Shown here in pieces: positions 1 to 64,000 of a stretch of 64,000 nucleotides of DNA (position 1 is the stretch's first letter; every line of letters begins with the position of its first letter). The position numbers and the translations under genes were made by a program. The notes under the pieces were generated by a model, which saw only the letters and a list, made by a program, of their open reading frames with translations, did no database searches and was not told the DNA's origin. This DNA comes from Gemmatimonadaceae bacterium (GTDB taxonomy: Bacteria; Gemmatimonadota; Gemmatimonadetes; Gemmatimonadales; Gemmatimonadaceae), in NCBI GenBank assembly GCA_019637445.1, contig JAHBVS010000001.1, positions 1,337,586 to 1,401,585 on the forward strand, read 5' to 3'.

Positions 1-188
1 CGCCCTACAGGGACCTGCACGGTCGACGGGCTGTAGCCACCGTCCACGATGATCTCCACCTCGGCCACGCCGGCCGAGTCCGCCACTGCGGCCGCGGGCG
101 CGCTGCGCCCGGCGACGAAGAACCACCAATTCACCGCCGCGATGCCAGTGGCCGCAGCGGCCAGGACGAGCAGGTCGAATCCGGTCAT
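1..188 (-). CDS. Cupredoxin-domain protein, N-terminal part (cut by window edge)
   Basis: Only the first 62 codons are inside the window. The start ATG is preceded by GGAGG on the minus strand. The protein begins with a hydrophobic segment (residues 4-24, ending NWWFF) that can anchor it in the membrane or act as a signal. A short Ala-rich linker follows, and then the start of a beta-rich stretch (VEIIVDGGYSPSTVQVPVG) typical of the cupredoxin_1 fold, where copper ligands would lie further downstream and are not visible. It starts 12 bases after the copper chaperone gene and is read in the same direction, so the two are very likely one copper-handling operon. The cupredoxin assignment is by family resemblance over a short stretch. 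Confidence 0.7.
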   Translation of the reverse strand, partial: MTGFDLLVLAAAATGIAAVNWWFFVAGRSAPAAAVADSAGVAEVEIIVDGGYSPSTVQVPVG

Positions 189-200
189 CGCGGCCTCCGG

Positions 201-410
201 TTACAAGGTCGCGAGGACGGTGTAGCCCGCGTCGCGGATGGCTTCGGCAATCGCGTCCTTCCGGACCTTCGTCTCGTCGTAGTCGACCGTCGCCTTGCCG
301 ATCCGGACTTCCTCGAGGCTCACGCCGTCGATGCTCTCCAGTGCGTTCTTGACGGTGCGCAGGCAGTGCCCGCAGGTCATCCCGCCGATTTCCAGCGTCT
401 CCTTCGCCAT
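201..410 (-). CDS. copZ: CopZ-type heavy-metal-associated (HMA) copper chaperone
   Basis: This 69-residue protein is a single HMA domain of normal length. The metal site is GMTCGHC (Cys13 and Cys16), near the N-terminus, and the order of strands and helices is the usual ferredoxin-like one. Known CopZ proteins bind Cu(I) in the cytosol and pass it to a P-type ATPase or to a repressor. A ribosome-binding site (GGAGAAG) lies five bases before the ATG. The gene is first in the operon, followed by the cupredoxin-domain gene. A consensus promoter and a CsoR-like operator lie directly upstream, so copper-dependent control is likely. No copper ATPase or regulator gene is visible inside the window. 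Confidence 0.93.
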   Translation of the reverse strand: MAKETLEIGGMTCGHCLRTVKNALESIDGVSLEEVRIGKATVDYDETKVRKDAIAEAIRDAGYTVLATL

Positions 411-454
411 TGCCGCTTCTCCAGGGTGTCGGCCCGGTGGGCCGGCGGGGGCTA

Positions 455-473
455 CATACCCCTCACGGGTATG
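455..473. promoter_or_regulatory. CsoR-like copper operator (perfect 7-base inverted repeat)
   Basis: CATACCC and GGGTATG form a perfect inverted repeat with a five-base centre, immediately downstream of the -10 box of the copZ promoter. TACCC...GGGTA with flanking A/T matches operators known for CsoR-family Cu(I) repressors. A repressor bound here would block transcription start. The regulator gene is not in the window, so the identity of the protein is an inference from the site and the neighbouring genes. Confidence 0.6.
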
Positions 474-502
474 ATTCTAGATACCCCCTACCCCTATGTC
501 AA
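474..502 (-). promoter_or_regulatory. Sigma-70-type promoter of the copper operon
   Basis: Read on the minus strand, TTGACA (497-502) is separated by exactly 17 bases from TAGAAT (474-479). This is a near-perfect housekeeping promoter pointing at copZ. The leader would be about 55-60 bases. The spacer holds ATAGGGGTAGGGGGTAT, which resembles half of a CsoR-type site. Confidence 0.8.
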
Positions 503-535
503 GAGGGCCCCGATTCCTTTCGGATCGGAGCCCTC
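503..535 (-). terminator. Hairpin downstream of the lipoprotein gene
   Basis: GAGGGCCCCGATTCC and GGATCGGAGCCCTC form a stem of about 13 base pairs with one bulge and a mismatch around a TTTC loop. It lies 44 bases after the stop of the leftward lipoprotein gene and just before the copZ promoter. No strong T-tract follows, so it may work only partly or with Rho. Confidence 0.5.
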
Positions 536-578
536 CTGCCAGCCAATGCGCGCCTGTTGAGCGGGGCGCGTTCGCGGC

Positions 579-1484
579 TTATCGCGTCAGCCGCTGTACC
601 AGCTGCACGAGAGCCTCCTGCCACGCCAGCGGCGCCCCTGGGAGTTCCTCGCGCCGCAAGGTGCGCGCGTTCTGCACGTCAGCGTCCGAGAGCAGCGACT
701 CGGCGCCCATCCCGCTTGCGAGCAGCGGCGTGCGCTTCGGCAGAATGCCCTCAGCGCCGATGCGCACCGCCTTGCCATCGCGGCCCACCAGCGCCCCGGT
801 CAGCTGGAGCACACTGACGGGTGTCTCCAGCGACGTGAGCCAAGGCACCGGTACCACGTTGTCGCTGCCGATCTCGACCGACTTCCGACCCGCGATTCCC
901 TGCTGCCGCAGCCAGAGCTGCCCTATCTCGAGGCGAATGACCAGGACGTGCGCCACACCCGCCGCGTCCATCGCGCTGGCGGCGCTGGCCACCCACTCGC
1001 TTGACGGCCGGCCGACGCTGAGCTTCGCCTGCTGCAGGTTGGCCACGCGTCCCAACGCGGAATCGCCGCGGGCCACACAGTCCGCGCCCGGCAGATCCCC
1101 TTCCGTGAAGCAGCCGAATCGCACGTCGGGCGCTACGCCGCTGACCCCGCTGGCAATCACGCGCAGGGGCTGGGCTCCGTTCGCCGCCCTAAGCGAATCC
1201 AGGAAGGTGTTCATCTCGACCAGCAACTGCGCGAGCGCCGTGCCCGGCTTGGCCGACGGCTCGAAGATCTCATTGGATCCGTCGCGCGGCTGGAAGACGA
1301 TCGGCAGCGCGCCGACGGGCACGCCAGCGGCGAGCGCCGCCGTCCGTGAGGCCCCGGCATAGAACGGTGCGCGCGAGAGCATCGCGTCGCCGACACCGCT
1401 TCCGAACGTGGCGCCAGTGGTGGCGCAGGCCGTCAGTGCGGACGAAAAAAAGAGCGCCACGAAGACGCCGAGACTACGACTCAT
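579..1484 (-). CDS. Putative lipoprotein of unknown function
   Basis: The protein has about 301 residues from the ATG chosen here, which gives a clean lipoprotein signal: MSRSLGVFVALFFSSALTAC with the lipobox LTAC. An in-frame start 32 codons upstream adds an Arg-rich stretch that would spoil the signal, so it was not used. The mature part has no motif I recognise. It is rich in Ala, Val and Gly and contains three cysteines in the middle (FGCFTEGDLPGADC and the lipobox Cys), two of which could form a disulfide. It is probably anchored in the periplasm or outer membrane. It is transcribed away from the following alpha/beta hydrolase gene. Confidence 0.7.
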   Translation of the reverse strand: MSRSLGVFVALFFSSALTACATTGATFGSGVGDAMLSRAPFYAGASRTAALAAGVPVGALPIVFQPRDGSNEIFEPSAKPGTALAQLLVEMNTFLDSLRAANGAQPLRVIASGVSGVAPDVRFGCFTEGDLPGADCVARGDSALGRVANLQQAKLSVGRPSSEWVASAASAMDAAGVAHVLVIRLEIGQLWLRQQGIAGRKSVEIGSDNVVPVPWLTSLETPVSVLQLTGALVGRDGKAVRIGAEGILPKRTPLLASGMGAESLLSDADVQNARTLRREELPGAPLAWQEALVQLVQRLTR

Positions 1485-1628
1485 ACTGGTTCCACTCCCA
1501 TCCGTTGAATGTCTCGCGGCACGGCGGGTCGGTCGACGGGTCCATTCGACCCCGCTGCGCGCGACATCAGTACGCCGCACCGCGGGAATAGTGTCAAGCC
1601 GGGGCGCCTACCGCGGCGTTCCGCGCGC

Positions 1629-1634
1629 TACCTT
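1629..1634 (+). promoter_or_regulatory. -10-like box for a leaderless start
   Basis: TACCTT lies seven bases before the GTG of the alpha/beta hydrolase gene, and no Shine-Dalgarno sequence is seen. The same arrangement recurs at other genes in this window. No good -35 box is visible. Confidence 0.35.
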
Positions 1635-1641
1635 ATGCACC

Positions 1642-2559
1642 GTGCACGAGCCCACCGCCAAAGACCGCCTTGCCGCCTGGCGCCGCAGTCGCCCCCGCAC
1701 GCCGTCGCTGGAACGGCGCATCGTCCGTGTCCGCGGCCTCGACTTCTCGGTGCGGCTCTCCCCTCCGGTCCCGGGCAGCATCCCGCTGCTGGCCGTGAAC
1801 GGCGGGATGATCTACGGTCACGACCTACTGTGGCCGACCTTTGCGCCGTTCGCCGACAACCGGCAGGTCATCCTCTACGACCAGCGCGGACGTGGCGACT
1901 CGCAGGCGCCACCGGGCGCCAGGGCCGCACGCATCGAGCACGACGCCCTGGACATTGTCGCGCTGCGTGAGGCCCTGGGCATCTCGCAGTGGGATATCGC
2001 GGCGCACTCCTGGGGTGGCGGGATCGCGCTGCTCGCCGCCGCCGAGGATATCGCGGGCGTGCGACGCATCGTCACGTTCGATGCCGTCGGCCCGACCTCG
2101 GGATGGCTCGAGGGCCTGCACGGGCGCGCCGTGGCGCACTTGGCCGCGCGTGATATGGACGAGGAGCGCGCCACGCTCGCGGGCCTCGATCCGCGCGCCC
2201 TGATGGACGATTGGCCCGAGCTGCATGCGCGTTACAGTCGCGCGTTTTATCCGGCCTGGTTCCACGATCCCACGGCGTTGCTCGCGCCGCCGCCCCTGGC
2301 CATCAGCATCACCGGTGCAGCGGTTGCCGCGCGCCTGCGTCGCGAGGGTTATGACTGGCGGCAGACGCTGACCAAGGTCGGCGCACCGGTGCTGCTCTTC
2401 CACGGCGAGCAGGACTGCATCCCGCCGGTCGAAGCCGACGCAATCGGGCGCTTGGTCCCGCGTGCCCACGTCCTGCGCGTCCCCGACTGCGGCCACATGC
2501 CGTTTTTCGAGTGGCCGGCGATGGTGTTCGACGCCGCGCTGCGCTTCCTGGACGCCTGA
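1642..2559 (+). CDS. Alpha/beta-hydrolase fold protein (proline iminopeptidase-like)
   Basis: This cytosolic protein of 305 residues shows the order of a classical alpha/beta hydrolase. There is an oxyanion-hole region NGGMIYGHDLLWP, a strand with YDQRGRGDS, a nucleophile elbow AHSWGGG (Ser in the G/A-x-S-x-G position), a late acid in HGEQDCIPP, and the catalytic His in DCGHMPFFEWP. YDQRGRG is typical of proline iminopeptidases and related hydrolases; the substrate cannot be told. The frame is open much further upstream, but a GTG start is chosen because the conserved part begins soon after it and a -10-like box lies directly before it. The metzincin gene follows two bases after the stop. Confidence 0.85.
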   Translation: MHEPTAKDRLAAWRRSRPRTPSLERRIVRVRGLDFSVRLSPPVPGSIPLLAVNGGMIYGHDLLWPTFAPFADNRQVILYDQRGRGDSQAPPGARAARIEHDALDIVALREALGISQWDIAAHSWGGGIALLAAAEDIAGVRRIVTFDAVGPTSGWLEGLHGRAVAHLAARDMDEERATLAGLDPRALMDDWPELHARYSRAFYPAWFHDPTALLAPPPLAISITGAAVAARLRREGYDWRQTLTKVGAPVLLFHGEQDCIPPVEADAIGRLVPRAHVLRVPDCGHMPFFEWPAMVFDAALRFLDA

Positions 2560-2561
2560 GC

Positions 2562-3377
2562 GTGGCGCGCGCACCGGGAAGTCCGTGGCGGCGGTTGTTC
2601 TGGTTCAGCGCCGCGTTTGTGCTGCTCGCCCTCCTGCTGCGACGCGAGGGACAGAAGCTGGCGCGCGAACTCACGCCTGCTCCCAACGCCTCACTGGACT
2701 CCACCGCGCAGGCGATGGCGGACGCCTTTGACGCGTCCGGCACTCCCGATGTCGGGCGTCCAGGGAATGCGGTGTCCGTGACCAGCGGACTTCCCGAACC
2801 CGAGCGCGACTCCGTGCGGATCGCATTCTCCCTGGATGCGCGCGGTCCGAGCACATACCTCCCCGAGCTGCTCGCCGCCCGTGGCGGCTGGAACTACCGC
2901 TGGCCGGATCGTCGGGCCGAGCCGATGCGCGTGTGGGTGCAGGCGGCGTCCGGGCCGAATTGGGACGATGCATACCCCGCCCTCGTGCGCGAGGGCTTTA
3001 CCGCCTGGGAAGGCCTCGGTCTTCCCCTGCTCTTCACGATCGTTCGCGATTCGGCGCGCGCCGAGGTGCTGGTGACCTGGGTCGAACGCTTCGACGAGCG
3101 GATGACCGGTCAGACCAGCTGGCGCTACGACCAGCACGGCTGGATCGTGGGCGGGAACATCCAGCTGGCCCTGCAGCTACCCGACGGACGCCGGGTCTCG
3201 CAGGATGGCGTGCGTGCGATCACGCGCCACGAGGTCGGGCACCTGTTGGGGTTGGACCATCCGCAGGACACGACCAGTGTGATGGCCGCGCAGGTATATG
3301 TGACCGAACTCAGTGAGCGCGACCGACGCACGGTACGGCTTGCCTACGAGCTGCCGCCGGGGCGGGTGTGGCCGTGA
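2562..3377 (+). CDS. Membrane-anchored metzincin-type zinc metalloprotease
   Basis: The protein has 271 residues. One transmembrane segment (about residues 12-26) is followed by a periplasmic or exposed domain. The zinc site HEVGHLLGLDH, at about residues 223-233, is a complete HExxHxxGxxH metzincin motif, followed by a Met in SVMAAQVY that could be the Met-turn. It resembles matrixin-like peptidases. The GTG start falls two bases after the hydrolase stop, so the two genes are probably one transcript. Substrate unknown. Confidence 0.82.
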   Translation: MARAPGSPWRRLFWFSAAFVLLALLLRREGQKLARELTPAPNASLDSTAQAMADAFDASGTPDVGRPGNAVSVTSGLPEPERDSVRIAFSLDARGPSTYLPELLAARGGWNYRWPDRRAEPMRVWVQAASGPNWDDAYPALVREGFTAWEGLGLPLLFTIVRDSARAEVLVTWVERFDERMTGQTSWRYDQHGWIVGGNIQLALQLPDGRRVSQDGVRAITRHEVGHLLGLDHPQDTTSVMAAQVYVTELSERDRRTVRLAYELPPGRVWP

Positions 3378-3438
3378 GCTGTCTGGCGCACAGCGCCGCC
3401 GGGCGCAACCGTTGTTGACCTCCTATCCCACATTGAAC

Positions 3439-3924
3439 GTGAATCGGTTGATTCTTGCGCTCGCGTTGGCCCTCGGCGCGCCGAGTCTTGGAGCACAGTC
3501 GCTCGAACCACTCACCATCCGTGGACCGGATGGCATCTCGCGCTCCCTCGCGCCGGCGGAACTCCAGTCGCTTCCCCGCGTCAGCGGCACGGCGGCGGCC
3601 CACAACACGACATTCACCTTTGATGGCCACGACCTTCGCGATGTCCTGCGGCTCGCGGGCCTGACGCCGGTCGACTCACTGCGCGGCGCTCAACTGCGGC
3701 GCGTCGTGGTCTTCGTCGGCTCCGACGGCTACTCCGCGCTCATTGCGCTCAGTGACCTGGACCCGAGCATCGGCGGACGCCGCGTGGTTGTGGTGGACCG
3801 CGAGGACGGCAAGCCGCTTCCGCCCGAACGTGCGCCACGTCGCATCATTGTCGAAGGTGATCACCGACCCACGCGCTGGGTCCGACAGGTAGTGCGTATT
3901 GAGATTCGCGACCTCCCGGAGTGA
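3439..3924 (+). CDS. Secreted protein with a molybdopterin-oxidoreductase-like (pterin-binding) domain
   Basis: The protein has about 161 residues and begins with a signal peptide ending near GAQS. The mature part runs PLTIRGPDGISRSLAPAELQ and then FDGHDLRDVLRLAG, an order seen in short proteins related to the molybdopterin-binding domain of sulfite oxidases. These lack the cysteine that binds molybdenum, as here. Later it has SDGYSALIALSDLDP and an Arg-rich end (PTRWVRQVVRIEIRDL). No catalytic residues are apparent, so it may be a binding or accessory protein. The start could instead be a TTG two codons earlier. Confidence 0.65.
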   Translation: MNRLILALALALGAPSLGAQSLEPLTIRGPDGISRSLAPAELQSLPRVSGTAAAHNTTFTFDGHDLRDVLRLAGLTPVDSLRGAQLRRVVVFVGSDGYSALIALSDLDPSIGGRRVVVVDREDGKPLPPERAPRRIIVEGDHRPTRWVRQVVRIEIRDLPE

Positions 3925-3927
3925 TCT

Positions 3928-4326
3928 ATGTCGAGCTCTCTCGCGTTCCCCCGCCGCGTGTTTTTTTGGGCAGGCGTCTACGGGCTCCTCGTCCTGGCCC
4001 CGCAGTACCTGCTCGAACTCGGCATCGGTCCTCCGCTGCCTGGTCCTCTACAGCGCCCGGAACATTTCTATGGATTCGTCGGCGTCGCCTTGGCGTGGCA
4101 ACTGGTGTTCCTGGTAATCTCACGTGACGTCCAGCGTTACCGACTGCTGATGTTGCCGGCGATCGTCGAGAAGCTCGTGTTCGGCGTGCCGGTGCTGCTG
4201 CTGTTCGCAGCGGGCCGCGTGGGCGCGGATGTCCTGACGTTCGGCTGCATCGACCTGATGCTCGGTGTGCTCTTCTTCCTCGCCTTCCGCGCCACGGGCG
4301 CTGGGACGATGGCCGACTCGCGGTGA
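3928..4326 (+). CDS. Small integral membrane protein, function unknown
   Basis: The protein has 132 residues and four likely membrane segments (about 10-30, 48-65, 75-93 and 100-120). It has no charged motifs that point to a family. It starts three bases after the preceding stop and its TGA overlaps the GTG of the acetyltransferase gene, so it is part of the same operon. Confidence 0.7.
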   Translation: MSSSLAFPRRVFFWAGVYGLLVLAPQYLLELGIGPPLPGPLQRPEHFYGFVGVALAWQLVFLVISRDVQRYRLLMLPAIVEKLVFGVPVLLLFAAGRVGADVLTFGCIDLMLGVLFFLAFRATGAGTMADSR

Positions 4327-4796
4327 GCCTCCGACGCGCGGAGCCCAGCGACGCCCCCGCCCTCAGCGAGATCGCGAAGGCGGCAAAGGCGCACTGGGGA
4401 TATCCGCCGGCCTGGCTCGAGGCGTGGGAGGATGAACTCACACTCTCGCCTTCATATGTATCCGCAAACGCAGTCTTCGCGGCAGAGGACAGCGGCCGCC
4501 TCCTGGGACTCGTTTCCCTTGAGCGCCAGTCCGAGTACTCGGAGATCGCGCACCTCTGGGTGCGCCCTGACTGCATGGGGCACGGTGTTGGCGCCGCACT
4601 CGTCGCGCAGGCACTGCGTGAGGCGGCCACGCGACCGGGTCATGCGATCCGCGTCATCTCCGACCCCAATGCTGCGACGTTCTACGAGCGTCTGGGAGCA
4701 CGGCGCATCGGCGCGCAGCCGGCGCCGATGCCCGGGGCGCCCGATCGCCTGCTTCCCATCCTGGAATTTCCGGCACCGGGACAAACCATCGCGTGA
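4323..4796 (+). CDS. GNAT-family N-acetyltransferase
   Basis: The protein has 157 residues, normal for a single GNAT domain. It starts with LRRAEPSDAPALSEIA, the usual first strand and helix. It then has IAHLWVRPDCMGHGVGAALVAQAL, where the acetyl-CoA-binding loop (R/Q-x-x-G-x-G/A type) is read as CMGHGVG, and ends with ATFYERLGARRIG, a typical C-terminal signature. The acceptor substrate cannot be told. The GTG start overlaps the stop of the membrane protein gene (GTGA), so translation is probably coupled. Confidence 0.88.
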   Translation: MSLRRAEPSDAPALSEIAKAAKAHWGYPPAWLEAWEDELTLSPSYVSANAVFAAEDSGRLLGLVSLERQSEYSEIAHLWVRPDCMGHGVGAALVAQALREAATRPGHAIRVISDPNAATFYERLGARRIGAQPAPMPGAPDRLLPILEFPAPGQTIA

Positions 4797-4833
4797 GTCT
4801 GCGGGTCGAACCGGAACCCTCATCTTCCAACCA

Positions 4834-5889
4834 ATGTCGCGTCCCACCTTGCTCGCTCTCGCCACCGCCTTGACCTGCGCCACCGCGCCGGCGGCCGCCC
4901 AGCTGCCACGCGTGACTCCGGTCGCGAGCATCGGCTGTGAGGAATGTGGCGGCCCGCAGGAGTTCGGCGAGCTGCTCGACGTGAGCGTGGACAGCGATGG
5001 CGGCGTGCTCGTCCTCACGAATAGCGCTCCGTTCGTGCGCCGGTTTGCGGCGAACGGCTCGCCCGCGTGGAGTGCCGGTGTGGCAGGTAGCGGTCCGGGA
5101 GAATTCCAGCGCGCGCTGTGGGCCATGCTCGCACCGACAGGAGTGCAGGTGGTCGACATGGGCGCGCGTCGCGTGTCGCGGCTGGACGCAACCGGGGCGT
5201 TTCGCGGGAGCGCTTCGTTCCGGGGATTCGCACCCACCGTCGCGGCGCGAGGCAGCAGCGGTGAGTTCGTGATGCTGATCGACGACTTCCGCGGTGGCTA
5301 CCGTCTCGAGCGGTGGACGGCCGCGGATTCGGGCCAGCCATACTTCGCGTTGCCGACGGAGCCCCGCGAGCCCGGCGCCATCGTGTTCACGGCGATGGCG
5401 ATCGCGACCGATGGAAGATTGGCACTCATCCGCGACATCAATACGTACCGCGTTCAGGTCTTTGATCGCGACGGGACACTGCTGCGCACACTCACCCGCG
5501 AGATCCCGCAGGTGCGGCGCACTGCCGAGGAGCTGGCTGCGCAAGAGCGTACCCGGCAGCGCGCAGCTGCGCGTGTGGCGGCAGAGCGCGGTGCGGCGCC
5601 TGCGCGAGGGGCGCCGCCCGCACCTCGTCCGGGCGGCAATCCGGATCTCAAGCCGCACGTCTCGATCGACGGCCTACAGTACGACGACCGCGGTCGCCTG
5701 TGGCTGCGCACCATGCGCGGGGACCACACGGTCACCGTCTTCGATGTGTTTGCGGACTCCGGCGAGTTTCTTGGTGAGCTGCGCGTTCCGGGCGTGCTCG
5801 GGTCGTTTTCGCTGGCCGGGCCCTGGCTGGCGGCGGCAACCGAGTCGGACGACGGGTATCCAATCGTGCGGATCTACCGCGTGAATTGA
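4834..5889 (+). CDS. Secreted six-bladed beta-propeller (NHL/6-bladed type) protein
   Basis: The protein has 351 residues and a signal peptide that ends at PAAAQ. The mature part has repeated sheets of the propeller kind, such as GVLVLTNSAPFVRRFAANG, GVQVVDMGARRVSRLD, YRVQVFDRDGTLLRTL and TVTVFDVFADSGEFLGEL. A charged Ala/Arg/Pro-rich insert (about residues 230-275) separates two blades. Proteins of this kind in related genomes have no assigned function and may be surface or periplasmic binding proteins. The gene starts 38 bases after the acetyltransferase gene, with CATCTT eight bases before the ATG as a possible weak -10 box. Confidence 0.75.
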   Translation: MSRPTLLALATALTCATAPAAAQLPRVTPVASIGCEECGGPQEFGELLDVSVDSDGGVLVLTNSAPFVRRFAANGSPAWSAGVAGSGPGEFQRALWAMLAPTGVQVVDMGARRVSRLDATGAFRGSASFRGFAPTVAARGSSGEFVMLIDDFRGGYRLERWTAADSGQPYFALPTEPREPGAIVFTAMAIATDGRLALIRDINTYRVQVFDRDGTLLRTLTREIPQVRRTAEELAAQERTRQRAAARVAAERGAAPARGAPPAPRPGGNPDLKPHVSIDGLQYDDRGRLWLRTMRGDHTVTVFDVFADSGEFLGELRVPGVLGSFSLAGPWLAAATESDDGYPIVRIYRVN

Positions 5890-5935
5890 GTGAGGCGCTG
5901 CAGCCGTCGGTGACAGGCGCAGGCACCGGCAAGGT

Positions 5936-6652
5936 ATGGTGAGCATGCCGTTTTCCACGCCGCGCCGGCTGTGCGCGTCATTTCTGTCCCTGCTCGCACT
6001 GTGCGTCACGAGCACGCCGCTGCCGTCGCAGGAGAAGTCCCCGCAGAACTCCGGCGGCTTCCTGGAGATCTGGGGCGGATTGGCCCAGGGCTCTCCACAG
6101 TGGGGCATCCTCGGCGAGACGCCGGATATGAATCTGGCCATCTTCGCGCTGCGATTCTCGCAGGACCTTGGCGGTCCGCCCGACCCAGATGCGTCCCGCC
6201 GCACGACTTGGCACATCGACCTCATCCCGCTGGCGCTGCTCTCGCCGCCGTACATCAGTCTCGCCGGCCTGGACCGACTGTCCTGCAACCCGGGCGCACT
6301 CTGCGTGGCCAGCCCTGAGCGGGGACCCGGCCTCTTCCCGCACGGCTCCGCAACCGGAATCGGCGTCGCACCGCTCGGTATCACGATGCACTTCCGCCAG
6401 AACCGGCGCGTCTCGCCATCGATTGGCGCAACGGGCGGCGCCCTGATCTTCAACAAGGCCGTGCCCACAACATTGGGCGGAATCCTCAACTTCACGGCCG
6501 CACTCGAAGCCGGCCTCCGCGTCGGGCCACCCGACGGCTCCGGATTGGTCCTCAGCTATCGACTGCATCACATCTCGAACGCCGGCTCCGCGACCGAGAA
6601 CCCCGGAGTCATGTCACACCTGTTCACCGTCGGGGTTCGCGGAACGCGTTGA
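5936..6652 (+). CDS. PagL-like acyloxyacyl hydrolase-family outer-membrane protein
   Basis: The protein has 238 residues with a signal peptide ending near PLPSQ. It is predicted to be a small beta-barrel. Near the C-terminus, LHHISNAGSATENPG (His212, Ser214) matches the His-x-Ser-Asn-Ala-Gly motif of the PagL lipid A 3-O-deacylase family. In PagL the catalytic Glu comes 12 residues after the Ser; here that position is Met226, and the only Glu nearby is Glu221. So either the triad is altered or the protein no longer hydrolyses lipid A. A second ATG at 5945 gives an equally good signal peptide and lies just after a TATGGT box. The gene ends seven bases before a convergent gene. Confidence 0.72.
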   Translation: MVSMPFSTPRRLCASFLSLLALCVTSTPLPSQEKSPQNSGGFLEIWGGLAQGSPQWGILGETPDMNLAIFALRFSQDLGGPPDPDASRRTTWHIDLIPLALLSPPYISLAGLDRLSCNPGALCVASPERGPGLFPHGSATGIGVAPLGITMHFRQNRRVSPSIGATGGALIFNKAVPTTLGGILNFTAALEAGLRVGPPDGSGLVLSYRLHHISNAGSATENPGVMSHLFTVGVRGTR

Positions 6653-6659
6653 GTCTGTC

Positions 6660-7493
6660 CTAGCGCTGCACCGTCACGAGCAGGAAGGTCGCAGGAATCT
6701 CCGTCCCCTCCGAGCTGCGGTTCTCGCGGACGAACAGCTCCTCGAGCTCGCGCTGCAGCTCGGCCTCCCGACCCTGCGCCCGCGCGGCCGCAAAGGCGTT
6801 CATCGTCGGGCCGTAGTAGTCGCGGAAGGTGGCCAGGAACTCAGCGGGCGAGTCGGGCGTGCGGAACGTGAACGTCTCGCGGCTGAAGGTGATGTTCTCG
6901 CGCGCGACGCCGGCGGCCGTGAATCGCTCGATGACCTGCTCCTCCACGCCCCAGGTCATCGGGCTGATGAAGCCAGCGGGCGGGGCCGGCGTGTACGCCG
7001 AACTGATGCGGAGCACCTGGGCAACCAGCGTGGGGTCGTTGGGGATCCAGTTGCCCATCACGATGCGCCCGCCGGGACGCACGACGCGAACCATCTCGCG
7101 CGCCACGTCGACGGGACGCGGCGCGAACATCGCGCCGAAGATCGTCACGGCCATGTCGAAGCTGGCGTCGGCCACGCCGGCGAGGTTCGACGCATCGCCT
7201 TCGTGGAATGACAGGTTGTCGAGACCCAATGCCGCCGCCCGTGCGTTGCCGGCAGCCACCAGGTTGCGGGCGATGTCGATACCCGTCACCTGTGCGCCGC
7301 GCTGCGCGGCCGGCACGGCCGTGGTGCCGTCGCCGCAGCCGAGCTCGAGCAGCCGGATGCCCTTGAGCGGCCCGAAACCGCCCACCAGCTCGTCGCCACT
7401 CTGGCGCATCGACTCGGCGATGCGCGTAAAGTCACCCTTCTCCCACAGTGCCTGATTCGCGTTGACCACCTGCTCTGCCATTGCCGTCGTCAT
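6660..7493 (-). CDS. Class I SAM-dependent methyltransferase
   Basis: The protein has 277 residues. Motif I is LLELGCGDGTT (about residues 49-59) and the acidic end of strand 2 is VTGIDIARN. Post-motif I is EGDASNLAG, and the strand-4 region is FDMAVTIFGAMFAPRP. VRPGGRIVMGNWIP follows. The layout matches methyltransferase_11/25-type small-molecule methyltransferases. The C-terminal part is specific to the family and gives no clue to the substrate. It is a single gene between a convergent neighbour and a divergent zinc-ribbon gene. Confidence 0.88.
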   Translation of the reverse strand: MTTAMAEQVVNANQALWEKGDFTRIAESMRQSGDELVGGFGPLKGIRLLELGCGDGTTAVPAAQRGAQVTGIDIARNLVAAGNARAAALGLDNLSFHEGDASNLAGVADASFDMAVTIFGAMFAPRPVDVAREMVRVVRPGGRIVMGNWIPNDPTLVAQVLRISSAYTPAPPAGFISPMTWGVEEQVIERFTAAGVARENITFSRETFTFRTPDSPAEFLATFRDYYGPTMNAFAAARAQGREAELQRELEELFVRENRSSEGTEIPATFLLVTVQR

Positions 7494-7646
7494 GGTATCC
7501 TCGATGGGTGTCCGGTCGCCCGGGGTTGGTGTTCCAGTCCGTCAGGTAGGGCTGCGCGCTTTGGGCGCGCGACCCGACATCTGGTCCCAGCGGGACCCGC
7601 CGACTAGCGTTCCCGTCCGCGGGCTGACCATCCATCAGGAGAGCCG

Positions 7647-7910
7647 ATGAAGAAGTTCTTCAGTGCCCTCGCCGCAGGTGCCAAGGCGATGACGGAAGGG
7701 CCGACGGGCGAGCAGTTCGAGGTCGCGTGCAGGCCTGTGCGTTGTGCGCACTGCGGCGGGGAGCACTTTGTCGAGGGACGGGCCCAGCTGAACACAGCGG
7801 GCATGAGCTTCCTCAACCTCGACTGGGCGAACCGCTCCGCGGCGACGCTGGCCTGCGTGGGTTGCGGACGCGTCGAGTGGTTTCTCGCCGATCCTGAAGA
7901 GCGGGTGTAG
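7647..7910 (+). CDS. Small zinc-ribbon protein
   Basis: The protein has 87 residues. Two pairs of cysteines, in CAHC and CVGCG, are about 40 residues apart and can bind one zinc ion as a ribbon. Between them is a conserved-looking stretch, MSFLNLDWANRSAATLAC. Similar short proteins are usually annotated only as zinc-ribbon or DNA-binding proteins; the function is unknown. A clear ribosome-binding site (AGGAGA) lies five bases before the ATG. Confidence 0.75.
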   Translation: MKKFFSALAAGAKAMTEGPTGEQFEVACRPVRCAHCGGEHFVEGRAQLNTAGMSFLNLDWANRSAATLACVGCGRVEWFLADPEERV

Positions 7911-7928
7911 CACCGAGCGTGCGAGCGG

Positions 7929-7955
7929 CCTTGGCGCGCCGGTGCTCGGCCAAGG
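7929..7955 (+). terminator. Possible intrinsic terminator after the zinc-ribbon gene
   Basis: CCTTGGC and GCCAAGG form a seven-base-pair stem around a 13-base loop, followed by TTTCCTCT. It lies 19 bases after the stop. The rest of this 128-base gap, up to the next gene, shows nothing else that I can interpret. Confidence 0.4.
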
Positions 7956-8038
7956 TTTCCTCTGGAGTGACCTGTTGTGCTACGCCGTTGGCGTTGTGCT
8001 GACGGCTGTCCTCGACGCTGGCGTCACGCGCGCGGCGG

Positions 8039-8473
8039 CTAGCCCCGAATGATGCCGCGCTGACGCGCCACGACGGCGAAGTACACTGCGAAAGCCCCGA
8101 GCACGGTCACCACCAAGGGCATCCCCGCCGCAGCGGAGCCCAGCGTGGCCAGCGCTCCCATCCCGAAGAGCCAGTAGCCCATCTGGATGAGCACGGCGAG
8201 CAGCGAGACGGTGAGCACCGGAATTGACCACGCCTTCTGGATCACCAGGCCGACCGCCCCCGCCAAGCCGGAGACGGTGGCCACCCCATAGATGATGCGC
8301 ATCCAGAGTGGTGTAGCCGCGACCAGCGTCTGCATCTCGGATGGGAGCGCCGCGAGAGCCTCCGCCGTCATCATTTCCGAGTTGTAGAACGAGAGCACGC
8401 CGACGAGCATCCAGGCGAAGAGCATCCAGGATCCCACACGGTACCACGTGGGAGGTTTGGCGGGGGCTTCCAT
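8039..8473 (-). CDS. Four-helix membrane protein, function unknown
   Basis: The protein has 144 residues from the ATG that follows a ribosome-binding site (GGAG). Four hydrophobic segments are seen (about 14-32, 55-75, 82-103 and 115-137). The first is followed by an acidic loop (NSEMMTAEALAALPSEM). It is similar in layout to small membrane proteins of unknown function that are common in this kind of genome. An in-frame ATG 25 codons upstream has no ribosome-binding site and was not used. Confidence 0.7.
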   Translation of the reverse strand: MEAPAKPPTWYRVGSWMLFAWMLVGVLSFYNSEMMTAEALAALPSEMQTLVAATPLWMRIIYGVATVSGLAGAVGLVIQKAWSIPVLTVSLLAVLIQMGYWLFGMGALATLGSAAAGMPLVVTVLGAFAVYFAVVARQRGIIRG

Positions 8474-8572
8474 GGGAGACTCCAGTTGCTGCGAGAAGTG
8501 ACGAGTCGCGGGAGTGTGGCCTGCGAAGGCGAATCTGCTCCGGAACATCGCCGGCGGACAGTATGACGGGAG

Positions 8573-10516
8573 CTAGCCCAACTCTCCCAACAACTCCAAC
8601 AGCGCCGTCGCACTCGCCGGCCGCTCTGCCGGCGTCTTCGCCAACAACTGCATCACCAACGCCGAGAGTGCCGGCGGGACATCCGGATTCCGCTCGATCG
8701 GCGGTGTTGGCATCACCGTCAACACCTTCGCGATGAACACCGCCGGGGACGCCGTATCGAACGGCGGATGCCCGGTCAGGCATTCATAGATGACGCCACC
8801 CAAGGCATACAGATCGGCGCGCGCATCCACATCCTCGCCGACCATTTGCTCCGGTGCCATATAGCCAAGCGTCCCGACCGTCATCCCTGTCTGTGTGCGC
8901 GTGCTGCTCGCCTCGGCGAGCCGCGCGATGCCGAAGTCCATCACCTTCAGCACGCCCTCAGCATCCACCAGCGCGTTCTCGGGCTTCACGTCGCGATGGA
9001 TCACGCCCGCCCCGTGCGCGACCGCCAGCGCTTCCGTGAACTGCCGCGCCAAGGCAAGCACGCTACTCACGCCAAGCTTGCCGCGCGTCTCCAGTAGCTC
9101 GCGCACCGTCAGGCCCTCGACGTACTCCATCGTCACGAAGGCCACGCCGTCGGCCTCGCCGAGGTCGTGCGTGCGCACGACGTTGCGGTGGGAGATGCGT
9201 CGTGCGAGGCGAATCTCGGAACGAAAGCGCTCGGCGACCACCGGATCGTCGGCCATCAGGTGGTCCGCGATCGCCTTGAGCGCGATGACCTCGTCGAGCT
9301 CGCGGTCGCGCACCTGGTACACGACGCCCATCCCGCCGTGTCCGATCATCCGGAGGATCTCGTAGCGCCCGGCGAGTGTCGTGCCGGGCGCATACTGCGC
9401 GCCCATCTCGGGTTCGGGCGCCGGCGCGCGATGCTCATGCGTGGCAATCGACACGTCGGTGCGCAGCTCACGCAGCTGCTCACGCAACCGTGCTTCCCGC
9501 GCGCGGATTCCGGCCGCCATCGTGTCGAAGACGCGGGCCAGCCGTCCGAGCTCGTCATCACGCGCGACGATCGACGCCAGCGCACCCGGCACATATGTGC
9601 CCGCCTCCACCGCGCTGGCCGCGTCGATCACCCGCGTCACCTGCCGCAGGTAGTCGGCCTCGCGATCGTGCCAACGCTTCTTTTCCAGTGACACGCCGAT
9701 GCGCGCGCGGAGCAGGACGGGGTCGAAGGGCTTGGCAAGGTAATCCTCGGCGCCGTGTTCGATGCAGCGCACGACGCTGGCCATGTCGTCGAGCGCCGAA
9801 ATCATGATTACGGGAATGGATCGCGTGGCGGGATCGGCCTTGATGCGCTCAAGCACTCCGAATCCATCGAGGCCCGGCATCAACACGTCGAGGAGCACCA
9901 GGTCGAATCCACCATCCGCGATGGCCGCGAGGGCTTCCTCACCCGAGCCGACGCTGGCCACCGCGTATCCCTCGCGCGACAGCCGGCGCGAGAGCACGCT
10001 GCGGTTCTCCTCGACGTCGTCGACGACAAGGATCCGACCGGACGCCGAGGGCCCGCTCGCCATCACCTGGGCGGACACTCCCTCCAGTGGCGTCGCGGTG
10101 GCCGCGCGGCTCGTGTGCTCACCGGTTGCCGTGAGCGCCGCCGCGTCCGGCCAGTCGGTGAGCCGGCCCGCCGCGGTCGCGATGCGATCCAGGTCCGCGC
10201 AGTAGGCCGCGTCGCCCGCGCGCAGCTGCCGTAGCTGATCGATCGCCGCCAGAATATCGGATTGCGGCGCACGCAATCCGTGCAGCAGCGCGCGCAGGTC
10301 CTCCTGCACCGCAACGCCCGTCGGCGGCAACGCGGTGTTGATCCGCACCAGCGCATCGCGGCCCACGGCGACGATGGTGTCCAGGCGTGCGGCCTCGTCG
10401 GAGCCATCCGCCGCGTCCTCGCGCAGCATCTCCGTGTAGCCGAGGATGTGGTTGACGGGTGTGCGAAGCTCGTGCCGCAACGTCGCGGCCGTCTCCTTGG
10501 CCAGCGGTGCGCTCAT
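8573..10516 (-). CDS. Fusion of two His-phosphotransfer hairpins, receiver, HAMP and Hanks Ser/Thr kinase
   Basis: The protein has 647 residues, and no membrane segment is visible. Residues 8-60 form a HisKA/DHp hairpin with the H-box LRHELRTP (His15). Residues 74-120 look like a second, more divergent DHp with LLHGLRAP (His79). No HATPase domain follows. Residues 161-275 are a receiver (ILVVDD, Asp210 in LLDVLMPG, Lys262). Residues 290-345 read like a HAMP domain (DELGRLARVFDTMA). Residues 385-645 are a Hanks kinase with P-loop GHGGMGVVY, Lys414, HRDVKPEN, DFG and APEQ, all catalytic residues present. It overlaps the lone receiver gene by four bases (ATGA). I infer that phosphate from the hybrid kinase reaches this receiver and sets kinase activity. 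Confidence 0.88.
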   Translation of the reverse strand: MSAPLAKETAATLRHELRTPVNHILGYTEMLREDAADGSDEAARLDTIVAVGRDALVRINTALPPTGVAVQEDLRALLHGLRAPQSDILAAIDQLRQLRAGDAAYCADLDRIATAAGRLTDWPDAAALTATGEHTSRAATATPLEGVSAQVMASGPSASGRILVVDDVEENRSVLSRRLSREGYAVASVGSGEEALAAIADGGFDLVLLDVLMPGLDGFGVLERIKADPATRSIPVIMISALDDMASVVRCIEHGAEDYLAKPFDPVLLRARIGVSLEKKRWHDREADYLRQVTRVIDAASAVEAGTYVPGALASIVARDDELGRLARVFDTMAAGIRAREARLREQLRELRTDVSIATHEHRAPAPEPEMGAQYAPGTTLAGRYEILRMIGHGGMGVVYQVRDRELDEVIALKAIADHLMADDPVVAERFRSEIRLARRISHRNVVRTHDLGEADGVAFVTMEYVEGLTVRELLETRGKLGVSSVLALARQFTEALAVAHGAGVIHRDVKPENALVDAEGVLKVMDFGIARLAEASSTRTQTGMTVGTLGYMAPEQMVGEDVDARADLYALGGVIYECLTGHPPFDTASPAVFIAKVLTVMPTPPIERNPDVPPALSALVMQLLAKTPAERPASATALLELLGELG

Positions 10517-10884
10517 TCCTTGGCGGGCAACAATGCGCCGATCTTGCCGAGCAGGCGCTCCAGGTCCACCGGCTTGGTGTCGTAGTCGTTGCAGCCCGCC
10601 TCCAGCGCCTTGTCGCGATCGCCGCTCATTGCGTGCGCCGTGAGCGCGATGATCGGGACCTTGCCCCGATCATCGCTGGCCCGGATCTGCCGGGTGGCTT
10701 CCCAGCCGTCCACCTCGGGAAGGCTCATGTCCATCAGGATGAGGTCCCATCCGCCCTCGAGCGCCCGCATCACGCCCTCGGCGCCGTCCACCGCGATCTC
10801 GACCTCGAAACCGCGGCGCGCCAGGCGGCGCGAGAGCATATCGCGGTTCATCTCGTTGTCCTCGACCAGCAGGATGCGCGGCAT
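10513..10884 (-). CDS. Single-domain response regulator
   Basis: The protein has 123 residues and is a receiver domain only, with no output domain. The acidic pair is in LLVEDNE, the phosphoacceptor Asp is in LILMDMSLPEVDG, the conserved Thr is in ALTAHAM, and the Lys is in DTKPVD. It has the CheY/Spo0F/DivK pattern and most likely shuttles phosphate. It sits between the hybrid kinase (10 bases upstream) and the DHp-receiver-kinase fusion (four-base overlap), so the three proteins are made together and probably act in one relay. Confidence 0.92.
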   Translation of the reverse strand: MPRILLVEDNEMNRDMLSRRLARRGFEVEIAVDGAEGVMRALEGGWDLILMDMSLPEVDGWEATRQIRASDDRGKVPIIALTAHAMSGDRDKALEAGCNDYDTKPVDLERLLGKIGALLPAKE

Positions 10885-10894
10885 AGGCGTGGGT

Positions 10895-13800
10895 TCAGGG
10901 CTCTGGGTGGGCGGCGGGGCGACGACGCATCAGCACACGGATGTCGCGCGCGAGGTCGAGCGGGGAGTGGCTGCCCTTGGTGAGCACGTCGTTCACGTGC
11001 CCGTTGAGGCGCGCGCGCTCCTCGTGCGAGAGGTCCTTCGCGGTGACGACGACGACCGGGATCTCGCGCCAGGCCTCGACCGCACGCATCGCCGCCACGA
11101 ATTCGGCGCCGTCCATGACAGGCATCATCAGGTCGAGCAGGATCAACGCCGGCACCTGCTCGCCGAGGCGCTCGAGCGCGACGCGGCCGTTCTCCGCCTC
11201 GATGACCGTCCAGCCCTCCCGCTCAAGCCCGCTGCGCATCGTGGCGCGCACATCCGCGTCGTCCTCGACGACCAGCACGGTGTTGCCTGCGGTGCGTCCG
11301 CGCTGCTGCCGAAGGATGCGCCGCATCTGCGCCCGGTCGATGGGCTTGGTGACATACTCGGTGGCGCCAAGTGCGAGCGCCATCTGCTGTTCGTGCAGAA
11401 CCGACAGCATGATGACCGGCACGTCGGCCAGCTCGGTGTCGGCCCGGATGCGCTTGAGCACCTCCCAGCCGTCCATGCCAGGCATCAGGATGTCGAGCGT
11501 GATGGCATCGGGAGGTTCGCGCCGTGCCACCTCGAGGCCGCTGGCGCCGTCGGTCGCCTCGACCACGCGGAAGCCGTCGGCCGCGAGCACGCTGCGCAAC
11601 AGGCGGCGCGCATCGGCATCGTCGTCGATCACGAGCACCGTGCCCGCACTGCCATCGCCCTGCACCTCGGCCCGTTGGCTGGCGGCGGCTGGCGCCTGCG
11701 CGCGCCGCGACGGATCCACGCGCATCGGCAGGCGCATCGTGAAGGTCGAGCCCTCACCGGGCGTGCTCTCCACGGTGATGGTGCCACCCATCATCTCGCC
11801 GAAGCGGCGGGTGAGCGCGAGCCCGAGTCCCGTGCCGCCATAGCGACGCGACGTGGACGACTCAGCCTGGCTGAACGACTCGAAGAGCTTGCCGAGTTGA
11901 TCGGGCGTCATGCCGATCCCCGAGTCGCGGACACGCACGAGCAAGGCGTCGCCGATCGGCGTCGCCTCGCGATGTAGCTCAAGGCCGATGGTGCCGTCCT
12001 CGGTGAACTTGCAGGCGTTGCTCAGCAGGTTGAGCATCATCTGCCGCACCTTCACGAGGTCGGCGTGCATCGTGCCGATATCCGCGTCGGCGGTGATCTC
12101 CAAGGTGTTGCGGTTCTTGCGCACCATCGGCTCAATCGTCGTGCGCACCTCGGCGAGCATCTCCGTGACGTCGAAGCTCTCCAGCACGAGGTCCATCTTG
12201 CCGGCCTCGATCTTCGAGAGGTCGAGCACGTCGTTGATGAGCGCGAGCAGGTGTTTGCCCGCGGTGTGGATCTTGGTGAGGTCGGCGACGAAGGACTCGA
12301 GCCCCGCGTCCTCGGCCTCCTCCTGCAACATCTCGCTGTAGCCGATGATGGCGTTGAGCGGCGTGCGCAGCTCGTGACTCATGTTGGCGAGGAACTGGCT
12401 CTTCGCGCGGTTCGCCCCTTCGGCGTCGCGCCGCGCCTCGCTGAGCTCGCTGACGTCGTGGTACATCCCCATCAGCGCCACGCGGGAGTCGTCGGCAATC
12501 ACGGGCACGCCGAGGATCTCGACCTCGACCGTGCTGCCGTCCTTGCGCAGGCGGCGGCCGATGCCCTTCACCGGGCGGTCCACGGCATCGCGACTGTACT
12601 GCGCGGCCTCGCCCAGCGTGTTCGGGTCCGTGATCAGCTCGTCGAGGTTGCGTCCGCGCGCCTCGGCCTCGGCGTAGCCGAACATCTGCTCGAACGCCGG
12701 ATTGCAGGAGGCGACGTTGTAGTCCGTGTCGAGCTGGACGATCGCCACGGGGCTGTTGTTGAGCAGGCTGCGGAAGAACTCACGCTGCCGCGCGGCTTCT
12801 TCGTAGAGTCGCGCGCCCTCGATGGCAATGGCCGCCTGCGGCGTGAACAGGTTGAGCAGCCGCACCGCATCGTCGGTGAACTCACGCGTGGACTTGGCGT
12901 CCACCATCGCGATGGCGCCCACCAGCCGACGGTCGATGAGCAACGGCGCGGCGACGACGGATTTCACCGGCACCGCGCTGTACTTCTCCGACTTGCCGAT
13001 CCAGGCGTGGTAGTCGGGGACGATGAGCGGCTGCTGCGACTCGGCCACAAGTCCCAGCGCGCCTTCTCCAAGCTTCAGCCGAATGCCCGAGGTGTCGGTG
13101 CCAATCTGGTGGCTGGCGGCGACGACGAGCTCTTCGCGTGCCGCGTCGTAGATCGCGAGTTCGCCGCCCGTGACGCCGAGCAGCGCGACGGCGCGCTCGA
13201 GCGTGGCCTGCAGCGTGCGCGGCAGTTCGCGTTGGGTGAGCAGGTCGGACATTGACGCGAGCACGGCCTCGTGCTCGTCGGCGCGCTGCTTCTGCGCCAC
13301 GATGAGCCGCGCGCGGGCGATGGCGATGCTGGCCTGGTTGGCGGCCGCCTGGAGGATCTCGAAATCGCTCTCGTCGAAGGCGTCAGGCTTGGTGCTCTCC
13401 ACGGCGAGCACGCCAATGACGCGCCCGTCGATGATGAGCGGCACGTCCACCTCGGAGCCGCTGTTCAGCGTGGGTTCGTACTTGGACTCACCCAACACGT
13501 TCGGCGTGTAGTGCAGGCGTGCCTCGAGCAACGCGCGCTCCGTGATCCCGTGGCCCTTCTCGAGGCGGAAGCCCGGTTGCGCGGCGGTCCAGCCGACGCT
13601 GGCCACCATCACGCGGTCGCCGGTGGCCTCGTCAATGAGGAAGACACCGAGGAAGGCGTAGCCGAGGGCGTCGTCGCGCAGGCCGTTGACGACGGACTCG
13701 CAGATTTCCTGCTCGGAGCTCGCGGCGGCGATGGCGGAGCTCAGGCGCAGCAGCGCCGACTGGCGTAGCGCCATCGCGGCGTCGCGAGCGAGGGGACGGC

Positions 13801-13969
13801 GGTCGCGCGGGGCGGCGGCGGCGCGGGACTTGGCGGCTGACGCCGACTTCTCCTTGGCCGGCTTGCGCGCCGCCTTGGCCGGGCTGCGCTTGGCCGCGAC
13901 CACCTTGCTCGGCTGCTTCTTTCGCTTCGCGGGCTTCTGCTTCGTGCCTTTGCGCTTGCCTGTGGCCAC
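10895..13969 (-). CDS. Cytosolic hybrid histidine kinase: Lys-rich tail-GAF-GAF-PAS-HisKA-HATPase-REC-REC
   Basis: The protein has about 1024 residues. The first 65 are a Lys/Arg/Ala/Pro-rich tail. Two GAF domains (about 75-225 and 240-390) and a PAS domain (about 400-510) follow. HisKA contains His532 in [11 protein letters not shown], and the HATPase has N, G1 (DSGIGM) and G2 (GGTGLGLAL) boxes. Two receivers end the protein (Asp826 in [10 protein letters not shown], Asp946 in [10 protein letters not shown]). No transmembrane segment is seen, so it senses a cytosolic signal through GAF or PAS. The GTG used here follows AGGGG by four bases. A TTG nine codons upstream is possible but overlaps a TATGAT box. 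It starts a three-gene operon. Confidence 0.92.
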
Positions 13970-13987
13970 GCGACCCCTGGGGCTCGA

Positions 13988-14007
13988 GTGCCGCAATCAT
14001 ACGGCAC
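13988..14007 (-). promoter_or_regulatory. Possible promoter core of the hybrid-kinase operon
   Basis: TATGAT (13996-14001, minus strand) is a good -10 box about 20-25 bases before the expected transcription start region of the kinase gene. It is framed by the inverted repeat GTGCCG/CGGCAC with an eight-base centre, which could be a small operator. No clear -35 box is seen. Confidence 0.4.
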
Positions 14008-14037
14008 CCGTGGGGGTGGCGATAGACGTGAAAACGC

Positions 14038-15258
14038 CTACCGCCCGCCACCCCAGCGCAGCGTCACGGTGCGCGAATCCCGCGCCCGCACGACGCGCAA
14101 CGTCGCGGTCTGGTCCTCGTCCAAACCGAGGAGCCGCACGACGACCAGCGGTGAAGTTGCCGCGGTGCCGTTCACCGAAGTGACGACGTCGCCGACCTTG
14201 AGCCCTGCCGCGGCCGCCGGCGAGCCGGGTGCGACCTCGTTCACCAACACGCCTTCGGTACCGGCGCGCAGGCCCAGCACACCGCGCCAATCGTCATCGA
14301 GTGCGCGAAGCTGTACGCCGGCGAAGTACGCCACCGCGCTGGTGCCGCCGCTGGTGGTGCCGTAGGCGAATACCATCGGGGCCGGCGGCGCGGGTTCCGC
14401 TGCGGGCGGCGTCGGCGGCGTCCGCACCGCGCCGGCACGCGGCGCGGGGGCTGTCGCCGGCGACGGCGGCACGGGAGGCGTCCGCGCTTCGGGCGTGACG
14501 ACCCAGAGCACGCGCTCGCCGTTCGCGTCGACCGAGTCGCGCACCCACGCGCGGGCGACGCCGCCCATCCGCAGCGGCTGAATGGCCCGTTCGAACTTCG
14601 GGCAGCCCGGGTCCCAACGACGCGGACGCGCGGCCACCGTGACGTTCAGGTCGCGTTGCGTCCCGTCACGGTTGACGCGCACGACGATGTTGCGCCCGGG
14701 CTCGAGAACGCCGGAGAGATCAGGCCACGGCTCGCGCATCACGAGGCCGGCAATCGAGAGCAGACGATCGCCGGACTGCAGCCCCGCCGCCTGCGCGGGC
14801 GATCCAGGCTCGACGCTCGTGATCACGGAGCGCGACGTCGCGTTGCCGAGGACGTCGACGCTCACCTCGGAACTGATGTTGACGCCGACATAGCCCATCG
14901 GCGCGTCAGCCTTCTGCTCCAGGCAGCGCGACTCGATGACGCTCATCACGGTGAACGCCTCGCGGGAAATCCGCGCCAACTCCTCCTCCAGCAACCGCCG
15001 CTCCGCGATGCGTTCGAACGGTGTTCCGGACAACGTCTTCAGGATATTGGCCTCTCGCGAGCGCAGCTCGTTCACGACGCGCATCACCTCGGTCTCGTTG
15101 CCCGTGGTGATAGCGCGCAAGACCAGCGTGTCGGTCGTCACGCGCGTCCGCTCGCGCGTGGGCTGCTGCTGCGCGTGCGCCGCTGCCGGCCCCGGCACAG
15201 CCGCGAGAAAGCCCACGGCGGCGGCGAGGAGTCCGACGAGTCGGGTCGTGTGGCGCAT
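14038..15258 (-). CDS. Secreted protein with two PDZ domains, no protease domain
   Basis: The protein has 406 residues with a signal peptide ending at AAAHA. After a helical region (about 40-110) come a first PDZ domain (about 120-210; YVGVNISSEV, VEPGSPAQAAGLQSGDRLLSI), a Pro/Ala-rich linker (about 265-300), and a second PDZ (about 315-400; VAPGSPAAAAGLKVGDVVTSVNG). No Ser/His/Asp protease domain is present, so it is not DegP-like; it may bind exposed C-termini of envelope proteins. Its ATG overlaps the stop of the anti-sigma gene by one base (TGATG), so the three genes form a coupled operon. I infer a role in sensing envelope stress for the sigma factor. Confidence 0.85.
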   Translation of the reverse strand: MRHTTRLVGLLAAAVGFLAAVPGPAAAHAQQQPTRERTRVTTDTLVLRAITTGNETEVMRVVNELRSREANILKTLSGTPFERIAERRLLEEELARISREAFTVMSVIESRCLEQKADAPMGYVGVNISSEVSVDVLGNATSRSVITSVEPGSPAQAAGLQSGDRLLSIAGLVMREPWPDLSGVLEPGRNIVVRVNRDGTQRDLNVTVAARPRRWDPGCPKFERAIQPLRMGGVARAWVRDSVDANGERVLWVVTPEARTPPVPPSPATAPAPRAGAVRTPPTPPAAEPAPPAPMVFAYGTTSGGTSAVAYFAGVQLRALDDDWRGVLGLRAGTEGVLVNEVAPGSPAAAAGLKVGDVVTSVNGTAATSPLVVVRLLGLDEDQTATLRVVRARDSRTVTLRWGGGR

Positions 15259-16010
15259 CAGTAGCGCTCCAGTCGGCTCGACGCCGGCAGCGTGGCACCG
15301 ATCTCACGGATTGTCGCCTCGCGCGCACCGAGTGTGGTCAGGTAGTACTGGTTGAGCATGGGGTCCTGCGGGGCGCGATACAGCGCAGCCCGCGTCGTGG
15401 CGGCGATCTCGTCGAGCGCGGCAAGCCGCGCCCGGTAGGAATCCTGGTTCATGCCCACGAAGCGAGACGCCGTGTCCCGTGACGCGAGGAAGGCCGCCGC
15501 GGACTGGTACTGGGTCTGCGCGGCGGTCATCGCACGCAGCGCATCGTCAGGCGTGTCATAGATGGCATGCGGTACCGCAGCGACCGTGCTGCTGCCCGCA
15601 TCGGCCCCTCCGAACGGCATATCGCCAGCCGTCAGGCGACCGAGCGCTGCACCACCAAGCACCAGCGCCAAGCCAGCGGCGGCGCGCAACGCCCAGACCT
15701 GCAGGCGCGGCTTGCGGTCAGAAGAGGGAAACGGCAACACGGCCGCGCCACCCTGTGGTGTGGCTGGCGCGCCAAGGCGCGCCGCGTCGACGATGATCCC
15801 CTCGGCGCGCAACTGCGGCGCGAGATGCGACCACGCCGAGAGCGGTTCCGAGGGAAGGGGGGCCATGGCCGACAGCCGGGCGAGTCGCCTATAGGCGGCG
15901 ACCTCAGCGCGGCAATCCCAGCAGCCGGCGAGGTGCGTGGCCTCGTCCGCAGTCGGGGTCTCGTCGACAATGGCCGCGAGACGATCGGTGGAGAGATGGG
16001 TCTGGTTCAT
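15258..16010 (-). CDS. Membrane anti-sigma factor with zinc-finger-like N-terminus
   Basis: The protein has 250 residues. The N-terminal part has HLAGCWDCRAEVAAY, the H-x3-C-x2-C of a ZAS/zf-HC2 anti-sigma domain. One membrane segment (about residues 110-128, LRAAAGLALVLGGAALGRL) is followed by a periplasmic part with no known domain. It begins four bases after the sigma-factor stop and ends overlapping the PDZ gene. Such proteins hold their cognate ECF sigma factor at the membrane until a signal releases it. Confidence 0.88.
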   Translation of the reverse strand: MNQTHLSTDRLAAIVDETPTADEATHLAGCWDCRAEVAAYRRLARLSAMAPLPSEPLSAWSHLAPQLRAEGIIVDAARLGAPATPQGGAAVLPFPSSDRKPRLQVWALRAAAGLALVLGGAALGRLTAGDMPFGGADAGSSTVAAVPHAIYDTPDDALRAMTAAQTQYQSAAAFLASRDTASRFVGMNQDSYRARLAALDEIAATTRAALYRAPQDPMLNQYYLTTLGAREATIREIGATLPASSRLERY

Positions 16011-16014
16011 AGTG

Positions 16015-16578
16015 CTATGCCTGTGCCTGATCTTGCGCCGGCGAGGAGACATCCACGAGGTGCGCGAGCAGCCGGCGAAGCTTCGCGCGTGCCTTGAACA
16101 ACTGGGACTTCGAACCGCCGGAGGTGATGCCCAACTCCTGGGCGATCTCCTCGTGCGTATAGCCTTCGATATCGTGGAGCACGAATACCGACCGTGCCCC
16201 GGGTGAAAGTTGCTGCACGGCCTCGTCGATGGACTGGGCGAGGAAGCTGCGGTCCATATCCTCGTCCACCGAGACCGTATCGTCCTCCATCGCGACTTCC
16301 AGCTTGGCGATTCGCCGCACCGAGCGCAGGGCATTCAGCGTGCGGTTCACCGCAATGCGATGCGCCCAGGTGGAGAACTGCGAGTCGCCACGCCAAGTGG
16401 GCAGCGCCCGGAAGATCTGGATCCAGACCTCCTGGGCGATGTCCGCCGCCTGGTCGGGGTCCCCGACCAGCCGTCGAACCACGGCATCCACCCGCGGCGC
16501 ATGCTCCACCCAGAGGGAGCGCAACGCCGCTTCGTCGCCGTTGATCGCTCGGCGTATGGTGAGGGGGTCAGTGGCCAT
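16015..16578 (-). CDS. ECF sigma factor (RpoE-like)
   Basis: The protein has 187 residues with region 2 (HAPRVDAVVRRLVGDPDQAADIAQEVWIQ is the 2.1-2.2 region, followed by STWAHRIAVNRTLNALR) and region 4 (LSPGARSVFVLHDIEGYTHEEIAQELGI and the helix-turn-helix SGGSKSQLFKARAKLR). The length is normal for the group. The anti-sigma gene follows immediately. Region 2-4 spacing is short, without extra domains. A possible ECF-type promoter lies upstream, which would fit autoregulation. Confidence 0.93.
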   Translation of the reverse strand: MATDPLTIRRAINGDEAALRSLWVEHAPRVDAVVRRLVGDPDQAADIAQEVWIQIFRALPTWRGDSQFSTWAHRIAVNRTLNALRSVRRIAKLEVAMEDDTVSVDEDMDRSFLAQSIDEAVQQLSPGARSVFVLHDIEGYTHEEIAQELGITSGGSKSQLFKARAKLRRLLAHLVDVSSPAQDQAQA

Positions 16579-16598
16579 GGCTGCTGTACGCTGAATCT

Positions 16599-16626
16599 GT
16601 CACGGAAGTATCCCCGGAGGGTTGCC
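16599..16626 (-). promoter_or_regulatory. Possible ECF-type autoregulatory promoter
   Basis: On the minus strand GGCAACC is followed, after a spacer of about 16 bases from its AAC, by CGTGAC. AAC in the -35 and CGT in the -10 box are typical of ECF sigma promoters. The box ends 20 bases before the sigma-factor start. The call rests on two short matches and is tentative. Confidence 0.35.
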
Positions 16627-16712
16627 TGCCGACCCTACGGGTATAGACTGCTTGAGGTGACGGAATGGCCCGTGTCTGGGTCTTGAGGGATGCGGGATGG
16701 CGCGCGGCGGTC

Positions 16713-16790
16713 GGGGCACCCCACGCCCCACGGGACCGTACTTCACGCGCTTCGCGCTTGAAGGCGGTCCCTTAGGGCGCGGGGAGCCCC
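16713..16790. repeat. 78-base near-perfect palindrome
   Basis: Two 26-base outer arms (16713-16738 and 16765-16790) pair at 22 of 26 positions, and an inner 10-base stem with one mismatch (16741-16750 with 16754-16763) closes on the three-base loop TTC. As RNA or cruciform DNA it would be one long hairpin. There is no T-tract, so it is not a standard terminator. It could be a REP/MITE-like element. Confidence 0.75.
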
Positions 16791-16938
16791 TCCCGCATCC
16801 GTTTTTTCCCGCATCCGCCCCCGCATCCGGTCCCGCACCCCGCATCATCCCGCATCCCGTTCCCGCTGCCCTCTGCGTAGTTCCAACCCGCATCGCCGTT
16901 CGCATCCAGACCCAGCATCCCGCAGCCCGTATCCCGCA
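16791..16938. repeat. Degenerate CCCGCATCC repeats
   Basis: The unit CCCGCATCC, or close variants (CCCGCACC, CCCGCATCAT, CCCGCATCCCG, GTATCCCGCAG), occurs about ten times in 148 bases, interrupted once by TTTTTT. Spacing is irregular. The inverse complement GGATGCGGGATGG occurs once on the other side of the palindrome (16688-16700). Confidence 0.6.
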
Positions 16939-18243
16939 GTGATTCTTCCGCTCGTATCTCTCACCGCAGTCCTGAGCCTGGGTGGTGACCCAGTCCCGGT
17001 CCGCCCACCCGCATCCGTGGGAATGTCGGCCCAGCGACTCACCGAGGTCGACCGCATCATCGACCGGGGAATGAAGGCCGGTGCGTACCCAGGCGCCGCG
17101 GTGATCATCGGAAGAAACGGCGCCGTCGTCTGGCAGAAGGGCTACGGCCGCCTGAGCTGGCGCAGCACAAGCGGAAGCGTGGACCCGCAGACGAGCCTCT
17201 ACGATTTGGCCTCAGTCACGAAACCAGTCTGCACGGCCACAGCGGCGATGATCCTGCACGACCAGGGCAAGTTGACGCTCGACACGAAGATCCAGAGCGT
17301 CCTGCCGGAGTTCACGGGCCGCTGGAAGGACCGGGTAACGGTCGGCCATCTGTTAGCCCACGTTTCGGGCCTGCCGCCAGGCCGCAGAATCTGGCTTACC
17401 GCCAAGAACCCGACAGAAGGGCGACACCAAGTGCTCACTACGGCGCTCAATTCAATCCCTGGCGGCGTTGTCGACTACTCCGACCTCGGCCCGATTATCC
17501 TCGGATTGGCCATCGAGCGCGTCTCCGGGATGCCGCTCAACCAGTTCTGCGAGACCCAAATCTTCGAACCGCTCGGCATGCACGACACGCGCTACCAGCC
17601 GTCCGCGGACCTCAAGCCCCGCATCGCCCCCACGGAGATGTATCCGCCCCGCGGCCACGCCGCGTATGGCGAGGTACACGACGAGACCGCCTACACGCTG
17701 GGCGGCATCAGCGGCAACGCTGGCCTGTTCAGCACCGCGGAGGACCTCGCGATCTTCGCGCAGATGATGCTCAACGGCGGCACCTACGGCGGCGTCCGAC
17801 TCATCCAAGACTCCACCGTGCGCCGCTTCACCCAGGTCGTGAAGGGCAACCGCACCTACGGCTGGGAAGTCCCGATGGGTGAACGGGGCTCCGGCGAGTT
17901 CCTCAGCCAGCGCTCCTTCGGACACGTCGGCTACACGGGCACGTCCATCTGGATCGATCCCGAACGCAAGCTGTTCGTCATCATCCTGACCAATCGCGTG
18001 CACGATGCGCGTGCGCGCCGCCCCGGCATCATCATCGCCGACGTGCGTCACGACGTGGCCGACGCGGCAGCCCTCGCAATCACCGCGGAACCGACCCTGC
18101 GCGCCGTGGCCTGGCCGCGGGTCTTCCGCGTGGACCAGGCGCCCGACTGGAACCCGCCGACGCGCACGCTGGTTCGTCGCCCAACGACGCTGCCGCGCAG
18201 TGGCGCGGCCTCCAGCCCCGACGACCAGGACCTCCCGCAGTGA
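16939..18243 (+). CDS. Serine hydrolase of the beta-lactamase / penicillin-binding-protein-like family
   Basis: The protein has 434 residues and begins with a short hydrophobic stretch that may serve as a weak signal peptide. It has the three active-site motifs of class C-type enzymes: Ser92-Val-Thr-Lys95, Tyr180-Ser-Asp182, and His329-Val-Gly331 in FGHVGYTG. Such proteins act as esterases, D-amino-acid peptidases or beta-lactamases; the substrate is unknown. A C-terminal tail of about 60 residues is Pro/Arg-rich and has no known fold. It starts with GTG after a region of simple repeats with no visible ribosome-binding site. Its stop overlaps the GTG of the SufT-like gene. Confidence 0.87.
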   Translation: MILPLVSLTAVLSLGGDPVPVRPPASVGMSAQRLTEVDRIIDRGMKAGAYPGAAVIIGRNGAVVWQKGYGRLSWRSTSGSVDPQTSLYDLASVTKPVCTATAAMILHDQGKLTLDTKIQSVLPEFTGRWKDRVTVGHLLAHVSGLPPGRRIWLTAKNPTEGRHQVLTTALNSIPGGVVDYSDLGPIILGLAIERVSGMPLNQFCETQIFEPLGMHDTRYQPSADLKPRIAPTEMYPPRGHAAYGEVHDETAYTLGGISGNAGLFSTAEDLAIFAQMMLNGGTYGGVRLIQDSTVRRFTQVVKGNRTYGWEVPMGERGSGEFLSQRSFGHVGYTGTSIWIDPERKLFVIILTNRVHDARARRPGIIIADVRHDVADAAALAITAEPTLRAVAWPRVFRVDQAPDWNPPTRTLVRRPTTLPRSGAASSPDDQDLPQ

Positions 18244-18632
18244 CCGACGACGCGAAGCCGGCTGACTCTCTCCCTTCCACCGATGTCACCGCCGCGACCG
18301 GCGACGCCGCGCCAACCGCGGCGACTGCCACCGGTGCCGTGTCCGAGGATCGCGTAAAGCTCGCGCTGCGCCGCGTGAAGGATCCCGAGCTCAACCTGAA
18401 CATCCTCGACCTCGGCCTTATCTACGGCATCGAGGTCAGTGGCAGTGATGTGAAGGTGGATATGTCGCTGACCTCACCTGGTTGTCCGTCAGGCCCGGAG
18501 ATCATGTCCGAGGCCGAGCAGCAGGTGAGGGCCATCGAGGGTGTCGGCAACGTGGCGATGAATCTCGTGTGGTCACCACCCTGGACGCCGGACCGCATCG
18601 AGCCGCGCGTGCGCGCGTACCTCGGTTTCTAG
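18240..18632 (+). CDS. SufT/MIP18-family (DUF59) iron-sulfur assembly factor
   Basis: The protein has 130 residues. The first 35 are a variable Ala/Thr-rich leader. The domain proper begins at VKLALRRVKDPELNLNILDLG and carries SPGCPSGPEIM, whose Cys is the conserved reactive Cys of the family. It ends with NLVWSPPWTPDRIEP. SufT/PaaD-like proteins help load Fe-S clusters into client proteins. The GTG overlaps the stop of the hydrolase gene. Its last codon region shares the CTAG palindrome with the stop of the convergent RNase D gene. The main SUF operon lies about 18 kb away. Confidence 0.87.
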   Translation: MTDDAKPADSLPSTDVTAATGDAAPTAATATGAVSEDRVKLALRRVKDPELNLNILDLGLIYGIEVSGSDVKVDMSLTSPGCPSGPEIMSEAEQQVRAIEGVGNVAMNLVWSPPWTPDRIEPRVRAYLGF

Positions 18633-19876
18633 CTGTCGAGGTAGGGCGAGTCCGAATCCTTGGGCTCACCAGTGACAGGCTTGTTGGCGGACTTGGGCGT
18701 GGCCGGCTTGCCGGTCGCGCCCTTCTTCCGCCAAGGCGCCAAGGCCTTCACGAAGCCCTCGCCTAGCACCTCGATCTGCCAGCGCCGGAACTCGGGGATC
18801 ACCGCAATGTCCGAGGACTCGGCCGGCAGCAGCCGCGCCACGGACTCCAGGCGTTCGCGCGAGCAGATGACGCCCGGATCCAGTTCGAGCCGCGCCGCCG
18901 CCGCGTCGCGCACCTGCTTCAGTGCGCCGACCTTGGAATCGAACTCCGGGTCGCGGTCCCAGCGTGGTGCCTTTGGAAACCGTGGCAACTCCGCCTCGGG
19001 CACGTTGATGCCGCGATCGATGGCCGCGAGGATGTCCGTCGCCGAGCGCTCGAGGATGCCGCGCGGCATGCCCTTGATCTCGCCAAGCGTCTGCTTGCTC
19101 GCGGGATGCGCCTTGGCGGCCTCGAGCAACACCTCGTTCCCCACCACACGGAACGTGGCGCGGTCGAGCTTGAGTGCCGTCGCGTCGCGCCACTGCACGA
19201 GTTCGCGCAGCACGGCCAACTCGCGGCGCGTGAGGTCGCGCGCGCCCTTCATCTTGAGGAAGGCGTTCGCGGCGTCGTCCGTCGGCCAGCGGACGGATTC
19301 GAGTCGCTCGAACTCTTCCTTGGCCCAGGCGAGGCGGTCCTTCTTCTCAAGCTCGCCGTGCAACTGATCCCGCAGTCCAAGCAGGTGCATCGTGTCCTGC
19401 GCGGCGTAGTCGAGCATGTCAGCGGAGAGCGGACGCATCGACCAGTCGGCGCGCTGGTGCTTCTTGTCAAGCTTGATGCCGAATCCGCGCTCCAGCAGCG
19501 CGGCCAGACCGAAGGCCTTGATGCCCAGCAACTGCGCGGCCACGCGCGTGTCGAACACGTGGCGCACGTTCCACCCATAGTCCTGGTGCAGCAGTCGCAG
19601 GTCGTAGTCCGCGTCGTGAAAGACGATCTCGACCTTCGGATCCTCGATCATCGCGCCAAGCAGCGCGGGTGCCGCGGTGGGTAGCGGGTCGATGATGGCG
19701 TGCTGCGTGTCCGTGGACAGTTGCAGCAGGTAGATGCGGTCGACGTAGCGATGGAAGCTGGCTCCCTCCGTGTCGAGCGCGAGCCGCCTGGCCTTGCGCG
19801 CCGCCGTGAGCCATTCGGTGACGGCGGCGTCGGTATCGAGATAGGCGGCGGTGGGCGAGGGAGCGCTGCGGGGCAC
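18629..19876 (-). CDS. rnd: Ribonuclease D
   Basis: The protein has 415 residues, near the usual length. The DEDDy exonuclease domain shows LALDTEGASFHRY (Asp and Glu of Exo I), FHDADYDLRLL (Exo II Asp), and YAAQDTMHLLGL (Tyr-x3-Asp of Exo III). Two HRDC-like helical regions follow (about 210-290 and 300-385), and a basic Lys/Pro-rich tail ends the protein. RNase D trims the 3' ends of tRNA and other small RNAs in the cytosol. The start is GTG. TAGATT (19917-19922, minus strand) is a likely -10 box, giving a short leader. Its stop codon shares CTAG with the convergent SufT-like gene. Confidence 0.92.
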   Translation of the reverse strand: MPRSAPSPTAAYLDTDAAVTEWLTAARKARRLALDTEGASFHRYVDRIYLLQLSTDTQHAIIDPLPTAAPALLGAMIEDPKVEIVFHDADYDLRLLHQDYGWNVRHVFDTRVAAQLLGIKAFGLAALLERGFGIKLDKKHQRADWSMRPLSADMLDYAAQDTMHLLGLRDQLHGELEKKDRLAWAKEEFERLESVRWPTDDAANAFLKMKGARDLTRRELAVLRELVQWRDATALKLDRATFRVVGNEVLLEAAKAHPASKQTLGEIKGMPRGILERSATDILAAIDRGINVPEAELPRFPKAPRWDRDPEFDSKVGALKQVRDAAAARLELDPGVICSRERLESVARLLPAESSDIAVIPEFRRWQIEVLGEGFVKALAPWRKKGATGKPATPKSANKPVTGEPKDSDSPYLDS

Positions 19877-19977
19877 GAGGGATGGGCGGGTGGCGGGAGG
19901 GCGGTGCTGCCGTGTGAATCTAGCGGTGGGTCCCGCCGCCGGCGCGAGAGCATCGGCGCCCTTGCCCCACGGGAAGT

Positions 19978-21141
19978 ATGCTGCGTGATTCCCTGACTCA
20001 GCCCATGCGCCCGACGACCTCTTTCTCGCTCCAGCGGCCGGACCGCCCGCTGCGCACCGGCGACCTCGTGCGCGCGGCCGTCATCGTGCTGTTCATCATC
20101 GTCATCCTGCAGCTGCTGTGGTCTGCGCGGCTGCTGGTGCTCACGACCTTCCTCGGCGTGCTCTTCGGGCTCTCGGCCTCACGTGCCACCGAATGGGTGA
20201 TGCGGCGGGTGAAGGTGAAGCGATCGATCGCCGCGGCGGGCGTGGTCTTCGGCTCGACGGCGCTGCTGCTGCTGATCTTTGCCTGGTCCGGTCCGACGCT
20301 TGTCGAACAATCCACGGAACTGCGCACGAAGCTGCCGGAGTCCGTGCAGAATCTCGAGACCTGGATCGGCGGCAAGTCGCCGCGCCTGCTCGATGCGATC
20401 GCGCCGCCGGACAGCACGGGCGGCAGCCGCATCATCGCCGCCGCGAACCGCTACTCCGAAGGCCTGACCGAGTTTGCGTTCGGTGTGGTGCAGTCGGTGT
20501 TTGTGGTCGCGGCCGGCATCGTGCTCGTCATCTTCGTGGCGCTCTACATCGCCGCCGATCCCCGCGTGTATCGGCGCGGCATGATGCTGCTCGTGCCCAG
20601 CGAGCAGCGCGAGCGATTCGGAACCACGCTCACGGCCGTGGGCGGCGCGCTGCGCAAGTGGTTCCAGACGCAGTTGATCGCGATGGTCGTGATCGGCGTC
20701 GTGACGACGATCGTGCTCGCGCTGATTGGCGTGCGCGGCGCCCTGCCGCTGGGCGTACTGGCCGGCCTCTTCGAGTTCATCCCGAACATCGGCCCGCTGC
20801 TCTCGGCGATTCCCGCCGTACTCATGGGATTCACGGAGTCGCCGCAGCAGGCCGGCATCATCGCCCTCGCCTACTGGGGCATCCAGTTCCTCGAGAACAA
20901 CCTGCTGATCCCGTATCTGATGCGGGAGCAGCTCGACCTGCCGCCGGCGCTTACGCTGCTGGCGCAGGTCATCATGGCCTACGTCTTCGGCTTCCTCGGC
21001 CTCTTCGTGGCCATTCCTGTCTTGGCGGTTGCGATGGTCGCGGTGCGCACGTACTGGGTGGAGGACGATCTGCCACCGTTGCCCACGATGGAGATGCGCA
21101 TCCCCGAGCTGTTGCCTGAGGAGGACGGCGGCAGTGCTTGA
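19978..21141 (+). CDS. AI-2E-family (PerM-like) membrane transporter
   Basis: The protein has 387 residues with seven or eight hydrophobic segments. The first two lie at about residues 30-70 and a third near 80-105. A helical soluble stretch (about 105-165) follows, then the rest, including GALPLGVLAGLFEFIPNIGPLLSAIPAVL, the family signature (FIPxxGP). Relatives include the AI-2 exporter TqsA and Na+/H+ exchangers; the substrate cannot be deduced. A second in-frame ATG nine codons downstream is an alternative start. The stop overlaps the next gene by eight bases. Confidence 0.88.
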   Translation: MLRDSLTQPMRPTTSFSLQRPDRPLRTGDLVRAAVIVLFIIVILQLLWSARLLVLTTFLGVLFGLSASRATEWVMRRVKVKRSIAAAGVVFGSTALLLLIFAWSGPTLVEQSTELRTKLPESVQNLETWIGGKSPRLLDAIAPPDSTGGSRIIAAANRYSEGLTEFAFGVVQSVFVVAAGIVLVIFVALYIAADPRVYRRGMMLLVPSEQRERFGTTLTAVGGALRKWFQTQLIAMVVIGVVTTIVLALIGVRGALPLGVLAGLFEFIPNIGPLLSAIPAVLMGFTESPQQAGIIALAYWGIQFLENNLLIPYLMREQLDLPPALTLLAQVIMAYVFGFLGLFVAIPVLAVAMVAVRTYWVEDDLPPLPTMEMRIPELLPEEDGGSA

Positions 21142-21922
21142 GACGCCGCACGGCGCGGTCGGCCTCGACGAGGCAGGCCACGGCGTACCGGTGCTCCTGC
21201 TGCACGGGTTTCCCCACGACCGCACACTATGGGAAGCGCAGCTGGCGTCCCCACCAAGTGGCGCACGATTGGTTGCGGTGGACCTGCCGGGTTTCGGCGA
21301 GAGCGCGAGTACCGTCACCGCGTCGCTCGACGCCTGGGCCGATTGGTGCGCGGATGTGCTCGACGCGCTCAAGATCCCCAAGGCCGTCATCGGTGGGCTC
21401 TCGATGGGCGGCTATCTCGCGCTCGCCCTGTGGCGGCGCCATCCGTCGCGCGTGCAGGCCCTGCTGCTGGCCGACACGCGCGCAGGCGCGGATAGCGAGG
21501 AAGGCCGCGCGAAGCGCGTCGCGATGCAGCAGCTCGCCGCGCGGCAGGGTGCGGACGCCATCGCCGACCAGATGATCACGGGGATGGTGGGCAAGACGAC
21601 ACGTGCGAAGCGGCCCGCCGCCGTGGCATTCCTCGACGCGATGATGCGGCGCGCAAGCGTCGCGGCCATCCACGACGCGCTCGATGCGATGCGCACGCGA
21701 CCCGATGCCGCGTCGACCCTGCCGACGATCTCCGTGCCCACGCTCATCGTCTGCGGCGACGAGGACGCGCTCACGCCAGTGAAGGAGTCCGAGGCGATGC
21801 ACGCCGCCATTCCCGACAGCCAGCTGGCGATCATTCCCGGTGCCGGCCACGCGAGCTGTGTCGAACACCCGGCGGCGTTCACGGCCCTTCTCGCCGGCTT
21901 TATTCAAGCCAGATTTCCCTAG
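21134..21922 (+). CDS. Alpha/beta-hydrolase fold protein
   Basis: The protein has 262 residues. Signature parts are LLLHGFPHDRTLWEAQ (oxyanion region), VDLPGFGES, the nucleophile elbow GGLSMGGYLAL, the acid region VCGDEDALTP and the catalytic His in GAGHASCVEHP. It is close in pattern to esterases and enol-lactone hydrolase-type enzymes (3-oxoadipate enol-lactonase-like), but no specific substrate can be named. The GTG start lies inside the end of the transporter gene in another frame, so the two are translationally coupled. Confidence 0.88.
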   Translation: MLETPHGAVGLDEAGHGVPVLLLHGFPHDRTLWEAQLASPPSGARLVAVDLPGFGESASTVTASLDAWADWCADVLDALKIPKAVIGGLSMGGYLALALWRRHPSRVQALLLADTRAGADSEEGRAKRVAMQQLAARQGADAIADQMITGMVGKTTRAKRPAAVAFLDAMMRRASVAAIHDALDAMRTRPDAASTLPTISVPTLIVCGDEDALTPVKESEAMHAAIPDSQLAIIPGAGHASCVEHPAAFTALLAGFIQARFP

Positions 21923-22027
21923 GCCATCAATCCTTTCCAGGACGAGACCCTGACCTCCCCCTCCCCGACCCCCAACCACGCCAACGTCAGCGCGGCCGAG
22001 CAATCGTCGGCGGCAAAGATCGGCGCG

Positions 22028-22582
22028 GTGCTGTTCCGCAATCGCGGCTGGCTGCCGGTGCCCTTTCTGCTCGTGCCGCTGTTCGCGCCCGGCCACATGT
22101 CGCCACGCACTACGCTCATTGGCGTCATCATCATGGTGATAGGCGAGTGGTGGCGGATGTGGGGCGTGGCCACGGCCGGCACCGTCACGCGCCGCCGATC
22201 GCGCAACGTACAGAAGCTGGTGGCGCACGGGCCGTTTGCCTGGAGCCGCAACCCGCTCTACAACGGCAACTTCCTGCTGTGGATGGGCATCATCACGATC
22301 AGCGGGGTGCTCTGGTTCCTGCCCGTGGCCGCGGTGATCTTCGCCATCGAGTACTACTACATCGTGCGCTACGAGGAGGGCGTGCTCGAGAGCATCTTCG
22401 GGCAGGTGTACCTCGACTACAAGGCGAAGACGCCGCGTTGGATGCCGCGGCCGCCTGCGGCCGGGGATGGGGAGGGCGAGTTCTTCTGGGCGGAGGCGTG
22501 GAAGTCGGAGATCTCCACGTTCCTGCAGTTCGTGGCGATCATTGGGTTGTTCATTGCCAAGGACCGGTTCTTTCCGATGTAG
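22028..22582 (+). CDS. ICMT/PEMT-like membrane methyltransferase
   Basis: The protein has 184 residues from the GTG. The signature of isoprenylcysteine carboxyl methyltransferase-type enzymes is present: LVAHGPFAWSRNPLYNGNFL, then an acidic aromatic stretch (EYYYIVRYEEGVLESIFGQVYLDY). Several hydrophobic segments put it in the membrane. The reading frame stays open upstream to about 21926 with 26 Pro/Ala-rich codons (from a CTG at 21950) but no ATG or GTG, so the true start may be earlier. It follows the alpha/beta hydrolase gene in the same direction. Confidence 0.8.
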   Translation: MLFRNRGWLPVPFLLVPLFAPGHMSPRTTLIGVIIMVIGEWWRMWGVATAGTVTRRRSRNVQKLVAHGPFAWSRNPLYNGNFLLWMGIITISGVLWFLPVAAVIFAIEYYYIVRYEEGVLESIFGQVYLDYKAKTPRWMPRPPAAGDGEGEFFWAEAWKSEISTFLQFVAIIGLFIAKDRFFPM

Positions 22583-22611
22583 GATGGAGGATGGAGGATG
22601 GAAGGTGGAGG
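22583..22611 (+). repeat. Short GGATGGA tandem repeat
   Basis: GGATGGA is repeated about three times directly after the methyltransferase stop, with a decayed fourth copy (GGAAGGTGG). It is likely a slippage product. Confidence 0.6.
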
Positions 22612-22667
22612 CGAACGGCAATGCGGGACGCTGCCGTCTCGCGCATAAACCCTTTGGATCTACACTC

Positions 22668-25091
22668 GTGATTCGTCGCTCTATCCTGGCGCTCGTCCTC
22701 CTCCTGGCGGGCGCCTTTGACATTCTGCCGGCCCAGAGCCGCACCTCCGGCGTCACCGTGTTCGGCAAGGTAGTGGATGCGCGCTCGTCGCAGCCGATTC
22801 CCTTCCTCACCGTGCAGCTGCGCACGGAACGCGACAGCGCGTTTCTGACAGGGCGGCTCACGGACTCGACCGGCGCATTCACGTTCCGCGACCTCGCGAG
22901 CGGGGTGTACCGGCTCGAGGCCAGGCGCATCGGCTACGAACCGCTGGTGCAGCGGGTGCTGGTCGGCGAGCTGAGCGCCTTCCTCGACCTCGGCGTCCTG
23001 CCGATGGTGCCGGCGGCGGCGCAGCTCGGCGGCGTGGTCGTGAGCGCCAGCGCCGACGAGGTGTCCGCGGCGATGGACCGCCGGACCTTCCGCGTGGCCG
23101 ACAACGTGAGCCAGTCCGGCGGCTCCGTCTTGCAGGCGATGGCCAGCCTGCCCGGCGTGACGGTGTCGCAGGACGGCAAGGTGCAGCTACGCGGCAGCGA
23201 CCAGGTCATCGTGCTCATCGACGGCAAGCAGACCGCACTCACCGGCTTCGGCGCCCAGAGCGGCCTCGCCAACCTCCCGGCCTCGGCCATCGAGAACATT
23301 GAGATCATCACGAATCCCGGCGCGCGCTTCGATGCCAACGGCAGCGCCGGCGTCATCAACCTGATCCTCAAGAAGGAAGAACAGGACGGCCTCAACGGCA
23401 GCCTCGGTCTCACCGCCGGTGCCGGCGCACTCTGGGAGAAGCGCGCGAACCTCCCGAGCGTGGGCGAGCAGTACCGCGTGACCCCCAAGATCAATCCGTC
23501 GGTCTCGCTCAACTACCGCAAGGGCGGCACCAACACCTTCCTGCGCGGCGACTGGCTGCACTCGCCCACGCTCAACAAGAACGAATTCGCCACGCGGCAG
23601 TACGGCGATACGCTGACGGTCATCCAGCAGATGCGCCGCAACCGCGATACGGACTACGCCACGGTGAGCGCGGGCGTCGACCACGCGTTCGACGAGTACC
23701 GCTCGCTGACGGTCTCCACGCTCTACAACCAGGAGACCATCATCGACCATGGCGACAATCCGTACTTCCGCAATGACGTCGCCACCCGCTACCGGCTGTG
23801 GCAGTTCCTGGAAGACGAGGTCCTCTACGCGGCCTACGGCACGGCGGTGTACACGCGGCGCTATCCACAGCCGGGCCGCTCGCTGACCGTCACGGGCATC
23901 GTCTCGTTCCACCGCGAGGACGAGAAGTACTTCTTCACGAACACCCTGGCCGGGTTCACCGGTCGCGACTCGTTCGCACTGATCGCCGATGAGCACGTGC
24001 AGGACCTCAACGTCGACTACATCCGGCCGCTGCGGCAGGGTCGCGTGGAGGCCGGGTTCAAGGGACGCCGTCGCGTGATCCCGACCAACATGCAGTTCTT
24101 CCCGGGGCCGCAGTCGCCGATCGACAGCGGCGCGGGCGGGCGCGCCGAGTATCGGGAGCTGATCCCGGCGCTGTATGGGAACTACGTGTATGAGAGCGAG
24201 ACCGTCGAGCTCGAGGGCGGCCTGCGCGTGGAGACGGTGATCCTCGACTACGACGTGAATCCCGACCACAACACGTATCGCAGCGATGGCTATCGCTACA
24301 CGCAGCCGTTTCCGAACGTGCGGGTGGCCTACAAGTTCTCGCCCTCGCGGAAGCTCTCGCTGTTCGTGAACCGTCGCGTGGACCGGCCCAACGAAGGCGA
24401 CATCCGCATCTTCCCCAAGTACGACGAGCCGGAGTTGCTCAAGGTCGGCAACCCAGGCCTGCAGCCGCAGTTCACGACTTCGGCCGACCTCGGGTATCGC
24501 GCGAGCTGGGGACGGGGCAGCCTCTACGGCGCGGCGTTTCACCGGATCACCGACGCGACCATCACGCGCATCGCGACCAGTGTGCCGGGCGACTCAATCC
24601 TTTACAACGTCACGCAGAATGCGGGACGCAGCTGGATGACGGGCGCGGAACTCGTGTGGCAGCAGTCGCTCACGGACTGGATCACGACGAGCACGAACGC
24701 GATGGTCTATCGCAGTACCGTTGGTGCCTTCACTGTGCTGAACCAGTATCCGCAGCCCACCAGCTTCTCCGCTCCGCGGCAGGAGATCGTCTCAGGCAAC
24801 TTCAAGGTGAACGCCACGATCCTGGCACCAGGCGGATGGGATGCGCGCGTGACCAGCGTGTATCTCGCGCCGGACCTGCTGCCGCAGGGGCGCATCGAGA
24901 GCCGCTACTCGCTGGATGTCGGGCTACGAAAGAGCGTACAGGGCGGACGTGGCGAGGTCATCGTGAATGCCACGGATGTGCTGAACACGATGCAGTTGCG
25001 GCGGACGATCCGGGGGACGGACTTCACGTGGCGGTCGACGGATTACCTCGAGACGCAGGCAATCAGGGTCGGGTACTCTTGGAAGTTCTGA
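22668..25091 (+). CDS. TonB-dependent-receptor-like outer-membrane barrel protein with carboxypeptidase-regulatory-like domain
   Basis: The protein has 807 residues. A signal peptide (LALVLLLAGAFDILPAQS) is followed by a CarboxypepD_reg-like beta-sandwich (about 28-110; VFGKVVDARSSQPIPFLTVQL). A plug-like region comes next (about 120-230; LQAMASLPGVTVSQDGKVQL, IVLIDGK, IEIITNPGARFDANGSAGVINLIL), and then a long beta-barrel with many Tyr/Arg-rich strands to the C-terminus (RVGYSWKF, ending in an aromatic residue). This matches the outer-membrane beta-barrel family 3 of TonB-linked receptors. The ligand is unknown. A TACACT box lies one base before the GTG. The gene ends at a long palindrome shared with the convergent ferredoxin gene. 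Confidence 0.88.
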   Translation: MIRRSILALVLLLAGAFDILPAQSRTSGVTVFGKVVDARSSQPIPFLTVQLRTERDSAFLTGRLTDSTGAFTFRDLASGVYRLEARRIGYEPLVQRVLVGELSAFLDLGVLPMVPAAAQLGGVVVSASADEVSAAMDRRTFRVADNVSQSGGSVLQAMASLPGVTVSQDGKVQLRGSDQVIVLIDGKQTALTGFGAQSGLANLPASAIENIEIITNPGARFDANGSAGVINLILKKEEQDGLNGSLGLTAGAGALWEKRANLPSVGEQYRVTPKINPSVSLNYRKGGTNTFLRGDWLHSPTLNKNEFATRQYGDTLTVIQQMRRNRDTDYATVSAGVDHAFDEYRSLTVSTLYNQETIIDHGDNPYFRNDVATRYRLWQFLEDEVLYAAYGTAVYTRRYPQPGRSLTVTGIVSFHREDEKYFFTNTLAGFTGRDSFALIADEHVQDLNVDYIRPLRQGRVEAGFKGRRRVIPTNMQFFPGPQSPIDSGAGGRAEYRELIPALYGNYVYESETVELEGGLRVETVILDYDVNPDHNTYRSDGYRYTQPFPNVRVAYKFSPSRKLSLFVNRRVDRPNEGDIRIFPKYDEPELLKVGNPGLQPQFTTSADLGYRASWGRGSLYGAAFHRITDATITRIATSVPGDSILYNVTQNAGRSWMTGAELVWQQSLTDWITTSTNAMVYRSTVGAFTVLNQYPQPTSFSAPRQEIVSGNFKVNATILAPGGWDARVTSVYLAPDLLPQGRIESRYSLDVGLRKSVQGGRGEVIVNATDVLNTMQLRRTIRGTDFTWRSTDYLETQAIRVGYSWKF

Positions 25092-25094
25092 ACC

Positions 25095-25209
25095 GCAGTA
25101 GTGAGTTGTAAGTCGTGAGTTGTAAGTGAAAAGCAACGGCGATGCGGAGGTGGCCTCCGCATCGCCGTTGCTCACTTCTTGCGACTTACAACTCACCACT
25201 TACGACTGC
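25095..25209. repeat. Palindromic element, family A, copy 1
   Basis: This is a 115-base inverted repeat with arms of about 56 bases (GCAGTAGTGAGTTGTAAG... and its complement) around the loop TGG. The inner core, AGCAACGGCGATGCGG with its complement, is perfect. It lies exactly between the convergent stops of the outer-membrane barrel and ferredoxin genes. A second copy is at 34898-35011. It could act as a two-way terminator or be a mobile palindromic element. Confidence 0.88.
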
Positions 25210-25223
25210 CGCTCATCCCCGGA

Positions 25224-25487
25224 TCAGCGAGTCGGCCGCCCCGGCTTCGGCTCCTTCTCAAACACCTCGCGATTGATCGCCACATACTGCTTGAGGTTCG
25301 CCGGCACATCCTCCTCGGGGAAGATCGCAGTCACCGGGCACTCGGGCTCGCAGGCGCCGCAATCAATGCACTCGTCCGGATGGATGTACAGCATGTCCGG
25401 CCCTTCGTAGATGCAGTCCACGGGGCAGACGTCCACGCAAGACTTGTCCTTCGTATTGATGCAGGCTTCGGTGATGACGTACGGCAT
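25224..25487 (-). CDS. Seven-iron-type ferredoxin
   Basis: The protein has 87 residues. Two cysteine clusters are seen, [17 protein letters not shown] and [15 protein letters not shown]. The spacing of the first, with an extra gap between its first two cysteines, is typical of the 3Fe-4S/4Fe-4S (FdxA-like) ferredoxins found in many aerobes. It carries electrons between cytosolic enzymes. A ribosome-binding site (GAGGA) lies before the ATG. It is divergent from the molybdenum hydroxylase genes and could supply or accept electrons for them, but the sequence does not prove this. Confidence 0.92.
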
Positions 25488-25579
25488 CGAGGTCCTCGGT
25501 GGGAGATGCGGCTTTCAGATATCCACAGCGGAAGATAGACGCGTTGGGGACGGCCGAACAGCCCGCCGCAGCCTCAAGC

Positions 25580-25608
25580 TGGACAGGTCTCCGGCGGCCC
25601 CCTAAATC
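25580..25608 (+). promoter_or_regulatory. Promoter of the molybdenum hydroxylase genes
   Basis: TGGACA (25580-25585) is followed, after exactly 17 bases, by TAAATC (25603-25608). The GTG of the small subunit lies only six bases after the -10 box, so the transcript would begin at or within a base or two of the start codon (a leaderless mRNA). No ribosome-binding site is visible. Confidence 0.6.
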
Positions 25609-25614
25609 CCACTC

Positions 25615-26085
25615 GTGCGCCTCTCCATCAATGATCGACCGTTCGCGCTGGAACCTGACGGACACGCGAGCCTGCTCGACGTTCTCCGTGACACGCTGGG
25701 CCTGATTGGCACGAAGCGTGTCTGCGACGCCGGGGCCTGCGGGGCCTGCACGGTCCACGTCGATGGGCGCCCCGTCTACAGCTGCCTGACCCTCGTCCAC
25801 GGCTGCGAGGGTCGCCAGATCCGCACCATTGAATCCCTCGGTGACGCCGGCAATCCGCACGCGCTACAGGAGGCGTTCGCCGCCGAAGATGCGGCGCAGT
25901 GCGGTTTTTGCACCCCCGGGCAATTGATGGCGGCCGCCGCACTGCTGGCGCGCAACCCCAACCCGAGCGACGAGCAGATCGTCGCGGCGATGTCGGGGAA
26001 CCTCTGCCGCTGCGGCACCTATCCCAAGATCGTGCGTGCCGTCCGGCGGGCGGCCGCCACGATCAGGGAGTCGGCCAATGGCTGA
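25615..26085 (+). CDS. Molybdenum hydroxylase small subunit, two [2Fe-2S] clusters (XdhC/CoxS-like)
   Basis: The protein has 156 residues, normal for this subunit. The plant-type [2Fe-2S] site has Cys37, Cys42, Cys45 and Cys57 (CDAGACGAC...C). The helical [2Fe-2S] domain has Cys96, Cys99, Cys131 and Cys133 (CGFCTPG...CRCG). It passes electrons between the molybdopterin site of the large subunit and the FAD subunit. Its end overlaps the large-subunit gene by eight bases. The GTG start comes right after a promoter with no leader. Confidence 0.95.
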   Translation: MRLSINDRPFALEPDGHASLLDVLRDTLGLIGTKRVCDAGACGACTVHVDGRPVYSCLTLVHGCEGRQIRTIESLGDAGNPHALQEAFAAEDAAQCGFCTPGQLMAAAALLARNPNPSDEQIVAAMSGNLCRCGTYPKIVRAVRRAAATIRESANG

Positions 26086-28432
26086 GGCCCGTGGTGGGCG
26101 ATTCATCACTACGACCGTTGAGGTCGAGGGGCGCGTCGAGCAGCGCGTCGTGGAGGTGCCGGCGTTCGAGATGGAGCCGTGGACCGAAAACGAGGAGCTC
26201 ACACACGTCGGCGCGCGCGCCCGTCGGGTGGACGGTCTTGCCAAGGCCTCCGGGCGGCCGGGCTATACCACGGACCTGCGGCGCCCGAACCAGGCGTACG
26301 CCGCCATCCTGCGCTCCACCGTGGCGCGCGGGCGCGTGACGGCACTCCACACGGACACAGCGCGCGCAGTGCCTGGTGTGCTCGACGTTCTGCTGGCCGC
26401 GGACGTGCCCGCCCGCACGCGACTTTTCGGCCAGGAGATCACCTACGCCGGCCAACCCCTGGCGGCGGTGTGCGCGGAGTCGCAGGAGATCGCCGACCGT
26501 GCCGTTGCATTGATTCGCGTCGAGTTCGAGCGGCTTCCACACGCGGTAACCGTTGCGCAGGCCACCGCTCCCGACGCGGCGCCCGTGCGGCCGCGGCTGG
26601 AGAACAACCTGCTGTTCAAGGAGCCGCGAACGCATACACGCGGAGACGTCGACGCCGGACTCGAGACCGCTGATGTCGTCGTCACCCGCGAGGTTCGTAC
26701 GCCCTGCGTGCTGCACTCCGCACTCGAGCCGCACAGCGCGGTGGCTGAGTGGGACGGGGACGCACTCACTGTGTGGGAAAGCACGCAGGGCATCTACCGC
26801 GTGCGCGACAACCTCGCGAAGGCACTTGGGGTGCCGCTTTCCAACGTCCGCGTGATCTGCCAGGCCATGGGCGGCGGCTTCGGCGCCAAGAACTACGCCG
26901 GCGCGCATAGTTACATCGCCGCAGTGTTCGCGCGCCGGCTCGGCCGGCCGGTGGCCTGCTTCGTGGATCGCTACGCTGAGCAGGTGGATACGGGAAACCG
27001 GCCCGCCTCCGTGCAGCGCGTTCGCATCGGTGCGACGCGCGACGGAAAGCTGACCGCGATCGACTTGGTTGCCGAGGTGCCGTTGGGCATCGGCGGCTGG
27101 GAGGGCGGGCCCGGCGAGATCTATCACGAGATGTATCGCTGCCCGAACGTCCGCACGCACGAGACCTTCGCCTTCGTGAACACGGCGGCGATGGCGGCCT
27201 TCCGCGCGCCCGGGCACGCGGAAGGCAGCGTCGGACTCGAGATGGCAATGAATGCGCTTGCCGCTGAGCTCGGTATGGACCCACTCGAGCTGAGACGGCG
27301 CAACCTTGCAGAGCGCGATCAGAAGAAGGACCGCCCATACTCGGGCAATCGGCTGGACGAGTGCTACGCAGTCGGCGCGGAGCGATTCGGCTGGGCGCGC
27401 TGGAGCGGGCGGGCTCGGACCGTTGCCGACGCCGAGTCGCCGCGTGCTGAGGCTGTGCAGGATCCTCGGAGGGTCCCGGGCAAGCCTCATCTACGTCGTG
27501 GGGTCGCCGTCGCCGCGCAGATCTGGTCCACGGGCGGCGGCCCGCCCTGCTACGCCACCGTGCGCTTCAACAGCGACGGCAGCGCCGACGTGCTCGCCGG
27601 TTCACAGGACCTCGGCACTGGAACGCGCACCATTGTCGCGCAGGTTGCTGCGGAGGCGCTGGGGCATGGACTGAACCAGGTGCGGGCCGTCATCGGCGAC
27701 ACGGGCGCGGCCCCGTACGCCGGTAACTCCTGGGGCTCGATGACCGTGGCCTCGCTGGCACCCGCCGTCCGGATGGCGGCGGCGGACGCGCGCAACGCAT
27801 TGCTCGACGCCGCAAGCGGCTTGCTCAACGTGCCCAAGGACGCTCTGGAGACCAAGGACGGCGTGGTGTCCGTGCGCGACACGGATCGCTCGATGACCTT
27901 CAAGGAGATCACCGGCAAGCTCGGCTCCGTGATGATCCAAGGGCACGGCTCGCGCGGCCCCAATCCGCAGGACGCGGCGATCGTGACGACTGGCGCGCAG
28001 TTCGCCGAAGTCGAGGTGGATGCCGAGACCGGCGTCGTGCGTGTGCTGCGCATCGTGGCGGTGCACGACGCCGGCCGCATCGTGAACCCCACACTGGCCG
28101 AGTCGCAACTCGAGGGCGGCATCATCCAGGGGTTGGGCTTCGCGCTCTTTGAGGAACGTGCGCTCGACACGCGGATGGGCCTGCCGCTCAATGTCGGGCT
28201 TCACGACTACAAGATTCCGACGCTGGCGGATGTCCCGGCGATCGATGGGCACTTCCTTGATGGCGCGGACACGAAGGCGAACCATGTCGGCGCGCGCGGG
28301 ATTGCCGAACCGGCCATTGTGCCGACAGCGCCGGCGATTGCGGGCGCCGTCGCGGACGCGTTGGGGGTTGAGGTGCTGGAGCTGCCGTTGACGCCCTGGC
28401 GTGTGCTGGCGGCGCTCGACAACAAGGCCTAG
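26078..28432 (+). CDS. Molybdenum hydroxylase large subunit (xanthine dehydrogenase family)
   Basis: The protein has 784 residues. The N-terminal domain begins after a 45-residue leader with VDGLAKASGRPGYTTDLRRPNQAYAAI in two blocks, typical of the family. The cofactor-binding part has CQAMGGGFGAKNY. Near the end, ARGIAEPAIVPTAPAIAGAV holds the conserved catalytic Glu in GxxEP. It binds the molybdopterin cofactor and hydroxylates a carbon atom of a substrate that the sequence does not reveal (purine, aldehyde or aromatic). The FAD subunit is not adjacent; the likely partner is at 31430. The genome also has a tungstate/molybdate importer in this window. Confidence 0.93.
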   Translation: MAEARGGRFITTTVEVEGRVEQRVVEVPAFEMEPWTENEELTHVGARARRVDGLAKASGRPGYTTDLRRPNQAYAAILRSTVARGRVTALHTDTARAVPGVLDVLLAADVPARTRLFGQEITYAGQPLAAVCAESQEIADRAVALIRVEFERLPHAVTVAQATAPDAAPVRPRLENNLLFKEPRTHTRGDVDAGLETADVVVTREVRTPCVLHSALEPHSAVAEWDGDALTVWESTQGIYRVRDNLAKALGVPLSNVRVICQAMGGGFGAKNYAGAHSYIAAVFARRLGRPVACFVDRYAEQVDTGNRPASVQRVRIGATRDGKLTAIDLVAEVPLGIGGWEGGPGEIYHEMYRCPNVRTHETFAFVNTAAMAAFRAPGHAEGSVGLEMAMNALAAELGMDPLELRRRNLAERDQKKDRPYSGNRLDECYAVGAERFGWARWSGRARTVADAESPRAEAVQDPRRVPGKPHLRRGVAVAAQIWSTGGGPPCYATVRFNSDGSADVLAGSQDLGTGTRTIVAQVAAEALGHGLNQVRAVIGDTGAAPYAGNSWGSMTVASLAPAVRMAAADARNALLDAASGLLNVPKDALETKDGVVSVRDTDRSMTFKEITGKLGSVMIQGHGSRGPNPQDAAIVTTGAQFAEVEVDAETGVVRVLRIVAVHDAGRIVNPTLAESQLEGGIIQGLGFALFEERALDTRMGLPLNVGLHDYKIPTLADVPAIDGHFLDGADTKANHVGARGIAEPAIVPTAPAIAGAVADALGVEVLELPLTPWRVLAALDNKA

Positions 28433-28496
28433 GTCGGGCTCGGCTGCGGACGTTCGCGCTCCGTCGGCTGCGGACCCGCTGACCCGTTGCGGCTGA

Positions 28497-28808
28497 CTAC
28501 GCGCGCCAAGGCGGCGCCGAGCCGGGCTTCCGCTTCAGGGCGGGATTCTTTCGATACAGCGTCGCGGTGCGGCCAATGACCTGAATCACCTCTGCCTTCA
28601 CACGGGCCGCGAGGTCGTTGGCCGCCTGCTTGGCGCTGACTTCCGCGTTCTTGTTCAGCTGGATTTTGACCAGCTCGCGCGCACGCAGCGTCTCATCAAG
28701 GGCGGCGATCAGCGTGCCGGACAGGCCCTCGTCGCCCACGTGCACCAGCGCCTTCAGTGTATTGCACTCGGAGCGCAGCGCTGCGCGCTCCTTGCCCGTC
28801 ATCGTCAT
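28497..28808 (-). CDS. yhbY: YhbY-type RNA-binding protein (CRM domain)
   Basis: The protein has 103 residues, a single CRM domain. It has LTGKER-like MTGKERAALRSECNTLKAL at the start, VHVGDEGLS, LKIQL-like ELVKIQLNKNAE, and VIQVIGRTATLYRKNP, the hallmark near the end. YhbY associates with ribosomal precursors and helps assembly of the large subunit. It begins inside the last codons of the M23 peptidase gene (ATGA), an unusual partner. Confidence 0.9.
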   Translation of the reverse strand: MTMTGKERAALRSECNTLKALVHVGDEGLSGTLIAALDETLRARELVKIQLNKNAEVSAKQAANDLAARVKAEVIQVIGRTATLYRKNPALKRKPGSAPPWRA

Positions 28809-29368
28809 CGCCTTTTGCCCTTCTTCCTGAGGTAGGGGATCGGGTTCACCGGGTCGCCCGTCCACCACATGCGGCTGTTCACGTAGCGCAGTAGTTGGTA
28901 GTGGAGGTGCGGGGCGTTGCGCGGGGCGTTGCCCGTGGTGCCGACCGTCCCAATGTAGTCGCCGCGGCGCACGCGCTGTCCCTCGCGCAGGCCGGGGGCC
29001 CATCGGTCGAGGTGCGCGTAGTAGTGCACGAAGCGGTTGCTGCGATCGACGATGTAGACCGTGCGACCGCCGAGGTTGTTGCTGGAGACACGACGCACGA
29101 TGCCTTCGTCGGCGGCGAGGACCGGCGTGCCGCGGCGCGCCATGACATCGAGTGCGAGGTGGGCACGGCCACCGCTGCGCGGAGCCGTGTAGGTGTCGCG
29201 CAGGTCCTTCGGGTGCACACCGTGCACCGGCACCATCATGTCGCGCGAGCGCAGATAGTCACGCTCGCTGGCCGTGCGCGGCGCACCCGGTGCCGGCGTG
29301 CCGGCGCAGGCAGCACTCAGCAGCAGCGCGGCGGTCGCGAGAATCCAAGTCGAGAAGCGGGTCATCAT
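28805..29368 (-). CDS. M23-family peptidoglycan endopeptidase lipoprotein
   Basis: The protein has 187 residues. The signal ends in the lipobox LSAAC. The LytM domain spans about residues 60-175 and shows HLALDVMAR (His and Asp zinc ligands), HYYAHLDRW and HLHYQLL (His-x-His). These are the full set of metal and catalytic residues, so it is probably an active cell-wall hydrolase rather than a degenerate adaptor. A short basic tail, LRKKGKRR, ends it. It is upstream of, and coupled to, yhbY. Confidence 0.9.
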   Translation of the reverse strand: MMTRFSTWILATAALLLSAACAGTPAPGAPRTASERDYLRSRDMMVPVHGVHPKDLRDTYTAPRSGGRAHLALDVMARRGTPVLAADEGIVRRVSSNNLGGRTVYIVDRSNRFVHYYAHLDRWAPGLREGQRVRRGDYIGTVGTTGNAPRNAPHLHYQLLRYVNSRMWWTGDPVNPIPYLRKKGKRR

Positions 29369-29407
29369 GCTGCAAACGAGCGCAAAGCCGCACGCGTCAC
29401 GTCGGGC

Positions 29408-30310
29408 CTAGGCGGGCGGCACTGCCCAAGCGAGGGCGTCAACGTACACGCGGTCGCGGCCGCGCCCCGTGATCTCGGTGGCGAGTCCCACTTCGACGAG
29501 GCGTTCGAGAGCGTCAGCGGCCGCCGGGCGCGAGCAGTCGAGCGCCTCGCTGAGGCGAGGCATGGTCGCCGCCAAGTCGAGCCGGAGCCGACCCAGCGCG
29601 CGGCGCGCGGTGATGGCCGCTCGACCCAAGGGTGCGAGGCGCGACGCGTCGTCGGCCGCATCGCGAAGCCCCGCTTTCAGGGCGACGCGTCGCGCCCGCG
29701 CCGACTCCGCCGCGGCGGCGAGCAGCAGCCGAGCCAGGCTGGCGTGATCATCGTCCGAGGACAGCGCTCTCGACTCGGCAAACGCGTCGGGGTCGACCTC
29801 GGCGAAGGGCAGGATGTGCACCCGGTGCATCAACCCGGCGGCGCCGAGCACCAACGTGGGCACGAGGTCGGCGAGGGGCAGGCTGCCGAGGGTCCGTGCC
29901 GCGTCCAGTGCGCGGAGCAACACCGAGCGCGGCTGGCCGCCGGGATTCAGGACCGCCTCGAGGGCAGTTGTCCCGAGGTCGAGCTCGGGAAGCAACGGCT
30001 GCAGTCGTGCGACGGTCAGCGGTAGGCCGGTTCGGAGCAGGCGATCGGCTTGCTCCACCACGTCGCGCGCTCGAGCCAGGCCCGTGGGCAGCGCGGCATC
30101 GTGGACGGGGTCGACGGATGCCGCGACAAGCGAAACGCGAGCTTCCGCAATACCTTGTGCTCCGGGTCTCACGGCGAGTCGGGCCGTGACATCCGCACAA
30201 AGGGCCAAGGCCACGGACGGGCTCGCGAGACTCGCCGCGAGGTCGAGTCGCGCAAGTTCATCCGTGGCGGACTCTACGAGCCTGATAATGGTGGCGATTT
30301 CCGAATTCAC
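29408..30310 (-). CDS. Fic-related protein lacking the catalytic motif, with C-terminal winged helix
   Basis: The protein has 300 residues. The C-terminal quarter, ATMPRLSEALDCSRPAAADA and then LVEVGLATEITGRGRDRVYV, is like the winged helix that ends many Fic proteins. Upstream the order of helices also follows Fic proteins, with LMHRVHILPFAEVD where an HPFxxGNGR motif would be expected. The motif itself is absent, so AMP-transferase activity is unlikely. Another reading is a DNA-binding protein of the RHE_PE00001-like type. The GTG start lies at the edge of an AT-rich gap shared with the divergent ChaN-like gene, and it could regulate it. The family call is tentative. Confidence 0.5.
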   Translation of the reverse strand: MNSEIATIIRLVESATDELARLDLAASLASPSVALALCADVTARLAVRPGAQGIAEARVSLVAASVDPVHDAALPTGLARARDVVEQADRLLRTGLPLTVARLQPLLPELDLGTTALEAVLNPGGQPRSVLLRALDAARTLGSLPLADLVPTLVLGAAGLMHRVHILPFAEVDPDAFAESRALSSDDDHASLARLLLAAAAESARARRVALKAGLRDAADDASRLAPLGRAAITARRALGRLRLDLAATMPRLSEALDCSRPAAADALERLVEVGLATEITGRGRDRVYVDALAWAVPPA

Positions 30311-30470
30311 ATAGAAGAACCGTGTTTGCGGTGAGCGGTAATATGACTTAAAGGCCTACATTTTCTTTTTGGTTGTTTGTTTGGTCTTGATTGTAGTGTG
30401 AACCTACAGAATGAGAGCTTCCAAATCTGTAGCCCTGGCCGAGTTCTACTCGTTCGATCAACACACAACT
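30311..30470. promoter_or_regulatory. AT-rich divergent intergenic region
   Basis: This 160-base stretch is clearly richer in A/T than the rest of the window (runs such as ACATTTTCTTTTTGGTTGTTT). It separates the Fic-like gene from the ChaN-like gene, so promoters of both are expected here. TAATAT (30330-30335 region) and TTGATT...CAGAAT are visible, but I cannot assign a -35/-10 pair with confidence. Confidence 0.45.
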
Positions 30471-31433
30471 ATGAAAACCAATTTTATCGCCTTATCGCTT
30501 GTTCTGCTAGTTGTCTCGGCCTGCGCGACCCCTGTTAGACAGGCGGGCGGACCGGCTGGTCGGGTCAGCGGCGGCACGCTGGCACCCCATCGCGTCTTCG
30601 ACAGTGAGACTGGGCGGTTCACCGACTTCGGCCGGTTGTTAACTGCGTCCGCCGACGCGGATGCACTCTTCCTCGGCGAGTTCCACGACGATCCCGGCAC
30701 GCACCAGCTGCAGTTCGCCATCCTGCAGGGCCTCTCGCGGCGCAGGACCGACACGCTGGTGCTCGCCATGGAGATGTTCGAACGGGACGCCCAGCCGGCG
30801 CTCGACGCCTATCTCAGGGGGGAGATCAGCGAAAGCAGCTTCCTTGAGCGCAGCCGCCCGTGGCCGAACTATGCGAGCGATTACCGGCCGCTCGTCGAGT
30901 TCGCCAAGGCGCACGGGTGGCCCGTGGTCGCGGGCAACGTGCCGCGTCGTATCGCGTCGGTTGTCGCGCGCGGTGGGCTCGGTGCCCTGGACTCACTTCC
31001 GCCTGGCGATCGCAGCTTGGTGGCAGCAGCACACAGCTGTCCTCGTGACGAGTATTGGCGCCGATTCCGCGAGGTGATGGGCGACATGTCCTCGCACGGC
31101 ATGCAGATGACGGCCGAGCAGGCGGAGGCGATGGTCTGGCGCACGTACGAGGCGCAGTGCGTGAAGGACGAGGCGATGGGCGAGGCAGTCGCAGCCGCCA
31201 TCGCGCAACACCGGACCCTGGTCGTGCACCCGAACGGCGCCTTCCACTCGGACTTTGCCCTCGGCACGGTTGAGCGGACGCAGCGTCGCGCGCCGAGCGC
31301 CAGGCTCATCGTGGTCAGCTTCATCCCGGTGCCGAACCTCGCCACAGTCGATCCGCAGGAGCACCGCGCGCGTGGCGATTTCATCGTCTTCACGCAGGCA
31401 CCGCCGCGCGCGGACTCCTCGTCGGCGCCGTGA
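30471..31433 (+). CDS. ChaN-family haem-binding-like lipoprotein
   Basis: The protein has 320 residues. The ATG chosen gives a lipoprotein signal (FIALSLVLLVVSAC); an upstream in-frame start would add 20 residues before it. The mature part has LFLGEFHDDPGTHQLQ, VLAMEMFERDAQPALDAYL, and WPVVAGNVPRR, the conserved blocks of the ChaN/Cofac_haem_bdg family, including the conserved GE-x-HDD and GNxPR motifs. ChaN of Campylobacter binds haem pairs at the outer membrane. It overlaps the next gene (GTGA), so a shared transcript with the FAD subunit gene is expected. That link is unusual. Confidence 0.85.
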   Translation: MKTNFIALSLVLLVVSACATPVRQAGGPAGRVSGGTLAPHRVFDSETGRFTDFGRLLTASADADALFLGEFHDDPGTHQLQFAILQGLSRRRTDTLVLAMEMFERDAQPALDAYLRGEISESSFLERSRPWPNYASDYRPLVEFAKAHGWPVVAGNVPRRIASVVARGGLGALDSLPPGDRSLVAAAHSCPRDEYWRRFREVMGDMSSHGMQMTAEQAEAMVWRTYEAQCVKDEAMGEAVAAAIAQHRTLVVHPNGAFHSDFALGTVERTQRRAPSARLIVVSFIPVPNLATVDPQEHRARGDFIVFTQAPPRADSSSAP

Positions 31434-32392
31434 GCTTTCGCTACACGCACGCAACCTCGCTCGATGAGGCGCTCACGGTGCTTGCCGCATCGGGTACGTT
31501 GCCAGTCGCGGGGGGAAGCGACCTTCTCCCCTGCTACAACGACGGCATCCTGGCCCCCACGGAAGTCGTTGACGTCAGGCAGGTCCCGGAACTGCACGAC
31601 GTGGTTTTGCACGCCGACGGAAGCGCGAGCATTGGCGCGGCCGTAAGCATCGCGGACCTCGCCGAGCACGGTGCACTCGGGGAGCGGTTCCCACTCCTGC
31701 GCGACGCCTGCGCGAGCGTCGGCACGCCGGCGCTCCGAAACCAGGGCAGCCTCGGCGGCAACCTCGCGCAGCGGCATCACTGCTGGTACTTCCGCCGCGG
31801 TGTCGGATGCTTCAAGCGCGGCGGTACGCACTGCGCTGCCGTGGACGGCGAACACCAGTACCACGGCATCGTGGCCGACGGGACCTGCCGTGCAGTTCAC
31901 CCGAGCGACCCAGCCGTGGCGCTCGAAGTATTGGACGCCAGCATCCAGGTCGCGCGCGCGGGATCGGCCATGCGCAGCCTATCGCTGGAGCAGTTCTACG
32001 ACGGTGCGGCCACCGACCCCAGGCGCGAGGCGCAGCTGGATGCTGGCGACTTGATTGTTGCCGTGCACCTGCCCGCCGCCAGTGCTGGGGGCACCCAACA
32101 CTGGGAAAAGCTGATGCAGCGCGGGGCGTGGGACTTCGCGCTGGCCTCCTGCGCCGCGCAGCGGCGACGCGACGGCAGCGTACGCATGGCCCTCGGGGGC
32201 GTGGCGCTGCATCCGTGGCGGGTCGCCCTCTCGGTTGAGGAGGACGTGGCCGTGGGCGGACTCGATGACGAGTCCGTGGATGCCCTCGCCGAGCGCGCGC
32301 TCTACGATGCCGTACCGCTGGCACACAACGGCTTCAAGGTGGCGATGGCGCAGGCGCTGCTGCGGCGGGCCATGCGGGCGATCGCCTCGTAG
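31430..32392 (+). CDS. Molybdenum hydroxylase FAD subunit, with extra cysteines for a 4Fe-4S cluster
   Basis: The protein has 320 residues with the FAD_binding_5 fold: LPVAGGSDLLP, IGAAVSIADL, LRNQGSLGGNL, the typical flavin-binding loops. Between about residues 118 and 153 are four cysteines (Cys118 in CWYFRRG, Cys127 in GCFKRGG, Cys135, Cys153 in GTCRAVHPSD). The same pattern is known from subunits such as E. coli PaoB that carry a [4Fe-4S] cluster. It is the missing partner of the small and large subunits 3 kb upstream. It is cut off from them by four unrelated genes, three of them on the other strand or from other pathways. Confidence 0.9.
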   Translation: MSFRYTHATSLDEALTVLAASGTLPVAGGSDLLPCYNDGILAPTEVVDVRQVPELHDVVLHADGSASIGAAVSIADLAEHGALGERFPLLRDACASVGTPALRNQGSLGGNLAQRHHCWYFRRGVGCFKRGGTHCAAVDGEHQYHGIVADGTCRAVHPSDPAVALEVLDASIQVARAGSAMRSLSLEQFYDGAATDPRREAQLDAGDLIVAVHLPAASAGGTQHWEKLMQRGAWDFALASCAAQRRRDGSVRMALGGVALHPWRVALSVEEDVAVGGLDDESVDALAERALYDAVPLAHNGFKVAMAQALLRRAMRAIAS

Positions 32393-32501
32393 GCGGGCCT
32401 TCAAACCCTCGAGGGCCCGCATCGGTCAGAGTGGAATGCGAAACCCTCGCGCACGGCGTGCGTACGAGGGGACGACAGCACTCTCACTCAGGACGCTTCC
32501 G

Positions 32502-33677
32502 ATGCGCAACATCCATCGCGTACTGCCCCTCGCGGCGCTCGCCCTCGCGACGGCGGCCCCGCAGCTGCGGGCCCAGGACGACCATAGCGGCCCGCGGGCC
32601 CGCAAGGTCATTTCGATTGGCAACTATCCACGGGTTGATGGTATCCGCATCAACTTCCGAGATCGCGAGCTCGACCGCGTGCGCGGCGCGAACATCACGA
32701 TCTGGAGTCCCTACGACGACTACATCGGCGGCACGGTGACGGGCGCGGCCATCGGCCTCCCGATCACGGCCGCCGAGAACATTTACGGCGTGTCGTTCGG
32801 CATCTTCGGCGTAGCTGCGGAGAACGACATGACGGGCATCAATTTCGGCGGCGTCGGCGTCGGCGCTGGCGGCACGATGTCCGGCATCAGCTTTGGTCTT
32901 GTCGGCGCTGGCGCGGGCAATGATGTGCGCGGCGCGGCGGTGGGCGGCATTGGAGTAGGTGCGGGCGGTTCCATCCGCGGCGTGATGCTTGGCGGTGTCG
33001 GCGCTGGCGCGGGCGGTGAGCTGCGCGGCTTGGCGCTGGGCGGCGTCGGTGCGGCGGCGGGCGGCGACGTTCGCGGCATTCTGGCCGGTGGAATCGGGGC
33101 CGGGGCCGGTGGTGACCTGCGCGGCGCCGCGATCGGCGGTGTGGGCGTTGGCGCGGGTGGGTCCGCGCGCGGCCTGCTCGCTGGCGGCATCGGGGTCGGC
33201 GCGGGCGGCTCGGTGCGCGGCATCGCCGTCGGCGGTGTTGGCGTCGGTGCCGGCGGTTCCGTGCGCGGCATCGCCGTCGGCGGCATCGGTGTCGGGGCCG
33301 GCGGAGGCATCACGGGGCTGTCGGTGGGTGGAGTCGGTGTCGGTTCCGGCGGTACGCTGCGCTGGGTCTCCATCGGCGGCGTCGGTGTCGGCGCGCCGCG
33401 GATTGAAGGACTGGCCGTTGCCTCGATGGTCGGTGCCGAAACCACTCAGGGTGTGATCATCGCACCGATCCTCTTCCGCACCGAACGTGGTGGCCAGGCG
33501 ACGGGCGTGAACGTCTCGAGCGTGAATGCGATTCGCGGCTTCCAGCAGGGCGTGAGCATCGGCCTTGTGAACTACGCCGAACGGTTGCGCGGCATCCAGC
33601 TAGGGGCCGTCAACATCGTTCGCGACAACCCGGCTCCGTTCAAGGTGTTGCCGCTCATCAACTTCGGGCGCGAATAG
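32502..33677 (+). CDS. Secreted Gly-rich repeat protein (LA_2272 surface-repeat type)
   Basis: The protein has 391 residues and a signal peptide ending at LRAQ. Residues 116-306 are about twelve copies of a 16-residue unit, GGVGVGAGGSVRGIAV with small changes. The positions of Gly and of alternating hydrophobic residues suggest a regular beta-helix or solenoid. The C-terminal part (TGVNVSSVN, GVSIGLVNYAERLRGIQLG, VNIV) matches the repeat of LA_2272-type surface proteins first named in Leptospira. Cell-surface exposure is likely; the function is unknown. Before the ATG is a GC-rich inverted repeat (CCCTCG...CGAGGG, about 32445-32470) of unclear meaning. Confidence 0.78.
   Translation: MRNIHRVLPLAALALATAAPQLRAQDDHSGPRARKVISIGNYPRVDGIRINFRDRELDRVRGANITIWSPYDDYIGGTVTGAAIGLPITAAENIYGVSFGIFGVAAENDMTGINFGGVGVGAGGTMSGISFGLVGAGAGNDVRGAAVGGIGVGAGGSIRGVMLGGVGAGAGGELRGLALGGVGAAAGGDVRGILAGGIGAGAGGDLRGAAIGGVGVGAGGSARGLLAGGIGVGAGGSVRGIAVGGVGVGAGGSVRGIAVGGIGVGAGGGITGLSVGGVGVGSGGTLRWVSIGGVGVGAPRIEGLAVASMVGAETTQGVIIAPILFRTERGGQATGVNVSSVNAIRGFQQGVSIGLVNYAERLRGIQLGAVNIVRDNPAPFKVLPLINFGRE
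32847..33420 (+). repeat. Coding 48-base tandem repeat, about twelve copies
   Basis: The DNA repeats in steps of 48 bases in frame with the 16-residue protein unit. Two neighbouring copies, at about 33199-33290, are almost identical at DNA level (both contain GTGCGCGGCATCGCCGTCGG), which points to recent unit duplication. Other copies have drifted. Confidence 0.8.
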
Positions 33678-33778
33678 GCGTCGAGGCTGGCTCGCACGTT
33701 TCAGGCGCACGGTTCGGTGCCGATTCGGCTGGGGCAGCCGCTGCGCTCGTAGCGCGAGTTGCGCTGGCGAGTAGGTTC

Positions 33779-33811
33779 GACGGGGGACAGGGCAACGCCC
33801 TGTCCCCCGTC
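33779..33811 (+). terminator. Perfect 15-bp hairpin after the repeat protein
   Basis: GACGGGGGACAGGGC pairs without a mismatch with GCCCTGTCCCCCGTC around an AAC loop. It lies about 100 bases after the stop of the repeat gene and 60 bases before the next gene on the same strand. The following sequence (TGCGTTGTTCGG) is only weakly T-rich. It is probably a terminator. Confidence 0.6.
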
Positions 33812-33870
33812 TGCGTTGTTCGGAGGTCCCGGCAGGACCCAGACTTGTTCACCGTAGCCTGAGGGTTGCT

Positions 33871-34890
33871 ATGCGAAACGTCCAGCGAGCGGCGCTGCTT
33901 GCCAGCGCCATCAGCGTACTTCTCGCGCCGGAGGCTATGGCGCAGCAGGGCGCGCCGGTGCAGAACGCGGAGTGGGAGGTGCCGTACGGCGGCCGCCCGC
34001 GCGACCCGTTCGTTCACCAGGACGGCACCGTGTTCTTCGCCGGACAGGCCGGCAACTACGTCGGGCGACTCGACCCGCGGACGGGCGAGTTCCGCAAGTA
34101 TGAGATCGACCCGGGGACGAATCCGCACACGGTCGTCGTCGGCCCGGACTCGATGGTGTGGTTTGCCGGCAATCGCAACGCGATGATCGGGCGCCTGAAC
34201 CCGAGAACGGGCGAGATTCGCCGCTATCCGATGACCGACTCCACGGTGCGCGACCCGCACACGATGGTGTTCGACAAGGACGGCAACATCTGGTTCACGG
34301 CGCAGAACTCGCACACGGTCGGACACCTCAACGTCCGCACGGGCGCCATCCGCTATGTGAAGACGGGCACCCCGCGTTCCGGCCCGTACGGCATCCAGCT
34401 CAACTCACGCGGCGAGGTGTGGGTGAATCTCTTCCACACAAACAAGATCGCGAAGATCGATCCGCGGACGTATGAGCTCACCACCTATGAGCTGCCGCAC
34501 GAGCGCGCCCGCGGCCGTCGCATTGCCATCACGCCGGACGACGTGGTCTGGTACACGGACTACACGCGCGGCATGCTGGGCCGCGTGGACCCGACCACTG
34601 GCCGCATCACGGAGATTCCGCTGCCGGGCGGCCCGGCCTCCCTTCCCTATGGCATGGGCAGCGACGAGAAGGGTCGCATCTGGGTGACGGAGAGCGGCCG
34701 CAACGGCGCGATCCTTCAGGGCTTCGATCCGCGCACGAACACCTTCTTCGGCCGCACGCTGATCGGCAAGGAAGACAACAACACCATCCGCCATATGTAC
34801 TTCGATGCGAAGACCGGGCTGCTGTGGTTCGGGACGGATCAGGGCTTCATCGGGCGGGCGGAGGTTTCGGCCTCGCGTGTGGCGATGTGA
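33871..34890 (+). CDS. Secreted Vgb-like (streptogramin lyase-type) seven-bladed propeller protein
   Basis: The protein has 339 residues and a signal peptide ending at AMAQ. The repeated blades have the form GxVWFAGNxxxxIGRLxPRTGEIRxY (seen at least five times with changes), which is the Vgb/SMP-30-like propeller. Vgb lyases open the antibiotic ring with a His and a Glu; here the blade near the end has WVTESGRNG with the Glu but no following His, so resistance activity cannot be claimed. It is probably a periplasmic lyase or binding protein. A ribosome-binding site (GAGGG) precedes the ATG. It ends at the second copy of the family A palindrome. Confidence 0.8.
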   Translation: MRNVQRAALLASAISVLLAPEAMAQQGAPVQNAEWEVPYGGRPRDPFVHQDGTVFFAGQAGNYVGRLDPRTGEFRKYEIDPGTNPHTVVVGPDSMVWFAGNRNAMIGRLNPRTGEIRRYPMTDSTVRDPHTMVFDKDGNIWFTAQNSHTVGHLNVRTGAIRYVKTGTPRSGPYGIQLNSRGEVWVNLFHTNKIAKIDPRTYELTTYELPHERARGRRIAITPDDVVWYTDYTRGMLGRVDPTTGRITEIPLPGGPASLPYGMGSDEKGRIWVTESGRNGAILQGFDPRTNTFFGRTLIGKEDNNTIRHMYFDAKTGLLWFGTDQGFIGRAEVSASRVAM

Positions 34891-34897
34891 TTGAACG

Positions 34898-35011
34898 GCA
34901 GTGGTGAGTTGTAAGTCGTAAGTGATAAGAGAAGAGCAACGGCGATGCGGGGTCCAATCCGCATCGCCGTTGCTCATTTCTTACGACTTACAACTCACTA
35001 CTTACAACTGC
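34898..35011. repeat. Palindromic element, family A, copy 2
   Basis: This is a 114-base inverted repeat with the same core as copy 1 (AGCAACGGCGATGCGG and its complement) and the same outer arms (GTGAGTTGTAAGTCGTAAGT and CGACTTACAACTCA). The inner loop, GGTCCAAT, differs. Like copy 1 it lies between convergent genes, here the Vgb-like gene and a membrane-protein gene. Confidence 0.88.
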
Positions 35012-35018
35012 AGTTGAT

Positions 35019-35576
35019 CTACCGCGGCCAGAGCCAACCAAACACCCCTCCCATCAACAGCCCATACACGAGGGCATCCGTGGCGTGCAGTGCGTAGGCC
35101 TTCCAGGGCCTGCCAAACCAGATGGAGTCGGGCACGGTGCCGAGCCCATAGGCCATGAAGCCGATCGTGCCGACCAGCCGGAAGACCGCGAGATAATCCG
35201 CACCCGGTTGCAGCGCGTGCGATGCCACATATGCGGTGAAGGTCGCCACGACCGCGTTGAACACGAAGCTCTGGATCATCATCCCGCCCATGCCTTCGGC
35301 GGGAGTTGCCAGCGTGAGGAAACCGTACGGCCCGCGCTCGCGCTTGGCCTTGTTCTCCGGTGAGTTGGCCTCCTTCATGTCGTCGACGTAGGGGAAGGCA
35401 AACTGACCGATTCCCGGACTGCCGGCGCGAATCGCATCGAGCACGGCGTCCTCGTTCGGCAGCTTCGTGTACTCCTTGCGATGGTGCGGCATCACGGTCC
35501 AGGCCAGGGCCGAGGCGATGAACGCGACAGCGGCGCCGGCGAGGATCGGGACCCACAGGTCGATCAGGAACTGCAT
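35019..35576 (-). CDS. Membrane protein of unknown function
   Basis: The protein has 185 residues with an N-terminal membrane segment (about 5-28) and three more near the C-terminal half (about 103-125, 132-152 and 160-180). Between them is a hydrophilic loop with DDMKEANSPENKAKRERGPYG. I know of no family match. The start is set by an excellent ribosome-binding site (GGAGG) six bases before the ATG; longer frames upstream lack one. Confidence 0.65.
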   Translation of the reverse strand: MQFLIDLWVPILAGAAVAFIASALAWTVMPHHRKEYTKLPNEDAVLDAIRAGSPGIGQFAFPYVDDMKEANSPENKAKRERGPYGFLTLATPAEGMGGMMIQSFVFNAVVATFTAYVASHALQPGADYLAVFRLVGTIGFMAYGLGTVPDSIWFGRPWKAYALHATDALVYGLLMGGVFGWLWPR

Positions 35577-35672
35577 GTATCGCCTCCGGAAGCGGGGGGA
35601 TGAGGCAGGCGCCCTAGGCCCGGGAGCGGTGGCCGGACCCTCAACACTCTGGCTCGCCAGCCGTCCGCGCAA

Positions 35673-35678
35673 TATCCT
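35673..35678 (+). promoter_or_regulatory. -10-like box for a leaderless start (diguanylate cyclase)
   Basis: TATCCT lies five bases before the GTG, and no ribosome-binding site is present. This is one of several such cases in the window. The -35 region is weak. Confidence 0.35.
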
Positions 35679-35683
35679 GTGCC

Positions 35684-36862
35684 GTGCAGATTTCCGTGGA
35701 GCCCGGCACCGAGGCACTGCGACGCGCCGTGCGCGTCTCGCAGGCCGTGAACCGTGTGCGGCAGCTGCCCACGGTCTTCGTGGCCAATCCGCTGCTCGCG
35801 GTGTTCATCGGCATCACCTACTGGGACTTCGCCGACCACTCGTTCCTCGTCGGTCTCGTCGCGGCGATGTTGGTGCTCTGGACGCCCGCTGCGCTCAGCT
35901 GGCGACGTCTCCACTCCCGAACCCGCCCCACGGACGTCAGCGAACGCAACGAGCAGCGGGCGATGCTGTTCTCGTGCCTTGCTGGCATCACGTGGGGCGT
36001 GACGGCCTGGTACCTCTTCCCGCTCGGAGCGATGGAAGAGCGCGCCACAATGGTCATGCTCCTGGCCGGCCTGACTGGAGGGTCAGTGGCGTTTTTCTCG
36101 TCGTCACCGATTGCCAGCCTGCTGTACTTCCTGCCCTTCATGTCATCGCTCTTCATCCAGTCGGTGCGCTACGACACGGCCGCGCAGCCGGTGCTGCCGA
36201 GCGCGATCGGCGTGTTCATCCTCACCTCGCTGTTGTTCACGCGGCGCAGCTGGCAGCAGTTCGTGGACAACGTGCAGGTGCTGGTCGAGCGCGACCACGC
36301 CCTGGAGGAGGCCAAGGCCAGCGAGATCCAGTTGGAGTTGGCGCTCTCGCGCATGCAGGACCTGGCGATGGTGGACGAGTTGACTGGCTTGAAGAACCGC
36401 CGGGCATTCTTCGACGACGCCGAGCCGGCCATCGCTGCTGCGCGCCGACGTGGGCAGCCCATCGCAGTGGCGTTGTTGGACCTCGACCATTTCAAGGAGG
36501 TCAATGACACCTACGGGCACGCCGCCGGTGACATCGTCCTCAAGGAAGTGGCCGACCGGATCGTCCAGACGCTCCGCGAGGAACAAATGGTCGGCCGCAT
36601 CGGGGGCGAGGAGTTTGTGGCCCTGTTGCCGGATACCACGCCTGCGCAGGCGCTGGTGGCCGTGGAGCGCGTGCGGAAGGCGGTCGGTGGCTCTCCCGTG
36701 AGACTTCCAAAGGGCGCCGAGGTCTTGGTCACGCTCTCGGGTGGCATCACCCTGCTGAAGGAAGGGGAGCAGGTAGAGGCCGCCATCGACCAGGCGGACA
36801 AGGCCATGTACCGGGCCAAGGGGCTGGGCCGGGACCGGGTCGAGGTGTTCGGGAACGTGTGA
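35684..36862 (+). CDS. Membrane-bound diguanylate cyclase (GGEEF)
   Basis: The protein has 392 residues. Five or six membrane segments occupy residues 30-185. A coiled stretch (about 195-225) leads to the GGDEF domain, with DELTGLKNRRAF, the metal site LLDLDHFKEVND, and the signature GGEEF at residues 307-311. All catalytic residues are present, so it should make cyclic di-GMP. The allosteric I-site (RxxD) is replaced by R298-E-E-Q301, so product inhibition may be lost. The GTG start comes five bases after a TATCCT box with no ribosome-binding site. Confidence 0.92.
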   Translation: MQISVEPGTEALRRAVRVSQAVNRVRQLPTVFVANPLLAVFIGITYWDFADHSFLVGLVAAMLVLWTPAALSWRRLHSRTRPTDVSERNEQRAMLFSCLAGITWGVTAWYLFPLGAMEERATMVMLLAGLTGGSVAFFSSSPIASLLYFLPFMSSLFIQSVRYDTAAQPVLPSAIGVFILTSLLFTRRSWQQFVDNVQVLVERDHALEEAKASEIQLELALSRMQDLAMVDELTGLKNRRAFFDDAEPAIAAARRRGQPIAVALLDLDHFKEVNDTYGHAAGDIVLKEVADRIVQTLREEQMVGRIGGEEFVALLPDTTPAQALVAVERVRKAVGGSPVRLPKGAEVLVTLSGGITLLKEGEQVEAAIDQADKAMYRAKGLGRDRVEVFGNV

Positions 36863-36877
36863 GCCGGGGGGTCGGGT

Positions 36878-36906
36878 TTGTATCCATAGGTAAACCCGAG
36901 TATTTT
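36878..36906 (+). promoter_or_regulatory. Probable SUF operon promoter
   Basis: TTGTAT (36878-36883) and TATTTT (36901-36906) are spaced by exactly 17 bases, directly upstream of sufB. The region is AT-rich compared with its surroundings. The start of transcription would be about 32-37 bases before the ATG. Confidence 0.5.
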
Positions 36907-36916
36907 TATGGGTTAC
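36890..36916. promoter_or_regulatory. Inverted repeat over the SUF -10 box (possible operator)
   Basis: GTAAACCC (36890-36897) and GGGTTAC (36910-36916) are inverted copies, apart from one extra A, and frame the -10 box. A repressor bound here would block the promoter. It does not match known SufR or IscR sites closely. No Rrf2 or ArsR-type regulator gene is next to the operon. Confidence 0.45.
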
Positions 36917-36944
36917 TAGCTCCACCCGACTCCAGCAGGGCCCC

Positions 36945-38378
36945 ATGAGCTCATCGATCGAAGCACTCGTCAATAAGGAATACGCCTACGGGTTCGTGAC
37001 CGAGGTCGACTCGGACACGATTCCCGCCGGCCTGACGGAAGAGACCGTCCGCCTCATCTCGGCCAAGAAGAACGAGCCCGAATGGCTGCTCGACTGGCGC
37101 CTCAAGGCCTTCCGGCGCTGGCAGACGATGACCGAGCCGCACTGGCCGAACGTCACGTATCCGCCGATCGACTACCAGTCGCACACGTACTACTCGGCAC
37201 CCAAGTCCGTGAAGCCGCTGCAGTCGCTGGACGAGGTCGATCCGGAGCTGCTCAAGACCTACGAGAAGCTCGGCATCTCGCTCACGGAGCAGAAGCGGCT
37301 CCACGGGATCGCCGTGGACGCGATCTTCGACTCCGTCTCCGTGGGCACCACGATGAAGACGGAGCTCGAGAAGGTCGGCGTGATCTTCTGCAGCTTCGGC
37401 GAGGCGGTGCACAACCATCCGGAGCTCGTGAAGAAGTACCTGGGCTCCGTGGTGCCGTACTCGGACAACTTCTTCGCCGCGCTCAACTCGGCGGTGTTCT
37501 CCGACGGCTCGTTCGTGTACGTGCCGAAGGGCGTGAAGTGCCCGCTGGAGCTGTCGACGTACTTCCGCATCAACGCGGCCAACACGGGCCAGTTCGAGCG
37601 CACCCTGATCGTCGCCGACGAGGGCGCCTCGGTGAGCTACCTCGAGGGCTGCACGGCGCCGAAGCGTGACGAGAACCAGCTGCACGCGGCGGTCGTCGAG
37701 ATCGTCGCGCTGGACCGGGCCACGGTGAAGTACTCGACCGTGCAGAACTGGTACGCCGGCGACAAGGACGGCAAGGGCGGCATCTACAACTTCGTAACCA
37801 AGCGCGGCAAGGCGTTCACGGACGCCAAGATCTCGTGGACGCAGGTGGAGACGGGCTCGGCGATCACCTGGAAGTATCCCTCGGTGATCCTGCAGGGCGA
37901 CAACTCGGTGGGCGAGTTCTACTCGGTGGCCGTGGTGAACGGCAAGCAGCAGGCCGACACGGGCACGAAGATGATCCACATCGGCCGCAACACGAAGTCG
38001 ACGATCATCTCCAAGGGCATCAGCGCGGGCAACGGGCAGAACTCCTACCGTGGCCAGGTGAAGGTGCTGCCGAAGGCCGAGGGCGCCCGCAACTACACGC
38101 AGTGCGACTCGATGCTGATCGGCAACGCCTGCGGCGCGCACACCTTCCCGTACATCGAGATCGCCAACAACACGGCGACGCTGGAGCACGAGGCCAGCAC
38201 GAGCAAGATCGGCGAGGACCAGATCTTCTACTGCAAGGCGCGCGGGCTGAACGCCGAGCACGCGATCTCGCTGATCGTGGCGGGCTTCTGCAAGGAAGTG
38301 TTCAAGGAGCTGCCGATGGAGTTTGCGCTTGAAGCCCAGCAGCTACTCGGCATTTCGCTTGAAGGGTCGGTTGGGTAA
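36945..38378 (+). CDS. sufB: Fe-S assembly scaffold protein SufB
   Basis: The protein has 477 residues, normal for SufB. It has [20 protein letters not shown], the first conserved block, [20 protein letters not shown] (which holds a Cys), [42 protein letters not shown], and [19 protein letters not shown], with the Cys thought to help build the cluster. SufB with SufC and SufD forms the SufBC2D complex that assembles [4Fe-4S] clusters in the cytosol. It is first in the operon, behind a promoter with an inverted repeat. A palindromic element separates it from sufC. Confidence 0.97.
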
Positions 38379-38390
38379 CGGCAGCTGATG

Positions 38391-38463
38391 GCCACAGAGG
38401 CACAGAGACACCGAGAACTACCACCGCGTTTTGCTTGCCTCTGTGTCTCTGTGCCTCTGCGGC
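38391..38463. repeat. Palindromic element, family B, copy 1 (between sufB and sufC)
   Basis: This 73-base inverted repeat has arms GCCACAGAGGCACAGAGACACCGAG and its complement-like CTCTGTGTCTCTGTGCCTCTGCGGC around a loop of about 20 bases. A related composite is at 58375-58562. It lies inside the operon, 12 bases after the sufB stop, and is followed by TTTTTTCTTTC about ten bases on, so it may act as a partial terminator or mRNA stabiliser. Confidence 0.85.
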
Positions 38464-38505
38464 AAACGCTTTTTTCTTTCTGACTACAACGGAACTCTGA
38501 TTCAT

Positions 38506-39273
<768 letters not shown>

Positions 39274-39275
39274 CC

Positions 39276-40586
39276 GTGACGATGCCGTACGCAGAACAGT
39301 TCGAGGCCTTCGCGACGAACGGCGGCGCCGAGGGTCCGGCGTGGCTGCCCGCACTGCGCGAGAGGGCCTTCGAGCGCTTTCGCACGCTGGGCTTCCCGAC
39401 CACGCGTGACGAGGACTGGCACTTTACCTCGGTCACGCCAATCGCAGAGCGCACCTTCAAGTCCGTGAAGCCGGCGGCCACGCAGCTGACGCTGCGCGAC
39501 ATCCAACCGCATCTGGTGGACGCCGACTGGCACCGGCTGGTCTTCGTGAACGGGCAGCTGGAGCCGTCGCTCTCGCAGTTCGCGGGCCTGCCCGCCGACG
39601 TGCAGCTCTCGCCGCTGAGCGAGGTGATGCGCCAGGACGCGAAGTGGCTGGAGCAGCACCTTGGCACGTTGGCTGCCTTCGACAAGGCTGCCTTCACGGC
39701 GATGAACACCGCCTTCATGCAGGACGGTGTCGTGCTGCGCCTGCCGAAGGGAGAGGTGGTGGACGTACCGATCCACATCCTGCACCTGACGGACGGCGAG
39801 GCACAGGGCGCGGCGATCCATCCGCGCCTGCTGGTCGTGGCCGAGCCGCTGTCCAACGCGACACTCGTCGAGAGTTTCGTCGGCCTCGGTGGCGCCAGCT
39901 ATCTGGTGAACGCCGTCGCCGAGATCGTGGTGGGCGATGGCGCCCGCGTGGACCACTACAAGCTGCAGCGCGAGGGGGCGGAGGCCTTCCACGTCGGCAC
40001 TGTGCAGGTCTCGCAGGGCCGCGATTCCATCTACCACAGCTTCTCGTACGCGGCCGGCGGCGCGCTGTCGCGCACGAACATCTACACGAAGCTGCTTGGC
40101 ACGGGCAGCGAGGCGCGGCTCAACGGCCTCTACGTGCTCGACGGTTCGCAGCACGCGGATCACCAGACCTTCGTGGAGCACATCGCCGAGTCCTGCGCGA
40201 GCCGCGAGCTCTACTGTGGCATCCTCGACGGACAGAGCCACGGCGTGTTCAACGGCAAGGTCTTCGTAGACCCGCAGGCGCAGAAGACGGACGGCAAGCA
40301 GACCAACAAGGCGCTGCTGCTCTCGCCGCAGGCGCGGGTGGACACCAAGCCGCAGCTGGAGATCTTCGCCGACGACGTGAAGTGCACGCACGGCGCGACG
40401 GTGGGCCGCATCGACGAGACCGCGCTCTTCTATCTCAAGAGCCGCGGCATCGGCAGCGACAACGCTCGGGCGCTGCTCACCTACGCGTTTGCCGCCGAGG
40501 CGCTGGAGACGATCGAGATCGACGCGCTGCGGCTCACGCTGGAGCGCAATGTGTTCGAGCGCTTCACGCACACGCGGCTGGAGTAG
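39276..40586 (+). CDS. sufD: SufD subunit of the SufBC2D scaffold
   Basis: The protein has 436 residues. It is related to SufB in its beta-helix core, with RLNGLYVLDGSQHADHQTFVEH split over two strands and GVFNGKVFVDPQAQKTDGKQ, the SufD mark. It ends with the helical block DETALFYLKSRGIGSDNARALL. It partners with SufB and SufC in cluster assembly. The start is GTG, or the ATG two codons later. Confidence 0.96.
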   Translation: MTMPYAEQFEAFATNGGAEGPAWLPALRERAFERFRTLGFPTTRDEDWHFTSVTPIAERTFKSVKPAATQLTLRDIQPHLVDADWHRLVFVNGQLEPSLSQFAGLPADVQLSPLSEVMRQDAKWLEQHLGTLAAFDKAAFTAMNTAFMQDGVVLRLPKGEVVDVPIHILHLTDGEAQGAAIHPRLLVVAEPLSNATLVESFVGLGGASYLVNAVAEIVVGDGARVDHYKLQREGAEAFHVGTVQVSQGRDSIYHSFSYAAGGALSRTNIYTKLLGTGSEARLNGLYVLDGSQHADHQTFVEHIAESCASRELYCGILDGQSHGVFNGKVFVDPQAQKTDGKQTNKALLLSPQARVDTKPQLEIFADDVKCTHGATVGRIDETALFYLKSRGIGSDNARALLTYAFAAEALETIEIDALRLTLERNVFERFTHTRLE

Positions 40587-40588
40587 CG

Positions 40589-41071
40589 ATGGCTGACGCC
40601 GCCCTCGACGCGCTGTACCAGGAAGTCATCCTGGACCACAACCGTCGGCCTCGGAACTACCATCCGATGGACGGCGCGACCTGCAGTGCGGACGGGAAGA
40701 ACCCCAACTGCGGCGACCAGCTCACGGTCTGGCTCAAGGTCGAGGACGATCGCGTGGCCGACATCTCCTTCCAGGGGATGGGCTGCGCGATCTCCAAGGC
40801 CTCGGCATCGATGATGACCGATGCCGTGAAGGGCAAGTCGCGGGCCGAGGCGGTGGCGCTGTACGACAAGGTGCATCGGATGGTGACCGGCGAGGATCCC
40901 GCGCTGGCCAGCGACAAGACGATGGGCCCGCTGCGCGCGTTGAGCGGCGTGAGCAAGTTCCCGATGCGGGTGAAGTGCGCCTCGCTGAGCTGGCACGCGA
41001 TGAAGGCCGCGCTCGATGGTGCCGCGACGGTGACCACCGAGTCGCCTGAGGACGCGCGGAGCGCCTCGTGA
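40589..41071 (+). CDS. sufU: SufU/IscU-type sulfur-transfer scaffold
   Basis: The protein has 160 residues. It shows YQEVILDHNRRPRNYHPM, the zinc/sulfur-site Cys in NPNCGDQ, Asp in the same block, GMGCAISKASASMMTD, and the late Cys in RVKCASLSWHAM. The Gly-Cys-Ala-Ile region and an insert of about 18 residues before the last Cys mark SufU rather than IscU. SufU takes sulfur from SufS through a zinc-bound Cys. The start ATG follows sufD by two bases, and the end overlaps the Rieske gene. Confidence 0.95.
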   Translation: MADAALDALYQEVILDHNRRPRNYHPMDGATCSADGKNPNCGDQLTVWLKVEDDRVADISFQGMGCAISKASASMMTDAVKGKSRAEAVALYDKVHRMVTGEDPALASDKTMGPLRALSGVSKFPMRVKCASLSWHAMKAALDGAATVTTESPEDARSAS

Positions 41072-41445
41072 CCACGGCGCCGGACCCTGGCAGCGGCACC
41101 GCGGCGCCCGAGGGCGCCGTTTTGCTCGACGGGCTCACGGCAGGCGATGTCGTGGACGGGCAGCTGTATCGCGCATCTCTACCGAACGGCACCGCCGTGG
41201 TGGTCGGGCGGCACGACGGCTCGTGGTTCGCGCACAAGGATTGCTGCCCGCACGCGGAGTATCCGCTCAGCGAGGGCACCCTGTACGCGAATGGCGAGCT
41301 GGAGTGCTGCTGGCACGGGGCGAAGTTCAATTGCCTGACGGGCGCGCTGCTCGGCGGGCCGGCCGAACAGGGCTTGGTGCGGTTTGACGTGACGGAGCGC
41401 GACGGCGCGCTCTGGGTGAAGCGAAGCGCAGGGGGTGCGCGATGA
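41068..41445 (+). CDS. Rieske-type [2Fe-2S] protein in the SUF operon
   Basis: The protein has 125 residues. The cluster site reads CPHAEYPLSEGTLYANGEL then CWHGAKFN, that is C-x-H and C-x-x-H with the correct spacing. It is a small, soluble Rieske ferredoxin of the non-haem oxygenase type. Genes like this occur next to sufU and sufS in many actinobacterial and related SUF operons, where the role is not fully known. The GTG start overlaps the sufU stop, and the end overlaps sufS (ATGA). Confidence 0.92.
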   Translation: MTTAPDPGSGTAAPEGAVLLDGLTAGDVVDGQLYRASLPNGTAVVVGRHDGSWFAHKDCCPHAEYPLSEGTLYANGELECCWHGAKFNCLTGALLGGPAEQGLVRFDVTERDGALWVKRSAGGAR

Positions 41446-42680
41446 GGGCCTCAACACCGGTGGAACTGGCGAAGCGCGCGGATTTTCCGCTGCTGCTCGC
41501 GCAGCCGGAGCTTGTGTATCTGGACAGCGCGGCGACGGCCCAGAAGCCGGCGGCCGTGCTCGACGCGCTGCGTCGTTACTACGAGTCGGAGAACGCGAAC
41601 CCGCACCGCGGGGCCTATGCGCTCTCGGCGGCGGCAACTGAGGCGTATCACAAGGCGCGGCAGCGCGTGGCGCGCTTTGTTGGCATCGCAGACGCCGACC
41701 AGCTGATCTTCGTGCGTGGCACCACCGAAGGCATGAACCTCGTGGCGACGGCCTGGGGCCGCGCGAATGTATCGCGCGGCGACAACGTCGTGGTCACACG
41801 GATGGAGCACCACGCCAACTTCGTGCCGTGGCAGCAGCTGGCGCGGGCGGTCGGGGCGGAGTTTCGCATCGTGGAGCTCGATGCGGCAGGAAACCTCGAT
41901 CTCGAGATGCTTTCGCGTCTGGTTGATGCGCGGACGAAGGTGGTGGCCTTCGGCCACGTGTCGAACGCGCTGGGCACCATCAATCCCGTGGCCAAGATCG
42001 TCGCCGCCGCGCGCGCAGCGGCGCCCTCGGCGCTGCTGGTCTGCGACGGCGCGCAGGCCGTGCCGCACCTCGCAGTGGAGGTGGATGCGCTCGGCGTTGA
42101 CGTCTATGCCTTCAGCGGGCACAAGGTCGGTGGCCCGATGGGTATCGGCGCCGTCTTCGTGCGGCGCCCGATCCTCGACGCGATGCCGCCGTATCAGTTT
42201 GGCGGCGACATGATCGAGTGGGTGAACGACGACGACAGCACCTGGAACGTGATCCCGCACAAGTTCGAGGCGGGCACGCCGAACGTGGCCGGGGCGGTGG
42301 GCCTGGCGGCGGCCTGCGACTTCCTCGATGGACTCGGGATGGAGGCGGTGCGCCGGCACGAGTTGCTCATCACGACCGCGGCGATGCGCGCGCTGTCGGA
42401 GATCGAGGGCGTGACCGTGTTTGGAACGCCGACGGCCGAGGGTCGCAGCGGCGTGGTCTCGTTTGCGATGGCGGACGTGCATCCGCACGACGTGGCGACG
42501 TCGTTGGACGCCGCGGGCGTGTGCGTGCGCGCGGGACACCACTGCGCACAGCCCCTGATGCGCCGGCTCAGCGTGCCGGCGACGACGCGGGCCAGCTTCT
42601 GGATCTACAACACGCTGGCGGATGTAGACGCGCTGGCGCGGGCTGTCCGCGCGACGCAGGAGCGGTTCGCGGGGGTGTAG
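41442..42680 (+). CDS. sufS: Cysteine desulfurase SufS
   Basis: The protein has 412 residues, normal for group II (SufS-type) desulfurases. It shows the substrate region VYLDSAATAQKPAAV, HANFVPWQQL (His), the PLP lysine in FSGHKVGGPMGIG, and the catalytic Cys in RAGHHCAQPLM. The Cys lies on a short loop, as in SufS and not IscS. It makes alanine and a protein-bound persulfide. The gene ends three bases before a convergent kinase gene, so the operon stops here. Confidence 0.97.
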   Translation: MRASTPVELAKRADFPLLLAQPELVYLDSAATAQKPAAVLDALRRYYESENANPHRGAYALSAAATEAYHKARQRVARFVGIADADQLIFVRGTTEGMNLVATAWGRANVSRGDNVVVTRMEHHANFVPWQQLARAVGAEFRIVELDAAGNLDLEMLSRLVDARTKVVAFGHVSNALGTINPVAKIVAAARAAAPSALLVCDGAQAVPHLAVEVDALGVDVYAFSGHKVGGPMGIGAVFVRRPILDAMPPYQFGGDMIEWVNDDDSTWNVIPHKFEAGTPNVAGAVGLAAACDFLDGLGMEAVRRHELLITTAAMRALSEIEGVTVFGTPTAEGRSGVVSFAMADVHPHDVATSLDAAGVCVRAGHHCAQPLMRRLSVPATTRASFWIYNTLADVDALARAVRATQERFAGV

Positions 42681-42683
42681 CGC

Positions 42684-45461
42684 CTAGCGCGGCACGCCCA
42701 CCAGCGACGCCAGCGTCGAATCGGCCACGGCGCCCAGGAAGTCCCGCCACGCCGTGCCGTGAAGCCAGGGCCAACTGCGATAGCCGCGGCGAAGGGCCTC
42801 CTGCATCTGGGCCGTCGCGACCGGCACATCGCCCGACGCCGCTGCCAGCCGCGCCTCGGCCACCCGACGCGACCCAAGGTCCTGCGGCTCTGGCGCCCGT
42901 ACACGCGCAAGCGCGCCCCGTGAGCCCGCGCGCTCGGCGGCCATCGCCGCCTGTTCCTGGAAGCTCGTGCGCGTTGGCGACTGTCGCGCTCGCTGCGTCA
43001 GCACACGCTCGGCCTCGGCGTAGCGTCCCATCGAGTGCAGGGCCGACCCGAGCCAGAACAGATGCTCGCTCTCGCTGGGGTGCAGGCGCAGGCGGGCATT
43101 CAGCCAGGACTCGGCCCGCCGCAGATAACGCATGCCCGCCGTTGTGTCCCCGTGCGCGGCCATTTCCTCGCCCGCAACGACCAGCAGGCTGGCCTGGGAC
43201 CAATACACCTCGGCCTCCAGCGGCTCGGCGGCGACCAGCAGCGAGTCCAGCCGAAGCGTGTCGTGCTGCGCCGCCAGTGCACGCGCCATGAGCGTCCATG
43301 CCACGCGCAGGTTCGGGTGGCGAGCACGCATCTCGCGCGCCGCCCTCAATTCGGCCGCGAAATCGCCCGTGAGGTGGCGCGCGTGCGCCAAGTTGGTCCA
43401 GTACGAGGGCCAGCCCAGCATGGCACCGCGATCGGGGCTCAGGGCCTCGAAACGCGCGCGGGCATCCTTTGGCCGCCCAAGCCAGAGCGAGACCAAGGCC
43501 GCGTCATAGGCGGCGCGTGAATCCGGCGCCAGCGCCGCCGCCCGCGAGGCGGCGTCGAACGCGGCGGGGGCGTCCCCTGCGAGGGTTGACCGCAGAAACG
43601 CGCGCAAGTGGTCGTGGTAGTCACTGAGTTCACCGCGCCGCGCATCGAGCACGACAAGGATGGAGTCGAGCGCGGCGAACTGGCCGGTATTCCACGCCGC
43701 CTGAGCGGCGTACACGAGTGGCGGAATGAAACCGGAGTCCGCGACATAGGCCGAGCGAAAGCCCGCGTACGACTCACGATACTGCTGGCGGTTGAACTGC
43801 GTGAGCGCCCGATCGAATGCCCGGTACGCCTCGAAGGTAGGCGGCCGCTCGAGCACCTGCGCCACCGAGGCGAAGCGCTCGTCGCGCTTGGCGGCCAGCG
43901 CGCCCATTACGCGGTCGCGGAGGAGGCGGACTCCAAGCGTCAGCGAGTCGGCAGCGACATTCACCGGCTCCACCGACACCAGCAACTGCCCCCGCCGCGC
44001 GTCCCGCACCTCGGCGATCAGCGTCATCCCTTCGGGGGTGTTGAAGATGCCGCCGCTCACGATGGTACCAGCGTTCAGTCTCGAGCGAAGCAGCTCTGCC
44101 GGGTCGTCACCGCCGTCGGTGACGTTGAGGACCTCGGACCAGGGGATGACCTGGAACAGGCCGGCCTCGTGGAGGCCTTGTGTGACCCAGGCTCCGGCGA
44201 GCCGCCCACGCACGTCGTCGCCACCACTGCCGCCGTCCAAGCGGAACGGCGCCACGGCGACGGGCATCACCAGGTCGCCAGCGCGAACCGTGTCACGCGG
44301 ACGAACAATGCCCCAGCCAAGCCACGCGACCGCCACGGCCGCCGCCGCAGCGATTGCCCAGCGCAGGGTCCGTCCGCGCGACGCTTCGCGCACGAGCGCG
44401 GCGCCAGACGCGTCAATCACGCTCGGCGCGCCCGCCATCATCGAGTCCAGCGCGGCCACCAGCGTGCCTGCACTCGGCGGGCGACGCGACGGCTCGGGTA
44501 CCAGACACTTGTAGATCAGCGCAACAAGCGCCGGCGGCAGGTCCGAGCGCGAGCTTCCAATGTCGAGGTTGCCCCCGTGCTTGCCGAGCAGCATCTCACT
44601 GGCCACGAGGCCCCAGGCGAAGAGGTCGGCGCGATGGTCCACCACGCGCCCGGCCGCCTGCTCCGGCGCCATGTAGCGCGGCGTGCCGACCGCGTGGCCT
44701 TCGTGCGTGAGGCGGTCGCTGTCGTCGCCGATTGCCCCGCTGCCCGTGATGATCTCGCGTGACGTGTACTGCGCGATCCCGAAGTCGAGCAGGAATGCGT
44801 GGTCGCCGCTGCAGAACACGTTCTCCGGCTTCAGGTCGCGGTGCACCACGCCGGACTCGTGCGCGTGGTGCAGGGCATCGGCGATGTCGCGTAGCAGCTT
44901 GAGCGCCGCCGGCACCGGCAGCGGCCCCACCCGATCGAGGCGCTCGCGCAGCGTCTCACCGGCCAGCCGCGGCATCACGAAGTAGAGCAGGCCGCCGGCA
45001 TCGCCCGAGTCGAGCAGGGGGATGATGTGCGGATGCGCCAGCCGCGCCGCGATCTGCACCTCGGCCTCGAAGCGTTGCCGACCCACCGCCATCGCCAAAT
45101 CTGGCCGCAGCACCTTGAGGATCACGTCGCGCTGATGCTTGACCTCGTGGGCGCGGAAGATCGCCCCCATCCCGCCGCGGGCAATCTCCTCGCCCAGACG
45201 ATATCGGCCCTGCAGCGCGGCGCCGAGTCGCTCGGCGATCGGCGCATCCGCGTCGGGCAGGTGTGGCGCGGGACTGTCGAGTAGGCCCGTGGTGTGGAAG
45301 GCCTCGAGCATCTTCTTGAGCTCGTCGGCCATGGCGCGATCTTCGCCGCAGCAATCGTCGACCCACTGGGCCTGCCGGTCGCGCGCGACCTCCATCGCTT
45401 GGTCGAAGAGCGACGACAGCTTGAGCCAGCGCTCCTGGGCCCCGCTGCTCCTGCGCTGCAC
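42684..45461 (-). CDS. Transmembrane Ser/Thr protein kinase with TPR-like extracytoplasmic region
   Basis: The protein has 925 residues from the GTG. Residues 1-85 are a helical region that is usual in front of such kinases (WLKLSSLFDQAMEVARDRQA). The Hanks kinase spans about 86-341: P-loop ARGGMGAIF, Lys116, HRDLKPEN (about 207), DFG (about 226), APEQ. One membrane segment is at about 367-385. The rest (about 400-925) is a series of helical repeats, partly like TPRs. The start GTG shares one base with the sigma-factor stop (TAGTG), so the pair is translationally coupled. I infer that the kinase is controlled by, or controls, that sigma factor. Confidence 0.87.
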   Translation of the reverse strand: MQRRSSGAQERWLKLSSLFDQAMEVARDRQAQWVDDCCGEDRAMADELKKMLEAFHTTGLLDSPAPHLPDADAPIAERLGAALQGRYRLGEEIARGGMGAIFRAHEVKHQRDVILKVLRPDLAMAVGRQRFEAEVQIAARLAHPHIIPLLDSGDAGGLLYFVMPRLAGETLRERLDRVGPLPVPAALKLLRDIADALHHAHESGVVHRDLKPENVFCSGDHAFLLDFGIAQYTSREIITGSGAIGDDSDRLTHEGHAVGTPRYMAPEQAAGRVVDHRADLFAWGLVASEMLLGKHGGNLDIGSSRSDLPPALVALIYKCLVPEPSRRPPSAGTLVAALDSMMAGAPSVIDASGAALVREASRGRTLRWAIAAAAAVAVAWLGWGIVRPRDTVRAGDLVMPVAVAPFRLDGGSGGDDVRGRLAGAWVTQGLHEAGLFQVIPWSEVLNVTDGGDDPAELLRSRLNAGTIVSGGIFNTPEGMTLIAEVRDARRGQLLVSVEPVNVAADSLTLGVRLLRDRVMGALAAKRDERFASVAQVLERPPTFEAYRAFDRALTQFNRQQYRESYAGFRSAYVADSGFIPPLVYAAQAAWNTGQFAALDSILVVLDARRGELSDYHDHLRAFLRSTLAGDAPAAFDAASRAAALAPDSRAAYDAALVSLWLGRPKDARARFEALSPDRGAMLGWPSYWTNLAHARHLTGDFAAELRAAREMRARHPNLRVAWTLMARALAAQHDTLRLDSLLVAAEPLEAEVYWSQASLLVVAGEEMAAHGDTTAGMRYLRRAESWLNARLRLHPSESEHLFWLGSALHSMGRYAEAERVLTQRARQSPTRTSFQEQAAMAAERAGSRGALARVRAPEPQDLGSRRVAEARLAAASGDVPVATAQMQEALRRGYRSWPWLHGTAWRDFLGAVADSTLASLVGVPR

Positions 45462-46051
45462 TAGATGTCCTGCGCGATCCGCGCGTGCAGCCAGGCGCGG
45501 GCCTTGGCCCAATCGCGCTGCACGGTGCGCGACGTGACACCGAGTGCGGCTGCGGTCTGCTCCTCGGTGAGCCCGCCGAAGAAGCGCAGTTCGACCACGC
45601 GTCCGAGACGATCGTCCATCTTGGCGAGTTCGGTCAGCGCCTCATCCAAGGCAACCAACTGCTCGGCGTCTGCCTCTGGTGCGTCGGCGGCGGCGTGATC
45701 GCCGAGAGTGACGAAGACCTCGCCGCGACCGCGCTTGGCGGTCTTGCGACGCCGGGCATGGTCCACGAGGATCTGTCGCATGGCGCGCGCGGCGATGCCG
45801 AGGAAGTGGGCCGTGCCCTCGGCGTCAGGCGCACCGCCGCGCGACATCTTGAGATAGGCCTCGTGCACCAGGGCCGTGGCCTGCAGCGTGTGGCCCTGGG
45901 CCTCGCGATTGAGCAAGAGCTCGGCCGCGCGGTGCAGTTCCGCGTAGACCAGCGGGAACAGCGCGTCGAGCGCGCCCGCGTCCCCGCCGCGCGCCGCGGC
46001 CAGCAACTGGGTGACATCCCCTGGAGTGGCGGAGGACTCGGGCTGTGCCAT
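45461..46051 (-). CDS. ECF-like sigma factor of the type found beside Ser/Thr kinases
   Basis: The protein has 196 residues. Region 2 is unusual, GDVTQLLAAARGGDAGALDA followed by LVYAELHRAAELLLNREA. It has ALVHEAYLKMSR and AMRQILVDHARRR, then region 4 with VVELRFFGGLTEEQTAAALG and SRTVQRDWAKARAWL. This matches the sigma-70-like group TIGR02999, usually without an anti-sigma gene and next to a kinase, as here. The ATG lies six bases after TATATT, so the mRNA may be leaderless. Confidence 0.9.
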   Translation of the reverse strand: MAQPESSATPGDVTQLLAAARGGDAGALDALFPLVYAELHRAAELLLNREAQGHTLQATALVHEAYLKMSRGGAPDAEGTAHFLGIAARAMRQILVDHARRRKTAKRGRGEVFVTLGDHAAADAPEADAEQLVALDEALTELAKMDDRLGRVVELRFFGGLTEEQTAAALGVTSRTVQRDWAKARAWLHARIAQDI

Positions 46052-46057
46052 GGCGTG

Positions 46058-46063
46058 AATATA
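46058..46063 (-). promoter_or_regulatory. -10 box, leaderless start of the sigma factor gene
   Basis: TATATT (minus strand) lies six bases before the ATG. No ribosome-binding site is seen. The divergent ABC gene has a similar box 24 bases away. Confidence 0.5.
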
Positions 46064-46087
46064 GAGCCGCAGGACGGGACGGGCAGG

Positions 46088-46093
46088 TAGATT
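46088..46093 (+). promoter_or_regulatory. -10 box, leaderless start of the ABC exporter gene
   Basis: TAGATT lies six bases before the GTG, without a ribosome-binding site. Its -35 region would overlap the divergent sigma-gene box. Confidence 0.45.
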
Positions 46094-46099
46094 TGCGCC

Positions 46100-47989
46100 G
46101 TGCCCCGCTCCCACTCGTCACGCCAGCGCTACCTCGAGTTCGTGCGTGACTACCGCGCGCGGCGCCTGGGCGACGAACGCCCGAAGCTGCCGGAGGGTGG
46201 CGACCCGACGGCCGTGAAGCCACCGTCGCGTTCGATCCGCGCCAACCTGCAGCACTACGTCACCTGGCTGAGACCGCATCGCGGTGCGATTGGCCTGTTG
46301 GCCCTGTTGGCCCTGATCGGTGCGGGCTTTGAGATGCTCGAGCCGCTGTTCATGCGGTTCATCATCGACCGTGTGCTGCTGGCAGGGGGCCTCGAACAGG
46401 GCGCGCGACTCAACCTGCTGCACGTGGCAGGCGGGCTGTTCCTCACCGTGGTGATTGCCAACGCGCTGACGGGGATGACGCGCGAATACCGGCAGCGGCG
46501 GCTCGACATTGACGTGATGCTCACGCTCAGGCGCTCGCTGTTCGAGCGCTTCCTGCGGCTCCCGCTGCCGAACCTCTGGGAGTTCAAGACCGGCGGCATC
46601 CTCTCGCGGCTGTCGGGCGACGTGGACACGACCACGGGCCTGCTGCAGATGGCGATCATCTCGCCGTCGATCTCCGTGCTCAAGCTGGTCATCGCCATCG
46701 GGATCCTGCTCTCGCTCAACTGGCGCTTGGCCGTGGCGGCGATGACGGTGATCCCTGGCGCGATGCTGATGAGCTTCATCTTCGCCAAGCGCATCCGGCC
46801 GATCTACCGCTCGGTGCGCGAGGATGCCGAGCGCATTGATGGGCGCGTGGGCGAGACCTTTGGCGGCATCCGTGTGGTGCGCGGGTTCGGGCGCGAGACG
46901 CTCGAACTGCTCGAGTACCTGCTCGGTCGGCACACCGTGGTGCGCAAGGAGATGTTCGCGCGCCGCCGCGAGATGGTGCTCTGGACCTCCTGGGGGCTGT
47001 TGGTCGGTTGCGTGAACGTGGTGATCGTGTGGTTCGGTGGATATCTGGCCGTGCAGGGACGCGCGTCGATCGGCGACATCATGGCGTTCCAGTGGTACAG
47101 CTTCCTCCTGCTGGGCCCCGTGTGGAACATCGTGAACTCGTTCTCCGAGCTGCAGCGCTCCGTGGCGGCGATGGAGCGGGTGTTCGGCGTGCTCGAGATG
47201 GACGAGGACAAGCCCGATCGACCCGATGCGGTGGACGCGCCAGCGTCGGTGCGCGAGATCCATTTCGAACAGGTGGGCTTCGAGTACCGACCTGGCGTGC
47301 CGGTGCTGCATGACTTCGAGGTCACCGTGCCGGGCGGCAGCGTGGTGGCGCTGGTTGGGCGTAGCGGCGCGGGGAAGACCACGGTGACGGACCTCGTGGC
47401 GCGTTTCCACGACCCGAGCACGGGACGCATCCTGCTGAACGGCACGGACCTGCGGGACATCAAGTTGCGCTCGTATCGCTCGATGCTGGCCATCGTGCAG
47501 CAGGACGTGTTCCTGTTCGACGGCTCCGTGCGGGACAACATCGCCTACGGGCGACAGGGTGCGACGGACGAGGAGGTGGAGCGCGCCGCACGGCAGGCCA
47601 ATGCGCACGAGTTCATTGAGCGGCTGCCGGGCGGCTACGAGACGTCGATCGGCGAGCGCGGGGTCAAGCTGTCGGGCGGACAACAGCAACGGCTGGCCAT
47701 CGCGAGGGCAATTCTCGCCGACCCACGCATCCTGATCCTCGACGAGGCCACCAGCAACCTCGACACCGAGAGCGAGCAGCTCATCCAGGCGTCGATGGCG
47801 ACCCTGCTCGCGCATCGCACGACGTTTGTCATCGCGCACCGGCTGTCGACCATTCGGCGAGCGGATCTGATTCTCGTCATGGACCACGGCCGCATCGTGG
47901 AGCGCGGGACACACGAGTCGCTGATGGCCGCCGACGCGGGCTACGCCGAGATGGTGCGTCGGCAGATGGCGGCGGACGCGCTGGCCTGA
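46100..47989 (+). CDS. ABC exporter, half-transporter (MsbA-like)
   Basis: The protein has 629 residues. An N-terminal basic stretch (about 1-45) comes first. Six membrane helices lie at about 60-340, followed by the ATPase domain: Walker A GRSGAGKTT, signature LSGGQQQRLAI, Walker B ILILDEATSNLD, and a His in FVIAHRLSTI. It is a homodimer-forming exporter of lipids, drugs or peptides; the substrate cannot be told. It starts with GTG and is divergent from the sigma gene. A 10-base tandem repeat begins at its stop codon. Confidence 0.92.
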   Translation: MPRSHSSRQRYLEFVRDYRARRLGDERPKLPEGGDPTAVKPPSRSIRANLQHYVTWLRPHRGAIGLLALLALIGAGFEMLEPLFMRFIIDRVLLAGGLEQGARLNLLHVAGGLFLTVVIANALTGMTREYRQRRLDIDVMLTLRRSLFERFLRLPLPNLWEFKTGGILSRLSGDVDTTTGLLQMAIISPSISVLKLVIAIGILLSLNWRLAVAAMTVIPGAMLMSFIFAKRIRPIYRSVREDAERIDGRVGETFGGIRVVRGFGRETLELLEYLLGRHTVVRKEMFARRREMVLWTSWGLLVGCVNVVIVWFGGYLAVQGRASIGDIMAFQWYSFLLLGPVWNIVNSFSELQRSVAAMERVFGVLEMDEDKPDRPDAVDAPASVREIHFEQVGFEYRPGVPVLHDFEVTVPGGSVVALVGRSGAGKTTVTDLVARFHDPSTGRILLNGTDLRDIKLRSYRSMLAIVQQDVFLFDGSVRDNIAYGRQGATDEEVERAARQANAHEFIERLPGGYETSIGERGVKLSGGQQQRLAIARAILADPRILILDEATSNLDTESEQLIQASMATLLAHRTTFVIAHRLSTIRRADLILVMDHGRIVERGTHESLMAADAGYAEMVRRQMAADALA

Positions 47990-48026
47990 GCGGGCCTGAG
48001 TCGGTCTGAGTCGGCGTGAGTCGGTC
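47987..48026 (+). repeat. 10-base tandem repeat starting at a stop codon
   Basis: TGAGTCGGTC is repeated four times with small changes (TGAGCGGGCC, TGAGTCGGTC, TGAGTCGGCG, TGAGTCGGTC). The first TGA is the stop codon of the ABC gene, and further in-frame or frame-shifted stops follow. No transcription role can be claimed. Confidence 0.6.
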
Positions 48027-48127
48027 AGCGTTGGCCCGGGCGGCAGAAGCGCGGGAAACCGCGACCTCTGGGAGGCGTGTTGACCGTGGCCGTAGCCCTC
48101 CGACCCAGACCCGCGCATCTTCCTGCC

Positions 48128-50017
48128 ATGTCCAAGTGCCGCCTGCTTCTCGCCATCCTCGCGCTCACGCTCGGCCACGCCTCCGTGGCCACCGCCCAGC
48201 GCACCGAACGCCCGCAGCTCCACGGCAAGCACTGGGTCGCTGTCACCGGCAAGCCGCTCGCAGCGACCGCTGGGGCGATGATCTTCCAGCAGGGCGGCAA
48301 CGCGGTGGATGCCGCCGCCGCGATGCTTGCCGCGACCTGCACGATGTGGGACACGCTCGGCTGCGGCGGCGAGACGCAGGCCCTCATCTACCACCCGGGC
48401 CTCAAGAAGGTCATCGGCATCAACGCCCTTGGTGTTGCTCCCACGGGTGCCACGCCGGAGTTCTTCCGCGGCAAGGGGATGAGCTTCCCACCCGAGTTCG
48501 GCCCGCTGGCGGCCGTGACGCCCGGCACGCCGGGCGGCCTGATGGTGATGCTTGCCGAGTATGGGACGATGTCGTTGGCGCAGGTCTTGGCGCCGGCGCT
48601 GCAGATGGCCGAAGAGGGTTATCCGATGGAGGCGCAGCTCGCGAACGGCATCAACGCCAACGCGCGCCGCATCAAGCAGTGGAAGTACTCCCCCAACGTG
48701 TTCCTTACACACCCGGGAGAGGAGCGCGAGGCCCCGAGCGCTGGCGAGATCTTCGTCCAGAAGGACCTCGCGGCGACCTTCCGCAAGCTGATCGAAGCCG
48801 AGCAGCGTGCGCTGCGCCAGCGGAAGTCGCGCAAGGAAGCCATCATGGCCGCCTACGAGCGCTTCTACCGCGGCGACATCGCCGACGAGATCGTGCGCGG
48901 CGTGCAGGAGGACGGCGGCCTGTTCACCAAGGAGGACCTCGCCAACTGGCAAGTGCGCATCGAGGAGCCGTACTCGACGACGTACCGCGGGGTGCAGGTC
49001 TACAAGCTCCCGATCTGGCAGCAGGGCCCGGTGCTGCTGCAGGCGCTGAACATCCTCGAGAACGCGAACCTCAAGGGGATGGGCTACAACAGCGGCCAGT
49101 ACATCCACACCATCTACCAGGCGATGAACCTCGCCTATGCGGACCGCGACTTCTATTACGGCGATCCGTACTTCCCGCCCGAGGAGCCGGTGCAGGGCCT
49201 GATGTCCAAGGACTATGCCCGCAAGCGCTGGGGGATGATGAACCACGAGCGCAACGATGCGGCGGTGCGGCCGGGCAATCCGTATGAGTTCCAGCAGGGC
49301 GAGAATCCGTTCACGGCACTGCTCGAGCGCTGGTCCACCTCGGGTCCGCGTCCCGACTCGCTACGTCGCCGCGCGATGAACGACGGTGCTTCCACCTCCA
49401 ACGAACTCGACGCCGAGTTCCTTGAGGCGTTCACGCGCGGCACGACGAGCATCCAGGCGGCCGACAAGAGCGGCTGGATGGTCTCCATCACGCCCAGCGG
49501 TGGCTGGGTGCCGGCGGTGATTGCCGGCCGCACGGGCATCGGGCTCTCGCAGCGCATGCAGAGCTTCGTGGTGGACGAGGAGGACGGCCCGTACAACGTG
49601 GTCACGCCGGGCAAGCGGCCGCGTGTGACGCTCACGCCGACCATCGCGATGAAGGACGGCGAGCCCTGGATGGCCTTCTCCGTGCAGGGCGGCGACACAC
49701 AGGACCAGGACCTGCTGCAGTTCTTCCTGTCGATGGTCGAGTTCGACTTCACCGTCCAGCAGGCCGCCGAGCATACGGGCTTCCACTCGTACCAGATGCG
49801 GTCGAGCTTCGGCGCGCACGATGCGCGGCCGGGGCGCCTGCAGCTGAACGAGCGCATCCCCGACTGGGTCCGGGACGACCTGCGCAGTAAGGGATACTCC
49901 CTGGACTTCGCCCGCTACACCTCTGGACCCATCACGGCGATACTTTGGGATAGGAAGCACCGCTCCTTCTGGGGTGCGGCCAGCAACTTCGGCGAGGACT
50001 ACGGCATCGCATGGTGA
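48128..50017 (+). CDS. ggt: Gamma-glutamyltransferase-family hydrolase (secreted)
   Basis: The protein has 629 residues with a signal peptide ending at ATAQ (the ATG 17 codons into the open frame is used for this reason). The large-subunit part has MIFQQGGNAVDAAAAMLAA, GVGG-like LGCGGETQAL and GTPGGLMVML. The small-subunit start is RGTTSIQAADKSG, with Thr439 the expected nucleophile. The following His of other members is a Ser here. QGGDTQDQDLLQF follows. The enzyme should cleave itself and then act on gamma-glutamyl bonds or other amides in the periplasm. Its stop overlaps the small-protein gene. Confidence 0.87.
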   Translation: MSKCRLLLAILALTLGHASVATAQRTERPQLHGKHWVAVTGKPLAATAGAMIFQQGGNAVDAAAAMLAATCTMWDTLGCGGETQALIYHPGLKKVIGINALGVAPTGATPEFFRGKGMSFPPEFGPLAAVTPGTPGGLMVMLAEYGTMSLAQVLAPALQMAEEGYPMEAQLANGINANARRIKQWKYSPNVFLTHPGEEREAPSAGEIFVQKDLAATFRKLIEAEQRALRQRKSRKEAIMAAYERFYRGDIADEIVRGVQEDGGLFTKEDLANWQVRIEEPYSTTYRGVQVYKLPIWQQGPVLLQALNILENANLKGMGYNSGQYIHTIYQAMNLAYADRDFYYGDPYFPPEEPVQGLMSKDYARKRWGMMNHERNDAAVRPGNPYEFQQGENPFTALLERWSTSGPRPDSLRRRAMNDGASTSNELDAEFLEAFTRGTTSIQAADKSGWMVSITPSGGWVPAVIAGRTGIGLSQRMQSFVVDEEDGPYNVVTPGKRPRVTLTPTIAMKDGEPWMAFSVQGGDTQDQDLLQFFLSMVEFDFTVQQAAEHTGFHSYQMRSSFGAHDARPGRLQLNERIPDWVRDDLRSKGYSLDFARYTSGPITAILWDRKHRSFWGAASNFGEDYGIAW

Positions 50018-50175
50018 ACCTACCGGACGTGACATACGCCTACCTGGACCCGATCTCCGGATCGGTGATCCTGCAGGCCCTGATTGCCGGCGTGCTCGGT
50101 GCGATCCTCTCGATCAAGCGCGTGAGCTGGGCCATCCGCGACTTCTTCGCCCGACTGTTCAAGAAGCCCAAGTGA
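50011..50175 (+). CDS. 54-residue single-helix membrane protein (YLDPGTGS-type)
   Basis: The predicted protein MVNLPDVTYAYLDPISGSVI and so on has one membrane helix (about 18-34) and a basic tail ending FKKPK. The YLDPxSGS motif before the helix is the mark of a widespread, poorly studied family of small membrane proteins. The ATG overlaps the end of ggt, and the stop overlaps the GTG of the methyltransferase gene, so it is coupled on both sides. It is easily missed because of its length. Confidence 0.75.
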   Translation: MVNLPDVTYAYLDPISGSVILQALIAGVLGAILSIKRVSWAIRDFFARLFKKPK

Positions 50176-51593
50176 CGGCGGACGGGCGGATCGGGAGCTC
50201 GTTCCGCGACCCGAGCGGTTTTCTCTTCACCGCCAACGGCGTGCTCCTGCGGCAGGTGCAGGAGCGATACCGCCCGCACTATCAGCATCTTCGCGCGAGC
50301 GGTCTGTACGACGCGCTTGTTCGCGATGGCCTGCTGGTGGCGCACGAGGAGCGGCCGCTGAGCGAGGCGGCCCAGGCCGGCGCCGCCTTTGTTCTGCGTC
50401 CCGAACGCATCCCGTTCATCTCGTTGCCCTACGAGTGGAGTTTTGGGCAGCGCAGGGCTGCGGCGCTGCTCACGCTGCGCATCCAGCGCCTGGCGCTCTC
50501 GCACGGCATGACGCTCAAGGATGCCAGCGCGTTCAATGTGCAGTTCCGCGGCGGGAAGCCCGTGCTCATCGACACGCTGTCGTTCGAGCGGCGCGAGCCC
50601 GGGGCACCGTGGATCGCATATCGGCAGTTCTGCCAGCACTTCCTCGCACCGCTGGCGCTGCAGGCGATGGTGGACGTGCGACTCGGTCTCTTGCTGCGGC
50701 AGTACGTGGACGGTATCCCGTTGGATCTCGCGTCGCGGCTCTTGCCGGGCCGCACGAAGTTCTCGATGTGGGCGCAGTTCCACATCCACCTGCACGCCAA
50801 GAGCATCGCGCGGCACTCGGCAACTAAAGGACGCACGGCCGCTGGCTCGGCAGGCGGAGCGGCCGCGGGAGCGACATCGAAGTCGCCAAGCGTATCGGAT
50901 CGCGGCATCGAAGGGCTCGTCCTGAACCTCGAGGGCGCGGTTCAAGGGCTTTCGTGGTCTCCGCCGGGAACGGAGTGGGGCGCCTACGAGGAGAACCTGG
51001 GCTACGCGAACGCGGACCGCGAGGCCAAGCACGCGGTCGTGGGGGACTTCGTGAAGTCCAGCGGCGCAAAGTCGGTGCTCGACCTTGGCGCCAACGCCGG
51101 CGAGTACAGCCGTGTCGCGCGGGGCGCGGGTGCTTCACTCGTCGTAGCGGCGGATGGCGATCCCGTGGCCGTCGAGCGGCACTTCCGGCGCCTCGAGCAG
51201 CAGGACGATCCCGGCATCGTGCCGGTGTGGGTGGACCTGACCAATCCGAGCCCGTCGCAGGGTTGGGACCACGCCGAGTGGCCTTCGCTGGCTGGGCGCG
51301 GGCCGTTCGATGCGGTGATGGCGCTGGCCCTCGTGCACCATCTTGCGATCGGCAACAATGTGCCGTTGCCGGGCGTCGCGGCGATGCTGGCTCGCTTGGG
51401 CCGGCAGGTCATCGTCGAGTGGGTACCGAAGACCGACCCGCAGGTACAGCGCCTGCTGAGCGCACGCGAGGACATCTTCGGGCAGTACGCCGAGGCTGAC
51501 TTCCGTCAAGCGTTCGCCGGCTTGGGGCTTCGTGCGCTGGCCACGAGGCCCGTCGGCAACAGTGGCCGCGTGCTGTACCGCTTCGGGGCTTAG
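50172..51593 (+). CDS. SAM-dependent methyltransferase of the NoeA-like group, with kinase-like N-terminal region
   Basis: The protein has 473 residues. The C-terminal half is a class I methyltransferase with motif I VLDLGANAGEYS (about 302-313) and VAADGDPVAVER. The N-terminal half has LKDASAFNVQFRGGKPVLID and then TLSFE, a pattern similar to the D-x4-N and Asp-Phe positions of aminoglycoside/APH-type kinases (Asp118, Asn123 region, Asp134). An Ala/Gly/Ser-rich linker (about 218-242) lies in between. Relatives are named after nodulation protein NoeA. I infer a sugar- or glycan-modifying role because of the neighbours. The start is GTG. Confidence 0.78.
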   Translation: MTADGRIGSSFRDPSGFLFTANGVLLRQVQERYRPHYQHLRASGLYDALVRDGLLVAHEERPLSEAAQAGAAFVLRPERIPFISLPYEWSFGQRRAAALLTLRIQRLALSHGMTLKDASAFNVQFRGGKPVLIDTLSFERREPGAPWIAYRQFCQHFLAPLALQAMVDVRLGLLLRQYVDGIPLDLASRLLPGRTKFSMWAQFHIHLHAKSIARHSATKGRTAAGSAGGAAAGATSKSPSVSDRGIEGLVLNLEGAVQGLSWSPPGTEWGAYEENLGYANADREAKHAVVGDFVKSSGAKSVLDLGANAGEYSRVARGAGASLVVAADGDPVAVERHFRRLEQQDDPGIVPVWVDLTNPSPSQGWDHAEWPSLAGRGPFDAVMALALVHHLAIGNNVPLPGVAAMLARLGRQVIVEWVPKTDPQVQRLLSAREDIFGQYAEADFRQAFAGLGLRALATRPVGNSGRVLYRFGA

Positions 51594-51596
51594 CCG

Positions 51597-53183
51597 ATGC
51601 GCGTCGCGCCGTTTCCGTTCCTTGTCGCGGCGTGGTTTGCGCTGGTGCAATGGCGGCAGGCGGGCTTGGCGAGCACGGGCAGGCTCGGCGATCTGCTGAC
51701 GTCGGTGTTGGGAGCGCTGGCCGTCGCGGCGCTGGGAACGCTTGTTGGCCGCGCGGTCACAAAGGACGCCGCTGCCCGCGGGCTCGTGGCGCTCACAGTG
51801 GTCGCTTGGGGGGCGCTCTACTCTTCCTACGCGGCATACGCCGTGTTGCTCGGCCTCCGGCTTCCCGTCGCCGACTCGGTGCTGCTCTGGACCCTGCTCT
51901 GCGGGCTCGCCGTGTTCGTGGCAAGCCGGCTAACCGTGGGCGAGGGATTCGTGCGCGCGCTGAGCATCGGCTCGGGACTGCTGGTGCTCTTCCAGGTCTT
52001 TGGCGCCGCGACGGCGATGCGAACCGTCGCGGGTGAGACGCACGTGGGCAGCGGTCGCAGCGCCGAGCGGCCGGACATCTATCTGTTCGTGCTCGACAAG
52101 TACACGGCTTCGCCGTGGCTGTCCGCCACCTACGGCGTGGACAATCGCGCGTTCGAAGATTCGCTGCGGCAGCTCGGGTTCGTGCTGCCCCCCGCAGCAC
52201 GCACGAACTATCCACATACCAGTCTCGTGTTGGCGACACTGCTCGACGGCGCGCCGGTGCACGAGACGGTGAACGACTCGACAGCGCGCTGGCCCGCGGT
52301 CTTTGCCCGTGTTGAGCAGGGCGCAATGATTGCGGCGCTGCAGGAACGCGGGTATCGCTTCGCATTCTTCCCCACGACGTTCCACGCCACATCGCAGCAT
52401 CCGCGAGCTGACATCCGCCTGACGCAGGACGCTGCGCGCCGGGCGACGTGGTTCCACAGCTGGCGTGCCAACGGACCGTTTGATGCACTGATTGCGCTCC
52501 GCTGCGGGCGTCACGGCTGCCAGAGTGCGGCCGGCGAACGCGTGCAAGCGTTTCCATATCCGCTGGAGGCGGCCACAGCGATCCGGTGGAAGTTCGAGAC
52601 CGTGCGCACACTGCCGGATAGCAGTGGACCGATCTTCTCCTTCGTGCACGCCCTGCTGCCCCACGAACCCTACCAGTTCTCCGCGGACTGCGAGCCGCAG
52701 GAGCCGTGGTGGCCGGTCAACGATGCGGACGCGGATGCGGCGGCGGACTCGACCATCCGCGCGGCCTACGCCGCCCAGGTGCGCTGCGCCAACCGGCTCG
52801 TGCTCGAGACCGTGGGCGAACTCATTCGCCGGTCGAAGATCCCGCCTGTCATCCTGATCCAGTCCGACCACGGACACGGACGCATGACAGAGGACGCGAT
52901 GAGTGGGCGCACCGTGCCGCTCGTAGAGCTAACGGCAACCCAACTGCGCGAACGGCTCGATGTCTTCGCCGCCTACCGGGTGCCGGGCCACCCCGAGGTC
53001 TTTCCCGACAATGTCACGCCGGCCAGTGTCCTGCCGCGCACGCTGAACGCGCTCTTCAACGCTGGGCTTGCTGTTCCGGACGATCGCACCTGGTGGGTGG
53101 ACGCCTTCCGCCAGCCATTGCGCGTGACGCCAATCCCGCCGGAACGCCTGCGCCTCAGCAGAGATGCACCGCCATCGCCTTGA
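51597..53183 (+). CDS. Membrane sulfatase-fold (alkaline phosphatase superfamily) protein
   Basis: The protein has 528 residues. Four or five membrane segments are at the N-terminus (about 5-140). The rest is a periplasmic sulfatase-like domain with DIYLFVLDKYT (metal Asp and the position of the nucleophile), HALLPHEPYQF, and SDHGHG (Asp and His metal ligands). It lacks the C-x-P-S-R sulfatase signature, so it is likely a phosphoglycerol- or phosphoethanolamine-transferase-like enzyme or hydrolase for an envelope polymer. It follows the methyltransferase gene by three bases, and its end overlaps the convergent importer gene by 29 bases. Confidence 0.8.
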   Translation: MRVAPFPFLVAAWFALVQWRQAGLASTGRLGDLLTSVLGALAVAALGTLVGRAVTKDAAARGLVALTVVAWGALYSSYAAYAVLLGLRLPVADSVLLWTLLCGLAVFVASRLTVGEGFVRALSIGSGLLVLFQVFGAATAMRTVAGETHVGSGRSAERPDIYLFVLDKYTASPWLSATYGVDNRAFEDSLRQLGFVLPPAARTNYPHTSLVLATLLDGAPVHETVNDSTARWPAVFARVEQGAMIAALQERGYRFAFFPTTFHATSQHPRADIRLTQDAARRATWFHSWRANGPFDALIALRCGRHGCQSAAGERVQAFPYPLEAATAIRWKFETVRTLPDSSGPIFSFVHALLPHEPYQFSADCEPQEPWWPVNDADADAAADSTIRAAYAAQVRCANRLVLETVGELIRRSKIPPVILIQSDHGHGRMTEDAMSGRTVPLVELTATQLRERLDVFAAYRVPGHPEVFPDNVTPASVLPRTLNALFNAGLAVPDDRTWWVDAFRQPLRVTPIPPERLRLSRDAPPSP

Positions 53184-54240
53184 AGGTCGCGACCACCGCG
53201 AGGCCGGGCTCCAGGCGTAGCTCACCGGCCGAGCGCGTGGTCAACGCGGCGACCAACAGCACCCCACGCACATCAACCGTCACGCGCGTCAAGGCGCCCA
53301 GCGTGGCGACCTCGACCACTCGACCGGCAAATCGATTGCGCGCCGAGTCGTGCGATTGATCGCGGGCAATGGTGATCTCTTCCGCGCGAATCACGGCGTG
53401 GCCGGCGCCCTCCGCAAAATCGCCCACGGCATAGAGTGTCAGGCCGTCGGACTCGAAGGCGAACGCGCGATGACCCTTGGCGTACGCCGCCGGATCTCCC
53501 TCCAGCCAATCCGGCGAGAGCTCACCCAGCTCGCGCGCTGAGCCGCCCAGCACGTTCTCCGCACCAAGGAACTCCGCGACGTACGGAGACGCGGGCCGAC
53601 GGAATACTTCCGCGGGTGTGCCCTGCTGCAGCACGCGTCCCGCGTCGAGGAGGATGGCACGGTCGCCAAGCATACCTGCCTCGGCGAAATCGTGCGTTAC
53701 CTGCAGCGTGGTGAGCCCCCACTCGCGATGCATCGCGCGCACCTCCCGCCGCACGACGGCACGCCGGCGCGGGTCGAGCGCAGAGAACGGCTCGTCGAGC
53801 AGCAGCAGGGCCGGCCGCCGCGCGAGGGCTCGCGCCAGTGCGACCAACTGTCGCTCGCCGCCGGAGAGTCCGTTGACATCGCGTGCGTACAGTTCGGTGA
53901 CCCCGAAGCGCTCGGCGACATCGTGCGCATCCGCAGCGACCCGCGCGCCGTAGCAAACGTTCTCCCGTACGCTGAGATGCGGAAAGAGAAACGCGTGCTG
54001 GTACACGAGCCCGATGTCGCGCGCCTCAGGCGGGACGCCGCGTGCGGCGACGCCGCCGAGTTCGACGCTGCCTGATTCCGGCGCAAGAAGCCCCGCCACC
54101 ACCTCGAGCAGGGTTGTCTTCCCTGCCCCCGCCGGTCCGATGACGACTCCGTACTCGCGCGCCCCAAGCTCCAGCTGCACGCTGTCGAGCGCGAATCGTC
54201 CCTTGCGCGCGGACACATCGCGCAGCCGCAGGCCGCTCAC
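53155..54240 (-). CDS. wtpC: Tungstate/molybdate ABC importer, ATPase
   Basis: The protein has 361 residues. Walker A is GPAGAGKTT (35-43), the Q-loop is in LVYQHAFLFPHLS, the signature is LSGGERQ (125-131), and Walker B is LLLLDEPFSALDP. The C-terminal part is a Mop/TOBE-like regulatory domain (about 290-360; NRFAGRVVEVATLGALTRVTV) that binds oxyanions in ModC relatives. It is the last of three genes for the importer. Its end overlaps the sulfatase-fold gene on the other strand. Confidence 0.85.
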   Translation of the reverse strand: MSGLRLRDVSARKGRFALDSVQLELGAREYGVVIGPAGAGKTTLLEVVAGLLAPESGSVELGGVAARGVPPEARDIGLVYQHAFLFPHLSVRENVCYGARVAADAHDVAERFGVTELYARDVNGLSGGERQLVALARALARRPALLLLDEPFSALDPRRRAVVRREVRAMHREWGLTTLQVTHDFAEAGMLGDRAILLDAGRVLQQGTPAEVFRRPASPYVAEFLGAENVLGGSARELGELSPDWLEGDPAAYAKGHRAFAFESDGLTLYAVGDFAEGAGHAVIRAEEITIARDQSHDSARNRFAGRVVEVATLGALTRVTVDVRGVLLVAALTTRSAGELRLEPGLAVVATFKAMAVHLC

Positions 54241-54262
54241 GACGACCTCCGCTCGCGCGCGG

Positions 54263-55066
54263 TCATTCGGCCCCCCGATCCCGTCGCAGCGTCCGCAAGA
54301 GCGTCAGCGGCAGGAGCGCCAACAGAGCGAGCACCGCAGCCACCGGCAGCGCCTCGGAGAGTCCGAAGCTGGTGAAGCGGTCATAGCTCAAGACGCTGGC
54401 CACCTTGGGATTGTACGTGAGGATGACGATCGCCCCGAATTCGCTGACCGCGCGCGCCCACATCACCACCGCGCTGGCCAGCAGGCCGCGACCGGCCAGC
54501 GGCAAGGTCACGCGACGGAACGCCGTCCACGGCGCATCGCCGAGTGTCCGGGCCACGCCCTCGAAGCGCGGATCGACCTTGGCAAAGGCCTCGCGCGCAC
54601 CGCTCACGAAGAGCGGCGCCGACACGAACAGCATCGCCGCGATGATGCCCAGCGGAGTGCCGACGATACGCAGGCCCATCTCCAGCGCCGCACCGCCTAC
54701 GGCCGACTCGCGACCCAGCAGCAGCAGCAACGCGATGCCGGCTACCGGATGCGGAATCAGCAGCGGAAGGTCCAGCACCGCCGAGAGCACTGCGCGTCCC
54801 GGAAAACGTCGCCGCGCCAGCAGCCAGGCCAGCGGCATGCCGCCGAGGACGCCAAGCAGGGTCGCGGCGGTGGCGCAGAACCCTGTGAGCAGGAGTGAGG
54901 CGCGAAGCTCGGCATCGGTGGCGAGTCGTGTGATGCCGTCGGCACCGGAGTCCGTGACCAGCCGCAGGATCGGCGCCGCGAGGAAGAGCAGCAGGCCTGA
55001 GGCCAGCGCCGCGGCCAGCACACTGGCGATGGCCGGCAGCCGCCGCGACGGTGCGGTCGCGATCAC
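54263..55066 (-). CDS. wtpB: Tungstate/molybdate ABC importer, permease
   Basis: The protein has 267 residues and six membrane segments. The cytosolic EAA loop near EAFAKVDPRFEGVARTLGDAPWTAFRRVTLPLAGRG is read in the blocks EAFAKVDPRFEGVARTLG and AFRRVTLPLAGRG, the mark of binding-protein-dependent permeases of the ModB/WtpB/CysT group. It lies between the binding protein (39-base gap) and ATPase (22-base gap) genes. Confidence 0.87.
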   Translation of the reverse strand: MIATAPSRRLPAIASVLAAALASGLLLFLAAPILRLVTDSGADGITRLATDAELRASLLLTGFCATAATLLGVLGGMPLAWLLARRRFPGRAVLSAVLDLPLLIPHPVAGIALLLLLGRESAVGGAALEMGLRIVGTPLGIIAAMLFVSAPLFVSGAREAFAKVDPRFEGVARTLGDAPWTAFRRVTLPLAGRGLLASAVVMWARAVSEFGAIVILTYNPKVASVLSYDRFTSFGLSEALPVAAVLALLALLPLTLLRTLRRDRGAE

Positions 55067-55105
55067 CGACGAGCCACCGCGCAGGCCAGTCGTGTCGGCG
55101 CAGGC

Positions 55106-56020
55106 TCAGCGCGCATCAGCTGCTTGGCCGGCGCGCGTGACAGGCACATCGAGCGCATCCATCCCTTCCCGCCGCAGAATCGCCCGTCCATCGGCGGACA
55201 GCAGGAAGCGCAGGAAGCGCTCGGCGAGTTCCGGATGCGGCGCAGCACGCGGCACGGCGAGCGCATACGCAATCGGCGTCCCGACGAAGGTCACGGAGTC
55301 ACGCGGTGACTTGCCACGCACTGTCACATTGGCGGTGCGATAGAACTCCGAGAGCGCCGGCTGCGACAGGTCCACGGAGTCGCCCAGCAACACGTATCGC
55401 AGCCCGATCGACTTGGCCATCGACTCGTAGGACCAGATGTAGTCGTACTCGCCTGCCTGCAGGAGTCCCACGAGGTCGGCTTCCTTGGGGCGCACGTTGC
55501 GGTCGGGTGCCCGCGCCCTGAGTTGCACCGGGAGATCCGTCTGGCGCCGTGTTGCGGCCGCCAGCTGCCAGACCATCAGCGTGCGATAGCCGTTGGGGTC
55601 GAGCTGCGGGTCGGAGCGGCCCACTTCCACCCCGTCGCGGCTCAGGATATCCGGCCAGCTGGCGGTCGAGATCTCGCTCGCGTATCGGGAGTCGCCGGTG
55701 TAGGCGACCACCATCCGGTTGCGCGCGAAGATCACGTACTCGTCCACGTGGTTGGGCACGAGGTACTCGGGGAAGACGGCCACGTCGGCCAGCGCGATGA
55801 TGTCCGGCACCTTGCCCAGTTCCGTGAGCTTACGGGCGGTCTCCAGGGAACCGGCGCTCTCCTGCGCAACGCGCACCCGCTCGCGCCGCGCGAAACTGTC
55901 CATCACCGCGCGCATCGGTCGTGCAAGGCTGCCCGCGTTGTAGACCACGAGTGGCTCCGCCGCGCTGCCGGATCCGCAGGACGCGAGGCCGAGCACGAGG
56001 AGGGCGTGGAGTGGACGCAT
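55106..56020 (-). CDS. wtpA: Tungstate/molybdate-binding lipoprotein (WtpA-like)
   Basis: The protein has 304 residues. The signal ends in the lipobox LASC. The mature protein has LVVYNAGSLARPMRAVMDSF, GSLETARKLTELGKVPDI, VDEYVIFARNRMVVAYT and SDPQLDPNGYRTLMVWQLA, which follow the WtpA/ModA-like oxyanion-binding family closely. It captures tungstate or molybdate outside the inner membrane. It is the first gene of the importer and is divergent from the NatAB-like exporter. It would supply the molybdenum hydroxylase encoded in the same window. Confidence 0.88.
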   Translation of the reverse strand: MRPLHALLVLGLASCGSGSAAEPLVVYNAGSLARPMRAVMDSFARRERVRVAQESAGSLETARKLTELGKVPDIIALADVAVFPEYLVPNHVDEYVIFARNRMVVAYTGDSRYASEISTASWPDILSRDGVEVGRSDPQLDPNGYRTLMVWQLAAATRRQTDLPVQLRARAPDRNVRPKEADLVGLLQAGEYDYIWSYESMAKSIGLRYVLLGDSVDLSQPALSEFYRTANVTVRGKSPRDSVTFVGTPIAYALAVPRAAPHPELAERFLRFLLSADGRAILRREGMDALDVPVTRAGQAADAR

Positions 56021-56106
56021 ACCGAAGTGTCGCAGTCCACCTGCCGTCGCACCAGTACCGTCAGGGGGTCCGGCTGGTACCTTTCACGCACTTCAACCCC
56101 AGACGT

Positions 56107-57072
56107 ATGACCGATCTCGCACTCGAGATCCGCGACGTAGCCAAGCGCTACGCCGAGCACGTCGCGGTCCAGCAACTCTCGCTGGCTGTCCCCCGTGGCA
56201 CCGTCTACGGCCTCCTCGGCCCAAACGGCGCGGGCAAGACGACCACCATCCGCATGATCCTCAACGTGATCGCACCCGACGAGGGCAGCATCACGATCCT
56301 TGGGCGCCCCAACCGCGACAGCGCGGTGCTCGACCGCATCGGCTACCTGCCGGAGGAGCGCGGACTCTACAAGAAGATGACGGTGCGCGATATCCTCCGC
56401 TTTCTTGGTGAACTCAAGGGCGTGGACAGGAAGACCGCTGACATCCGCATCGATGATTGGCTGGAGCGCCTCACGCTGCGCACGGCGGAGAAGGATTGGA
56501 GCAAGAGCAAGGTGGACGAGCTCTCGCGCGGCATGCAGCAGAAGGTGCAGTTCATCGGCACGCTGCTGCACGATCCGGAACTCGTGATCCTCGACGAGCC
56601 GTTCAGCGGCCTCGACCCAATCAACGCGCAGGCGCTGAAGGACACGGTGGTGGAGCTTCGTCGCCGCGGGAAGACCGTGATCTTCTCCACCCACCTGATG
56701 GACAATGCGGAGCGGCTCTGCGACGCCGTGTGCATCATCGCGCGTGGCGAGAAGGTGCTCGACGGCCCGATTGCCTCGGTGAAGGCGAACAACGCCGGCC
56801 GAACGGTGGCGGTGGCGCTCGACGGCAGCGCGAGCACCGCCGTCTCGGCGCTGTTCCAGGACCGGGCCTTGGTGGACCGCGTGGACGACCACGGGCGTTA
56901 CTTCGAGGTCGAGTTGAGCGCCACCGGCGACGCGCAGGTACTCCTGCAGCGCCTGGTGGGCGCGGGCGCGACCATCCAGCGGTTCGAGCGCGTGCAGCCC
57001 TCGCTGCACCAGATCTTCCTGCAGCGCGTCGGCGCCACCGGCGTCGAGGAGGGGATGACCGGCCATGGCTAA
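56107..57072 (+). CDS. ABC transporter ATPase (NatA-like)
   Basis: The protein has 321 residues. Walker A is GPNGAGKTT, the signature is ELSRGMQQKVQF, and Walker B is LVILDEPFSGLDP. The C-terminal 90 residues (about 230-320) are the accessory part seen in NatA, the Na+ export ATPase. It overlaps the permease gene by eight bases (ATGG... in a second frame), so the two form one exporter. The substrate is likely a cation or a hydrophobic compound; this is only by analogy. Confidence 0.9.
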   Translation: MTDLALEIRDVAKRYAEHVAVQQLSLAVPRGTVYGLLGPNGAGKTTTIRMILNVIAPDEGSITILGRPNRDSAVLDRIGYLPEERGLYKKMTVRDILRFLGELKGVDRKTADIRIDDWLERLTLRTAEKDWSKSKVDELSRGMQQKVQFIGTLLHDPELVILDEPFSGLDPINAQALKDTVVELRRRGKTVIFSTHLMDNAERLCDAVCIIARGEKVLDGPIASVKANNAGRTVAVALDGSASTAVSALFQDRALVDRVDDHGRYFEVELSATGDAQVLLQRLVGAGATIQRFERVQPSLHQIFLQRVGATGVEEGMTGHG

Positions 57073-58360
57073 GTTCTGGGCGGTACTGAAGCGCGAGTAT
57101 CTCGAGCGCGTACGCACGAAGTGGTTCATCATCGTCACGCTGTTCGGCCCGTTTTTCTTCGGCGCGATCATGGTGCTGCCGGGCTACCTCTCGGTGCGCA
57201 ATATCCGTGAGGCGCGGGTGACGAACATGCGGATCGTCGACGCCACCGGCCTCGGACTGGGCGCGCGTGTGGCGCAGCGGCTGGCGGCCTCACAAGTGGC
57301 GGCCAGCACCCCGGGCGAGATGGCCCGCGTGGACACCGTGACGCAGGACGCGGTCGCCGCGACGGAGCAAGAGATGATTGCGCTGGTGCAGGCACGCGAG
57401 GAGAACGGCGTGCTGGTGCTCGACAGTGGCGTCGTAAACTCCGGCCGCGCGCGCTACTTCGGCCGCGACGCCGGCTCGGTTGGCCAGATCGAGGCCATCG
57501 AGGCCGCAGTGCGGAACGCCGTGCTGTCGTCGCGGCTTGAGGGGGCTGGTCTCAACGTGGACCAGGTGGAGTCCATCACGCGCCTGCGCATCCGCATCGC
57601 CAGCGAGAAGGTCACCGACGAGGGACTCAGCGGCTCTGGGCTGGCCAGTACCTTCTTCGGCTTCGGCGTGGCCTTCCTGCTCTATATGAGCATCATCCTC
57701 TACGGCCAGAACATCCTGCGCGGCGTGCTCGAGGAGAAGACGACTCGCGTGGCCGAGGTGATTGTCTCGAGCGTCAAGCCGGACACGTTGCTCGCCGGCA
57801 AGGTCCTGGGCGTCGGCGCCGTGGGCCTCACGCAGATGCTGGTCTGGACGGCCAGCGGCATCGTCTTCTGGGAGCAGCGCGCCCGCATCTTCTCGATGAT
57901 GGGCGTGCAGAACTTCCCCCAGATCTCGTTCCCCAACATCGACACGCTGGTCCTGATTGCGCTGCTGCTGTACTTCGTGCTTGGCTACACGTTCTATGCG
58001 TCGCTGTTCGCGGCCGTGGGTGCGATGGTCAGCTCGCAGGAAGAGGCGCAGCAGGCGGCCCAGCCGGTGATGATGCTGCTGATCTTCAGCATCATCTTCG
58101 TGCAGCCGGTGATGACGAACCCGACGGGCTCGATGGCGACCTGGCTGTCGTTCATTCCCTTCTCGGCGCCGATCATCATGCCGATGCGGATGACGGCAAC
58201 CCCCGTCTCCGCAGCGGAAATTGGCTTGTCACTCCTCGGTGTGGCGGCGGCCTGTGTGGCGGCCATCTGGCTTTCCGCGAGGATCTATCGCGTGGGCCTG
58301 CTCATGTACGGCAAGCGGCCGTCGATGCGCGAGTTGCTGCGGTGGGTGCGGCAGTCTTGA
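57065..58360 (+). CDS. ABC-2-type permease (NatB-like)
   Basis: The protein has 431 residues. One membrane segment at about 20-42 is followed by a large periplasmic loop (about 45-190). Five more segments begin at about 195, including the block ILRGVLEEKTTRVAEVIVSS of ABC-2 permeases of the NatB type. It is the partner of the ATPase upstream. The gene ends 14 bases before the composite palindrome. Confidence 0.9.
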   Translation: MAKFWAVLKREYLERVRTKWFIIVTLFGPFFFGAIMVLPGYLSVRNIREARVTNMRIVDATGLGLGARVAQRLAASQVAASTPGEMARVDTVTQDAVAATEQEMIALVQAREENGVLVLDSGVVNSGRARYFGRDAGSVGQIEAIEAAVRNAVLSSRLEGAGLNVDQVESITRLRIRIASEKVTDEGLSGSGLASTFFGFGVAFLLYMSIILYGQNILRGVLEEKTTRVAEVIVSSVKPDTLLAGKVLGVGAVGLTQMLVWTASGIVFWEQRARIFSMMGVQNFPQISFPNIDTLVLIALLLYFVLGYTFYASLFAAVGAMVSSQEEAQQAAQPVMMLLIFSIIFVQPVMTNPTGSMATWLSFIPFSAPIIMPMRMTATPVSAAEIGLSLLGVAAACVAAIWLSARIYRVGLLMYGKRPSMRELLRWVRQS

Positions 58361-58374
58361 ACTGCTAACTGCAT

Positions 58375-58562
58375 TGCCACAGAGGCACAGAGACACAGAG
58401 GTGTCGGAACGCAGGTAGGCCTCTGTGTCTATGCCAACTACAACTTCCAAGGGGGCCTGGCGGAATGATCTGTCCGCCAAGCCCCCTTTGAAGCTGCCGA
58501 TGGTATGGGCACAGAGGCCAACGTGCGCGCTCAACCCTCTGTGTCTCCGTGCCTCTGTGGCA
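58375..58562. repeat. Palindromic element, family B, composite with a nested palindrome
   Basis: The outer arms TGCCACAGAGGCACAGAGAC (58375-) and CTCTGTGTCTCCGTGCCTCT (to 58562) are inverted copies and match family B copy 1 at the sufB end. A second, incomplete right arm (CCTCTGTGTCTATGCC) and left arm (GGCACAGAGG) lie inside. Between them is another inverted repeat (58444-58463 and 58474-58493), with a loop of 10 bases. The whole sits between convergent genes. Confidence 0.85.
58444..58493. repeat. Nested palindrome inside the family B element
   Basis: CTTCCAAGGGGGCCTGGCGG and CCGCCAAGCCCCCTTTGAAG pair at most positions around AATGATCTGT. The sequence is not related to family A or to the outer arms, so it looks like a separate element that entered the loop between two family B copies. 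Confidence 0.7.
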
Positions 58563-58587
58563 AAGCAGTTCCCTCAGCGCATCAGTC

Positions 58588-59019
58588 TCAAACGGCAGCC
58601 GACGCACAGTGCTGGTCAAACGCCGCCGTCAGGTCCGCAGCGATTGCGTCGGCCGAGCGGCCTTCGATCTGGAAGCGCTCCACCATGTGCACCAGCTTGC
58701 CGTCCTTGAGCAGCGCGATGCTCGGCGAGCTCGGCGCGTAGCCAGAGAAGTATGAGCGCGCCTGGCGCGTCGCGTCCACGTCGTTGCCGGCGAACACCGT
58801 GAACTTGTGCTCCGGCAGCGTCGCATGGCGTAGGGCAAGCGCCACCGCCGGACGCATGTTGCGAGCCGCGCAGCCGCACATCGAGTTCACCACCACCAGC
58901 TGCGTGCCCTTCGTCTGAGTGAGCGCCTCGTCCACCTGCGCCGCCGACTTGAGCGGCTGCACGCCAAGCGTCTCGATCTCCGCGCGCATTGGCGCGATCC
59001 ATTGTTCGTCGTACATCAT
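58588..59019 (-). CDS. Bacilliredoxin (BrxA/BrxB-like)
   Basis: The protein has 143 residues and a thioredoxin-like fold. The active site is CGC in VNSMCGCAARNMRP (two Cys separated by one Gly), the mark of YphP/BrxA-type bacilliredoxins, which reduce protein disulfides with bacillithiol. It has YFSGYAPSSPSIALLKDGKL, the expected cis-Pro loop. The presence of a bacilliredoxin suggests that the organism makes bacillithiol. A GroES-like gene is 35 bases upstream on the same strand. Confidence 0.92.
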   Translation of the reverse strand: MMYDEQWIAPMRAEIETLGVQPLKSAAQVDEALTQTKGTQLVVVNSMCGCAARNMRPAVALALRHATLPEHKFTVFAGNDVDATRQARSYFSGYAPSSPSIALLKDGKLVHMVERFQIEGRSADAIAADLTAAFDQHCASAAV

Positions 59020-59054
59020 CGTGTCCTACTCCTTCTCCGTTGGAAAGCCGCGGC

Positions 59055-59414
59055 TTACTCGCGGCTCAGGGCCAGGAGCGCGGCCTGCGGTACCACCAGG
59101 TAGCGCTCGTTATCGAACGTGATCTCCACGGCCGCCTTGCGGAAGAAGAGCGCGTAATCGCCGACCTGCGCCTGCATCGGGATGTGCCGCGTCTCCTTCT
59201 GGCTGCCGATGCGCCAAGGCTCGTCGAGATGGTCCGTTACCTCGGGCAGCGGCGTGCCGGGGCCCGTGGCCACGATGCGACCGCCCTGCACCGCCTGACC
59301 CTCTACCGCCGTCGCCGGGAGGTACAGGCCCACCTTCGAGCGCTCCTCGCCGTCCTCGACCTTGATCAGGACGCGGTCGCCGACGACGATGAGCTCCTTC
59401 TTGCCTTTGCGCAT
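59055..59414 (-). CDS. GroES-like chaperonin cofactor with insertion
   Basis: The protein has 119 residues; normal GroES has about 97. The mobile-loop region has VGLYLPATAVEGQAVQGG followed by RIVATGPG, as in GroES. The second half has an extra block of about 20 residues, PEVTDHLDEPWRIGSQKETR, before QVGDYALFFRKAAVEI. No groEL is beside it. It may be a second, specialised GroES or a structural relative. The neighbour on one side is bacilliredoxin and on the other an M24 peptidase (14 bases). Confidence 0.82.
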   Translation of the reverse strand: MRKGKKELIVVGDRVLIKVEDGEERSKVGLYLPATAVEGQAVQGGRIVATGPGTPLPEVTDHLDEPWRIGSQKETRHIPMQAQVGDYALFFRKAAVEITFDNERYLVVPQAALLALSRE

Positions 59415-59428
59415 CTGCGGAAACTAAC

Positions 59429-60826
59429 TCAGCGGATCAGGAACAGGTTCGCCTGCCGCCTCAGCGCCCAGCGGATCCGCCCGTCCGGCCCGATGATGGC
59501 GTCCTCCTCCTGCGCCATCCGCACCGGCTGGCCGCCCCACTCCGGGACTGGCGTCGTCGCCTGCAGCTCGATCGAGTACCACATGTTCGGGATGATGCGC
59601 GCGTCGCCACTGCCGGGCACGCCCTCCTGCGCATCCCAGCGACCGACCAGCGGTCCTGCGCCGTGCCCGTTCACGCCAATGGGATGCGAGTAGAGCGTGC
59701 CATCGATTCCCTCGGCACGCATCCGGCCGAGCGCCGCGGCAAGCACCTCGTTCCCCGTGCGTCCCGGCCGCAGCTCCTCCATCGTGAAGTCCTGCAGGCG
59801 ATTGGCGTTGGCCAGCGCGCGCTGCAGGCCCGGCGGCGGCGCCGTCTCACCGGGCATCAACACGTAGCCGTTGTGCTGGGTGTCCGTCGCCAACCCCAGT
59901 GCCACGATGCCCACATCGCAGTGGAGCACATCGCCGCGCTGGATGATGGGGTCCTCTCCCAGCGTGCCCGCCGTGGCGCCGCGTCGTTGCACGCTCACAC
60001 TGGGCTGGAACCAGGTACCGAGCCCGAGGTCGTTCACCTGCTGCCGCCACCACCAGACGAGATCCGACGTGCGCGTCACGCCGGGCTTCACGACCTCCGC
60101 CGAGAACATCCGTTGCGTGAGGCTCCAGACCAGCTCCTGCAGGCCGCGATAAAACTCCGCCTCCTCGGGCAGCCGCGAGGCGATGAACTCCACTGGCACC
60201 GCGTCGGTGGAGCGCAGTCGGGCGCTCCACGTCGGTCCGAGCGCCGCGACCATGCCGTCGCGCTCGCCGGCCGTGAGGCCGTCGGCAAAGGCGAAGGTCT
60301 TGGAGACATTGATCTGGATCACGCGCGGATTCCGCACCTCGATCACCTGGCGCAGCAGCGACCACTGTTCGTCACCCACCAACTCCGCCTGCCGGGCTTC
60401 TGCCCCTGCGTCCACGGCAGCCGCCGCGCGGCGGGCATCGTAGAGCCCGCCCTGCGAGGTGCCTCCAAGCGCGATGCGCTCGATGCAGGAGCCGTCGCCA
60501 GGATCCGTGCGACCGTCTGCGGCGCAGCGATCGAAGAACACATAGATCGTGCGGCGTCGCGCGGCGAAGGTCGTGGGCGACACCAACGAGGAGAACGTCG
60601 GGTCCTCGTTGTATTCGCGCATCGGGATCACCCACATGTCCGTCCCGTGACGGCGCATCAGGGCCGGCAGCACGGTGGTGAGCCGGCGCTCCAGCCAGTG
60701 TTGGCGCAGCTCGGCCTGCTCGCGCAGGGTACCGAATGGACGCCGCGGTTGCTGAGAGGCGGCAACGGTGGCTGTCGTCGCGCAGGTCACCACGGCCAAC
60801 AGCGCAGTGCGCAGGATGCGCATCAC
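59429..60826 (-). CDS. Secreted M24-family metallopeptidase (Xaa-Pro aminopeptidase-like)
   Basis: The protein has 465 residues with a signal peptide ending near AASQ. The C-terminal pita-bread part has HCDVGIVALGLATDTQHNGY (metal Asp ligands), HPIGVNGHGAGP (metal His), SIELQATTPVP (Glu) and QEEDAII (Glu). The N-terminal part is longer than in cytosolic PepP. It is probably an aminopeptidase in the periplasm or outside the cell. The stop of the upstream membrane-protein gene overlaps the region of its end/start by four bases, so it is in an operon with it. Confidence 0.88.
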   Translation of the reverse strand: MMRILRTALLAVVTCATTATVAASQQPRRPFGTLREQAELRQHWLERRLTTVLPALMRRHGTDMWVIPMREYNEDPTFSSLVSPTTFAARRRTIYVFFDRCAADGRTDPGDGSCIERIALGGTSQGGLYDARRAAAAVDAGAEARQAELVGDEQWSLLRQVIEVRNPRVIQINVSKTFAFADGLTAGERDGMVAALGPTWSARLRSTDAVPVEFIASRLPEEAEFYRGLQELVWSLTQRMFSAEVVKPGVTRTSDLVWWWRQQVNDLGLGTWFQPSVSVQRRGATAGTLGEDPIIQRGDVLHCDVGIVALGLATDTQHNGYVLMPGETAPPPGLQRALANANRLQDFTMEELRPGRTGNEVLAAALGRMRAEGIDGTLYSHPIGVNGHGAGPLVGRWDAQEGVPGSGDARIIPNMWYSIELQATTPVPEWGGQPVRMAQEEDAIIGPDGRIRWALRRQANLFLIR

Positions 60827-61320
60827 TTCGTCTCCTCCCGAGCTCGCATGAGCATCAGGCGCACCAGGGTGGACACCAGCGCCAGCACCACCGAGAAGAT
60901 CGTGATGCCGGCCACGCGGAAGAACAGGATGCGCATCGACGTGCTTTGCCAGTCTTCCATCGTCGCGGTGTCGGAGCCAACGACCTCGAGTCCGAAGAGC
61001 GTGAGCCCGAGGCTCACGAGGATCTCAGTGCCAGCTTCGACCAGCGCAAACAGCGGCGCCCGCCACCACCAGCTGCGCAGCGTGTAGTTGCCGAGGTGCA
61101 GCGTGGCCATCAGGAAGAGGAAGACCGCGCCGCCGATGAAGGTGCCGGCGATCCAGAGCCAGGAATCACTCCACCCGAACTGCAGGACCGCTGTGCGATA
61201 GAGCCGCAGGCCCGCGCCGGTGAGCAGCGCCATCGAAAGCAGGTTCAGCGAGACGCGCCGCAGGAACGCCGGCTCGTCGAGTTGCTGGATGGTGGCCGCG
61301 GTGGCCCGCAGCAGCGGCAT
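60823..61320 (-). CDS. Membrane protein of unknown function
   Basis: The protein has 165 residues with four membrane segments (about 25-45, 52-75, 85-105 and 130-155). The first 20 residues (LRATAATIQQLDEPAFLRRV) are likely an amphipathic helix. No domain is recognised. It overlaps the start of the M24 peptidase gene by four bases. Confidence 0.7.
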   Translation of the reverse strand: MPLLRATAATIQQLDEPAFLRRVSLNLLSMALLTGAGLRLYRTAVLQFGWSDSWLWIAGTFIGGAVFLFLMATLHLGNYTLRSWWWRAPLFALVEAGTEILVSLGLTLFGLEVVGSDTATMEDWQSTSMRILFFRVAGITIFSVVLALVSTLVRLMLMRAREETK

Positions 61321-61337
61321 CGCCTAGCGCCCTCGAA

Positions 61338-61811
61338 CTAGCGAGTGGCGATGCACTCGATCTCGACGCGCGCGTCGAGGGCGAGCTTGTTCGCCCCCAG
61401 CGCAGAGCGCGCCGGCAGGCGACCCGGCGGGAACATCTCGCGGTAGATGACGTTCATGCGGTCCCACTCGGCCATGTCCGCCATCATCACCGTGCACTTC
61501 ACCACGCGGTCCATGCCGGAGCCGACGAGCTCGAGCACGCGGCGGATGTTCAGCAGCGTCTGACGCGTCTCGGCCTCGATGCCCCCCTCGACCAGTGTTC
61601 CGCCGGCATCCGCGTTGGTGCCGATCTGACCCGAGAGGAAGATCAGGTCGCCGACGCGCACGGCCGGCGAGAACGGACGCGAGGGCGTGCCGAACGGCGT
61701 GAGGTACTCGAGGTCGGGCTTCGCGGCTGGCGTGGACGGCGCTGCCTGCTGGGCAGGCACCGAGCCAGCGGCGACGAGCAGTGCGATGAGGGCGAATCGA
61801 AGGTGACGCAT
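61338..61811 (-). CDS. RidA-family protein with signal peptide
   Basis: The protein has 157 residues. A signal peptide (FALIALLVAAGSVPAQ) is followed by a RidA fold: YLTPFGTPSRPFSPAVRVGDLIFLSGQIG in two blocks, VVKCTVMMADMAEWDRMNVIY, and PPGRLPARSALGANKLALDARVEIE, with the Arg of the imine site in PARSA. Cytosolic RidA deaminates reactive enamines. A secreted form has no settled role. The neighbours are a membrane protein and lepB. Confidence 0.88.
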   Translation of the reverse strand: MRHLRFALIALLVAAGSVPAQQAAPSTPAAKPDLEYLTPFGTPSRPFSPAVRVGDLIFLSGQIGTNADAGGTLVEGGIEAETRQTLLNIRRVLELVGSGMDRVVKCTVMMADMAEWDRMNVIYREMFPPGRLPARSALGANKLALDARVEIECIATR

Positions 61812-61818
61812 GGGGGCC

Positions 61819-62649
61819 TCAGCGAATCACGTGTCCGAGCCGCGACCACCGGATGTCGGTGATGAACGGCAGCGGGCGGTCAGAGTCATCGGCGTTCCAC
61901 GAGTAGTACACGAACAGCGGACGGCCGCGGATGTTGTCGCGCGGGACGAAGCCGTAGTAACGGGCGTCCACCGAGTTGTAGCGGTTGTCGCCCATCATGA
62001 AGTAATGCCCTTCCGGCACGACGAAGGGTCCCCAGTCGTCGAGCGTCGGTCGCGCTGGTGCCGGCCCGAATCTCGTGCTGTCGAGGGACACGCGGGTCTG
62101 CCAGGCGAAGGCAGGGTCGCTCCAATCACCCGGCGCCCCGTCGGCAGCGGCCGCGTAGCCAAGTCGCTGCGGCACGCCGTCGACGTGGACCACGCCCTCG
62201 CGCGAGTACAGGGTGTCGCCGGGCATCCCGATCATGCGCTTCACGACCGTCGGCGTCGGGTCGTTCGGGTCAAACACGCGCGAGATGCGCCAGTCCTGGA
62301 ACGGCGACACGAACACGACCACGTCCCCACGCCGCGGCTCGGCGTACCCGGGCAGGCGGGTCTGCGTGAACGGCACGTGCGGGCCGAATCGCAGCTTGTT
62401 CACGAACAGCCAATCGCCCACGAGCAGCGTGGGAATCATCGAGCCCGAGGGAATGCGGTAGGCCTCGAGGAGGAAGGTGCGCAGGAGCAGGAAGATCGCG
62501 ACCGTCGCCGCGAGGGACTTGAATCCCTCCCAGAACTTCCTCGGGTCCACGCGTGGGCCGCCACCGCTCCGGGCGGCAGCGACGACGTTCTTGGGCTTGC
62601 TGGCGGCAGAGGGGCGCTTCTTGGCCACGTCGGGTCGGGTGATGGGCAA
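61819..62649 (-). CDS. lepB: Signal peptidase I
   Basis: The protein has 276 residues. A basic, Lys/Pro/Ala-rich N-terminus of about 40 residues is followed by one membrane helix (about 44-60). The catalytic Ser70 lies in IPSGSMIPTL and the general base Lys137 in TVVKRMIGMPGD. The late box is GHYFMMGDNRYNSVDARYYG. It removes signal peptides on the outer face of the inner membrane, in line with the many secreted proteins of the window. It lies seven bases upstream of the RidA-like gene on the same strand, so they are probably co-transcribed. Confidence 0.95.
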   Translation of the reverse strand: MPITRPDVAKKRPSAASKPKNVVAAARSGGGPRVDPRKFWEGFKSLAATVAIFLLLRTFLLEAYRIPSGSMIPTLLVGDWLFVNKLRFGPHVPFTQTRLPGYAEPRRGDVVVFVSPFQDWRISRVFDPNDPTPTVVKRMIGMPGDTLYSREGVVHVDGVPQRLGYAAAADGAPGDWSDPAFAWQTRVSLDSTRFGPAPARPTLDDWGPFVVPEGHYFMMGDNRYNSVDARYYGFVPRDNIRGRPLFVYYSWNADDSDRPLPFITDIRWSRLGHVIR

Positions 62650-62705
62650 CAGGGCGGCAGCAGCCGCGTCCCGAGGGAATCTGGCCGTTTGGCAGGGGGA
62701 AAACG

Positions 62706-62735
62706 AGAGGGGCGCGCCTTGCGGCGCGCCCCTCT
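62706..62735 (-). terminator. Rho-independent terminator of the SWIB gene
   Basis: On the minus strand, AGAGGGGCGCGCC and GGCGCGCCCCTCT form a perfect 13-base-pair stem with a GCAA tetraloop, followed by CGTTTTCCCCC. It is 20 bases downstream of the SWIB gene stop and 57 bases upstream of lepB, so it separates the two units. Confidence 0.85.
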
Positions 62736-62755
62736 GCGGTCTGCGAGGACCTCGG

Positions 62756-63088
62756 TTACTTGAGGTTCTTCGACACGAGCTTGGTCATGTCGAACATCGA
62801 GACCTGACCCTTGCCACCGAAGACAGCCTTGAGCTTGTCGTCGGCGTTGATCATGCGGCGGTTCTTCTTGTCCTGCAGGCCGTTCTTCTTGATGTAGACC
62901 CAGAGCTTCTTGGTGAGCTCGGTGCGCGGCAGCGGCGAGGCGCCCACCACGGCGGCGAGCTTCTCGTTCGGCGTCACCGGCTTCATGAACGCGGCGTTCG
63001 GCTTCCGCTTCGCGGCCTTCTTCTTGGGGGCCTTCTTCGCGGCCTTCTTTGCCGGCTTCTTCGCGGCCTTCTTCTTCTTGGCAGCCAT
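62756..63088 (-). CDS. SWIB-domain protein with Lys-rich tail
   Basis: The protein has 110 residues from the ATG that follows GAGGAG by eight bases; the next ATG upstream has no ribosome-binding site. The N-terminal 30 residues are a run of Lys and Ala (AAKKKKAAKKPAKKAAKKAP and more), like the tail of histone H1 or of bacterial HU-like proteins. The rest is a SWIB/MDM2 domain, with LAAVVGASPLPRTELTKKLW, YIKKNGLQDKKNRRMINAD and VSMFDMTKLVSKNL. SWIB proteins of Chlamydia bind or alter DNA packing, and a nucleoid role is likely here. Confidence 0.9.
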   Translation of the reverse strand: MAAKKKKAAKKPAKKAAKKAPKKKAAKRKPNAAFMKPVTPNEKLAAVVGASPLPRTELTKKLWVYIKKNGLQDKKNRRMINADDKLKAVFGGKGQVSMFDMTKLVSKNLK

Positions 63089-63314
63089 TCGATCAATCTC
63101 CTCGGGAGAGTGTTGGATCACGCTGCTACGCCCGGTCGAGCACTGCGCGATCTGCCCTCGAAGGTAAGGCCCGTCGCTCTGGGCGCAATAGGCGCGTAGA
63201 GGGAGCGCCCCTCTGGGCGGCCTCGGGAATCACGGGCGGCGGCGCTCGGGAATCGCGGAATGGCGCGGAGGGTCGGCGCCGCGGCTGCGCGGCGGCGACC
63301 GTCGCCTGCAAGAC

Positions 63315-64000
63315 TCAGCCGTCGAGGAATCCGCTCAGCAGCGCCACCATCCGCGTGTCCGCGGGGTCCGCGCTCGCATCGTCATCCGCCACCTCCTTCC
63401 GCTCGGCGGGCGTCTCGAGGATGCAGGGAATCCCCCTCGTACGCGGGTCCTGCAGCAGCCAGCGGAACGGCTCCGCCCCGATGGCGCCCTCGCCGATCCA
63501 GGCGTGGCGGTCCTTGTTCGAACCGAAGGGATGCTGCGAGTCGTTCAGGTGGAAAAACGCCGGTGCTTCACCGATCACCCGTTCGAATGTGTCAAGCACC
63601 TCGCGCAGCCGCTCGGCGCTCTCGTGGATCGGGTGCCCGGCGGCAAAGAGGTGGCAGGTGTCGAGGCCATATCCCGTGCGGTGCCGTAGCTCGCGTGGCA
63701 CCTGCTCGAGCATGATGGCGATCTCCTCGGGGGTGCGACCCATCGTACGGCCGGCGCCCGCCGTGTTCTCGATCAAGACCCGCGTGCCGCTGCCTGTTTC
63801 GGCCACGGACTCGACGGCGTGTCGAATCGCGGTGCCCACGCGCACTGCCGCGTCCTCGGCCGCGGAGTCGCCCGCCGAGCCGGGATGAAAGCAGCAGCCG
63901 TAGGCGGCGAGCGCCGTCGTGCGCTCAAACTCCTTGGCGAGGCCGTTGCGCGCGCGCAGGGCCTTCTCCTCCTCCGGGGAGGCCGTGTTGAGCACGTAGG
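63315..64000 (-). CDS. nfo: Endonuclease IV, C-terminal part (gene continues past the window)
   Basis: About 228 residues of the roughly 280 of the family are seen; the 5' end lies beyond the window. The frame reads through 64000 (TAC GTG CTC), so the GTG at 63995 is not the real start. Family marks are YVLNTASPEEE, GCCFHPGS (zinc His), VLIENTAGAGRTMGRT (Glu ligand), YGLDTCHLFAAGHPI (Asp and His), FFHLNDSQHPFGSNKDRHAWIG split in two, and ILETPAE (Glu). It cuts DNA at abasic sites as part of base-excision repair. Confidence 0.93.
   Translation of the reverse strand, partial: YVLNTASPEEEKALRARNGLAKEFERTTALAAYGCCFHPGSAGDSAAEDAAVRVGTAIRHAVESVAETGSGTRVLIENTAGAGRTMGRTPEEIAIMLEQVPRELRHRTGYGLDTCHLFAAGHPIHESAERLREVLDTFERVIGEAPAFFHLNDSQHPFGSNKDRHAWIGEGAIGAEPFRWLLQDPRTRGIPCILETPAERKEVADDDASADPADTRMVALLSGFLDG

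Follow-up and report, generated by a model that had tools for sequence, protein, structure and literature searches.

A palindromic segment situated between two convergent genes in a 64,000-nucleotide stretch of a Gemmatimonadaceae genome, here called the window, raises the question of how its nested layers came to lie within one another and what they say about the mobility of such elements. A sequence-only reading of positions 58375-58562 had recognised outer arms of a repeat family termed B, broken inner arms and a separate palindrome at 58444-58493, all three of which are found in the sequence, and had proposed that a third palindromic element had inserted where two family B copies meet. The palindrome is slightly longer than first delimited and occupies 204 nt at positions 58367-58570, with family B arms on the outside, short arms further in and a hairpin at the centre. 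The two halves of this composite (58367-58464 and 58473-58570) are 98 nt each, 81% complementary and separated by a spacer of 8 nt. As single-stranded DNA the composite has a folding energy of -81.8 kcal/mol. The 200 dinucleotide shuffles average -33.6 kcal/mol (sd 3.4), which gives z -14, and not one of them folds as well.

The left outer arm displays CCACAGAGGCACAGAGACACAGAGG at 58377-58401 on the plus strand and is built of three 8-nt units (CACAGAGG/CACAGAGA/CACAGAGG), while the right outer arm presents its inverse on the minus strand at 58536-58560. Both arms are extended outwards, the left by AACTGCATTG (58367-58376, plus strand) and the right by the inverse of AACTGCTTTG (58561-58570, minus strand), the two extensions being defined by the enrichment of AAC[TG][GA] in the flanks of family B copies. 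Inside the left outer arm lies the left tip (58402-58418), the fast-changing loop of the left hairpin with 46% pairwise identity, followed by the shortened left inner arm (58419-58434, minus strand; GCCTCTGTGTCTATGC), recognised through its pairing and through the alignment of copies. The nested central palindrome (58444-58493) contains the core hairpin GGGGGCC...GCCCCC at 58451-58486. The alignment of copies also delimits the shortened right inner arm (58507-58519, plus strand; GGGCACAGAGGCC) and the right tip (58520-58535).

The composite takes up most of the 227-nt gap between an ABC-2 type permease gene (PF12698; 57065-58360, plus strand), which stops 6 nt short of the palindrome, and a convergent gene of the disulphide isomerase family (PF06491; 58588-59019, minus strand). 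The four Rfam matches to the element all fall far below the gathering cut-off. A short-form family B copy, identified by its matching arm, is located in the same window at 38388-38466.

Family B is dispersed well beyond these two places. In the window, the arm 16-mer has eight matches with up to 3 mismatches, against a mean of 0.9 and a maximum of 4 in shuffled sequence. Across the window's own 3.35 Mb Gemmatimonadaceae genome (G000; 3,350,692 bases in 7 contigs), 218 matches with up to 2 mismatches compare with 37 for the reversed pattern. The 188-nt query finds 103 matches in G000, distributed over both strands, and at about 20 places the match covers almost its full length. The closest match to the composite is 83% identical, and very recent copies of it are absent from G000. 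A census of 54 stretches around matches to the arm 16-mer identified at least 59 elements, at least 51 of them complete. Among the matches listed, 10 complete B-armed copies measure 52-76 nt, corresponding to one B hairpin, 11 measure 92-151 nt, 25 measure 172-193 nt and mostly display the layout of the composite, and 5 measure 210-314 nt. The composite layout is the standard long form of dispersed family B and its commonest form. Three of the longest B elements (L022, at G000:C1:903166-903483, L009 and L011) hold an extra family of arms, made of GCGGATGCGGGA units, between the outer arms and the core, giving three layers.

An alignment of 21 of the 25 copies in the 172-193 nt group reveals 97% identity in the outer arms, 76-87% in the inner arms, 77% in the core and 42-47% in the tips and linkers. 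The pairing of the core is retained, with compensated changes at 7 of the 39 pairs predicted for the consensus structure of these 21 copies. At the ends of the 51 complete copies among the matches listed, the arms terminate in TTTG-CCACAG and the motif AAC[TG][GA] occurs in 56 of the 102 flanks, compared with 4.2% of random 24-mers, while the best direct repeat of 3-10 nt flanking these copies is no better than in permuted flanks, so that no target-site duplication was detected. Many B copies, L022, L034, L037 and L049 for example, carry a conserved GATCGGTGCGCTGAG-like stretch just outside the arms, which alternates with AACTGC, and GTGCGCTGAG is found with up to 2 mismatches in 22 of the 102 flanks of B copies among the matches listed.

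These data bear directly on the proposed insertion. If an independent third palindrome had entered a family B pair at this site, a two-hairpin-plus-core anatomy would be expected, and such an anatomy is present. Nested arm layers also occur in relatives. Against this, about half of the complete copies among the matches listed belong to the length class of the composite, and the core was not established as a separate entity. The consensus of the nested palindrome was located at 28 places in G000, of which 23 lie inside arms of family B or of a sister type termed CACGGAG (L013, L030 and L058), the other five being weak single-strand matches with 3 mismatches. The search for the nested palindrome alone, suggested by the sequence-only reading, therefore yielded no established separate copy, and of its proposal the anatomy stands while a separate insertion event here does not. 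The copy census largely refutes the insertion of a third palindrome, which we regard as extremely improbable, and a one-off nested insertion at 58367-58570 is rejected on the same census. The nesting at this site is inherited as one unit. Neither does movement of the elements, which the composite had been taken to demonstrate, follow from this site; better evidence is provided by the dispersed family, the genome-specific arms and the link to a partner gene described below, from which we infer that family B elements are mobile.

Concentric composites of different arm types are present in relatives (G005, G016 and G058). Among those of the same genus, for example, outer CACAGAG arms enclose a middle layer of CGCAGAG arms in G005 and of CACAGGG arms in G016. 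Palindromes of this class are thus often nested. At G012:C1:225574-225840 (L160), arms of the CACAGAG/CACGGAG and CACGAAG types are interleaved instead of nested, an arrangement that simple insertion does not explain. At the permease/disulphide-isomerase junction itself, Gemmatimonas sp. PR.013 (L078) carries a composite with a different core, and in L061 an element adjoins the isomerase gene, the permease gene being about 2.5 kb away from the latter. Three more distant relatives (L063, L064 and L065) display a gap of 33-90 nt at the junction and no element. The relatives at this junction are too divergent for alignment between the genes, and were compared by presence and length only; no empty counterpart of any copy was found at the nucleotide level. 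Downstream of the same permease gene in other Gemmatimonadota (L067, L068, L072 and L076), palindromes or repeats contain unlike tandem-unit arms (GTGAGTT, GCGCGAGAAA and GCGGGAGTCG).

The genomic context of the copies was assigned with a home-made codon-usage gene caller. Among the matches listed, the 51 complete copies comprise 30 in convergent gaps, 17 in tandem gaps and 4 in unclear positions, with none in divergent gaps or inside genes, while the gaps of the window comprise 6 convergent, 26 tandem and 4 divergent cases (n=36). Convergent gaps thus account for 30 of the 47 classified copies against 6 of the 36 window gaps (p 1.5e-5). This preference, together with a core that forms a conserved hairpin with compensated pairs, would suit bidirectional terminators or 3' RNA hairpins maintained by selection without any mobile history. 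Such an origin is nevertheless very unlikely, as no T-run intrinsic terminator was called at 58200-58800 and selection on a hairpin explains neither arms that are 97% identical at unrelated sites nor the presence of such arms around one gene family.

When translated, such arms resemble the ends of annotated GxxExxY proteins, a resemblance that prompted a search for the corresponding gene. G000 contains a single copy of a GxxExxY gene (PF13366/TIGR04256), at G000:C1:1771230-1771571, which scores 131 bits against TIGR04256 (cut-off 35) and 129 bits against PF13366 (cut-off 22). This gene is tightly enclosed by TTTACCACGGAGACACAGAGACACGGAGAACT and the inverse of the near-identical TTTACCACGGAGACACGGAGACACGGAGAACT, the arm, start codon, stop codon and second arm succeeding one another at close spacing. 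The enclosing arms are B-type, with 2-3 units of 8-9 nt, and belong to the sister CACGGAG type, not to the CACAGAG type of the composite. Asp-66, Glu-76 and Lys-78 (D66, E76 and K78) are invariant in all 13 aligned GxxExxY proteins, the pattern expected of PD-(D/E)XK nucleases, and on the basis of the Pfam assignment and of the D...ExK motif GxxExxY is predicted to be a small nuclease of this class. A single-sequence AlphaFold2 model, built without an alignment for the GxxExxY protein of a viral contig (L153), reached a pLDDT of 40, and no sequence match to a GxxExxY protein was found in the PDB.

Arms also enclose GxxExxY genes elsewhere. Of 37 PF13366 loci located by tblastn, an inverted-repeat score across the gene of at least 16, the threshold adopted, was attained by 13 of the 22 genes of the GPGLLE/GAGLLE type against 1 of the 15 other loci, the remaining 14 of which lack arms, under a subtype grouping that was chosen after the data had been seen. 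Neither the 5000 random spans nor the 3314 spans next to these genes included one that attained this score. Within the GPGLLE/GAGLLE type, L090, L108, L109 and L117 are adjoined by complete palindromes as judged by eye, while L093, L096, L098, L101 and L107 have neither arms nor adjoining palindromes. Among the carriers of armed genes are Bacteroides finegoldii, Sphingomonas parapaucimobilis and Bernardetia plasmids and one IMG/VR contig, the arm sequence differing in each, while the genes on the Treponema and Persicobacter plasmids (L121 and L122) did not reach the score. In the viral_contigs collection, a scan with the G000 protein gave no match, and scans with alignments and a DNA pattern gave one contig only. 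In the other PF13366 subtype, one gene (L116, in G036) is flanked by inverted arms of GATCCGTT-like units, and this subtype may have elements of its own. In contigs C7, C16, C37 and C59 of G021, arm-type repeats are clustered about 200 nt apart, some of them beside a GxxExxY gene (L108).

Across genomes, the arms and the gene tend to occur together. Arms were counted with the pattern CCACRRRGN{1,2}CACRRRG, and genomes were termed arm-rich at 45 or more matches among 61 related genomes and at 15 or more in a 200-genome sample of the phylum, thresholds that were picked once the counts were known. The gene is present in 11 of the 12 arm-rich genomes and in 10 of the 49 others among the 61 relatives, and in 18 of the 20 arm-rich genomes against 43 of the 180 others in the phylum sample (p 8e-9). 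For the 158 genomes new to this second sample, the figures are 10 of 11 against 36 of 147 (p 2e-5), both Fisher p-values being optimistic owing to shared ancestry. Within the same genus (17 genomes), six of the seven gene carriers are arm-rich, with 53-131 matches, while none of the ten non-carriers is, their matches numbering 0-20 (the 20 belonging to G015, which also has 8 control matches). The exceptions are G058 and G196, arm-rich genomes in which no gene was detected, and G003, where the gene is present but neither arms nor dispersed copies are found.

The two exceptions rich in arms would be expected if another transposase moved the palindromes and the GxxExxY gene were a passenger once caught between two arms, and REP families elsewhere go together with Y1 transposases (PMC3116915, PMC3733652). 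We consider a passenger gene quite improbable, since G000 contains no Y1 transposase and a gene caught by chance would not account for unlike arms flanking members of one protein family in Gemmatimonadota, Bacteroidota, Sphingomonas and a viral contig.

The sequence of the arms varies together in the gene and in the dispersed copies, as shown for three relatives in counts that include the gene's own arms. In G012 the gene arm consists of CACGAAG units and both units are CACGAAG in 68 of the 92 genome matches; in G005 the gene arm CCACAGAGGGCACAGAG is identical in 36 of 53 matches; and in G008 the gene-arm unit CACAGGG recurs in 16 of 24 matches, this unit being found in none of 110 arms of G000, which were gathered by the CACAGAG pattern. 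This line of evidence is weakened by G000 itself, where the arms of the gene match only a sister arm type. The gene resides at one syntenic spot in G000, G002, G008 and G012 and yet its arms differ, and the arm sequence thus changes around a gene that stays in place. Its constant position, the lack of detectable target duplications in the 51 copies among the matches listed and the location of copies at gene ends could also signify that the arms serve a GxxExxY protein with a housekeeping role, such as self-regulation, cruciform trimming or chromosome structure, as fixed sites of recognition or control, and that ordinary duplication and gene conversion, and not mobilisation, multiplied the copies. 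This appears unlikely, because selfish spread better accounts for a family of dozens of copies at sites unrelated to each other, with interiors that have diverged, and for its presence or absence within one genus. The finding that arm-rich relatives nearly always possess the GxxExxY gene, usually between matching arms, suggests a little-known kind of selfish DNA.

With a probability of about 0.6, family B is therefore best regarded as a REPIN-like non-autonomous element that is kept or spread by GxxExxY in place of a Y1 transposase. This reading draws on observations of the family in its several forms, of arms on either side of the gene, of arms and gene occurring together in genomes and of arm variants that match. 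The composite would then be one representative of this element, palindromic, non-autonomous and dispersed, with outer arms of two to three head-to-tail 8-nt units of the same kind as those flanking the GxxExxY gene. The GxxExxY protein may recognise the units of the arms in duplex form, or a hairpin or cruciform extruded from them, and may cut there, after which repair or re-insertion would copy or maintain whatever sits between two inverted arms. This cargo could be a short tip, a terminator-like hairpin, as in the composite, or the GxxExxY gene itself. The long form probably arose when two short B hairpins came to surround a hairpin, in the manner of a composite transposon, and would later have spread as one unit. 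Copies may persist at the 3' ends of genes, mostly convergent ones, because they do least harm there, and they may act as transcript ends.

The other long palindrome of the window, termed family A, is located at 34894-35015 and consists of GTAAGT/GTGAGT units of 7-8 nt. Its arms are related to those around a G000 gene for a PF05635 four-helix protein (23S_rRNA_IVP; L143, at G000:C2:529983-530294). Among 30 sampled PF05635 loci, 24 were scored, the other 6 being too short, and 11 of the 24 have an inverted-repeat score of at least 16. A broader and tentative possibility is that a widespread class of bacterial selfish DNA was founded on GxxExxY proteins. In it, palindromes with tandem-unit arms would be spread or maintained, together with the enclosed cargo, by a small PD-(D/E)XK nuclease instead of a transposase. 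PF05635 and family A would be convergent on the same design, as the layout of family A is alike and its four-helix protein unrelated, so that two non-homologous small proteins would have converged.

GxxExxY proteins are common and carry a predicted nuclease motif. In openly licensed PMC papers, a set without preprints, no function is reported for them and the name is not tied to repeats. GxxExxY as the partner gene of a palindromic repeat family is a new result. If true, the link would give these proteins a function, account for a large body of interspersed repeats found in environmental bacteria and add a nuclease-based counterpart to RAYT/REPIN. The spread of palindromic repeats in bacteria, an old question, would then also become accessible to a simple biochemical test.

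Bacterial interspersed mosaic elements are mosaic palindromes of several modules, and MITEs are non-autonomous copies with inverted ends. Family B resembles them in its mosaic palindromes, its non-autonomous nature and its inverted ends, and differs from the MITEs of DDE transposons in that no target-site duplication was detected (51 copies among the matches listed). The intervening sequences of 23S rRNA with an S23p four-helix ORF, called a selfish element by the authors of PMC4990558, similarly place a small ORF whose function is unknown within the stem of a long inverted repeat. Their protein is PF05635 and their site is another one, and this comparison bears on family A, not on family B.

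The closest parallels are the REPIN/RAYT system and the TIRtrons. In the former, as described in PMC3116915, REPs accompany a single-copy Y1 tyrosine transposase and form inverted doublets able to fold into a single long hairpin or a clover; their arms are conserved, their variable interiors show compensated changes, they are extragenic, and one single-copy gene is flanked by the same repeats and co-varies with them. Family B is likewise an inverted doublet hairpin dispersed between genes, and has a co-varying flanked single-copy gene in which GxxExxY takes the place of RAYT, the arms of the G000 gene being of the sister type. In contrast, its partner gene is predicted to encode a PD-(D/E)XK nuclease where REPIN/RAYT has a Y1/HUH transposase, its arms are tandem 8-9-nt units, and the GTAG tetranucleotide, for which the arm ends were tested, is absent from them. 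The Y1 (HUH) transposase family PF01797 has no match in G000, while 5 of 14 control genomes are positive, and a RAYT origin is rejected on this absence. The TIRtrons of PMC3733652 are Y1 transposase genes (TIRYTs) bounded by long terminal inverted repeats, which occur as repeat families as well. They share with family B a small gene tightly placed between inverted repeats that are dispersed as singles, dimers and groups, and differ in that TIRYTs are Y1 transposases, PF01797 being absent from G000. With neither the Y1 transposase nor the GTAG tag found, family B is not a member of these systems, but it works like REPIN/RAYT and the TIRtrons in its layout and evolution.
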